From Sphingobacteriaceae bacterium (lineage in GTDB: Bacteria; Bacillota; Sulfobacillia; Thermaerobacterales; RSA17): DNA of 42,124 nucleotides. The stretch is from positions 1-42,124 of the forward strand of contig DATGRI010000040.1 of NCBI GenBank assembly GCA_035303785.1, read 5' to 3'. The translations under genes were made by a program, and so were the position numbers. The notes under the pieces were generated by a model that was given only the letters and a program-made list of their open reading frames with translations, did no database searches and was not told where the DNA came from. This document shows positions 1 through 42,124 of the stretch, piece after piece (the stretch's first letter is position 1; every line of letters starts with the position of its first letter).

Positions 1-302
1 CCGGGGATGCGGGCCAACTCCTCGGGCCGCAGGGACGCCAGGCCCGAAATGCCGGGTCCTCGCCTCCCCGCCAGGCGCAAGATCCGCAGGGCCAGGTCCA
101 GGGCTGATGCACCGCCCGCCTGATGGCCCGTGCCCAGGAGGATGGCCAGCAGTTCGCCGTTGGACAGGGCCTCGGCCCCTTGGGCCAGAAGTCGCTCCCG
201 GGGCCGCTCCACCGCGGGCAAATCTTTGATGGTCACCCCGCCCGCCGGGGACCCGGGGGCAGGCGCCCGTTTTCCTTTATGCCGGGCAGATTCACCGGAC
301 AT
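1..302 (-). CDS. radC: RadC family protein, N-terminal part (cut by window edge)
   Basis: About 100 N-terminal residues are visible, starting at ATG 302-300 and running off the left edge. After a basic, Pro/Gly-rich leader, the residues [12 protein letters not shown], then [18 protein letters not shown], match the helix-hairpin-helix-like N-terminus of the RadC/YsxA family. The C-terminal JAB/MPN metal-binding domain would lie outside the window. A GGAGGGA ribosome binding site sits 8 bases ahead of the ATG. It follows maf by 37 bases on the same strand, the maf-radC order seen in many Bacillota. The family was once linked to DNA repair, but its real biochemical role is unsettled. Family identity is confident; function is not. 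Confidence 0.88.
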
Positions 303-339
303 CGGTGTGGGTCCCTCCCTCAGGGAGAAGGACCACGGG

Positions 340-990
340 CTACCGAACCCCACCCCGCTCCGGCCGCTGCCGGCCGGAGGCCGCCCGCCACAGACGCGGC
401 AGGTCTATGTTCCAATCTTCCAACATTTGTGCCAATAAGGCTAGAGGCAAACCGACCACATTGAAGTAGCAGCCTTCGATGCGCTCCACCAGCATGGAGC
501 CGAACCCTTGAATGCCGTAGGCCCCCGCCTTGTCCATAGGCTCCCCCGTGGCGATGTAGGCTGCCAGCAGCTGGGGGGACATGGGGCGCATGGTCACCCG
601 GGTGGCGGCATAGGCCGCCTGCTCCCGGCCGCCGGCGCCCACCAGGGCCAGGGCCGTGTAAACCGTATGGGTGCGCCCCGCCAGGCGGGACAGCATCCGG
701 GCCGCTTCTTCCTCGCCGGCGGGCTTGCCCAGCATCTCGCCCTCCAGCACCACCGCCGTATCGGCCCCCAGGATCAAGGCGCCGGGCTGATCCGCCAGCA
801 GGGGAGCCACGGCGCGGGCCTTGGCCATGGCCAGGTGCCGGACCACCGCCGGGGGCGACGGGTCCGGCGGGGTCAAGCGGTCTTCATCCACGTCGCTGGG
901 CCGGACCACAAAGGGGATGCCCGCCTGTTCCAGCAATTGCTTTCGCCGGGGCGATGCCGAAGCCAAAATGATGTGGGAAAAAGCCGTCAC
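340..990 (-). CDS. maf: Maf-like nucleoside triphosphate pyrophosphatase
   Basis: The protein has 216 residues if it starts at the GTG at 990-988, which lies 7 bases after a GGGGAGG site; a longer open frame reaches 1062 but has no such site and adds 24 low-complexity residues. The N-terminus reads [16 protein letters not shown], the signature Maf phosphate-binding motif (S-x-S-P-R-R). Further hallmarks are [16 protein letters not shown] and the C-terminal [12 protein letters not shown]. Maf proteins hydrolyse dTTP/UTP or modified nucleotides to monophosphates in the cytoplasm; in Bacillus Maf is linked to arrest of septation. It sits between a SPOR-domain membrane protein and radC, a division- and wall-related setting. 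Confidence 0.95.
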
Positions 991-1093
991 CAAGTTTCCT
1001 CCCCTGCCCCTGGCGGCCCCGGCTTTCGTCCCCGCCTTCAGGTTCAGCGCTGGGCCGGGCAATCCTTGCCCCCGGGCCTGCCAATGCCAGGAA

Positions 1094-2110
1094 TTATTCT
1101 TGGTCTACGGCCTGGAGGATGCGGGCCGCCCGGGCGGCCAATTCCATGTGCTCCACCATCAAGTCGCCGGCCTGGGCCGATGATATATTGCCCTGGGCCA
1201 GATCCCACAGGGAGGCGGCCAAGCCCGACGCCCGGGAAACGTAGTCGATGAGGTCTTCCGCCAGGTCATCCAGTTCTTCCGGCACCGTCAGGGCCAGGGT
1301 CTGCTCCTGGAGGGCGATGATCCGCTCCCGCACCGCTGCCACGTCCTGCTGCCACTGGTCGCCCCCCATGGCCCGGGTCGTCCAGACGTGGGCGAATTGC
1401 CGGGTTGTTTCCGGCAGGGCGGCAATAAGCCGGGCCAAGTGGTCGGCCCCTTCCACCCCGGGCAGCAGGCCGTCGGCCGACAGGACCCAAGGGTGGACGA
1501 AGGCGTCCTGCTCCGACTGGCGCACCTGGGCCGCCGCGGTGCGGGCCTGGGCATCTGCGTCGTACAGCCCCACCCAAACCCGGTAGCCGTCGTAATCGGC
1601 CACCGCCGCCGGCAGCCCGGCCTCCCGCAGCTGCTGGACCATCTGCTGGGCGTTGTTCCTGGTGGAAAAGTTGCCGGCCTGGACGGCATACAGAGTGACG
1701 GCGGGGGCTCTTACCTGTACGGGGGGCCGGTCTACGGGCTCGTCGTCCTCTTCATCTTCTGCCTGGCCGGCATCCTCTTCGTCGTCGCCGCCTTCGTCCC
1801 CCTCACCGGCGCCGGGCTCGTCGTCGGTGCCGTTGGGGTCGTCTTCATCGTCGCCGGAAGACGGGTCAGGGAAGGGATCCACGGTCGGCTCCCCCGGGGC
1901 GGAGTCCGGGCCGTCGCCGGGGTCCGACCCCTGGGAATCGGCAGGAGCCCCGATCCCGGCCAGCAAATTGCTGCCCAGGTAGTAGCCTACGCCCACGGCG
2001 GCGGCGCCGGCGGCCAGCAGCAACACCACCGCCAGCACGCCCCGCAGGACGGTGTCCCGCCTCCGCCGCACCCGGCGCAGTCGCCGTCTTGGCCCCCGCT
2101 GCCCAGCCAT
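1094..2110 (-). CDS. SPOR-domain membrane protein with acidic linker
   Basis: About 338 residues. Two ATG codons lie six bases apart (2116 and 2110). The GGAGGG site touches the first but is 6 bases from the second, so 2110 is preferred. Order: a strongly basic cytoplasmic N-terminus (residues 5-18), one membrane helix (about 22-45), a very acidic low-complexity linker rich in Asp, Glu, Gly and Pro (about 58-128), a SPOR domain (about 137-210, beginning VTLYAVQAGNFSTRNNAQQM), and a helical tail of about 120 residues with no motif I recognise. SPOR domains bind denuded septal peptidoglycan, so a division or spore-wall role is a reasonable inference. It lies upstream of maf with a gap of about 100 bases. 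Confidence 0.85.
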   Translation of the reverse strand: MAGQRGPRRRLRRVRRRRDTVLRGVLAVVLLLAAGAAAVGVGYYLGSNLLAGIGAPADSQGSDPGDGPDSAPGEPTVDPFPDPSSGDDEDDPNGTDDEPGAGEGDEGGDDEEDAGQAEDEEDDEPVDRPPVQVRAPAVTLYAVQAGNFSTRNNAQQMVQQLREAGLPAAVADYDGYRVWVGLYDADAQARTAAAQVRQSEQDAFVHPWVLSADGLLPGVEGADHLARLIAALPETTRQFAHVWTTRAMGGDQWQQDVAAVRERIIALQEQTLALTVPEELDDLAEDLIDYVSRASGLAASLWDLAQGNISSAQAGDLMVEHMELAARAARILQAVDQE

Positions 2111-2184
2111 GGCCATCCCTCCGACAAGGCAAACTTAACCATCGGGCCCCTGGACCCCTGCCGGAGCCGCCTGACGGTGGCCGC

Positions 2185-4854
2185 CTATGTTAGCTGCTGG
2201 AGCAGTTCCCGCAGCCGGGCCTGGCGGCTCTCGTTCTCCGCCAGCCGCTCCCGTTCTTTGGCCACCACATCGGCGGGCGCCCGGGCGGTAAAGCGCTCGT
2301 CGGCCAGGCGGGCCGCCAGCCGGGCGCCCCGCTCCTCCACCGTCGCCAGTTCTTTTTTAAGGCGGGCGATTTCCTTGTCCACATCGAAGACGCCGGCGGC
2401 CGGCACGTAAACCGACACGGGGCCCACCACCGAAGCCACCGCCGGGTGGGGCGGCTCCCCATCGGCCGGCCGGAAGGTGATCTCCCCAGCGCCGGCCAGA
2501 TGGGCGATCAAGGGGGATACCTGCTCCAGATCCCCGCGCACCTGGTCGCCGGCGGCCAGGACCACGGCGATGGCCTTGCCGGGCTCCACGTTCAAGTCGG
2601 ACCGGAGGCCCCGCAGTGCCCGGATGACCGACCGGGCCAATTCCACCACTTGGGCCTCCCGGTCGAAGGTCAGGTCGTCCCGGGCTTGGGGCCAAGAGGC
2701 CAGGGCCAGCAGGCCGGTTCGATTGGGCAAACGCTGCCAGATTTCCTCGGTGATGAAAGGCATGATGGGGTGGAGGAGCCGCAGGCAGCCGTCCAGGACG
2801 GTGACCAACGTCCACACCGCCGCCCGGGCGCCGTCGCCGCCCGCCTGCAGGCTGGGCTTCACCAGTTCGATATACCAGTCGCAGAACTCGCCCCAGATGA
2901 ACTCGTGGAGCATGTGGCTCGCCTCGGACAATTCGTATTTCTCCAGGAGCCTGTCCACATCGGCGATGGTTTCCTGGAGGCGGGTCAAAATCCACCGGTC
3001 CGCCGGGCCCAGGTCGGCGGGCCTCTCAGCAGAGCCCAGGGGCTGGGGCCCTGCCTCGGTTCCGTAGCGGTCCACCTGCATCAGCACGAAGCGGGCGGCA
3101 TTCCAAAGCTTGTTGGCGAAATTGCGGGCCCCTTCGATCTTGTCCTGGGACATCCGCACATCGTTGCCCGGTGCCGTGCCCACCGTCAGGGCCCAGCGCA
3201 GGGCGTCGGCGCCGAACTGGTCGATGACCGCCAGGGGGTCCACGGTGTTGCCCCGGGACTTGGACATCTTGCGGCCCTGGGCGTCCCGCACCAGGCCGTG
3301 CAGGAGCACCGTGCCGAAGGGCGGCTCCCCCATGAACTCGATGCCCATCATCATCATGCGGGCCACCCAGAAGAACAAGATGTCGTAGCCCGTCACCAGC
3401 ACCGTGGTGGGGTAGAAGTAGGCCAAATCCTCGGTCTGCTCCGGCCAGCCCAAGGTGGAGAAAGGCCACAGGGCGGAGCTGAACCACGTATCCAGGACGT
3501 CCTCATCCTGCTTAAGATCGGCACTGCCGCAGGTGCTGCAGGCCGGCGGCGTGTCCTCGGCCACCGTCACATGGCCGTTGGGGCAGTACCAGGCGGGTAT
3601 GCGGTGCCCCCACCAAAGCTGGCGGGAAATGGGCCAGTCCCGGATGTTTTCCAGCCAGTGGCGGTACACCTTGACGAACCGGTCGGGCACCAGGCGGGTC
3701 TGCCCTTCTTCTACGGCGGCCAGGGCCGGCTCCGCCAGGGGCGGCATGCGGACGAACCACTGCTCCGACACCCGGGGCTCCACCACGGTGTCGCAGCGAT
3801 AGCAACGGCCCACGCTGTGGCGATGGGGCTCCACCGCCACCAGGAAGCCCTGCTCCTGCAGGTCGGACACCAGGGCTTCCCGGCAGGCGTACCGGTCCAT
3901 GCCCTGGTAGGGGCCTACATCGCCCCGCATGTGGGCGGTGTCGTCCATCACTTCCACCAAAGGCAGGTTGTGGCGCAAGGCCACCTGGTAGTCGTCGGGA
4001 TCATGGGCGGGGGTGATCTTCACCGCCCCGGTGCCGAACTGGGGATCCACAAACTCGTCGCCGATGACGGGAATGATCCGGTTCACCACGGGCAGGGTGA
4101 CGGAGCGCCCCACCAAGCCGGCGTACCGCTCGTCCTCGGGATGGACCGCCACCGCCGTGTCCCCCAGCATGGTCTCCGGCCGGGTGGTGGCCACCGTGAT
4201 CCAGCCGCCCCCCTCCACGGGGTAGCGGATGTGGTACAGGTGCCCGTCCACCTCATCGTGCTGCACCTCCAGGTCCGCCAAGGTGGTGCGGCAGCGGGGG
4301 CACCAGTTGATCATGTAGTTGTCCCGGTAGACGAGCCCCTTGTTGTACAGGTGGACGAACACGTGGCGGACGGCCGCCGAGCAGCCCTCATCCAAGGTGA
4401 ACCGGGTGCGGGACCAGTCGCAGGAAGCCCCCAGCCGCCGGAGCTGGCCCAGGATGGTGGCCTCGTACTGCTCCTTCCACTGCCAGGCCCGCTCCAGGAA
4501 GGCTTCCCGGCCCATCTCCCGCATGGACAGGCCTTCTTCGGCCAACCGCCGCTCCACCACGTACTGGGTGGCGATGCCCGCGTGGTCGGTGCCGGGCAGC
4601 CACAAGGTCGCGTAGCCCTGCATGCGGCGGCGCCGCACCAAAATATCCTGAATGGTATTGTCCAAGGCATGTCCGATGTGCAGGGAGCCCGTAACGTTGG
4701 GCGGCGGGATTACGATGGTGAACGGTTCCCGCTCAGGATCGGGCTCGGCGCGAAATGCATCGGCGGCCAGCCATTGGGCGTAAATGCGCTCCTCCACCTG
4801 ACCCGGGTCATAGGCGGGCGGCAAAGTATGCTGCTCGGGCGAGGGCTGGGTCAC
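2185..4854 (-). CDS. valS: Valine--tRNA ligase
   Basis: 889 residues from the GTG at 4854-4852, placed 8 bases after AGGAGG; the longer frame from 4878 would put that site inside the gene. It is a class I synthetase that charges tRNA-Val and edits threonine. The HIGH motif is at residues 59-62 (within PPPNVTGSLHIGHAL), the editing insertion follows (RPETMLGDTAVAVHPED), and the KMSKS motif is at 529-533. The zinc-finger-like cysteines CPRCRTT and CSTCGS are present. The anticodon-binding domain and the C-terminal coiled-coil arm (from FDVDKEIARLKKEL) are intact. The leader is about 100 bases, too short for a normal T-box, and no T-box sequence is visible. Confidence 0.98.
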   Translation of the reverse strand: MTQPSPEQHTLPPAYDPGQVEERIYAQWLAADAFRAEPDPEREPFTIVIPPPNVTGSLHIGHALDNTIQDILVRRRRMQGYATLWLPGTDHAGIATQYVVERRLAEEGLSMREMGREAFLERAWQWKEQYEATILGQLRRLGASCDWSRTRFTLDEGCSAAVRHVFVHLYNKGLVYRDNYMINWCPRCRTTLADLEVQHDEVDGHLYHIRYPVEGGGWITVATTRPETMLGDTAVAVHPEDERYAGLVGRSVTLPVVNRIIPVIGDEFVDPQFGTGAVKITPAHDPDDYQVALRHNLPLVEVMDDTAHMRGDVGPYQGMDRYACREALVSDLQEQGFLVAVEPHRHSVGRCYRCDTVVEPRVSEQWFVRMPPLAEPALAAVEEGQTRLVPDRFVKVYRHWLENIRDWPISRQLWWGHRIPAWYCPNGHVTVAEDTPPACSTCGSADLKQDEDVLDTWFSSALWPFSTLGWPEQTEDLAYFYPTTVLVTGYDILFFWVARMMMMGIEFMGEPPFGTVLLHGLVRDAQGRKMSKSRGNTVDPLAVIDQFGADALRWALTVGTAPGNDVRMSQDKIEGARNFANKLWNAARFVLMQVDRYGTEAGPQPLGSAERPADLGPADRWILTRLQETIADVDRLLEKYELSEASHMLHEFIWGEFCDWYIELVKPSLQAGGDGARAAVWTLVTVLDGCLRLLHPIMPFITEEIWQRLPNRTGLLALASWPQARDDLTFDREAQVVELARSVIRALRGLRSDLNVEPGKAIAVVLAAGDQVRGDLEQVSPLIAHLAGAGEITFRPADGEPPHPAVASVVGPVSVYVPAAGVFDVDKEIARLKKELATVEERGARLAARLADERFTARAPADVVAKERERLAENESRQARLRELLQQLT

Positions 4855-4911
4855 GGCGGACGCCTCCTTCCACAGCAAGGGGTAAGGTCTGCCGTAATTA
4901 TAGCCATTAAT

Positions 4912-4945
4912 GGGCAGCGCCCCCCGTCTCCGACGAGGGGCGCCC
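4912..4945 (-). other. Stable hairpin between the GNAT gene and valS
   Basis: On the minus strand GGGCGCCCC can pair with GGGGGGCGC plus TGCCC across a short loop. There is no following U-run, so it is not a standard intrinsic terminator. If transcription starts from the extended -10 at 4959-4967, the hairpin forms the 5' end of the valS leader. It could instead protect the 3' end of the upstream message. Confidence 0.5.
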
Positions 4946-4958
4946 TGTCGATGGCTGG

Positions 4959-4967
4959 ATTATAGCA
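4959..4967 (-). promoter_or_regulatory. Extended -10 element, probable valS promoter
   Basis: The minus strand reads TGCTATAAT, a perfect extended -10, overlapping the stop codon region of the GNAT gene. No good -35 is seen 16-18 bases upstream. A second TATAAT lies at 4902-4897, closer to valS, but lacks the TG extension and a -35. Either could drive valS. Confidence 0.5.
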
Positions 4968-5493
4968 CGACCGGACCGTCACCGCCCCGTTTCAGCACCA
5001 TGAGGGCCATGGTCCGGCCCCGGCGGCCGGGCCGGGCCAAGATGCCCTCGGCCACGAAGCCGCACTTGTGGTAGCAGCGGATGGCCTGCCAGTTGGCCAG
5101 GTCGACCCGGACGTACAAAGCCCGCAGATCCAGCTGGGAGAAGGCGTATTCGGCGGCCAGGGAGACGGCCTCGGTGCCCATGCCTTGACCCCGGAACCCG
5201 TCGTGGCCGATGCAGATGCGCAGTTCCGCCGTCCCTTGCCGGTGGTCGATGTCTTCCAACTGGAGGTCGCCGATGAGGAGGCCCGCCTTGGTTTCGATGG
5301 CGAAGCCCCTGCGGTGGGAGCTGCCTTGGAGATCCGCCAGCCACATTTCAGGCCGGGGGCTGTGCTGGAATTTGCTCCCCCAGAACTTGTCCACCACCGG
5401 GTCCTGCTCCCAGCGGCATAGATAAGGCAAGTCCCTCTCCTCCAGGGGGCGCAGGCGCACCCGCTCCCCCTGCAGCAGGGTTTGAAAGCTCAT
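4960..5493 (-). CDS. GNAT family N-acetyltransferase (RimJ/RimL type)
   Basis: 177 residues from the ATG at 5493, which overlaps the lonB stop in an ATGA arrangement, so translation is probably coupled to lonB. The start reads GERVRLRPLEERDLPYLCRWEQD, as in the Acetyltransf_3 / RimJ-RimL group. The acetyl-CoA pyrophosphate loop is seen as GHDGFRGQGMGTEAVSLAAEYAF, followed by LRALYVRVDLANWQAIRCYHKCGF, the usual helix and strand of the fold. Substrate unknown: such enzymes acetylate protein N-termini, small amines or antibiotics. A longer start at 5535 would extend into lonB and adds non-homologous residues. Confidence 0.9.
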   Translation of the reverse strand: MSFQTLLQGERVRLRPLEERDLPYLCRWEQDPVVDKFWGSKFQHSPRPEMWLADLQGSSHRRGFAIETKAGLLIGDLQLEDIDHRQGTAELRICIGHDGFRGQGMGTEAVSLAAEYAFSQLDLRALYVRVDLANWQAIRCYHKCGFVAEGILARPGRRGRTMALMVLKRGGDGPVVL

Positions 5494-7226
5494 GGAGACG
5501 CCCTTTCCCCTGCCCGCAGCCGGTATGCACCCCATTCCATTCCCCGGGAGCGGCCCGCTTCCTCTTGGGAACCTTTGGCTGCCGGCGCCGGGTCCCGCCG
5601 GGCGATCTCATAGCCCTCGGGCAGCAGGAGGCATTCCCGCAGCAGGTCGCCCAAGGTCTCGACCGGCACAATTTCCACGTCCCGGTGCCGGCGGAAGGAT
5701 TCCTGCCAGTTGTCCTGGGGAATGATCACCCGCCGGGCCCCCGCCGTCCGGGCCGCCTCGACTTTTACCACCACGCCGCCCACGGGCCTGACGTAGCCCC
5801 TGATTGACACCTCCCCCGTCATGGCCGTCCGGTTGTCCACGGGGATGCCGGTAAAGGCCGAGTATATGGCGGCGGCCATAGCGGTGCCTGCCGAGGGACC
5901 GTCCACGGGGATGCCGCCGGTGAAGTTGACGTGGATGTCGTATTCCCGGGGGTTCACATCCAGGTAGTGGCGCAAGGCCGTCAAGACGTTCTCCACCGAA
6001 GCCTTGGCGGTGCTCTGGCGGCGCTTCACCGTCCGGCCCGCGCCGCCGAATTCCTCCTCGTCGATGACGCCGGTGACGATGAGGTGGCCTTGGCCCGCCG
6101 CCACCGTGGCTTCCAGTTCCAGCAGGGTGCCCATGCTGGGGCCCAGCAGGGCCAAGCCGTTGACCACCCCCACCTGGGGGGCGGGCGGGATCTTCCGGTC
6201 GGGCCGTGGCGGGTAGTGGCCGCTGTTGATGACCCACTCCACGTCTTCACGGTCGATGCGGGTCTTGTTCTGGCTTTGGGCCACCGCCGCCGCCGTCTGG
6301 ACGATATTGACCCCGTCCCGGCCGTTGAGGGCATACCGGGCGATGACGTCGGCGGCCCCGGGGTTCATGGGGTACTGGAGCTTCTCCGCCGCCTTGAGGG
6401 CGATTTCCTTTACCTCATGGGGCAGCAGGGGCCGGAAGTACACCTCCATGCAGCGGGAGCGGATGGCGGGGGGAATCTCCTCGGGCATGCGGGTGGTGGC
6501 CCCCACCATGCGGAAGTCGGCGGGCAGCCCGTTTTCGAAGATGTCCCGCACGTGGCTGGGGATATTGGCATCCTCCGCATTATAGTAGGCGCTTTCCAGG
6601 AAAACTTTCCGGTCTTCCAGCACCTTCAGCAGCTTGTTCATCTGGGTGGGGTGCAGTTCGCCGATTTCGTCGATGAACAGGATGCCGCCGTGGGCCTTGG
6701 TCACGGCCCCCGGCTTGGGCTGGGGAATGCCGGCGATGCCCAAGGGGCCGGCCCCCTGGTAAATGGGATCGTGGACGGAGCCGATGAGGGGATCGGCGAT
6801 GCCCCGCTCGTCGAAGCGGGCGGTGGTGGCGTCCAGTTCGATGAAGCGGGCGTCCTGGCGAAAAGGAGACTGGGGATTTTTCTTGGCTTCTTCAAGCAGG
6901 AGCCGGGCCGCCGCCGTCTTGCCCACCCCCGGCGGGCCGTAGATGATGACGTGCTGGGGGTTGGGCCCGCAGAGGGCCGCCCGCAGGGCTTTGATGCCCC
7001 CCTCCTGGCCTACGATTTCCGACAGGCTGGCGGGGCGGGTCCTTTCCGTGAGGGGCTCCGACAGGGAGATGCTCCGGGCATGGGCCAACTGCTCCAATTC
7101 CTTGCGGGACTCCCGCTTGACCGCCACCTTGCTCCCCTGCTGCTGCTGGAGCAGGTTCCAGAAATACAGGCCGATGACTACGGCGAAGAAGAGTTGCACC
7201 AAAGTGATGATGCCCGTGGTGGTCAA
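5490..7226 (-). CDS. lonB: ATP-dependent protease LonB (membrane-anchored, sporulation type)
   Basis: 578 residues from a TTG start at 7226, 9 bases after AAGGGGG. A single membrane helix (residues about 5-24) replaces the large N-terminal domain of LonA. The AAA+ module has Walker A GPPGVGKT (97-104) and Walker B ILFIDEIGEL. The protease domain has the Ser-Lys dyad: Ser445 in PVDGPSAGTA and Lys488 in GGVVVKVEAA, 43 residues apart as in other Lon enzymes. In Bacillus, LonB acts in the forespore under sigma-F. It follows clpX but is separated from it by a terminator, so it likely has its own promoter. No lonA is found next to it. It overlaps the GNAT gene by 4 bases. Confidence 0.96.
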   Translation of the reverse strand: MTTTGIITLVQLFFAVVIGLYFWNLLQQQQGSKVAVKRESRKELEQLAHARSISLSEPLTERTRPASLSEIVGQEGGIKALRAALCGPNPQHVIIYGPPGVGKTAAARLLLEEAKKNPQSPFRQDARFIELDATTARFDERGIADPLIGSVHDPIYQGAGPLGIAGIPQPKPGAVTKAHGGILFIDEIGELHPTQMNKLLKVLEDRKVFLESAYYNAEDANIPSHVRDIFENGLPADFRMVGATTRMPEEIPPAIRSRCMEVYFRPLLPHEVKEIALKAAEKLQYPMNPGAADVIARYALNGRDGVNIVQTAAAVAQSQNKTRIDREDVEWVINSGHYPPRPDRKIPPAPQVGVVNGLALLGPSMGTLLELEATVAAGQGHLIVTGVIDEEEFGGAGRTVKRRQSTAKASVENVLTALRHYLDVNPREYDIHVNFTGGIPVDGPSAGTAMAAAIYSAFTGIPVDNRTAMTGEVSIRGYVRPVGGVVVKVEAARTAGARRVIIPQDNWQESFRRHRDVEIVPVETLGDLLRECLLLPEGYEIARRDPAPAAKGSQEEAGRSRGMEWGAYRLRAGERASP

Positions 7227-7267
7227 CGTCGGCCGCCCCCTTCACATTGCCTAGTATCCCCCCGGGC

Positions 7268-7308
7268 GGGGCCAGCAGTCCTGGCGACCAAAGGCAATGC
7301 TGGCCCCG
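7268..7308 (-). other. Hairpin in lonB upstream region
   Basis: GGGGCCAGC at 7268-7276 and GCTGGCCCC at 7300-7308 are perfect 9-base arms around a loop of 23 bases. It lies between the clpX terminator and the lonB start, within the likely lonB leader or promoter region. No U-run follows. Role unknown. Confidence 0.5.
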
Positions 7309-7312
7309 GGAC

Positions 7313-7343
7313 GCAAAAGACCGTGCCCTTTCCAGGCACGGTC
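7313..7343 (-). terminator. Intrinsic terminator after clpX
   Basis: On the minus strand GACCGTGCC pairs perfectly with GGCACGGTC around a 7-base loop, and the stem is followed by TTTT. It is about 65 bases past the clpX stop and ends the tig-clpP-clpX transcript before lonB. Confidence 0.88.
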
Positions 7344-7406
7344 CTGCTGGGTTGTGGTCGATTTTGGCTGCCCGCCTTGGGGCCCGGCTGCTCCTTCAGG
7401 CCGGGT

Positions 7407-8660
7407 TCAGGCGGTTTCCTCCTTCTTGTGGGACACCGGCACCAGGATGGGCTCTGCCTCGCCCTTCACCACCGCTTCGGTGATGATCACCTTGGCGATG
7501 TCGTCCCGGGAGGGCAGGTCGTACATGATGTCCAGCATCAGTTCCTCGATGATGGACCGCAGGCCCCGGGCCCCCGTGTTGCGGCTCATGGCCTTGGCGG
7601 CGATGGCCCGCAGGGCGTTGGGCTCCACTTCCAGCTCCACGTTGTCCAGCTGGAAGAACTTCTGGTACTGCTTGATGAGGGCGTTCCGGGGCTCCACCAG
7701 AATGCGCACCAGGGAGTCCTCGTCCAGGGAATCCAAGGTGGCCACCACGGGCAGGCGGCCGACGAACTCGGGGATGAGCCCGAACTTGATCAAGTCCTCG
7801 GGCAGCACGTGCTCCAGCAGTTCCCCTATGTTCCGGTCCTCCCGGCTGCGCACCTGGGCGCCAAAGCCCATGGTCCGCTGGCCGATGCGGTTCTGGACGA
7901 TCTTCTCCAGCCCGTCGAAGGCGCCGCCGCAGATGAACAGGATGTTGCTGGTGTCGATCTGAATGAATTCCTGGTGAGGATGCTTCCGACCCCCTTGGGG
8001 CGGCACGCTGGCCACGGTGCCCTCCAGGATCTTCAGGAGCGCCTGCTGGACGCCCTCGCCCGAAACGTCCCGGGTGATGGAGGGATTGTCGGACTTCCGG
8101 GCCACTTTATCGATCTCGTCGATGTAGACGATGCCCTTTTCAGCCTTCTCGATGTCGTAGTCGGCAGCCTGGATGAGCTTCAGCAGGATGTTCTCCACGT
8201 CCTCGCCCACGTAGCCGGCCTCGGTCAGGGAGGTGGCGTCGGCGATGGCGAAGGGCACGTTGAGCATCCGGGCCAGGGTCTGGGCCATGAGGGTCTTGCC
8301 CGACCCGGTGGGGCCGATGAGAAGGATGTTGCTCTTTTGCAGCTCCACATCGTCCACCCGGCTGCCGGTGTTGATGCGCTTGTAGTGGTTGTAGACGGCA
8401 ACGGCAAGGGTCTTCTTAGCCGTTTCCTGGCCGATGACGTACTGATCCAGGAAGCTCTTGATGTCCTTGGGCTTGGGGATGTCCTTCAAGTCCAGGTCCA
8501 GGTCTTCGTGCAGCTCTTCCTCGATGATGTCGTTGCAAAGCTCAATACACTCGTCGCAAATATACACACCGGGTCCGGCAACGAGTCGCTTCACCTGGTC
8601 CTGATATTTGCCGCAGAAAGAGCACTTCAGCTGCCCTTTCTCGTCGGTGAACTTGAACAT
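7407..8660 (-). CDS. clpX: ATP-dependent Clp protease ATP-binding subunit ClpX
   Basis: 417 residues, ATG at 8660 after GAAGGAG. The N-terminal zinc-binding domain is intact (CSFC near residues 13-16, then CDEC). The AAA+ domain has Walker A GPTGSGKT, the GYVG pore loop ([11 protein letters not shown]), Walker [10 protein letters not shown] and the RKH pore loop (GGRKHPHQ). The C-terminal small domain ends in an acidic-basic tail. ClpX unfolds tagged proteins, including those carrying the tmRNA tag, and feeds them into ClpP, which is encoded directly upstream. The tmRNA, smpB and rnr genes lie 8 kb away in this window. Length and order are standard for Bacillota. Confidence 0.98.
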
Positions 8661-8674
8661 CTCGCCACTCCTTC

Positions 8675-8710
8675 CTCCGCCTTCCGGACCGGCCCGGCCG
8701 GAGGGCGGAG
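8675..8710 (-). other. clpP-clpX intercistronic hairpin
   Basis: On the minus strand CTCCGCC pairs with GGCGGAG, extended by an inner TCCGG/CCGGA pairing. The 3' arm ends just before the GAAGGAG ribosome binding site of clpX. With no U-run it is not a terminator; it may stabilise the clpP message or tune clpX translation. Confidence 0.55.
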
Positions 8711-8722
8711 AGCTTCCTGCCG

Positions 8723-9325
8723 TTACCTCTTCTTCTTCGGCTGGTCTTCGGGCCGCAGGACCTCGTCGATGACACCGTACGCCTTGGCTTCTTCGGCGGT
8801 CATCCAGAAATCCCGATCGGTATCCTTCTCCAGCTTTTCAATCGGTTGACCCGTGTGCTTTGATAAGATCTCGTTCAACGTTCGCTTGGCCTTCAGCAGC
8901 TGCTCCGTCTGGATTTCCACGTCCTTGGCCGGGCCGCGGAACCCGCCCAACGGCTGGTGCAGCATGATCTTGGCATGGGGCAGGGCCATGCGCTTGCCCG
9001 GGGCGCCCCCCGCCAGGAGGACGGCGCCCATGCTGGCGGCCAGGCCTACGCAGATGGTGCGCACGTCGGGCCGCACGATCTGCATGGTGTCGTAGATGGC
9101 CAGCCCGGGCTCCACGATCCCGCCGGGAGAGTTGATGTACAGGCTGATGTCCCGGTCGGGGTCATCGGCCTCCAGAAAGAGGAGCTGGGCCACCACCAGG
9201 TTGGCCACGTGGTCGTCTATGGGCGAGCCCAAGAAGATGATCCGGTCCTTCAGGAGCCTGGAATATATGTCGTAGGCTCGTTCACCCCGGCTCGTCTGCT
9301 CGACCACCATGGGCACAAAGTTCAT
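8723..9325 (-). CDS. clpP: ATP-dependent Clp protease proteolytic subunit
   Basis: 200 residues, ATG at 9325 after GGGGAGG. The catalytic triad falls at the standard numbers: Ser98 in GLAASMGA, His123 in KIMLHQP and Asp172 in DTDRDFWM. ClpP forms a 14-mer chamber that works with ClpX. One oddity: the conserved loop usually read as NSPGGSV is [10 protein letters not shown] here (residues 65-74), with Ile for Ser next to the oxyanion-hole glycines. The rest is ordinary, so activity is expected. It is 29 bases after tig and 62 before clpX, forming one tig-clpP-clpX unit. Confidence 0.98.
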
Positions 9326-9354
9326 GGCTTAAATCCTCCCCTGCAGCAGCCGGG

Positions 9355-10758
9355 TTATTCGGCTGCCTCTTCAATGGCCGTTTCTGCTTCGGCTGCCTCA
9401 GCCTCGCCGGCTTCGGCAGGCTCCTCCGCCTTGTCCTCTCCGGAGCCGCCCGAGGCGATCTCTACCAGCAGATCCGCGGCCTTGCGCCGCAAAATGGCGC
9501 TTTCCACCTGGCCCCTGACGTCGGACCGGTCGATGAACCGCCGCATTTCTTCCACAGGTTGGTAGTAGCTTTGACTCAGCAACTGCGCCTCCTGCTGGAG
9601 ATCCTCTTCGGTGACTTCAATATTCTCCCGGCGGGCGACGGCTTCCAAGACCAAGTCGATGCGCACCCGCTCCTCGGCTTCCCGGCGCAGGTCTGCCTCA
9701 AAGCTTTCCTCGGTTTCTTCCTGGGCCTCCAAGTATTCTGCCAAGGTCAGCTTGCTGGCCTCCAGCCGCTGCAGGATGTCCCGGCGCCGGCTGTCGGCCA
9801 CCCGCTTGATCAAGGTTTCGGGCACATCCACCTCGGCCTGGGCCACCACCTGCTTGATGACCTCGTTGCGGTAGGCTTCGTCGGCTTCGTACTGGGCCTG
9901 GGCCCGCAGATTCTTTTCGATTTCGGCCTTCAGCTCTGCCAGGGTTTCCATGCCGACGGCCTTGGCCAGTTCGTCATCCAGTTCGGGCAGTTCTTCTCTC
10001 TTGATCTCCCGCATGGTGACCCGCATGGTGGCCGTCTTGCCCGCCAGCTCCTCGTGGGGATAATCTTCCGGGAAGGGAATCTGCACGTCTTTCGTCTCGC
10101 CGGCCTTCATCCCCATGATGCCTTCCTCGAATTCGGGCAGGTACTGTTGGGAGCCCAGTTTCAGCTCCACGCCCTCATCCTGGGCTTCGGGCACTTCCTT
10201 GCCGTCCACGGAGGTGGTGTAGTCGATGATGACCGTCAGGCCGGGACCCGCCTCGGTATCCTCGTCGGCGGGCACCTGCCGGATGTTTTGCTGCCGGATC
10301 CGGTCCAGGGCTTCGTCCACGGCGTTTTCGGCCAGTTCCACCGGGGGCTTCTCCAGCCGGAGGCTCCGGTAGTCGCCCGTCTTGACCTCGGGCTTGATTT
10401 CCACTTCCACGGAGAATTTCAGCGGCTCGCCCTCTTTGATGTTCACATCGCCGATGTGGGGATGGTCGATGGGCTCGATGCCGGTGCTGGCCACGGCGTG
10501 GGCGTAGGCGTGGGGAATGAGGTCGTCCAGCGCCTCCTCCAGAATGGGCCCCTTGCCGATGTGGCGCTGCAAGATGGCTTTGGGCGCCTTGCCCTTGCGG
10601 AACCCGGGCACCACTACCCGCTTGGCCACCCGCCGGTAGGCCCGGTCGAGGGCTTTGTCCACTTCGGAGCTGTCTACTTCGATCTGCAGATGGGCTCGAT
10701 TGGCCTCCACCCTGGCCACGGTGGCCTTAAACAGATGGTCATGGTCATGTCCAGACAT
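9355..10758 (-). CDS. tig: Trigger factor, ribosome-associated chaperone and prolyl isomerase
   Basis: 467 residues, ATG at 10758, 9 bases after GGAGGGA. The ribosome-binding signature is present as VVVPGFRKGKAPKAIL (residues about 48-63). The FKBP-type isomerase domain follows (PGLTVIIDYTTSVDGKEV ... FEEGIMGMKAGETKDV), then the long helical C-terminal chaperone domain. The end is a very acidic Ala/Glu-rich tail of about 35 residues, longer than usual. The N-terminus carries a His/Asp repeat (HDHDH), which could bind metal but is probably incidental. It is the first gene of tig-clpP-clpX, directly after the tRNA cluster. Confidence 0.97.
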   Translation of the reverse strand: MSGHDHDHLFKATVARVEANRAHLQIEVDSSEVDKALDRAYRRVAKRVVVPGFRKGKAPKAILQRHIGKGPILEEALDDLIPHAYAHAVASTGIEPIDHPHIGDVNIKEGEPLKFSVEVEIKPEVKTGDYRSLRLEKPPVELAENAVDEALDRIRQQNIRQVPADEDTEAGPGLTVIIDYTTSVDGKEVPEAQDEGVELKLGSQQYLPEFEEGIMGMKAGETKDVQIPFPEDYPHEELAGKTATMRVTMREIKREELPELDDELAKAVGMETLAELKAEIEKNLRAQAQYEADEAYRNEVIKQVVAQAEVDVPETLIKRVADSRRRDILQRLEASKLTLAEYLEAQEETEESFEADLRREAEERVRIDLVLEAVARRENIEVTEEDLQQEAQLLSQSYYQPVEEMRRFIDRSDVRGQVESAILRRKAADLLVEIASGGSGEDKAEEPAEAGEAEAAEAETAIEEAAE

Positions 10759-10852
10759 TCAGGCCGTCCCTCCGGTCGGCGACCCCCACGCATGCCGATG
10801 TTGTAATGTTTCCAGTCTACCGGAAAGCTTGGGGGATTGCAGGAAATGTGTG

Positions 10853-10936
10853 TGCGGGCGGGGAGACTCGAACTCCCACGGGGTGAACCCACATGATCCT
10901 AAGTCATGCGCGTCTGCCAGGTTCCGCCACGCCCGC
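10853..10936 (-). tRNA. tRNA-Leu (anticodon TAG)
   Basis: 84 bases with acceptor arms GCGGGCG/CGCCCGC, discriminator A and a long class II variable arm. The anticodon loop reads ACTTAGGAT. CCA is not encoded. It is the last tRNA of the cluster. Confidence 0.95.
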
Positions 10937-10943
10937 AGGGGTG

Positions 10944-11016
10944 TGGGCCGTGAGGGATTCGAACCCCCGACCATCGGATTAAAAGTCCGCTGCTCTACCA
11001 ACTGAGCTAACGGCCC
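10944..11016 (-). tRNA. tRNA-Lys (anticodon TTT)
   Basis: 73 bases with acceptor arms GGGCCGT/ACGGCCC and anticodon loop CTTTTAA. The T-loop reads TTCGAAT. CCA is not encoded. Only 7 bases separate it from tRNA-Leu. Confidence 0.96.
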
Positions 11017-11072
11017 CTTCGATAATGTATCGTGTAACAACAAAAGGCAGGTTCGCCGTTGCGAACCCCTTG

Positions 11073-11144
11073 CTGGGGCGGCAGGATTCGAACCTGCGCA
11101 TGGCGGATCCAAAGTCCGCTGCCTTACCGCTTGGCTACGCCCCA
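11073..11144 (-). tRNA. tRNA-Gln (anticodon TTG)
   Basis: 72 bases with acceptor arms TGGGGCG/CGCCCCA, discriminator G and anticodon loop CTTTGGA. CCA is not encoded. Confidence 0.95.
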
Positions 11145-11181
11145 TCACGGCCCGCCCATACATTCCATGGGCGGAAATCAA

Positions 11182-11208
11182 GGCCGGTGCCGCATTGCGT
11201 CACCGGCC
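11182..11208 (-). other. Hairpin between tRNA-His and tRNA-Gln
   Basis: GGCCGGTG at 11182-11189 and CACCGGCC at 11201-11208 form a perfect 8-base stem. On the minus strand it is followed by TTGATTT, a poor U-run. It may be a weak terminator or a processing signal inside the tRNA operon. Confidence 0.4.
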
Positions 11209-11213
11209 GGGTG

Positions 11214-11288
11214 GGTGACCGAGGGGACTTGAACCCCCGACCTCCAGGGCCACAACCTGGTGCTCTAACCAACTGAGCTACGGCCACC
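11214..11288 (-). tRNA. tRNA-His (anticodon GTG)
   Basis: 75 bases counting the G at position -1, which pairs with C73, the identity element for histidine. Acceptor arms GTGGCCG/CGGTCAC include one G-U pair. Anticodon loop TTGTGGC. Confidence 0.95.
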
Positions 11289-11337
11289 ACAGTCCATAAA
11301 ACAATGATAATGCAAAAGCGGCCCTCTTGCTACCTGG

Positions 11338-11410
11338 CGCGCCCGGGAGGAGTCGAACCTCCAACCGACGGATTAGAAGTCCGCTGCTCTATCCATTGAG
11401 CTACGGGCGC
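11338..11410 (-). tRNA. tRNA-Arg (anticodon TCT)
   Basis: 73 bases with acceptor arms GCGCCCG/CGGGCGC, discriminator G and anticodon loop CTTCTAA. CCA is not encoded. Confidence 0.95.
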
Positions 11411-11427
11411 AAGAATGGGCTGTCCTG

Positions 11428-11498
11428 AGCGGGAGACGGGAATCGAACCCGCGTCGCCGGCTTGGAAGGCCGGAGCTCTACCATTGAGCTACTCCCGC
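11428..11498 (-). tRNA. tRNA-Gly (anticodon TCC)
   Basis: 71 bases with acceptor arms GCGGGAG/CTCCCGC, discriminator T and anticodon loop CTTCCAA. CCA is not encoded. Confidence 0.95.
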
Positions 11499-11583
11499 AC
11501 ACGCATGTGCTGTGCCGGCAGTGCCCCGCGGCGGGGGCAGCCGCTCCAGGAAACCCGGAAAGGATGCTCGGTTATCCAGGTTC

Positions 11584-11660
11584 TGGTCGGGGCGCCGGGA
11601 TTTGAACCCGGGACTTCTTGCTCCCAAAGCAAGCGCGCTGCCGGACTGCGCCACGCCCCG
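11584..11660 (-). tRNA. tRNA-Pro (anticodon TGG)
   Basis: 74 bases plus an encoded CCA (11586-11584), the only cluster member with CCA. Acceptor arms CGGGGCG/CGCCCCG, discriminator A, anticodon loop TTTGGGA. It is the first tRNA after the promoter. Confidence 0.95.
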
Positions 11661-11678
11661 TTCACCTCTAGCATTACG

Positions 11679-11707
11679 AGTATAAGAAAGACGGGGCTTC
11701 GGGTCAA
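11679..11707 (-). promoter_or_regulatory. Sigma-A type promoter of the tRNA cluster
   Basis: On the minus strand TTGACC (11707-11702), a 17-base spacer and TATACT (11684-11679) form a near-consensus promoter. It lies about 20 bases ahead of tRNA-Pro and drives all seven tRNAs, possibly continuing into tig. Confidence 0.85.
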
Positions 11708-11743
11708 ACTTCGGGGGTCCGGAGGCTTGGCCCGCAAGGGGTT

Positions 11744-12385
11744 TCAGCCGGGAAGGCCCCGTTCCAGCAGTACCTCCCGGAGGCGGCGCAAGGCTCTGCC
11801 CCGGTGGCTGATGGCATCCTTCTCCTCGGGGCTCAATTCGGCCATGGTCCGGTCCAGCCGGCGCCCTTCTTCGTCCACCAGGTAAAAAATCGGGTCGTAG
11901 CCGAAGCCGCCCGTGCCCCGGGGCTCCAGGCCGATCCAGCCTTCCACGGTGCCTTCCACCACCACCGTTTCGCCGGGCCGGCCCCCGTCGCCGGGCACCG
12001 TCAAGGCCAGGACCACCCGGTAGCGGGCGGTGCGCAGAGGAGGCTCCACGCCGGCCAGATGCTCCAAGAGGAGCCGGTTGCGGCCTTCGTCGTCCAGTTC
12101 GGGGCCGCCGTACCGGGCCGAGTAGATTCCCGGCAGGCCGCCCAGGGCGTCCACCTCCAGGCCCGAATCATCGGCCACCGCCGGCAGGCCCGTGGCGGCG
12201 CTGGCGGCTTCCGCCTTCTGGACGGCATTCTCCCGGAAGGTGCGACCCGTTTCCGGGCCGGGCCGGTAGTGGGGAAACCGGTTCAGGCCCACCACCTCGT
12301 AGGGCAGGTCGGCCAGCATTCGTTTGAATTCCCGCAGTTTGCCTTCGTTCAAAGTGGCGATGAGAAGCTTGGTCGCGGTGATGAT
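11744..12385 (-). CDS. rdgB: XTP/dITP diphosphatase RdgB/HAM1 with non-canonical start
   Basis: It removes non-canonical purine triphosphates (XTP, dITP, ITP) from the pool. The family N-terminus is present as KLLIATLNEGKLREFKRML, followed by the metal site AVADDSGLEVDAL, GIYSARYGG and GGFGYDPIF, and SHRGRALRRL near the end. No ATG, GTG or TTG occurs between the rph stop (12427-12425) and this motif. The first TTG (12352-12350) encodes the Leu inside IATLNEGK and has no ribosome binding site. A strong GGGGGAGG site is followed 6 bases later by ATC (12385-12383), then another ATC. I place the start there tentatively, giving 213 residues. The frame is the same as that of rph, 24 codons apart. 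Confidence 0.85.
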   Translation of the reverse strand: MITATKLLIATLNEGKLREFKRMLADLPYEVVGLNRFPHYRPGPETGRTFRENAVQKAEAASAATGLPAVADDSGLEVDALGGLPGIYSARYGGPELDDEGRNRLLLEHLAGVEPPLRTARYRVVLALTVPGDGGRPGETVVVEGTVEGWIGLEPRGTGGFGYDPIFYLVDEEGRRLDRTMAELSPEEKDAISHRGRALRRLREVLLERGLPG

Positions 12386-12424
12386 CCCTTGCCTCCCCCG
12401 GGGCCGGCGGCAGCGGGGACGGGT

Positions 12425-13180
12425 TTAAAGTCCCCGTTCTTGGTCGATGAGGGCGCCCAAGGGTCCCAATACGGCCCGCTGGTAGTCGATAATCTGTTGA
12501 ATGCCCTGGTGGGCCAAGGCCAACATGGCGTCCAGTTCACTGCGGCTGAAGGGATCACCTTCTGCCGTCCCCTGGACTTCCACCAGGCGGCCGTCGCCGG
12601 TGGCCACCACGTTCAAATCCACGTCGGCGGCGCTGTCTTCCTCCTGGTTCAAATCCAGCCAGGGGGTGCCCTGAAGCAGGCCGACGCTCACCGCCGCCAC
12701 GTAGCCGGTCACCGGCAGGCCCTGCCAGCCCTTCTCTTCCTTAACCGAAGCCAGGGCGTCCACCAGGGCGACGAAGGCGCCCGTCACGGCGGCGGTGCGG
12801 GTGCCGCCGTCGGCCTGGAGCACGTCGCAGTCCAAGGTGATGGTGCACTCCCCCAAGGCCTGAAGATCGGTGACCGCCCGCAGGGAGCGGCCGATGAGAC
12901 GCTGGATTTCCAAGGTCCGGCCGGAGCGGCGGCCCGTGGCCGCAGCCCGGGCGGTGCGCTCCCGGGTGGCCCGGGGCAGCATGTCGTACTCGGCGGTGAC
13001 CCAGCCCGAGCCGCTGTCCTGCCGCCAGGACGGCACGCTGTCGGACACCGTGGCGGTGCACAAAACCATGGTGTTGCCCATTTGGATTAGGACCGAGCCT
13101 TCGGGGTGGCTGGTGAAGCTGCGGGTTATGCCGATGGGCCGCAGTTCATCGGGGCGGCGGCCGTCGCTGCGCAAGGTCAA
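12425..13180 (-). CDS. rph: Ribonuclease PH
   Basis: 251 residues from a TTG at 13180-13178, which overlaps the stop of the GlmL gene as TTGA; GGAGG lies 4 bases upstream. A second TTG two codons later has 10-base spacing and is a possible alternative. The sequence begins [21 protein letters not shown], the RNase PH signature, and contains [14 protein letters not shown] and [16 protein letters not shown], the phosphate-binding arginine region. The enzyme trims tRNA 3' ends by phosphorolysis, which suits a genome where most tRNA genes here lack an encoded CCA. The rph-rdgB order is common in Bacillota. Confidence 0.97.
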
Positions 13181-14610
13181 CTCGCCTCCATCAGGGAAAG
13201 ATGCTGCTTCAGCAGCTGCAGCGCCGGCTCCGGGGCTACCGTCGCCAGCAGGCCCATGGGCGCCAGCAGGTACCGGCTGTCGGCGGCCAGGGCGGGCTCC
13301 ACGGGCAGCAGGGGAATGCCTTCTTCCGGTGGATACGGTACCCCGTCCCCGGTGCCGGCACAACCGTGGCGCAGCAGGTCGATGTTTTCCTCCAGGCGGA
13401 AGATGCCGCCGGTGCCGATCATATAGGAGAGCCGGCGCAGGTCCTTCCCTTCCTGGAACCGCATGGTGCCGGCGGCCGTCACCCGCTCCTTGAGGCGGCC
13501 CACGTGGCGTTCCACGGCCACAGCCACGGCGGCGGCCCCCAGGGCCCGGTCCAGCCGCCGGCCTTCTTCATCGCCGGGGGCGGGGACGTATTCGGGCTCC
13601 TCCGCCAGCCGGGCCACAGCGGCCGCCAGTTCCTTTTCAGGACGTCCCAGCCATCCGGCCAGCTTCTCCCCGGCAACGGCGAAAATGCCCGGCGCCGAGT
13701 GGCGCATGCCCAAATCCCCTTCCACGGTGCGCTTGGCATAAGGCTCCGCCAGGCCCCGCACCTGCACCCCCGGCTCCGTGGGCTCCCCGTGGGCGATGGA
13801 ATGGACATCGGTGGTGGCGCCGCCGATGTCCACCACCATCAAGGGGCCCAGGCCCGGCTCCCGCCCGCTGCCGTCGGCCAGCAGCTGGGCTCCTTGGAGC
13901 ACCGCCGCGGGGGTGGGCATCAGCACCCCGTCCAGCTGCCGGGCCAGGTCGGCCATGCCCTTGGCCTCCACGATGAGACGGAAGAAAATTTCCCGGATGA
14001 TCCGGCGGGCGGGCTCCACGTTCAATTCGTTGAGCCGGGGCATGACGTTTTCCGTCACCCAGACGTCCTGGCCGCCCTGCCGCAATATTTGGGCCGCCTC
14101 GGGGGCCGCCTCCCGGTTGCCGGCCACGACGATGGGCACGCCGGGATCGGCGGCGGCCAGCCGGGCGGCGTTGGCCAGGAGCACGGTGCGGTTGCCGCCG
14201 TCGGTGCCCCCCGCCAGGAGGATGATGTCGGGTCGCAGCCCTCTGATTTCCTCGGTGTCTTGATCGGTAAGCTCGTAGGCGTAGGCGGCGATGACCCGGG
14301 CGCCGGCCCCCAAAGCCGCCCGCCGGGCCGCTTCCGCCGTCAATTTGGGCACCAGGCCGATGGCCACCAGGCGCAGGCCCCCGGCGGCACTGCTGCAGGC
14401 CAGCCGGTGCCGCCAGGCGGGCAGGCCGCCCAGATGCTCGCCCAGCCGGTCCAGGGCGGCGGCGAAGCCCCGGCCCACGTCGTCAACGGTGGTGGGCGCG
14501 TGGGCCTGGCCCAGCAACATGGGTCCCGCCAGGTCCACCGCCGTCAATTTGGTATGGGTACTGCCGATGTCCATCAACAGGACCGGCTGGGACCAGGCCA
14601 CGGCCGTCAC
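13177..14610 (-). CDS. GlmL/MutL-like ASKHA ATPase (B12-mutase accessory type)
   Basis: 477 residues from GTG 14610, overlapping the amidase stop as GTGA. The N-terminus [17 protein letters not shown] is the phosphate-1 loop of an actin/Hsp70-like ATPase. A second nucleotide loop reads [15 protein letters not shown]. The middle part ([21 protein letters not shown] and [18 protein letters not shown]) matches the glutamate mutase MutL (GlmL) family, not the DNA-repair MutL. Members are thought to protect or reactivate cobalamin-dependent aminomutases. No mutase subunit is in the window; instead it sits between a wall amidase and rph. Family assignment is firm, the cellular partner is unknown. 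Confidence 0.85.
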
Positions 14611-16301
14611 CGGAAGAACCGGGCCAGACCGTCCATTATGGCCTGGGCGATCCGCCGCTGCACCGCCGGGTCCACGGCCATAGCCTCTTCTTGGGGATTG
14701 GTCAAGTAGAGGGCCTCCACCAGCACCGCCGGCATGGTGGTTTCCCGCAGCACCACGAAATCCGCCGTCCGGACGCCCCGGTCGGGCCGGCCCAGTTCCC
14801 GGCGTACGGCCTCGTGCACCAGCCGGGCCAGCCGGGCCCCCGCCGGGTCCGTTTCATGGTGGTACGTCTCGGTGCCGGCCATGTCGGGCCGGGTGAAGGC
14901 GTTGAAGTGGATGGAAACGAACACGTCGGCCCCCAAATCGTTGGCCATGTAGGCCCGGTCATACTTGTCCACTTCCACGTCGGCCGTTCGGGTCAAGACG
15001 ACCCGGGCCCCCACCGCCCTGAGCATGTCCGCCAGCTCCCGGGCGGTGGTCAAGGTCAAATGCTTTTCGAACACCCGGCCGCTGGTGGAGCCGGGGTCCC
15101 GGCCGCCGTGCCCGGGATCCACCACCACCAGGAGGCCCCGCAGGGGATGGTCGCCCTCTTCCGGGCCGGCGCCCGGCTTGTCCCCGTCATCGGCGAAGGC
15201 GATGGTCACCTGGTTGCCCTCACCGTAGCTGAGCACCTGGTGGGGGCGGGGCTCCGCCAGGTGGACGATCAACTGGGCCGACGGCCCGTGGGGATCTCCG
15301 TCTATAGTGATGGCCCGGATGGGGCCGAAACCTACTTCTTGCAGGCCGGGCTCCATGCCCAACCGGGTGCCCGGCAGTTCGATGATCAACTCCCGGCCCT
15401 GCTGCTGGACGGCCAGGGCTTCAGGCCGGGCCTCCGTCAAGTGGAGCCGGGGGCTGCCCTCCTCGTCATCCCAGCGGATTTCCTTTAAGACAAGCCCGTC
15501 CCGTCCGTCGCCGGACCCCTGATTCAGGCCGGGCAGGGGCGCCGCCGATCCCAGCAGCACTTGCCAGACGTCGCCGGCTTGATGCAACCGGTAATCCACG
15601 GGCTGCTTCAGATCCACCACCACCCGGGCCGTCCCGGCCTCGAACTGGGCTGCCCGGATTTGGTGCACCGGCCCGTCATCCACGGGGAGGACGAAAGGCT
15701 CGCCGGCCGCCAGCCGGGTGTGGGGGAAATCCACCACCAGCCGGTCCGGATCGGGCAGAACGAATGCCTTGGGCTGGACCGGCCCCTGGACCCGGATCAG
15801 GGGGATGCCGCCCCCCGCCGCCTCCCGGTATTCCACGGCCAGCAAGGTGGAGGCGCCGCGGGCCACCGTGACGGTCCGGGTGGCTTCATCCCATCCCACC
15901 TGGGCCCCCAGGGCCTCCCCGGCGAAGCGCAGGGGAACCATGGTGCGCCCTACGGTGGCGGTGGCCATGATTTGGGGCGCCACATCCAGATCGAAAGGCT
16001 TTCCGTCCACCCATGCCTGCTGTTCGCCGATGGTCAAGACTATGCCCCGGTCGCCCCAGGTGATGTGGACTTGCTGCGTCTCCTCCACCCATTCCACGCC
16101 GGCGCCCAAATATTCGGAAATGACCCGGATGGGCACCAAGGTGCGGTCGTTGACGATGCGGGGCGGCTCGTCGGCCGTCACCTGCTCGCCGTTGATGATG
16201 ATGGTTATGTCGGTGGCTGCCGCCCCCGCCCCGCTCAAGGCGGCGATGAGCAGCATTATTGCGGCTAGGCTCAGCAGGGCCTTGACCTTGGTGCGCAGCA
16301 T
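14607..16301 (-). CDS. Secreted N-acetylmuramoyl-L-alanine amidase with AMIN domain
   Basis: 564 residues from the ATG at 16301. A signal peptide or membrane anchor occupies residues 1-30 (basic LRTKVKAL, then a hydrophobic stretch). Two repeats of the copper-amine-oxidase N-terminal-like fold follow (NDRTLVPIRVISEYLGA and GRTMVPLRFAGEALGA), then an AMIN domain that binds peptidoglycan (LVVDFPHTRL), and a C-terminal Amidase_3 domain of about 175 residues. The zinc ligands are visible: His in VVDPGHGGRDPG, Glu in FEKHLTL, His in VSIHFNAF, and catalytic Glu in AVLVEALYLTN. It cuts the stem peptide from muramic acid outside the cell. It is first in amidase-glmL-rph-rdgB. Confidence 0.95.
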   Translation of the reverse strand: MLRTKVKALLSLAAIMLLIAALSGAGAAATDITIIINGEQVTADEPPRIVNDRTLVPIRVISEYLGAGVEWVEETQQVHITWGDRGIVLTIGEQQAWVDGKPFDLDVAPQIMATATVGRTMVPLRFAGEALGAQVGWDEATRTVTVARGASTLLAVEYREAAGGGIPLIRVQGPVQPKAFVLPDPDRLVVDFPHTRLAAGEPFVLPVDDGPVHQIRAAQFEAGTARVVVDLKQPVDYRLHQAGDVWQVLLGSAAPLPGLNQGSGDGRDGLVLKEIRWDDEEGSPRLHLTEARPEALAVQQQGRELIIELPGTRLGMEPGLQEVGFGPIRAITIDGDPHGPSAQLIVHLAEPRPHQVLSYGEGNQVTIAFADDGDKPGAGPEEGDHPLRGLLVVVDPGHGGRDPGSTSGRVFEKHLTLTTARELADMLRAVGARVVLTRTADVEVDKYDRAYMANDLGADVFVSIHFNAFTRPDMAGTETYHHETDPAGARLARLVHEAVRRELGRPDRGVRTADFVVLRETTMPAVLVEALYLTNPQEEAMAVDPAVQRRIAQAIMDGLARFFR

Positions 16302-16325
16302 TCTTTCCAGCCCCCATCCAACATG

Positions 16326-16355
16326 GTTCGACAGGTGCCCAATCAGTTCGACAGG
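16326..16355 (-). repeat. Exact direct repeat GTTCGACAGG, 20-bp period
   Basis: Two identical 10-base copies (16326-16335 and 16346-16355) are separated by exactly 10 bases, so they fall on the same face of the helix. They end 25 bases upstream of the amidase ATG, with no other coding function. A binding site for a response regulator or similar dimer is a plausible reading. Confidence 0.6.
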
Positions 16356-16422
16356 CTGGAAAGGCTTCCTGTGGCTGTAATGGTTACGTAATTTTGACTG
16401 GAGCAGGGTCCCGGAGACGGTA

Positions 16423-16449
16423 CGAGGGCCGGTGCTGGACCGGCCCTCG
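16423..16449 (-). terminator. Hairpin after ssrA, possible terminator
   Basis: CGAGGGCCGGT and ACCGGCCCTCG form a perfect 11-base stem with a 5-base loop, starting 17 bases past the tmRNA CCA end. No U-run follows, so termination is inferred only from stem strength and position. Confidence 0.55.
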
Positions 16450-16465
16450 ACCGAAAGAGGCAAAT

Positions 16466-16824
16466 TGGTGGAGGTGGAGGGGAGTCGCACCCCTCGTCCT
16501 CGAGCGAGACAACCAGGGCTTCTACGAGCGTAGCCCTCGATTCAGGCTTCGCGCCGCGGCCGGCTCGAGGGCCAGCCTACCGCTTTGCTAGCCTGAGGAG
16601 GTCTCACACCGCCGCTTCAGGCGGGCGGCGATGCCAGCCTGCTGTTATGACGCTGCCGGGCTTCCCGCAGGCTTGGAAACCTGGAGCGTGGCCGTTTACT
16701 TAAGCAGCAGCGGCCAGAGGAGCGTTATCGTTGGCACTTAATGTGCGTTCCGCTGTTTAACGAGGCGCGGACCTCGGCTCGCTTCCCTGGTCCCCTCCAA
16801 CCCGAGTCGAAGCTGCTCACCCCC
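16466..16824 (-). ncRNA. ssrA: Transfer-messenger RNA (tmRNA)
   Basis: 359 bases. The 5' end GGGGGTG pairs with CACCTCC at the 3' end, giving the G3-U70 pair read by alanyl-tRNA synthetase, followed by A and an encoded CCA. The T-arm reads GGTGCGACTCCCC. The tag-coding region begins with the resume codon GCC at 16735-16733 and ends at TAA (16702-16700), encoding ANDNAPLAAAA (11 residues). It begins AND as in the E. coli tag and ends in the Ala-rich tail recognised by ClpXP. It sits directly downstream of smpB with its own -10 element, so rnr, smpB and ssrA form a trans-translation block. Confidence 0.97.
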
Positions 16825-16870
16825 GGAAAACTCAACGGCAAAACTTGGGGGCAATCTGCCTTGGACGAAT

Positions 16871-16879
16871 ATTATAGCA
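16871..16879 (-). promoter_or_regulatory. Extended -10 element for ssrA
   Basis: TGCTATAAT on the minus strand, starting 19 bases past the smpB stop codon and about 45 bases before the mature tmRNA 5' end. No clear -35 is present. The short leader would be removed by RNase P. Confidence 0.7.
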
Positions 16880-16897
16880 CGCCCCAGGGAGGCCGGG

Positions 16898-17359
16898 CTA
16901 GCCGCCCCGGATGGAGCGGCGCACCGCCTGCTGCATCCGGCGCTGGGCTTCCCGCTTGGCGATGGCCTCCCGCTTGTCGTATTGCTTCTTGCCCCGGGCC
17001 AGGGCCAGTTCCACCTTGATCCAGTCCCCCTTCAAGTACACCCTTAGGGGAACCAGAGTGTAGCCCTGCTCCCGGACCCGGCCGTACAGGTAGTCGATTT
17101 CCCGCTGGTGCAGCAGCAGCTTCCGCGGCCGCTGGGGGTCATGGTTCCAGGCGCTGCCGTGCTCATAGGGGGCGATGTGCATGCCGTACAGCCAAACCCC
17201 GTCCTTTTCCACCCGGGCATGGCTGTCCTGGAGGCTGATGCGCCCGGCCCGGGCCGACTTCACCTCGGTGCCCAGCAGGACGATGCCCGCCTCGAAAGTT
17301 TCTTCGATATGGTAATCAAACCGGGCTTTCCGGTTCTGGGCCAGCAGCCGGTTGCTCAA
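16898..17359 (-). CDS. smpB: SsrA-binding protein SmpB
   Basis: 153 residues from a TTG start (17359-17357) with GAGGTGA 6 bases upstream; no in-frame ATG is available. The sequence has [20 protein letters not shown], then [20 protein letters not shown], the SmpB OB-fold signature. The C-terminal tail, which mimics an mRNA in the ribosomal channel, is basic ([19 protein letters not shown]). SmpB binds tmRNA and brings it to stalled ribosomes. It lies 28 bases after rnr and ends 73 bases before the tmRNA 5' end. Confidence 0.98.
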
Positions 17360-17387
17360 TCCCGATCACCTCTTGCCATCCCCGTCA

Positions 17388-19532
17388 TCAGGCCAGCACG
17401 AAATCCACGGTGCGGTTGGGCAGGTCCACGCCCGACACCTTCACCCGGACCGAGTCCCCGGGACGGAAGGCTTTACCCGTCCGCTCCCCCAAAAGCAGCT
17501 GGTGACTTTCCTTGAATAGATAATAATCGTCGGTCATGGTGCTGACATGCACCAAGCCTTCCACGGTATTGGGCAGCTGGACGAACAAGCCGAAGGATGC
17601 CACACCCGACACGATGCCGTCAAACTCGTCACCGATGAACTGCTCCATGTACTGGGCCTTTTTCAAGTCCACCGATTCCCGCTCCGCCTCTTCCGCCTGC
17701 CGCTCCGCCGCCGAACTGTCGGCGGCCACTACGGGCAGGGAGCGGCGCAGCCTCTCCTGCCAAGCTTCGTCCAGATGACCGGCCATCTGCAGCTTGATGA
17801 TGCGGTGCAGCATCAAGTCGGGGTAGCGGCGGATGGGCGCCGTGAAATGGCTGTAATGGGACGAGGCCAGGCCGAAGTGGCCCAGGTTCTCGCTGCTGTA
17901 GCGGGCCCGCTGCAGGGTGCGCAAGGTGGCCGTCTGGAGCAGGTACTCCTCGGGCCGCCCCTTGGCCCGGGCCAGCACCGCCTGGAAATCCCGGGGGTGG
18001 ACCACATCGTCCCGGGCCGGCCACGGGTGGTTGAACAAGGCCAGCAAGGTGCGCAGGGCCGTCACCGCTTCCACCGTGGGCGGCTCGTGGATCCGGTACA
18101 AAAAGGGAATCTTCATGGCCGTGAACCGCCGGGCGATGATTTCGTTGGCGGTGATCATGAACTCCTCGATCAACTGGGTGGCATAGTTGCGCCGCATGAC
18201 GGCGATATCCAGGGGCTTGCCCAGGTCATCCAGGATGATCTTGGCCTCGGGGAAATCGAAGTCGATGCTGCCCCGGGCCAGCCGGGCCCGGTACCGGGCC
18301 TGGGCCAGTTCATGCATGGCCTGGAGCATGTCCCGCAGGCTCCCGTCGATGCCGTGCTCCTCGCCCCCGCACGTCAGCACATCCTGGACCTGGTCGTAGG
18401 TGAGGCGCCGGTCCACCCGGATGACGCTGGGCACCAGCCGGTAGCCCACCACCTGGGCCTGTGCGTCCATGTCCACCAGGAGACTGATGGCCAGCCGGTC
18501 GGCATGGGCGTCCAGGCTGCAGATGCCGTTGGACAACTCGGGCGGCAGCATGGGCACCACCCGGTCCACCAGGTAGACGCTGGTGCCCCGGCGGCGGGCC
18601 TCCCGGTCCAAGGCCGTGCCGGGCCGCACATAATGGCTCACGTCGGCGATGTGGATCCCCAGGCGCCAGCGGGCACCCTTGGGGGCGCCGGCGGGCAGCC
18701 GCTCCAAGGAGACGGCGTCGTCCAAGTCCTTGGCGTCGGCGCCGTCGATGGTGACGGTAAACACGTGGCGCAAGTCTTCCCGCCCCCGCCGATCCTCCTC
18801 GGTGACCGTCTGGGGTATGGCCGCCACTTCCCTCTTCACCGCCTCGGGGAAGTCCCGGTCCAGGTCGTACTTCACCATGATGACGGCCATGTCCACCCCG
18901 GGATCTGTGGGCTTGCCCAGACGGGCCGCAATGCTCCCCTCGGCGCTGCGCCGGCCCTCGGGCCAGCGGGTGATGTCCACCACCACCACTTCGCCGGAGC
19001 GGGCGCCGTGGAGCTGGCTGCGGGGGATGAAAATATCGGGCCCCAGGCGAGCGTCGGCCGGGGTGACGAAGCCGTAGCGGGGTGTCCGGTCCAGCACCCC
19101 CACCACCCGCTGGTTGGCCCGCTCCAGCACCCGGATGATCTCCCCCTCGGGCCGGTGCCGCGGGCCGCCCTTGCTCAGGAGGCGGGCCACCACCAGGTCG
19201 TCGTGCATGGCGCCGCCCATGTGGGCGGAACTGATAAACACATCGGCGGTGCCGCCCCGGGCGGGAATGACGAAGGCGAAGCCCCGGGGATGGGCCTGCA
19301 GCCGCCCCACCACCAGGTTCATCCGCTCGGGGGCGCCGTACCGCTTGGTGCGGGTGAGGACCACCTCGCCCGCCGCCTCCATCTCTTCCAGCAGCCGGCG
19401 CAAATCCCGGCGCTGCTTTTTGTCCAGGCGGAAAATGGCCGCCAGTTCGTTCAGGGTCAAGGGCTTGTAGGCCTTCTCCAGCATGAAGGCCATCAACGTT
19501 TCCCGGTCGGGCAAGGTCGGGTGTTGACCCAT
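17388..19532 (-). CDS. rnr: Ribonuclease R
   Basis: 714 residues, ATG at 19532 after AGGGAGGGG. Order: an N-terminal winged-helix region, two cold-shock-type RNA-binding domains (RGFAFVIPARGGTADVFI and RYGFVTPADARLGPDIFI), the RNB catalytic domain with the magnesium-binding aspartates in TIDGADAKDLDDAVS, and a C-terminal S1 domain (FDGIVSGVASFGLFVQL). The Lys-rich tail found in some RNase R proteins is absent; it stops soon after the S1 fold. It degrades structured RNA from the 3' end, including stalled mRNA in trans-translation, consistent with smpB and ssrA next to it. Confidence 0.97.
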   Translation of the reverse strand: MGQHPTLPDRETLMAFMLEKAYKPLTLNELAAIFRLDKKQRRDLRRLLEEMEAAGEVVLTRTKRYGAPERMNLVVGRLQAHPRGFAFVIPARGGTADVFISSAHMGGAMHDDLVVARLLSKGGPRHRPEGEIIRVLERANQRVVGVLDRTPRYGFVTPADARLGPDIFIPRSQLHGARSGEVVVVDITRWPEGRRSAEGSIAARLGKPTDPGVDMAVIMVKYDLDRDFPEAVKREVAAIPQTVTEEDRRGREDLRHVFTVTIDGADAKDLDDAVSLERLPAGAPKGARWRLGIHIADVSHYVRPGTALDREARRRGTSVYLVDRVVPMLPPELSNGICSLDAHADRLAISLLVDMDAQAQVVGYRLVPSVIRVDRRLTYDQVQDVLTCGGEEHGIDGSLRDMLQAMHELAQARYRARLARGSIDFDFPEAKIILDDLGKPLDIAVMRRNYATQLIEEFMITANEIIARRFTAMKIPFLYRIHEPPTVEAVTALRTLLALFNHPWPARDDVVHPRDFQAVLARAKGRPEEYLLQTATLRTLQRARYSSENLGHFGLASSHYSHFTAPIRRYPDLMLHRIIKLQMAGHLDEAWQERLRRSLPVVAADSSAAERQAEEAERESVDLKKAQYMEQFIGDEFDGIVSGVASFGLFVQLPNTVEGLVHVSTMTDDYYLFKESHQLLLGERTGKAFRPGDSVRVKVSGVDLPNRTVDFVLA

Positions 19533-19550
19533 GTCTGTGCCCCTCCCTGT

Positions 19551-19580
19551 AAGACAAGCGCCGGGTGAAAACCCGGCGCC
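19551..19580 (-). terminator. Intrinsic terminator after hppA
   Basis: GCGCCGGGT and ACCCGGCGC pair perfectly around a 4-base loop, followed on the minus strand by TTGTCTT. It separates hppA from rnr, whose start lies about 20 bases further on. Confidence 0.82.
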
Positions 19581-19621
19581 GGTATCTCCATCTTAATTGT
19601 ACCCTGCCTTGCCCGTCAGGC

Positions 19622-21631
<2,010 letters not shown>

Positions 21632-21661
21632 CTCCGTATCTCCCCCTAGTCGACATACATT

Positions 21662-21686
21662 GGCCGCAATCGTGGTGATTACGGCC
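21662..21686 (-). other. Hairpin between secG and hppA
   Basis: GGCCG(C)AATC and GATT(A)CGGCC form a stem with one mismatch and a 5-base loop. There is no U-run. It could end the secG message inefficiently or lie in the hppA leader. Confidence 0.45.
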
Positions 21687-21715
21687 TTGACGCATCGTTG
21701 GTGTGTTGTGGGCGG

Positions 21716-21937
21716 TCACACGAAGAGCATCAAAAAAGAGGTCAGGAAAAACAGCCCCGCCAACACCAGGGTTACCCGGGCCAGGAACTGGTCCAGACCT
21801 CTCTTTTTCCCGAAGAAAGTTTCCGCCCCGCCGGCAATGGCGCCCGACAAGCCCGCCTGGCGACCCGATTGGAGGAGCACTGCGGCTATTATTCCGATGG
21901 AAAAGATGACTTGCAGGACGATGAGAACGTATTTCAA
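21716..21937 (-). CDS. secG: Preprotein translocase subunit SecG
   Basis: 73 residues from the TTG at 21937-21935, which lies 9 bases after GGAGGG; a TTG six codons earlier overlaps that site. Two membrane helices (about 2-22 and 52-72) flank the conserved cytoplasmic loop LLQSGRQAGLSGAIAGGAETFFGKKRGLD, typical of SecG. It is an accessory subunit of SecYEG that helps protein export. It has its own promoter just after eno, as in other Bacillota where secG follows eno. Confidence 0.95.
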   Translation of the reverse strand: MKYVLIVLQVIFSIGIIAAVLLQSGRQAGLSGAIAGGAETFFGKKRGLDQFLARVTLVLAGLFFLTSFLMLFV

Positions 21938-21969
21938 GGCTTGGCTCCCTCCCAATTTGCCGACGTTTT

Positions 21970-24875
<2,906 letters not shown>

Positions 24876-24879
<4 letters not shown>

Positions 24880-25799
24880 GGATCCTGACCTCCCGGAACC
24901 GCCGCCACGATGGCGGCGAAGGAGTCGGCCTTCAGGCTGGCGCCGCCCACCAGGGCGCCGTCGATGTCGTCCCGGCCCAGGAATTGCCCTGCGTTTTCGG
25001 CGTTGACGCTGCCGCCGTACAAAATGCGCACCGCCCCGGCTACCGGGGCGCCCAGGCCTTGGGCCACCCGGGAGCGGATGAAGCCCGCAGCCGCCGCTGC
25101 ATCTTCGGGCCGGGCCGCCTGGCCGGTGCCGATGGCCCAGACGGGCTCGTAGGCGATGACCAGAGTGGACGCCGCCTCTTGGTCCAGATCCTGCAGGGCT
25201 GCCAGGGCCGCATCCACCTGGCGGCCGATGACCTCTTCGGTGCGTCCCGCCTCCCGCTCCGCCAAGGTCTCGCCCACGCACAGGATGGGCACCAGGCCCC
25301 CATCGTAGACGGCCTTCAACTTGCGGGCCACCATTTCATCGTCCTCGCCGAAGATGTGGCGCCGCTCCGAATGGCCGATGATGACGTACCGGCAGCCCAA
25401 AGCCCGCAGCATGGGCACCGACACCTCGCCGGTGAAGGCACCCGACGTCTCCCAGTGGGCGTTTTGGGCTCCCAGGCGCACCCCCGGCCAGTCCCGGCCG
25501 GCCGCGGCCCCCGCCGGGGCGCCGTCCTCGCCGGGGGCAGGGCCGCCGGCGCCGTCGCCGCCGGATCCTTCCCCGCCGGCCGCCGACTCGATGGCCCCGT
25601 AGTGGCCTACGGGCCCGTGGGCGGCCCCGGGCAGCAGGACCGACGAGACGGCTGCCAGGGAGGTGAAGGGCGGGCAAAGGAGCACTTCGCAATTTTCGTG
25701 GGTGCCCACCGCCGTGACGATGGCCTTGGCCAGCACGGCGGCCTCGGTATGGGTCAAATTCATCTTCCAGTTGGCGGCTATCAAGGGGATGCGGCTCAC
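24876..25799 (-). CDS. tpiA: Triosephosphate isomerase with Gly/Ala-rich insert
   Basis: 307 residues from the GTG at 25799-25797, overlapping the pgk stop as GTGA, with AAAGGAGG upstream. The usual length is about 250. Active-site elements are intact: Lys12 in AANWKMN, His in YVIIGHSERR, Glu in VIAYEPVWAIGTG and the phosphate loop ILYGGSVNAEN. The extra length is a Gly/Ala/Pro-rich stretch at residues about 57-104 (25631-25488), between CPPFTSLAAV and VRLGAQNAHWE. That point corresponds to the surface loop after strand 2 of the barrel, so folding is probably preserved. Third gene of gap-pgk-tpiA-gpmI-eno. Confidence 0.95.
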
Positions 25800-27007
25800 C
25801 CTTCTCCCGCCTCCTTTACGGCCAAAACTTCCACCCCGGGCAGGGACCGGCCTTCGATGTATTCCAAAGTGGCGCCCCCGCCGGTGCTGATATGGTCGAT
25901 GGCGTCGGCCACCCCGGCCTGGACCACCGCCGCCGCCGAGTCGCCGCCGCCCACCACCACCACGGCGTCCTCCAAATGAGCCAAGGTGCGGGCCACGGCC
26001 ACGGTGCCCTCGGCAAAGGCCGGCCATTCGAACACGCCCAGGGGGCCGTTCCAGAACACCGTCTTGGCTTCGGCCAGAGCCTCGCCGAAGGCGGCCACCG
26101 TTTCCGGCCCCACGTCCAGGGCCTGCCAGCCGTCGGGCACTTCCCCGGCGGGGCAAACCTGCTTGTCCGCGTCGGGGGCGAAGGCCGAGGCCGCCACCAG
26201 GTCTGTGGGCAGCAGGAAGCGGCAGCCCCGCTGGGCGGCCGCCGCCATGATGGCGCGGGCCTCCTCCAGCCGGTCGGCTTCCACCAGAGAATCCCCCATG
26301 CTGCCCCCTTGGGCGGCCAGGAAGGTGTTGGCCATGCCGCCGCCTACGGCGATGCCGTCGCATACCTGGACCAGGGCCTGGAGCACCCCCAGCTTGTCCC
26401 CCACCTTGGCGCCGCCGATGATGGCCCAGAAGGGACGCTGGGGGTCGGACAACAGGCGATCCAGCACCTCCAGCTCCCTGGCCATGAGCAGACCCGCCAC
26501 GGCGGGCAGGAACCTGGCCACGACGGCGGTGGAGGCATGAGCCCGGTGGGCCGTGCCGAAAGCGTCGTTGACATAAAGGGACCCAAGAGCGGCCAGCTCT
26601 TGGGCCAATTCCGGCGAGCCTTCTTCTTCCCGGGGATCGAAGCGGAGGTTCTCCAGCAGCAGGATGCCGCCCGGAGGCAGCTGGGCAACGGCTTCGGCCA
26701 CCTGGGGCCCCACCACCTGGTCCACCTTGACTACGGGCCAGCCCGTAAGCTCCTCCAGGCGCCGGGCCACAGGGTCCAGGCGCAGTTCTTCCTTGGCCTG
26801 GCCCTTGGGGCGGCCTAAATGGGTCATGAGAATGAGGCGGCAGCCCCGCTCCCGCAGGTAATTCAAAGTAGGCAGGGAGGCCCGGATGCGGGTGTCGTCG
26901 GCCACCCGGCCGTCATCCAGGGGCACGTTGAAGTCCACCCGGACCAGCACCGTCTGCCCGGACACGTCTACGTCGTGAATTGTCTTGCGTGGAAGCACTT
27001 GCATCAC
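25796..27007 (-). CDS. pgk: Phosphoglycerate kinase
   Basis: 403 residues counting from the GTG at 27007; the next codon is ATG (27004). No good ribosome binding site precedes either, and only 9 bases separate it from the gap stop, so translation may be coupled to gap. Key regions: VLVRVDFNVPLDDGRVADDTRI, LILMTHLGRPKG, the nucleotide-binding AIIGGAKVGDKLGVL, and the C-terminal VVGGGDSAAAV and HISTGGGATLEYIEG. It makes ATP from 1,3-bisphosphoglycerate. It overlaps tpiA by 4 bases. Confidence 0.97.
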   Translation of the reverse strand: MMQVLPRKTIHDVDVSGQTVLVRVDFNVPLDDGRVADDTRIRASLPTLNYLRERGCRLILMTHLGRPKGQAKEELRLDPVARRLEELTGWPVVKVDQVVGPQVAEAVAQLPPGGILLLENLRFDPREEEGSPELAQELAALGSLYVNDAFGTAHRAHASTAVVARFLPAVAGLLMARELEVLDRLLSDPQRPFWAIIGGAKVGDKLGVLQALVQVCDGIAVGGGMANTFLAAQGGSMGDSLVEADRLEEARAIMAAAAQRGCRFLLPTDLVAASAFAPDADKQVCPAGEVPDGWQALDVGPETVAAFGEALAEAKTVFWNGPLGVFEWPAFAEGTVAVARTLAHLEDAVVVVGGGDSAAAVVQAGVADAIDHISTGGGATLEYIEGRSLPGVEVLAVKEAGEG

Positions 27008-27016
27008 CGGTTCGGG

Positions 27017-28057
<1,041 letters not shown>

Positions 28058-28066
28058 CTAGGGAAG

Positions 28067-28075
28067 AGTGTACCA
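28067..28075 (-). promoter_or_regulatory. Possible promoter of the glycolytic operon
   Basis: TGGTACACT on the minus strand is an extended -10 about 40 bases before the gap start. No clear -35 is seen. It lies just after the stop of the P-loop/Asp23 gene. Confidence 0.45.
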
Positions 28076-28090
28076 CAAAGATGTCCACCG

Positions 28091-28957
28091 CTAGGGGGAC
28101 TGACGGGAGGGTTCCCCGGCTTCGGCCTGCTCCTGGCCCGGGCCGACCACCAGGCGCTTGGCGGTAATGTCCACCGACAGGATGTTGAGGGCGGTCATGT
28201 GCTCCAGATCGGCGGCCACCTTGGCCTGGGCCCGCTGCAGCATGGGCACGATGGGCGTTCCGTAGACGATGCTCACATCCATCTGCACCCGGACCCCTTC
28301 GTCCAAGTTGGTGACCCGGGTGCGGACGACCCCTTCGATGCCGGGGATCGTCTTGGCAGCGTACTCGGCGATGGACCGGATGACGTTCTCCTCAATGAAG
28401 AACCGGCCGAAGGAACTGAAGGTAGGCTGCACCGTAGACTTTTCGATGACCAGAGGCTCCCCCGCCCGGCGCCGGGACCGGTAGAGGAAGCGGATGGGGT
28501 CGATCAACTGGCCGGAGAAGCTGCGCTTCACTTCTACGGTAGGGGCGGGAATGACGTGCTTGCCCTGCCGGCGCCGGATGCGCCGGGCCTGGCGGATTTC
28601 CTCGGGGCTGGCGATATCCTCGATGTTCAGGTACCGGGCGGGCCGGGGCAGGTCCAGGGCATCGCAGATGCGGTGGACCATTTCCTTGGATGTGCCCAGG
28701 ATCAAAAGGCGGGTGGGCTGGAGTTGGTCCAGGGCTTCCCGCACCATGCGGCGATGTTCGGGATCGGCGAAGATGGCCCGGCGCACCGCCGCCACCCGGG
28801 TGGCCTCCCGCTTGGCGGAGATCCCCGCCAGGATGCGGCTGCCCCGGATGAGGAGGCCGTCGTCGATGATGCCCGACACGTCGTATTCGTGGGCGATGAT
28901 GGTGGCCCGGTGGCTCTTGCCGGTGCCGGCGGGCCCCACCAAGGCGATTACTTCCAT
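28091..28957 (-). CDS. P-loop ATPase fused to an Asp23/Gls24-like domain
   Basis: 288 residues, ATG at 28957, 8 bases after GGGGAG. The N-terminus VIALVGPAGTGKSHRATIIA is a Walker A motif (residues 8-15), followed by DDGLLIRGSRILAG and RLLILGTSKEMVHRI, consistent with a small kinase or ATPase-like fold of about 120 residues. A basic linker (RRIRRRQGKHVIPAP) leads to a C-terminal part, FGRFFIEENVIRSIAEYAAKTIPGIEGV and VRVQMDVSIVYG, resembling the Asp23/Gls24 envelope-stress family. No signal peptide or membrane helix, so likely cytoplasmic. Function unknown; substrate not inferable. It lies between hemL (24-base gap) and gap. Confidence 0.7.
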   Translation of the reverse strand: MEVIALVGPAGTGKSHRATIIAHEYDVSGIIDDGLLIRGSRILAGISAKREATRVAAVRRAIFADPEHRRMVREALDQLQPTRLLILGTSKEMVHRICDALDLPRPARYLNIEDIASPEEIRQARRIRRRQGKHVIPAPTVEVKRSFSGQLIDPIRFLYRSRRRAGEPLVIEKSTVQPTFSSFGRFFIEENVIRSIAEYAAKTIPGIEGVVRTRVTNLDEGVRVQMDVSIVYGTPIVPMLQRAQAKVAADLEHMTALNILSVDITAKRLVVGPGQEQAEAGEPSRQSP

Positions 28958-28981
28958 GAAAGATGCTCCCCGGGCGCCGGG

Positions 28982-30289
28982 CTACCCCCGGTTTTCACCC
29001 CAACGCCGCAAATCGCCGGCGGCTTGGGCGGCGGCGGCGATGGTGGCCTGGATGGCCGCCTCGTCGTGGGCGGCGGAGACAAACATGGCCTCGAACTGGG
29101 ACGGCGGCAGGTAGACTCCCCGGGCCAGCATGGCCCGGAAGAAGACACCGTAGGCTTCGGTGTCGGCCTTTTGGGCGTCTGCCAGGTTGCCCACCGGCTC
29201 CTGGGTGAAAAAGACCGTGAGCATGGAGCCCATTTGCTGCACGTGATGGGGGACGCCGGCATCGGCCAGGGCCGAGCGCAGGCCCTCGGCCAGGCGGGCG
29301 GCGGCCCCCGCCAGATTGTCGTAAAAGCCGGGCGCCCGCAGTTGGTTCAAGGCGGCCAGGCCCGCCCGGACGGCCAAGGGATTGCCCGCCAGGGTGCCGG
29401 CCTGGTACACCGGCCCCGCCGGGGCGATCTTGCCCATGATTTCCGCCGGGCCGCCGTAGGCCCCCACGGGCAGGCCGCCCCCCAGCACCTTGCCCAGGCA
29501 GGTCAGGTCGGGCCGGATGCCGTACAGGCCCTGGGCTCCCGACCAGCCTACCCGGAAGCCCGTTATCACCTCATCGAAGATGAGCAGGGCTCCGTGGCGC
29601 CGGGTGATGTCCCGCAGGCCCGCCAAAAAGCCGGGCTTGGGCGGCACCAGGCCCATGTTGCCCGCCACCGGCTCCACGATGACGGCCGCCAGACTGTCGC
29701 CCCGCTCCCGGAACAATTGCTCCACGGCGTCCAAGTCGTTGTAGGGCAGTACGTAGGTGTCCCGGGCCGCGGCGGCGGGCACGCCGGGAGTGCCCGGTAT
29801 GCCGTGGGTGAGCACCCCCGAGCCGGCGGCGGCCAGGAGGCTGTCGGCGTGGCCGTGGTAGCAGCCGGCGAACTTGACGATGCCGTCCCGCCCGGTGTGG
29901 GCCCGGGCCAGGCGGAGGACGCTCATGGTGGCCTCGGTGCCGGAACTGACCAGGCGCACCTGCTCCACCGCCGGCAGGGCCTCCACCACCAACTGGGCCA
30001 GTTCCACTTCCCAGCGGGTGGCGGTGCCGAAGCCCGTGCCGTCGGCCAGGGTCTCGGTCAAGGCGGCCATGACGGCCGGCGCCCTATGGCCCAAGATGAG
30101 GGCTCCCCAGGACATGACGTAATCGATATAGCGGTTGCCGTCTTCATCCCATAGGTAAGGGCCGTCTCCTCGGGCCATGAAGACGGGCTCGGCGGCTACC
30201 GCCTTCAAAGCCCGCACCGGGCTGTTGACGCCGCCGGGAATTACTCGCTGGGCTTCCTGGAACCAACGGGACGATTGGGGGAAGGCCAA
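28982..30289 (-). CDS. hemL: Glutamate-1-semialdehyde 2,1-aminomutase
   Basis: About 435 residues. The start is uncertain: GTG at 30304, ATG at 30295 and TTG at 30289 are all in frame; only the TTG has proper spacing (8 bases) from GGAGG, so it is chosen. The fold type I PLP enzyme shows RVIPGGVNSPVRALKAV, SSGTEATMSVLRLAR, FAGCYHGHAD, LIFDEVITGFRVG and the PLP lysine in CLGKVLGGGLPVGA. It makes 5-aminolevulinate for tetrapyrrole (heme, B12) synthesis. No other hem genes are nearby. It is divergent from lgt, with about 60 bases between the starts. Confidence 0.95.
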   Translation of the reverse strand: MAFPQSSRWFQEAQRVIPGGVNSPVRALKAVAAEPVFMARGDGPYLWDEDGNRYIDYVMSWGALILGHRAPAVMAALTETLADGTGFGTATRWEVELAQLVVEALPAVEQVRLVSSGTEATMSVLRLARAHTGRDGIVKFAGCYHGHADSLLAAAGSGVLTHGIPGTPGVPAAAARDTYVLPYNDLDAVEQLFRERGDSLAAVIVEPVAGNMGLVPPKPGFLAGLRDITRRHGALLIFDEVITGFRVGWSGAQGLYGIRPDLTCLGKVLGGGLPVGAYGGPAEIMGKIAPAGPVYQAGTLAGNPLAVRAGLAALNQLRAPGFYDNLAGAAARLAEGLRSALADAGVPHHVQQMGSMLTVFFTQEPVGNLADAQKADTEAYGVFFRAMLARGVYLPPSQFEAMFVSAAHDEAAIQATIAAAAQAAGDLRRWGENRG

Positions 30290-30348
30290 GACCATTACCT
30301 CCACTCCGCCGGCACCCCTGTGGTAAGATGCAGGCGGTGATCAAAGAC

Positions 30349-31110
30349 ATGCTTTCGGCTTTGGATCCCGTAATGGTGGAGATCGGCCCCTTCGCCATCC
30401 GCTGGTACGGCTTCTTGATGGCCGTCTCCATGGCGGCGGGCCTTTATGTGATGATTACCCACGGACGCCGCCAGGGCATTCCCGAGGAGCACCTGTACAA
30501 CCTCGGCCTGGTCATCATCGTCGCCGGGGTAATCGGTGCCCGCATTATATACGTGGCCACCAACTGGCCTTACTACGCCGCCAACCCCGGCGAAATCCTG
30601 CGGGTGGACCACGGCGGCCTGTCCTTCCACGGCGCCGTCGGCGGCGGCTTCCTGGCCGGCTGGTACTACTGCATCCGCAAGGGTGTGTCCTACCGCCGGG
30701 TGGCCGACTTGGTGGTGCCGGGCATCGCCATCGGCATCGCCCTGGTCCGCATCGGCAACCTGATCAACGGGGAGGCCGTGGGCCGCATGGCGGCCCGCCT
30801 GCCCTTCCAGCAGCATCCCGCCCAACTGTACGGCTCCGCCGTGGGCATCATCCTGCTGGTGGTCCACAACGTCCTGGCGCGGCGGCGCCGGTGGCCGCCG
30901 GGCTATTTGTTCTGGACCTTCGTCTTATATTACCAAATACTCCGGGGCTTCTTTGAGGAGACCTTCAGGGCCAATCCCTTGTACGCGTGGGGCTACGTGA
31001 ACGACGAATGGGGCATCGGCTTCTTCACCTTGACCCAGTTGGTGACGCCCCCCATCATCCTGCTGGCCTGGTGGCTCCGGCGCCGCACCTTTGCATCCCC
31101 CGGCGACTGA
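30349..31110 (+). CDS. lgt: Prolipoprotein diacylglyceryl transferase
   Basis: 253 residues if it starts at the ATG at 30349, 7 bases after GGTGAT; an in-frame ATG at 30328 is possible but overlaps a candidate -10 (TGGTAAGAT). It attaches diacylglycerol to the lipobox cysteine of lipoproteins in the membrane. About seven membrane helices are present. Family motifs are seen as GARIIYVATNW, HGGLSFHGAVGGG (with the catalytic His) and VRIGNLINGEAVGR, the Lgt signature. It is the only gene on the plus strand for 30 kb, divergent from hemL and convergent with the XRE regulator gene, 6 bases away. Confidence 0.96.
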   Translation: MLSALDPVMVEIGPFAIRWYGFLMAVSMAAGLYVMITHGRRQGIPEEHLYNLGLVIIVAGVIGARIIYVATNWPYYAANPGEILRVDHGGLSFHGAVGGGFLAGWYYCIRKGVSYRRVADLVVPGIAIGIALVRIGNLINGEAVGRMAARLPFQQHPAQLYGSAVGIILLVVHNVLARRRRWPPGYLFWTFVLYYQILRGFFEETFRANPLYAWGYVNDEWGIGFFTLTQLVTPPIILLAWWLRRRTFASPGD

Positions 31111-31116
31111 ATTCCC

Positions 31117-31569
31117 TTACCGATATTGGATCCCGTCGCCCTGCGGGCCGGGGGCCCGGCCCTTCTCGTCCCCGCTGCCGTCCCGGGGCCGTTCGTCCTC
31201 TTGGGGCTCCTCCGGGGGCGGGGGCAGGACGGCATCGAGGAAGCCCACCAGGGCCGTGACCTCCCCGTCGGACATGCGGGCCAGGCGCTCCACCGCCTGG
31301 GCCACCGGGGGACGCCGGTCCAACAGGGTCAGGAGGCGCCGCTGCCGCTCCGTCAACAATTCCGCCAGATCGTCCACATCGGTGAGGAGGGCGCCCAAGG
31401 GCACGTTGTACAGAGCCGCCAGATCCTTCAGCACATCGATGCCCGGCTGGCGTTCGTTCCGTTCGTATTTGGCTATGGTGGAGAAATGAAGCCCGATGCG
31501 CCGCTCCACGTCGTAGAGGCTGTAGTTGTGCTTGCGGCGCAGTTCCCGGAGGCGGCCACCCAAGTCCAA
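31117..31569 (-). CDS. XRE-family transcriptional regulator
   Basis: 150 residues from TTG 31569 (GGGGAG 11 bases upstream); a second TTG two codons later is also possible. The N-terminal helix-turn-helix of the phage-repressor type reads LRELRRKHNYSLYDVERRIG then STIAKYERNERQPGIDVL (residues about 7-60). A helical middle segment (LLTERQRRLLTLLDRR) may mediate dimerisation, and a Pro/Glu/Asp/Gly-rich disordered tail of about 40 residues ends the protein. Target unknown; an imperfect palindrome 73 bases upstream may be its operator. Confidence 0.88.
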   Translation of the reverse strand: MDLGGRLRELRRKHNYSLYDVERRIGLHFSTIAKYERNERQPGIDVLKDLAALYNVPLGALLTDVDDLAELLTERQRRLLTLLDRRPPVAQAVERLARMSDGEVTALVGFLDAVLPPPPEEPQEDERPRDGSGDEKGRAPGPQGDGIQYR

Positions 31570-31641
31570 TTGCCCAGCAACTCCCCGGCGGTACGGTCCC
31601 AGCTATGGTCATGTTGGTTCCCGTACACCGGCAAGCGCTCC

Positions 31642-31660
31642 TATAGCCAAAATGGCCATA
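31642..31660 (-). promoter_or_regulatory. Inverted repeat upstream of the XRE gene
   Basis: TATAGCC and GGCCATA form 7-base arms with one mismatch around a 5-base AT-rich centre, between the permease stop and the XRE gene. An AT-rich palindrome in GC-rich DNA next to an XRE gene suggests an autoregulatory operator. A second, looser repeat pair (GGTACGG and CCCGTACACC) lies between it and the gene. Confidence 0.4.
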
Positions 31661-31669
31661 TTGTTCCCG

Positions 31670-33310
31670 CTACTGGTTGTTGCGTCGCAGGAAGCGCGCC
31701 CAGGTGGGGAGCAGGTCGGCCCTCTCCCCGGAAAACAGGAAGAACACCGACAAGAAGGAGGCCAGCAGCAGCAGCAAAGCCGCCGGGGCCGCCCGGGCGT
31801 AGAAGGCTTCCGAGGTGCCCGACCAGATGAGGGTGGCCAAGGTGGAAAAGCCGATGGGGCTCAGCAGGAGGGTGGCCGGCAGTTCCTTCAGCACCGTCAA
31901 GAACACCAGGGCGGCGCCGGCCAGGACTCCCGGGATCACCAAGGGCACCGTCACCCGGAACATGGCCTGCCACGGCCCGTAGCCCAGGCTGCGGGCCGCT
32001 TCCTCCAGGCGGGGGTTCACCTGGAGCAGGGCCGAGCGCCAGGCCCCCATGGCTTGGGGCAGGAACTGGATTACGTAGGCCAGGAGCAGGAGCACCAAGG
32101 TTTGATACATGAAACGAGCGGTGTTGATGGCAAAAAAAATGAGACCCAAAGCCACCACCAGACCCGGCAGGCCGTAGCCGATGTAGGTGGCCGCCTCCAG
32201 CAGGCGGGCGGCGGGTCCCGAGCTGCGGCTGGTGATCAAGGCCACGGGCAAGGCCAGCAGGACACACAGGAGGGCCCCCAGGAAGGCCACCCCCACGGAG
32301 TTGAGGGCCGCCCGGCCCACCGCCGCCAGGGCCTGTCCCCCGTCCATGCCCCGGACCAGCCAGTAGAAAATGACCGTCACCGGCAGGATGATGGCCGCCG
32401 TCACCACCGAGCCGCACAGGATCAAGGCCGGCCAGCGCCAAGGTCCAAGGGCGGTCACCGGCGCCCGGCGCTGGGTGCCCGGCCCGTGGCGGTAGTAGCG
32501 GGCCCGGCCCCGGGTGCTGAATTCAGCCACCAGGACCAGCAAGGTGCAGAAGACCAGCACCAGGCTCAAGGCCGCCCCGTAGGTGCGGTCGAAGGCCGCC
32601 TGGTACTGCAGGTAGATGACCCGGGTGAAAGTATCGAAACGCATGAACGAAACGGCGCCGAAATCGCTGAAGACATATAGGGAAACCAGGAGGCCGCCGG
32701 ACACGAGAGCCGGCCGCAGGTTGGGCAGCACCACCCGCCGGAAGGTGGCCCACGGGCCGGAGCTCAGGCTCCTGGCCGCCTCCTCCAGGGCGGGATCCAT
32801 CCGCAGCAGGGCGGCCCGGACGTTGAGGTAGATGTAGGGGTAGCTGAACAAGGTCAACGCCATGACCGCCCCGGGAAACCCGGTGATGTCGGGCACCCGC
32901 AGGCCCCATCCCCAGCCGTCCAGCACCTGCTGGACCATGCCCCGGGGACCCAGGGCCGCCAGCAAGGTGTAGGCTCCCAAGTAGCTGGGGATGGCCAGGG
33001 GCACCGCCAAGGCCACAGACCAAAAACGCCGCCCCGGCAAGTCGGAGCGGGTCGTCAGCCACGCCAAAGGGACCGACAAAATCAGGGCCAGGCCCGTGAC
33101 CACGGCAGCCAACAGCAAAGTATGACCCAGCAGCTGCAAGGTGCGGGGTCTGAGCACCAAGGCCCAGACCCCGCCACCGGCAGCAGCGGCCCGTACCGCC
33201 AGGTATCCGATGGGCACTACCATCAGGAGCGCCACCACGGCTGCCATCAGCCACAGCAAAACGGTGCCCGCAGGTACCCGGGAGGTGGTTTGGTTGCCGC
33301 TTTCAGTCAA
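31670..33310 (-). CDS. Iron(III) ABC transporter permease (two fused domains)
   Basis: 546 residues from TTG 33310, 2 bases after the stop of the substrate-binding gene. About 12 membrane helices in two permease halves, each with an EAA loop that docks the ATPase: EEAARSLSSGPWATFRRVVLPNLRPAL and EEAARSLGYGPWQAMFRVTVPLVIPG. This fused layout is that of the FbpB/SfuB/FutB iron permease family. With the binding protein and the plus-strand ATPase it forms an iron importer. It may be translationally coupled to the upstream gene, since no strong ribosome binding site is seen. Confidence 0.93.
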   Translation of the reverse strand: MTESGNQTTSRVPAGTVLLWLMAAVVALLMVVPIGYLAVRAAAAGGGVWALVLRPRTLQLLGHTLLLAAVVTGLALILSVPLAWLTTRSDLPGRRFWSVALAVPLAIPSYLGAYTLLAALGPRGMVQQVLDGWGWGLRVPDITGFPGAVMALTLFSYPYIYLNVRAALLRMDPALEEAARSLSSGPWATFRRVVLPNLRPALVSGGLLVSLYVFSDFGAVSFMRFDTFTRVIYLQYQAAFDRTYGAALSLVLVFCTLLVLVAEFSTRGRARYYRHGPGTQRRAPVTALGPWRWPALILCGSVVTAAIILPVTVIFYWLVRGMDGGQALAAVGRAALNSVGVAFLGALLCVLLALPVALITSRSSGPAARLLEAATYIGYGLPGLVVALGLIFFAINTARFMYQTLVLLLLAYVIQFLPQAMGAWRSALLQVNPRLEEAARSLGYGPWQAMFRVTVPLVIPGVLAGAALVFLTVLKELPATLLLSPIGFSTLATLIWSGTSEAFYARAAPAALLLLLASFLSVFFLFSGERADLLPTWARFLRRNNQ

Positions 33311-33312
33311 GC

Positions 33313-34395
33313 CTACAGCACACCTACTTCGGTCAAGAGTTCGATGGTGCGATCCAGGTCGTCCAGGTCGCTCAGGTCGATGGCGGGCGCCTCGATCTCA
33401 GCCAAGGGGGGCAGGTCCACCGACGGCCGGACGCCTTCCACCAAGGGGTATTCATACGTCTCCCGGGCGAAATATTCCTGGGCCGTGTCGGACAGCAGGA
33501 ACTCCACCAGGGCCTGGGCCGCCTCGGCGTTGCCGGTGCCGGCCAGGACGGCCACGCCGGCCACGTTCACCAGGGCGCCCGCATCGCCGCCGGTCAGGTA
33601 GTAGTTGTCGGCCTTCAGCTCATCGCCCATTTCCGCCTTCAGACGGTATAGATAGTAATGGTTGATGAAGGCCGCGTCCACTTCGCCCCGGCTCACCGCC
33701 TCCAGGGCGGCCACGTTGTTGGCGTAGTCCTTGGGCTGGTTGTCCCGGATGCCTTCCAGCCACCGGCGGGCGCCGTCCTCACCTTCCACCAGCCGGAGGG
33801 CGGTGACGAAGGACTGGAAGGAAGCGTTGGTGGGCGCCCAGCCCAGCCGGCCCCGCCACTGGGGCTCGGTGAAGCCCCAGATGTCCGACGGCAGGTCGGC
33901 GGGATCCACCTTCTCAGTGTTGTAGGCCACAACCCGGGCCCGCCCCGACACGCCTACCCACAGGCCGTCGGGGGAGCGGAAGCGGCTGTCCACCTTGCCC
34001 AGGAGTTCACCGGGCAGGGCCCGCAGCAGGCCTTCCTTAGCCAAGGCGCCCAGGGCACCCGCGTCTTGGGCGATGAACACATCGGCCGGGCTGTTGGCCC
34101 CCTCCTCCAAGATGGTGGCGGCCACTTCGCCGGTGCTGCCGTACCGCACCACCACGCTGATGCCCGTTTCGGCCTCAAACTGCTCCAGAATGGGGCCGAT
34201 GAGGGCCTCGTTCCGGCCCGAGTACACCGTCAAGGTTACCGGTTCCGGATCGGCAGGCCGGTCAGCGGTGCCCCCGTCGTCATCGGCGGTGCCGCCGCCC
34301 GTGGAGCAGGCAGCCGCCTGCAGGCCTACCAGAAGCAGAACCAGAAGGGGCAGCAGCCATCCTTTGCGGCCCCGGGCCTTCCGCAGGTGAACCAC
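33313..34395 (-). CDS. Iron(III) ABC transporter substrate-binding lipoprotein
   Basis: 360 residues from GTG 34395, about 7 bases after GAGGAGG. A signal peptide (basic, then LLPLLVLLLVGLQ) ends at Cys30 in a loose lipobox (LQAAAC), followed by a Gly/Thr/Asp-rich tether. The mature part LTVYSGRNEALIGPILEQFEAETG begins as in FbpA/FutA, and the paired tyrosines in INHYYLYRLK are the usual Fe(III) ligands. The lipid anchor depends on Lgt, encoded in this window. A consensus promoter and a Fur-like box lie directly upstream. Confidence 0.94.
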   Translation of the reverse strand: MVHLRKARGRKGWLLPLLVLLLVGLQAAACSTGGGTADDDGGTADRPADPEPVTLTVYSGRNEALIGPILEQFEAETGISVVVRYGSTGEVAATILEEGANSPADVFIAQDAGALGALAKEGLLRALPGELLGKVDSRFRSPDGLWVGVSGRARVVAYNTEKVDPADLPSDIWGFTEPQWRGRLGWAPTNASFQSFVTALRLVEGEDGARRWLEGIRDNQPKDYANNVAALEAVSRGEVDAAFINHYYLYRLKAEMGDELKADNYYLTGGDAGALVNVAGVAVLAGTGNAEAAQALVEFLLSDTAQEYFARETYEYPLVEGVRPSVDLPPLAEIEAPAIDLSDLDDLDRTIELLTEVGVL

Positions 34396-34411
34396 AACAT
34401 CTCCTCCTCAT

Positions 34412-34430
34412 GCAAATGATTTTCATTTTC
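34412..34430 (-). promoter_or_regulatory. Fur-like box for the binding-protein gene
   Basis: GAAAATGAAAATCATTTGC on the minus strand matches the 19-base Fur consensus at 15 positions. It lies just downstream of the predicted transcription start, where bound repressor would block the message when iron is plentiful. Confidence 0.75.
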
Positions 34431-34441
34431 AACTCACGGCG

Positions 34442-34470
34442 ATTTTAGAAAGGGCCCGGGGGGCTGTCAA
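34442..34470 (-). promoter_or_regulatory. Consensus promoter of the iron-uptake operon
   Basis: TTGACA (34470-34465), a 17-base spacer and TAAAAT (34447-34442) on the minus strand, with transcription expected to start near 34435. Confidence 0.9.
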
Positions 34471-34546
34471 GGGAAAACTGCAAAATCATATCGTTTTCAA
34501 TCGATAATGGTTACTATTTAATCTGTAAAAGAAAAAGCGGCTTCCC

Positions 34547-34576
34547 TTGACAGGCGGAAAACCTCTTTTGTAGACT
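34547..34576 (+). promoter_or_regulatory. Promoter of the plus-strand ATPase gene
   Basis: TTGACA (34547-34552), an 18-base spacer and TAGACT (34571-34576). Transcription would start near 34583, just before the Fur-like box. Between the two divergent promoters, an AT-rich stretch (about 34490-34530) holds weaker Fur-like sequence such as GATAATGGTTACTATTT. Confidence 0.75.
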
Positions 34577-34593
34577 GGCCTTAAGCAAGAAGT

Positions 34594-34612
34594 GAAAATG
34601 ATTGTCATTGTC
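34594..34612 (+). promoter_or_regulatory. Fur-like box for the ATPase gene
   Basis: GAAAATGATTGTCATTGTC matches the 19-base Fur consensus at 15 positions. It sits between the promoter and the AGGAG ribosome binding site of the gene that starts at 34624. Confidence 0.78.
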
Positions 34613-34623
34613 AGGAGAAGCCT

Positions 34624-35718
34624 ATGCCGCCCATCATCACCCTCGAGGGTGTCAGCAAGCGTTTCCATCCCGGTCCCGTTCAGGCGCTGGACCGTATTTC
34701 CCTTACCGTTGAGCAGGGCGAGATCCTCACCCTCCTGGGTCCCAGCGGCTGCGGCAAGACCACGACCCTGCGCCTCATCGCCGGGTTCGAACGGCCCGAC
34801 CCCAACGGCGGGGTCATCCGCATCCAAGGCCGCACGGTGGCCGGCCCATCCACCTGGGTGCCGCCGGAGCGCCGGGGCATAGGCATGGTTTTTCAGGATT
34901 ACGCCCTCTTTCCCCACCTGACGGTTCTGGAAAATGTGATGTTCGGCTTGAACGGCCGCCGGGACCGGGTCCAGCGGGCCAAGGAAGTCCTGGACATGGT
35001 GGGCCTGACCAACTACGACCATCGCTTCCCCCACGAACTGTCGGGCGGCCAGCAGCAGCGGGTGGCCCTGGCCCGGGCCTTGGCCCCGGAGCCGGTGGTG
35101 CTTCTGCTGGACGAGCCCTTCAGCAACCTGGACACCCACCTGCGCCACGAGGTGCGGGATGAAGTGGTGAGCATCCTGCGGTCCGCCGGCATCACCTGTG
35201 TTTTCGTCACCCATGACCAGAAGGACGCCCTGGCCATTTCCGACCGCATCGCCGTCTTGAACCAGGGCCGCCTGGAGCAGGTGGGCACCCCGCGGGAGAT
35301 CTACAAGAGCCCGGCCACCATTTTCGTGGCCACCTTCGTAGGCCGCAGCAACCTGCTGGAAGGCACCATCCACGGCAGCAACGGCTGCGTCCTGACGGAT
35401 TTCGGCTCCCTCTGCCGGGTGGAGCGCTCGGGCCTGCCCGAAGGCACGCCGGTCCTGGTGGCGGTCCGGCCCGACGGGTTCCAGCCCGCCGGCGACGGCC
35501 CCCTGCGGGGCTGCGTGGTCAGCACCACCTACGCCGGCAACAACATCGAAGCCGTCATCGAGATGACCACCCTCCACGGCCGGCCCCGCCGGGTGGTGGC
35601 CCACTTGAGCCCCGGCACGCCGGTGGCCGTGGGCCAGCAGGTGGCCTTCCGCCTGGAGCCCGAATTCGTATCCGTCGTGCGCAATGCGTGCGAGATGTTC
35701 CAGGAAGCCGCGGGATAA
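34624..35718 (+). CDS. Iron(III) ABC transporter ATP-binding protein
   Basis: 364 residues, ATG at 34624 after AGGAG. Walker A GPSGCGKTT (about residues 39-47), Q-loop MVFQDYALFPHL, signature LSGGQQQR, Walker B VVLLLDEPFSNLD and the H-loop VFVTHDQKDAL are complete. A C-terminal regulatory TOBE-type domain follows (LLEGTIHGSNG ... VLVAVRPDGFQP). This is the FbpC class that energises iron(III) permeases. It is on the opposite strand from its permease and binding protein, which share the same Fur-like control region, so expression is likely co-ordinated. A bidirectional terminator follows. Confidence 0.94.
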   Translation: MPPIITLEGVSKRFHPGPVQALDRISLTVEQGEILTLLGPSGCGKTTTLRLIAGFERPDPNGGVIRIQGRTVAGPSTWVPPERRGIGMVFQDYALFPHLTVLENVMFGLNGRRDRVQRAKEVLDMVGLTNYDHRFPHELSGGQQQRVALARALAPEPVVLLLDEPFSNLDTHLRHEVRDEVVSILRSAGITCVFVTHDQKDALAISDRIAVLNQGRLEQVGTPREIYKSPATIFVATFVGRSNLLEGTIHGSNGCVLTDFGSLCRVERSGLPEGTPVLVAVRPDGFQPAGDGPLRGCVVSTTYAGNNIEAVIEMTTLHGRPRRVVAHLSPGTPVAVGQQVAFRLEPEFVSVVRNACEMFQEAAG

Positions 35719-35741
35719 GGAGCCAAGTCAAGGGCAATGAA

Positions 35742-35771
35742 AAAAGCGCGGGTGTGGAAACCCGCGCTTTT
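35742..35771. terminator. Bidirectional terminator between the ATPase gene and tRNA-Arg
   Basis: AAAAGCGCGGGT and ACCCGCGCTTTT pair perfectly around a 6-base loop, giving a U-run on both strands. It ends the plus-strand ATPase message and the minus-strand tRNA-Arg transcript. Confidence 0.92.
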
Positions 35772-35772
35772 G

Positions 35773-35848
35773 TGCGCCCGGAGGGATTCGAACCCCCGCA
35801 AGACGCGGCTCCGGAGGCCGCCGCTCTATCCGACTGAGCTACGGGCGC
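35773..35848 (-). tRNA. tRNA-Arg (anticodon CCG)
   Basis: 76 bases with acceptor arms GCGCCCG/CGGGCGC, discriminator A and anticodon loop CTCCGGA. CCA is not encoded. It is a single-gene unit with its own promoter and terminator. Confidence 0.95.
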
Positions 35849-35882
35849 AACGCCCGCCGATCCTGGTGCATCGGCATTACTA

Positions 35883-35911
35883 ATTATAGCGCACCCCCGG
35901 CTGCCGCGCAA
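35883..35911 (-). promoter_or_regulatory. Promoter of tRNA-Arg(CCG)
   Basis: A perfect TATAAT (35888-35883) with TTGCGC at 35911-35906 and a 17-base spacer. It lies 35 bases before the tRNA. Confidence 0.75.
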
Positions 35912-36025
35912 AGCGGTCAAGGGCCTCCCGCCGGCCATCCTGTCCTTCCTCCGCCGGCGAGACAGGAAAGAAGCCTTTCATATGCAAAATGAATGGGTTG
36001 GGCATTTGTGAGGAGGAGTGTTCCA

Positions 36026-37375
36026 TTGTTTGAAAAAGTGTTGGTCGCCAACCGGGGCGAAATCGCGGTGCGGATCATCCGGGCGTGCCGGGAGCTGGGC
36101 ATCCGCACCGTAGCCGTTTTCTCCGAAGCCGATGTGGATTCCCTGCACGTGCACCTGGCCGATGAAGCCTACAACATCGGCCCCGCCATGGCCAGCGAGA
36201 GCTATTTGAAGGTGCCCGCCATCATCGAGGTGGCCGGCAAGGCGGGGGTGGACGCCATCCATCCCGGCTACGGCTTTTTGGCGGAAAATTCCCACTTCGC
36301 CGCCGTGTGCAATACGTGGGGCATCGTCTTCATCGGCCCCAGCCCCCACGCCATCGAGAGCATGGGCTACAAGTCGGTGGCCCGGGAACTGATGGCCAAG
36401 GCCGATGTGCCCGTCATTCCCGGCATGGCCGAACCCCTGGCCAACGACGAGGAGGCTGCCGCCATCGCCGAGGAGCTGGGCTACCCCGTGCTGGTGAAGG
36501 CAGTGGCCGGCGGCGGCGGCCGGGGCATCCGGGTGGCCGCCGACCCCGACTCCCTGGCCGAAAGCCTTGTCTCGGCCCGCCGGGAGGCCCTGGCCTCCTT
36601 CGGCAACGGGGATCTGTACCTGGAAAAGTACCTGGAGGATCCACACCACGTGGAAATTCAAATTCTGGCCGACGGCGAGGGCAACGTCATCCACCTGGGG
36701 GAGCGGGAATGCTCGGTCCAGCGGCGGCGGCAGAAAATCCTGGAGGAAGCCCCCTCGCCCATCCTCACCTCGGAATTGCGGGAACAGATGGCCCAGGCCG
36801 CCGTGCGGGCGGCCCAGGCCGTGGACTATACCGGCGCCGGCACCGTGGAGTTCCTGGTGGACCGCCACGGCAACTTCTACTTCTTGGAGATGAACACCCG
36901 CATCCAGGTGGAGCACCCCCTGACGGAGATGCTGACGGGCATCGACATCGTTAAGGAGCAGATCCGCATCGCCGCCGGCGAGCCCCTGGGGGTCAAACAG
37001 GAAGACGTCCGGTTCAACGGCTGGGCCATGGAGTGCCGTATTAATGCCGAAGACCCCGACAACCGCTTCATGCCCTCCCCCGGCACCATCACCGGCTACC
37101 GCGCTCCCGGCGGGCCGGGCGTCCGGGTGGACGAGGGCATCTACGCCGGCTACACGGTGCAGCCTTTCTATGATTCCCTGCTGTGCAAGATCGTCACCTG
37201 GGGCCAGGACCGGCAGGAGGCGGCGGCCCGCATGGACCGGGCCCTGTCGGAACTGCAGCTGACGGGCGTGAAGACCACGGCGGAACTCCACCGGCACATC
37301 CTGCGGCACCCTGATTTCCAGGCGGGCCGGGTCCATACCCGCTGGCTGGAAGAGAGCCTGCTGGCCTCGTCGTAA
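36026..37375 (+). CDS. accC: Biotin carboxylase (acetyl-CoA carboxylase subunit type)
   Basis: 449 residues from the TTG at 36026, about 8 bases after GAGGAGGAG; an ATG frame from 35993 adds 11 unrelated residues. The protein begins LFEKVLVANRGEIAVRIIRAC, the biotin carboxylase start. ATP-grasp features include VLVKAVAGGGGRGIRV, HHVEIQILADGEGNVIHLGERECSVQRR and FLEMNTRIQVEHPLTE. It carboxylates biotin on a carrier protein using ATP and bicarbonate. No biotin carrier (accB) or carboxyltransferase gene is in the window, so it could serve acetyl-CoA, pyruvate or another carboxylase. Confidence 0.93.
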   Translation: MFEKVLVANRGEIAVRIIRACRELGIRTVAVFSEADVDSLHVHLADEAYNIGPAMASESYLKVPAIIEVAGKAGVDAIHPGYGFLAENSHFAAVCNTWGIVFIGPSPHAIESMGYKSVARELMAKADVPVIPGMAEPLANDEEAAAIAEELGYPVLVKAVAGGGGRGIRVAADPDSLAESLVSARREALASFGNGDLYLEKYLEDPHHVEIQILADGEGNVIHLGERECSVQRRRQKILEEAPSPILTSELREQMAQAAVRAAQAVDYTGAGTVEFLVDRHGNFYFLEMNTRIQVEHPLTEMLTGIDIVKEQIRIAAGEPLGVKQEDVRFNGWAMECRINAEDPDNRFMPSPGTITGYRAPGGPGVRVDEGIYAGYTVQPFYDSLLCKIVTWGQDRQEAAARMDRALSELQLTGVKTTAELHRHILRHPDFQAGRVHTRWLEESLLASS

Positions 37376-37384
37376 GCCAACGGC

Positions 37385-38143
37385 CTATTCGCCCGGGCTC
37401 CCCGGCGCCGCCGGCTCCTGGACCTGGGCGAAGTAACGGCCGATGCCCACAAAGATGGCCCAGGCCACCCGCTCCTGGTAGGACCGCCCCATGAGGAGCC
37501 GCTCCTCTTGGGGATTGCTCAGAAAGCCCACCTCCACGGTGGCCGCCGGCATGCGGGCACGGCGCAGGACGATGTGGTCGATGTGGTGGTTCACGGCCCG
37601 GTCCGTCTGCCCCGTGATGTGGACCAGTTCCCGCTGGATGGCTTCGGCCAGCAGGCGGCTGGCCGGCGGGGATTCGGGATGGTAGAAGGTTTGGCCCCCG
37701 GACCAGCGGGGTGAGCCGATGGCGTTGGCGTGGATGCTGACCAGGATGTCGGCCCCCGAGTTGTTGATCATGTCCACCCGGGCCAGGAGATCCCGGCGCT
37801 TCCGCTCCGCCAGGGGGCCGGCGTCCATGCCGCTCAAGTCCATGTCCTCGGTGCGGCTCATGTGGACCACGGCCCCGGCCTCGGTGAGGTAATTCCGGAG
37901 CATGAGGGCGATGCTCAGCACCACGTCCTTTTCCAGGGTGCCCTGCCCGCCCACGCTGCCGGGATCGGGCCCGCCGTGGCCGGGATCGATGAAGATGGTC
38001 CGGCCCGCCAGGAGCCCGGCCGCCATGGCCTCCAGCCCGGCCCGGTAGGCCCGGGCGAAGCTGCCCGTCAACAGCAGCAGCATGGCTGCCATGGCCATGG
38101 ACCATAGGAGCGGCCGCGGCACCCGCAAAACCCGCCCTTGCAC
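37385..38143 (-). CDS. cwlD: Spore cortex amidase CwlD
   Basis: 252 residues from GTG 38143, 9 bases after GGGGGAG. A signal anchor (residues about 12-32) is followed by one Amidase_3 domain. The zinc site is visible: His in IFIDPGHGGPDPGS, Glu in GTLEKDVVL, His in VSIHANAIG, with the catalytic Glu in TVEVGFLSNPQEE. CwlD removes the peptide side chain from muramic acid so that muramic delta-lactam can form in the spore cortex. Position after rpsI matches the Bacillus order and supports this name over a general amidase. Convergent with accC, 9 bases apart. Confidence 0.93.
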   Translation of the reverse strand: MQGRVLRVPRPLLWSMAMAAMLLLLTGSFARAYRAGLEAMAAGLLAGRTIFIDPGHGGPDPGSVGGQGTLEKDVVLSIALMLRNYLTEAGAVVHMSRTEDMDLSGMDAGPLAERKRRDLLARVDMINNSGADILVSIHANAIGSPRWSGGQTFYHPESPPASRLLAEAIQRELVHITGQTDRAVNHHIDHIVLRRARMPAATVEVGFLSNPQEERLLMGRSYQERVAWAIFVGIGRYFAQVQEPAAPGSPGE

Positions 38144-38218
38144 AGTAGGCGACTCCCCCGCCGGTTAGACTTGTTTCCCTACCGATGGGTATGCAGGCGA
38201 ATCCTGCCTATGCGCCCC

Positions 38219-38244
38219 GGCAGGCCGCCGGCCGACGGCCTGCC
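38219..38244 (-). other. Hairpin upstream of cwlD
   Basis: GGCAGGCCG and CGGCCTGCC form a perfect 9-base stem, between the rpsI terminator and cwlD. A second short hairpin (GCAGG/CCTGC) follows at about 38193-38208. Neither has a U-run. They may lie in the cwlD leader. Confidence 0.45.
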
Positions 38245-38260
38245 CGCGGCAACTGCGCGG

Positions 38261-38312
38261 AAAAACAAAAAACCCGGGGGTGCGGCTGGTGGCGCCGCCG
38301 CAGCCCCCGGTC
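38261..38312 (-). terminator. Intrinsic terminator after rpsI
   Basis: On the minus strand CCGGGGGCTGCGGC pairs with GCCGCACCCCCGG (one bulged base), followed by TTTTTTGTTTTT. A textbook terminator that ends the rplM-rpsI transcript. Confidence 0.93.
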
Positions 38313-38329
38313 CATACCGGCGCTTCAAT

Positions 38330-38725
38330 TCAACGCTTGGAGAACTGAGAAGCCTTGCGGGCCTTCTTGAGGCCGTACTTGTAGCGTTCCTTCATGCGGG
38401 GATCCCGGGTCAGGAAGCCCTTCTTCTTAAGGGCCGGCCGGTATTCCGGCTCCACTTCCAGCAAAGCCCGGGCCACACCGTGCCTGACCGCTCCCGCCTG
38501 GCCGGAGAAGCCGCCGCCCGTCACGGTGGCAATCACATCAAACTTCTTGGCCACACCCAGCACCTCCAGGGGGGCGGTGACGGCCTTTTGGTGGGATTGA
38601 TAGGGGAAATATTCTTCCAATGGGCGGTTGTTGATCAGGACGCGGCCGTGGCCGGGGACCAACTGGACCCGGGCTACCGACTTCTTGCGTCGTCCCGTTC
38701 CCCTATACTGCATTTGCGTTGCCAA
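38330..38725 (-). CDS. rpsI: 30S ribosomal protein S9
   Basis: 131 residues from the TTG at 38725-38723, 7 bases after GGAGG. The sequence [20 protein letters not shown] and the C-terminal [20 protein letters not shown] are the S9/uS9 hallmarks; the final Lys-Arg reaches the P-site t[24 protein letters not shown] is also conserved. It follows rplM, as in most bacteria, with a terminator behind it. Confidence 0.98.
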
Positions 38726-38802
38726 GATGTATCCTCCTTGTGCGGCGCCGGCCCTTCTAGGACTGCCGGCCAAGGCCGCCCCTCAGGGCCCCGGGGCCGC
38801 CG

Positions 38803-39258
38803 TCAGTCGGCCTCGGACAGCCGGAACGCCGCTTCGATGGGCTCAGGCTTTTGGGCTTGGTGGGGGTGCTCCGTCCCCCGGTATACCTTCAGGTTGCGGA
38901 AAAGCCGGCGGCCCAGGCGGTTCTTGGGCAACATGCCCTTGACGGCCTTCTCCACCGCCCGCTCAGGGTTGCGGGCCAGCAGCCGGCGGTAGGGCACGGC
39001 CTTCAGCCCGCCGGGATAGCCGCTGTGGCGGTACGCCATCTTTTGATCCAGCTTGTTGCCCGTCAAGACGACCTCTTCGGCGTTGACCACGATGACGTGG
39101 TCGCCGTGGTTCACATGGGGGGTGAAGTCGGGGCGGTGCTTGCCCCGCAGCACATGGGCGATGCGGGCCGCCAGCCGCCCCAAGGGCTGGCTGGAGGCGT
39201 CCACGATGTACCACTTGCCGGTTCCCTGGCCTGGACGGGCCATGTATGTTTTGCTCAA
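38803..39258 (-). CDS. rplM: 50S ribosomal protein L13
   Basis: 151 residues from the TTG at 39258-39256, 8 bases after GGAGG; the ATG at 39243 is a shorter alternative. The family pattern is clear: [48 protein letters not shown] and the signature [22 protein letters not shown]. It binds 23S rRNA early in large-subunit assembly. It has its own strong promoter just past truA. Confidence 0.98.
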
Positions 39259-39293
39259 GGTCAATACCTCCACCGGTTCACAAGACAGGAACC

Positions 39294-39322
39294 ATTGTAA
39301 TACAGGCCTTTTACAGCGTCAA
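39294..39322 (-). promoter_or_regulatory. rplM-rpsI promoter, -35 overlapping the truA stop
   Basis: TTGACG (39322-39317), a 17-base spacer and TACAAT (39299-39294) on the minus strand. The TGA in the -35 element is the truA stop codon. The leader is only about 30 bases long. Confidence 0.85.
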
Positions 39323-40098
39323 CGGCCATACTTGACCTCCACCAGGCTCAGCCCTTGGGCCGGCGCCGTGGGGCCGGCCGCCCGCCGGTCCCGGGCGTTG
39401 AGCACCTCTTCCAGCCAGCCCAGGCCCCGGTAGCCCCGGCCGATCTCCAGCAGGGTGCCCACCATGTTGCGCACCATGTGGTACAGGAAGCCGTCGGCCT
39501 CAAAGGTAATGTGCAGCATCCGGCCCCAGGCCATGACCTGCTCATCCACATCCACCCGCATGAGGTTGCGGACGGTGGTCTTGGTGGCGGCCCCCGCCGC
39601 CTGGAAGGAGGCGAAGTCCCGCCTGCCCTGGAGCAGGCGCCCCGCCCATTTGATGGCCTGCACATCCAAGGGATGGGGATGGTGCAGGACGTACCGGGCG
39701 ATGAAGGGCCAGCCGTGGGGGCCGGTCAGGATGGAATAGCGATAAATTTTCGACACGGCGTCGTACCGGGCGTGGAAGTCGGGGTGGGTCTCCTCGGCCC
39801 GGTACACTACCAGGTCCTGGGGCAGCAGCCCCCGCAGGGCCGTCACCAGGCGGTCGACGGGAATGGAGCCGTACAAGTCCCAATGGACCACCTGCCCCCC
39901 GGCGTGGACGCCTGCGTCGGTGCGGCCCGCCGGGGTGACCTGGACGGGGTGGCCCGCCAGCCGGCCCAGAGCCTCTTCCAGCACAGCCTGCACCGTACGC
40001 ATGCCGGGCTGCACCTGGAAGCCGTGGTAGTCGGTGCCGTCGTAGGCCACCAGCATCTTGATCCGCCGTCGCTCCCCCTTGCCCCTTGTGCCGCTCAT
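39319..40098 (-). CDS. truA: tRNA pseudouridine synthase A
   Basis: 259 residues from the ATG at 40098, overlapping the ecfT stop as TAATG, with GGGGGTGG upstream. The enzyme forms pseudouridine at positions 38-40 of the anticodon arm. The catalytic Asp is in VTPAGRTDAGVHAGGQV; KIYRYSILTG and FLYHMVRNMVGTLLEIGRG are further TruA hallmarks. The position between ecfT and rplM is the standard Bacillota order. Confidence 0.97.
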   Translation of the reverse strand: MSGTRGKGERRRIKMLVAYDGTDYHGFQVQPGMRTVQAVLEEALGRLAGHPVQVTPAGRTDAGVHAGGQVVHWDLYGSIPVDRLVTALRGLLPQDLVVYRAEETHPDFHARYDAVSKIYRYSILTGPHGWPFIARYVLHHPHPLDVQAIKWAGRLLQGRRDFASFQAAGAATKTTVRNLMRVDVDEQVMAWGRMLHITFEADGFLYHMVRNMVGTLLEIGRGYRGLGWLEEVLNARDRRAAGPTAPAQGLSLVEVKYGR

Positions 40099-40913
40099 TA
40101 GCCCACCCCCTGCCTGCCCAGCCACAGTATGACCGCGAAAAACGCCACGGTCACCGCCCAGGCCGCCATATCGGCCCTTTTGAATCGGAGCACCCGGTAG
40201 CGGGTGCGGCCCTCCCCGCCCCGGTAGCAGCGGGCTTCCATGGCCAGGGCCAGGTCATCGGCCCGGCGGAAAGCGCTGACGAAGAGGGGCACCAGGATGG
40301 GCATCAGGGCCCGGGCCCGCTGGATGGGGCCGCCCCTTTGAAAGTCCGCCCCCCGGGCCATCTGGGCCTTCATGATCTTCTCCGCCTCTTCCAGCAGGGT
40401 GGGGATGAAGCGCAGGGCTATGGTCATCATCATGGCAAACTCATGGGCCGGCAGCCCCAGCCGCCCGGCGGGCAGCAGCAGCCGCTCCAGCCCGTCGGTC
40501 AGTTCCACCGGCGAGGTGGTCAAGGTCAGCAACGACGAGGTCAAAATCAGCAAGGCCAGCCGCAGCCCCAGCAAGGCCCCCTGATAGAGACCTTCGTCGG
40601 TGACTGCCACCGGTCCCCACCGGGCCACTGTCCGGGCGTCGGGCCCGCCCGTCACCAAGGCGTGGAAGACCAAGGTGAACAGGATGAGGATCAAGATGGG
40701 CCGCAGGCTGCGCAGGACCAGCCGCCACGGAACCCGGCCCGCCACCACGGCCGTCCCGGTGAAGGCGGCGGCGGCAGCGAACCCCACAAAATTGTGGATG
40801 AAGAACAAAAGGACCACGTAAAGGAAGGTGACCACGATTTTGGTGCGGGGATCCAGCCGGTGGACGGGCGACGGGGCGGGGTAGTACTGCCCGATGAGAA
40901 AGTCCCTGATCAT
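40098..40913 (-). CDS. ecfT: Energy-coupling factor transporter transmembrane protein EcfT
   Basis: 271 residues, ATG at 40913 overlapping the ecfA2 stop as ATGA. It starts SPVHRLDPRTKIVVTFLY, typical of EcfT, has about 5-6 membrane helices, and carries the two Ala-Arg-Gly-type coupling motifs: KAQMARGADF and AMEARCYRGG, which contact the ATPases. With EcfA1 and EcfA2 it powers uptake of vitamins and metals through exchangeable S components, none of which is encoded here. Confidence 0.95.
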   Translation of the reverse strand: MIRDFLIGQYYPAPSPVHRLDPRTKIVVTFLYVVLLFFIHNFVGFAAAAAFTGTAVVAGRVPWRLVLRSLRPILILILFTLVFHALVTGGPDARTVARWGPVAVTDEGLYQGALLGLRLALLILTSSLLTLTTSPVELTDGLERLLLPAGRLGLPAHEFAMMMTIALRFIPTLLEEAEKIMKAQMARGADFQRGGPIQRARALMPILVPLFVSAFRRADDLALAMEARCYRGGEGRTRYRVLRFKRADMAAWAVTVAFFAVILWLGRQGVG

Positions 40914-41767
40914 GAGCCGGCCGCTGCTGCCTTGGCAACGATGATTTCCTCGGCTTCATCGGTGTCCAGGGCCGCCGGCGGCACGTCCCAGCCGCAGCGG
41001 CGCAGGGCCGCCATCAGTTGGGCCGTGACGGGCACACCCAAGCCGAACCGCTGCAGTTCCTCCCCCCGGGCGAACACTTCCCGGGGCGGACCGTCCATCA
41101 CTACCCGCCCTTGGTCCATGACCACCACCCGCTGGGCGATCTGGGCCACCTCGTCCATATTGTGGGAAACGAAGACGATGGTCAAGTTGCGCTCCCGGTG
41201 CCAGCGGGCTATGGCTTCCAGCAGGCGGCGCCGTCCCCGGGGATCCAGGCCGGCGGTGGGCTCGTCCAAAATAAGCACCTGGGGCGCCAGGGCCAGGATG
41301 CCCGCCAGGGCCACCCGCCGCAGCTGGCCGCCGCTCAGTTCGAAGGGGGAGCGGTCCAGCAGGTCGGGGCTCAAATCCACCGCCGCCACCGCTTCCGCCA
41401 CCCTCTCCGCCACTTCTTCCTCGGAGAGGCCCATCATCCGGGGTCCGTAGGCCACGTCATCCCGCACCGTGGGCTCAAACACCTGCTGCTCGGGAAACTG
41501 AAAGGCCAGGGCGATTTTCCGGCGCAGGGCCCGGCGATCGTAGCCCTTTGACCAAATGTCGACCCCGTCCACCAGCACCCGTCCCGCCGTAGGCCGCAGC
41601 AGGCCGTTCAACTGCTGAATGAGGGTGGACTTGCCCGACCCGGTGCCCCCCACCAAGGCCAGCCGTTGGCCGTAGGCGATGGACAGGTGCACCCCGTCCA
41701 GGGCCTTGACCGCCCAGGGGGTGTCGGGCCGGTAGATGTAGCTTACGTTTTCGACGACAATCGACAT
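40910..41767 (-). CDS. ecfA2: Energy-coupling factor transporter ATPase EcfA2
   Basis: 285 residues, ATG at 41767, overlapping the 3' end of ecfA1 by 25 bases. Walker A GGTGSGKSTL, Q-loop AFQFPEQQVFE (the EcfA2 form), signature LSGGQLRRVALA, Walker B VLILDEPTAGLDP and H-loop IVFVSHNMDEVA are all present. The C-terminal extension of about 60 residues is typical of ECF ATPases and ends in an Ala-rich tail. Gene order ecfA1-ecfA2-ecfT-truA matches that after the ribosomal protein operons of Bacillota. Confidence 0.95.
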   Translation of the reverse strand: MSIVVENVSYIYRPDTPWAVKALDGVHLSIAYGQRLALVGGTGSGKSTLIQQLNGLLRPTAGRVLVDGVDIWSKGYDRRALRRKIALAFQFPEQQVFEPTVRDDVAYGPRMMGLSEEEVAERVAEAVAAVDLSPDLLDRSPFELSGGQLRRVALAGILALAPQVLILDEPTAGLDPRGRRRLLEAIARWHRERNLTIVFVSHNMDEVAQIAQRVVVMDQGRVVMDGPPREVFARGEELQRFGLGVPVTAQLMAALRRCGWDVPPAALDTDEAEEIIVAKAAAAGS

Positions 41768-42124
41768 AGGGCATCCACCAACTCATCCACCGTCAGCAAA
41801 TGGGCGGGCAAGGGCAGGCCCCGGCGCCGCAGGCCCTGCACCAGCCGGTTCACCGGCGGCGGCTCCACGCCCGCGGCCGCCAGCCGCTCCGTGTCGGTGA
41901 GCACTTGGGCCGGGGGACCTTCCAGGGCTATGCGCCCCTCCTCCATGAGCACCACCCGGTGGGCCACCGCCGCCTCCTCCATGAAGTGGGTGGAAAAGAT
42001 GACGGTGATCCCTTCCTCGCCGTTGACCCGCAGCAGGGCCGCCAGCACTTCCGCCCGGCCCTGGGGATCCAGCATGGCCGTCGGCTCATCCAGCACCATC
42101 ACTTTGGAGCGCATGGCCAGGATG
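41743..42124 (-). CDS. ecfA1: Energy-coupling factor transporter ATPase EcfA1, C-terminal part (cut by window edge)
   Basis: About 127 C-terminal residues are visible. They begin at Walker B (VMVLDEPTAMLDPQG), then the H-loop VIFSTHFMEEAAVAHRV and the ECF-type C-terminal domain ending at TAA 41745-41743. The N-terminal half with Walker A is beyond the right edge. The name EcfA1 is given from its position ahead of ecfA2; the sequence alone shows an ABC ATPase. Confidence 0.88.
   Translation of the reverse strand, partial: ILAMRSKVMVLDEPTAMLDPQGRAEVLAALLRVNGEEGITVIFSTHFMEEAAVAHRVVLMEEGRIALEGPPAQVLTDTERLAAAGVEPPPVNRLVQGLRRRGLPLPAHLLTVDELVDALCRLSSKT

Follow-up and report, generated by a model that had tools for sequence, protein, structure and literature searches.

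Asp23 proteins are common in the bacteria considered here. In Staphylococcus aureus, Asp23 assembles into filaments, is placed at the membrane by its anchor AmaP and has a role in envelope stress (PMC6954212), and in Bacillus subtilis the YqhY protein has been tied to acetyl-CoA carboxylase (PMC5437119). RapZ has a kinase-like N-terminal domain and forms a tetramer (PMC5737377). Here we describe a gene that lies in the window, by which we mean the whole 42,124-nucleotide stretch of DNA that was analysed. It encodes a single polypeptide in which an N-terminal P-loop domain precedes an Asp23 domain at the C-terminus; this architecture is secure. Equally secure is the conclusion that the product belongs to a conserved family of cytosolic P-loop proteins, so far undescribed, and is not a one-off fusion. 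Searches of open-licence PMC papers listed none that, as judged by title and the start of the abstract, describes a P-loop/Asp23 fusion family.

Architecture of the fusion protein

The positions of the gene, its neighbours and the segments of its product are collected in Table 1.

Table 1. Location in the window of the fusion gene, the segments of its product and the adjacent genes
Feature	Position	Strand	Basis or remark
hemL-like class-III aminotransferase	28982..30304	minus	Pfam PF00202; ends 24 nt upstream of fusion gene
P-loop/Asp23 fusion gene, 288 aa, ATG start	28091..28957	minus	ORF, Pfam and relatives
P-loop domain, residues 1-130	28568..28957	minus	model of residues 1-167 alone, and conservation
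Walker A GPAGTGKS, residues 8-15	28913..28936	minus	G8, G11, G13, K14, S15 invariant in 59/59
DDG motif, residues 32-34	28856..28864	minus	invariant in 59/59
GxSAK motif, residues 45-49	28811..28825	minus	G45, K49 invariant; S47 in 58/59
Basic linker, residues 131-171, conserved KHVIPAPTxEVKK	28445..28567	minus	H134, P137 invariant
Conserved join EKSxVxPTFSxxGxF, residues 172-188	28394..28444	minus	mean pairwise identity 0.59
Asp23 domain, residues 189-270	28148..28393	minus	Pfam and predicted fold
gap	27017..28024	minus	Pfam; starts 66 nt downstream of fusion gene
pgk, tpiA, gpmI, eno	21995..27007	minus	Pfam; after gap

The C-terminus of the protein scored 39.3 bits with the Pfam Asp23 profile PF03780, for which the cut-off is 28, and the best stretch was residues 215-266. 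Together with the Walker A motif evident in the sequence and the Asp23 matches of 58 of 59 aligned sequences, this bears out the first-pass annotation, which had proposed a P-loop domain fused to an Asp23-like domain. The division that it proposed was about right, as our structure model places the P-loop domain at approximately residues 1-130 and the Asp23 fold at approximately 190-270, and two further features that it listed were also found: the linker is basic (12 K/R vs 2 D/E in residues 126-166), and no membrane anchor was seen, the highest 19-residue hydropathy being 1.08.

In Pfam, the N-terminal half gave sub-threshold matches to the ABC family PF00005 (19 bits, cut-off 25) and the AAA family PF00004 (14.7 bits, cut-off 21.2); among 59 aligned sequences, 21 and 22 respectively matched these 2 profiles by an E-value criterion (E≤0.01). 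The same search gave no match to HPr kinase (PF07475) or IstB (PF01695), and no NCBIfam family scored above its cut-off. The idea of a defence system was rejected, there being no PADLOC match to the protein. The profile searches name the Asp23 half only, and none of them assigned the whole protein to a characterised family, the outcome that would have refuted the first-pass annotation. When solved relatives were sought by sequence, the whole profile returned only generic Walker A entries, and the Asp23 part returned no convincing match. Scanning the surroundings of the gene for promoters and terminators yielded no more candidates than shuffled sequences did.

Distribution of the family

We observed a member of the family in 60 of 61 genomes (its own and others from the family, order and class), at 45-58% identity and nearly always as one strong full-length match; in one genome, G027, the gene is in two pieces, and an extra weak match was present in four of the 61. 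The near-universal occurrence of full-length relatives and the Asp23 matches (E≤0.01) in 58 of 59 aligned sequences, one per family, indicate that the fusion is not a chance finding. In a sample of 398 genomes from the phylum, 188 gave a match, of which the 167 with E values of 5.4e-39 or better were taken as carriers and the 21 at 1.5e-8 or worse were left out, with none falling between; the carriers, mostly with a single, full-length copy, were counted by hand from tables, as were the 63 genomes without SpoIVA referred to below, and the total agrees with the tally. In about two fifths of the phylum genomes sampled there is thus a conserved gene that databases name after the domain in which it is least conserved.

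In 50 genomes without the fusion gene, a profile of residues 1-165 detected no stand-alone N-terminal domain, apart from 2 weak hits (E 1e-4 to 5e-4). Ordinary Asp23 genes, on the other hand, coexist with the fusion gene, as PF03780 was matched more than once in each of 40 genomes, 20 of them carriers and 20 without the fusion. No viral relatives were found. A relative with 38% identity, in a Monoglobus pectinilyticus record, is annotated as "Asp23/Gls24 family envelope stress response protein". This 285-kb record (L209, NZ_OY725741.1) is labelled a plasmid, and it carries aconitase, Rex and aldolase genes in addition to the fusion-family gene; with such housekeeping-type genes, it may be a piece of chromosome. 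Its genes for Rex, ogg and fba were considered as family neighbours and rejected, since among 72 families Rex and ogg recur in f104 only and fba recurs nowhere.

Conservation along the protein

An alignment of 59 sequences, one per family, was used to locate the conserved portions of the protein; 9 loci with odd length from the called start were left out. Invariant in all 59 sequences were G8, G11, G13, K14, S15, D32, D33, G34, G45, K49 and A61, and also L85, S90, M93, L101, I112, A124, R128, H134, P137, P178 and G184. Thus GxxGxGKS and DDG are invariant and GxSAK is nearly so. No Walker B motif was identified with certainty, and E113/D114 are not conserved. Mean pairwise identity was 0.50 for residues 1-130, 0.53 for residues 131-160 and 0.59 for residues 172-188, vs 0.27 for the Asp23 domain, such that the N-terminal half, linker and join are about twice as conserved as the domain that follows. 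By these values the P-loop domain, the linker and the join make up the conserved core, and the name-giving Asp23 domain is the more variable portion.

Predicted fold and the possibility of a kinase

An AlphaFold2 model of the whole protein, built from two sequences (pLDDT 62.9), consists of a P-loop domain, a low-confidence stretch from residue 127 to 187, and an alpha-beta-beta-alpha-beta domain at residues 190-270. The modelled Asp23 part superimposes on the C-terminal domain of MamM, a cation transporter, with a Z score of 12.8 and 1.6 Å over 78 residues. More generally, the fold predicted for this part (window 28148-28393) is close to that of the C-terminal domain of the CDF cation transporters MamM, MamB and YiiP (Z 10-12.8).

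The VIA list for the whole model covered the Asp23 part only, and residues 1-167 were therefore folded alone, again from two sequences (pLDDT 69.5). The best Foldseek matches of this N-terminal model were CMP, gluconate and shikimate kinases, the best with E 6.7e-4 (4die) and with TM about 0.4 and large rmsd; adenylate kinases were among the best VIA matches, with a maximum Z of 6.3 and 3.9 Å over 114 residues, a value that falls below the VIA background, stated as Z 7-8 for models that match nothing clearly. From these models, the N-terminal domain is probably P-loop kinase-like in fold, with a weak likeness to nucleotide kinases. Neither of 2 specific parents that we considered was retained, as the local profile alignment with HPr kinase spans 34 columns, covering Walker A and the Asp pair only, and that with shikimate kinase spans 37 columns around Walker A only. 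A comparison with neighbouring DnaC proteins, to which we return below and which were also considered as a parent, gave one profile pair that spans 67 columns (probability 93) and is broken by a large gap following Walker A; in all 3 comparisons the agreement lies mainly near Walker A.

Could the fusion protein then belong to the P-loop kinases proper, of the shikimate, gluconate, CMP or adenylate kinase type, and phosphorylate small molecules or proteins, with Asp23 serving as a dimer module? The identity of the best structural matches points in this direction, as does the Asp pair located 18-19 residues after the Walker lysine, approximately the position of the Asp motif in the shikimate kinase sequences that we compared. 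However, Z scores under 8 may reflect merely a common arrangement, the Foldseek superpositions are poor by TM and rmsd, and the profile likeness to shikimate kinase does not extend past the Walker A region. We consider a true kinase unlikely.

Gene neighbourhood of the family

We surveyed the neighbours of the fusion gene at 120 loci from 72 families, with class assigned by locus code; one locus, L052, has no code and was counted in neither group, and another, L202, was dropped as a repeat genome. No neighbour was general across the survey. The dnaD gene lay within 5 genes in 40 of the 120 loci and 17 of the 72 families, in a sample that was not random, as 20 of the 38 added loci had been picked from families already linked to dnaD. 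In the first, less biased set of 82 loci from 68 families, dnaD was the most widespread neighbour, being no more than 4 genes away in 18 loci and 15 families. Outside the class of the window genome, no neighbour was commoner than dnaD: of 88 loci and 44 families, 39 and 16 respectively had it within 5 genes, and dnaC was usually adjacent to it, whereas in the class itself dnaD was that close in 1 of 31 loci, from f26, where a PhoU-type gene lies between the 2 genes. Ten neighbours were examined with Pfam: 7 were DnaB_2 (PF07261) or IstB (PF01695), 1 was a cell-wall hydrolase, and 2, from loci L071 and L084, gave no match.

The arrangement of the 2 genes varies. Directly downstream and on the same strand, dnaD was found in 5 families (f46, f90, f115, f138 and f156); for the f90 locus, L076, where the gene caller gave a single 384-aa frame and dnaC only, Pfam finds DnaB_2 in the ORF directly downstream. 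It is divergent in 9 families (f42, f52, f70, f72, f77, f81, f85, f86 and f153), with 121-254 bp of intergenic sequence at the measured loci where it is the immediate neighbour, and it is downstream on the opposite strand in f87 and f165. In 3 loci from related families (L084, L123 and L126, of f165, f130 and f146), the gene divergent to the fusion gene encodes a conserved product of some 150 aa, at the place where dnaD lies in sister families; the L084 copy matched nothing in Pfam. On a quick tree built from 82 sequences, no fewer than 4 changes are required to account for the dnaD linkage. By our estimate, chance linkage in a genome of 2,500 genes would be about 0.4% per locus; chance does not explain the association, and old gene order may.

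These observations raise the possibility that the fusion protein is a replication-initiation factor, an ATP-dependent helper or regulator of helicase loading by DnaD and DnaC that perhaps tethers this process through its Asp23 module. C. difficile is without dnaB, and DnaD has been proposed there to do both jobs (PMC12548448). The breadth of the linkage in both sets of loci, and the identification of sampled neighbours as dnaD by PF07261 and as dnaC by PF01695, would favor such a role, but the linkage is nearly lacking in the window's own class, divergent neighbours need not share function, and the changes on the tree are explicable by a few ancestral linkages. Also, PF07261 was undetected in 8 of 18 sampled carriers, the window genome included, vs 4 of 20 non-carriers, from which it follows that helicase loading via a recognisable DnaD cannot be the general role of the family. 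The window genome (98% complete) must therefore load its helicase by other means or have a very diverged DnaD. A dedicated replication factor is thus doubtful; nevertheless, the helicase-loading link is the best lead on the target process, in part of the phylum.

In the window, the fusion gene is followed by glycolytic genes (Table 1), and the first-pass annotation had taken this place ahead of a glycolytic operon as a hint of function. A related proposal, that the protein regulates glycolysis or the gap operon, draws on the fact that 17 of 31 loci of the class have gap or pgk no more than 5 genes away, downstream and on the same strand (gap in 16; pgk alone in L107). Yet neither gene was that close in any of the 88 loci outside the class, and at other loci of the same class the downstream place is taken by an rpoN-like gene (identified by eye), a PhoU-domain gene or a response-regulator gene. 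A response-regulator gene is directly downstream in 6 loci, L052 included, and a PhoU-type gene is within 3 genes in 6 loci, with Pfam checked for one of each type. The setting between hemL and gap is typical of the class and not of the fusion family; the hint is not supported, and a role in glycolytic regulation is very improbable.

A sporulation role can be dismissed as having a negligible chance of being correct: many carriers are spore-formers by the presence of SpoIVA (139 of 167), but SpoIVA, found in 335 of the 398 phylum genomes, is as common without the fusion gene (196 of 231; Fisher p 0.68) and is missing from 28 of the 167 carriers, including all ten sampled genomes of family f68 and all three of f99.

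A proposed nucleotide-gated switch

We tentatively propose that the fusion protein is a cytosolic nucleotide-gated switch or adaptor that works through an Asp23-type assembly. The N-terminal domain would bind ATP, with K14 and S15 serving for the phosphates and D32 and D33 for magnesium or substrate; the conserved linker would relay the nucleotide state to the Asp23 module; and that module may dimerise, or may join the ordinary Asp23 and AmaP-like proteins of the cell in an assembly. Such an action would resemble that of RapZ, in which a kinase-like N-terminal domain is joined to an oligomerising C-terminal domain. We infer this scheme from what is known of the behaviour of Asp23 and from the conservation of the linker and of residues of active-site type.

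In favor of a switch or adaptor we count the invariance of catalytic-type residues (59/59) and the conservation of linker and join (0.53 and 0.59, vs 0.50 for the P-loop domain), as well as the fact that the 2 halves are kept together (Asp23 in 58 of 59 relatives, no stand-alone N-terminal domain in 50 genomes). We also count the alpha-beta fold modelled for the Asp23 part, the ordinary Asp23 genes in 40 of 40 genomes, the filaments and AmaP binding of Asp23 in S. aureus, and the recurrent dnaD/dnaC neighbourhood outside the class. Counted against it are the uncertain Walker B, models built from two sequences, N-terminal fold matches that are weak (Z≤6.3), the fact that no gene neighbourhood holds family-wide, and the carriers (8 of 18) in which DnaD was undetected.

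A more specific version would combine this proposal with the neighbourhood data: a new P-loop enzyme family, recognisable by GxxGxGKS-x16-DDG-x10-GxSAK and the conserved HVIP linker, would use nucleotide turnover to drive an Asp23-type assembly and, in a large part of the phylum, would couple that assembly to replicative helicase loading. We regard this as improbable; if true, an envelope-type scaffold domain would have been put to work in chromosome replication. An ATP-type domain that is permanently fused to Asp23, and that is near universal in a whole class, offers in any case a handle on Asp23 function, and the nucleotide dependence of an Asp23 system is open to direct testing via a single lysine.

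Comparison with known systems

To the P-loop kinases (CMP, gluconate, shikimate and adenylate) the N-terminal domain of the fusion protein has a weak likeness in fold and in Asp spacing, but none of their sequence profiles matched it above cut-off. With the Asp23/Gls24 family (PF03780; S. aureus Asp23, B. subtilis YqhY and YloU) it shares an Asp23 domain that scores over the Pfam cut-off, whereas the known members are short, single-domain proteins and the fusion protein has 288 residues with a P-loop domain in front. In public annotation the 38% relative bears the name of the Asp23/Gls24 family, which refers to the least conserved domain of the protein. Judged by its sequence, then, the protein carries an Asp23 domain but is not a classical Asp23. 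A biotin-carboxylase-like ORF (recognized by eye, from its start) is located at window 36026-37375, 7 kb from the fusion gene; in view of the tie between YqhY and acetyl-CoA carboxylase, its proximity is probably a coincidence.

The profile of the Asp23 membrane anchor AmaP (NF033218) gave a weak match at residues 184-264 (E 0.0018, 18.1 bits), although this is far under the 55-bit cut-off and the fusion protein is without a membrane span. In RapZ/YvcJ the C-terminal domain is of a different type from the Asp23 domain seen here, and the RapZ profile was absent from the Pfam and NCBIfam matches up to E 10; yet the 2 proteins share a plan, a kinase-like N-terminal domain with a Walker A motif followed by an oligomerising C-terminal domain (for RapZ, PMC5737377).
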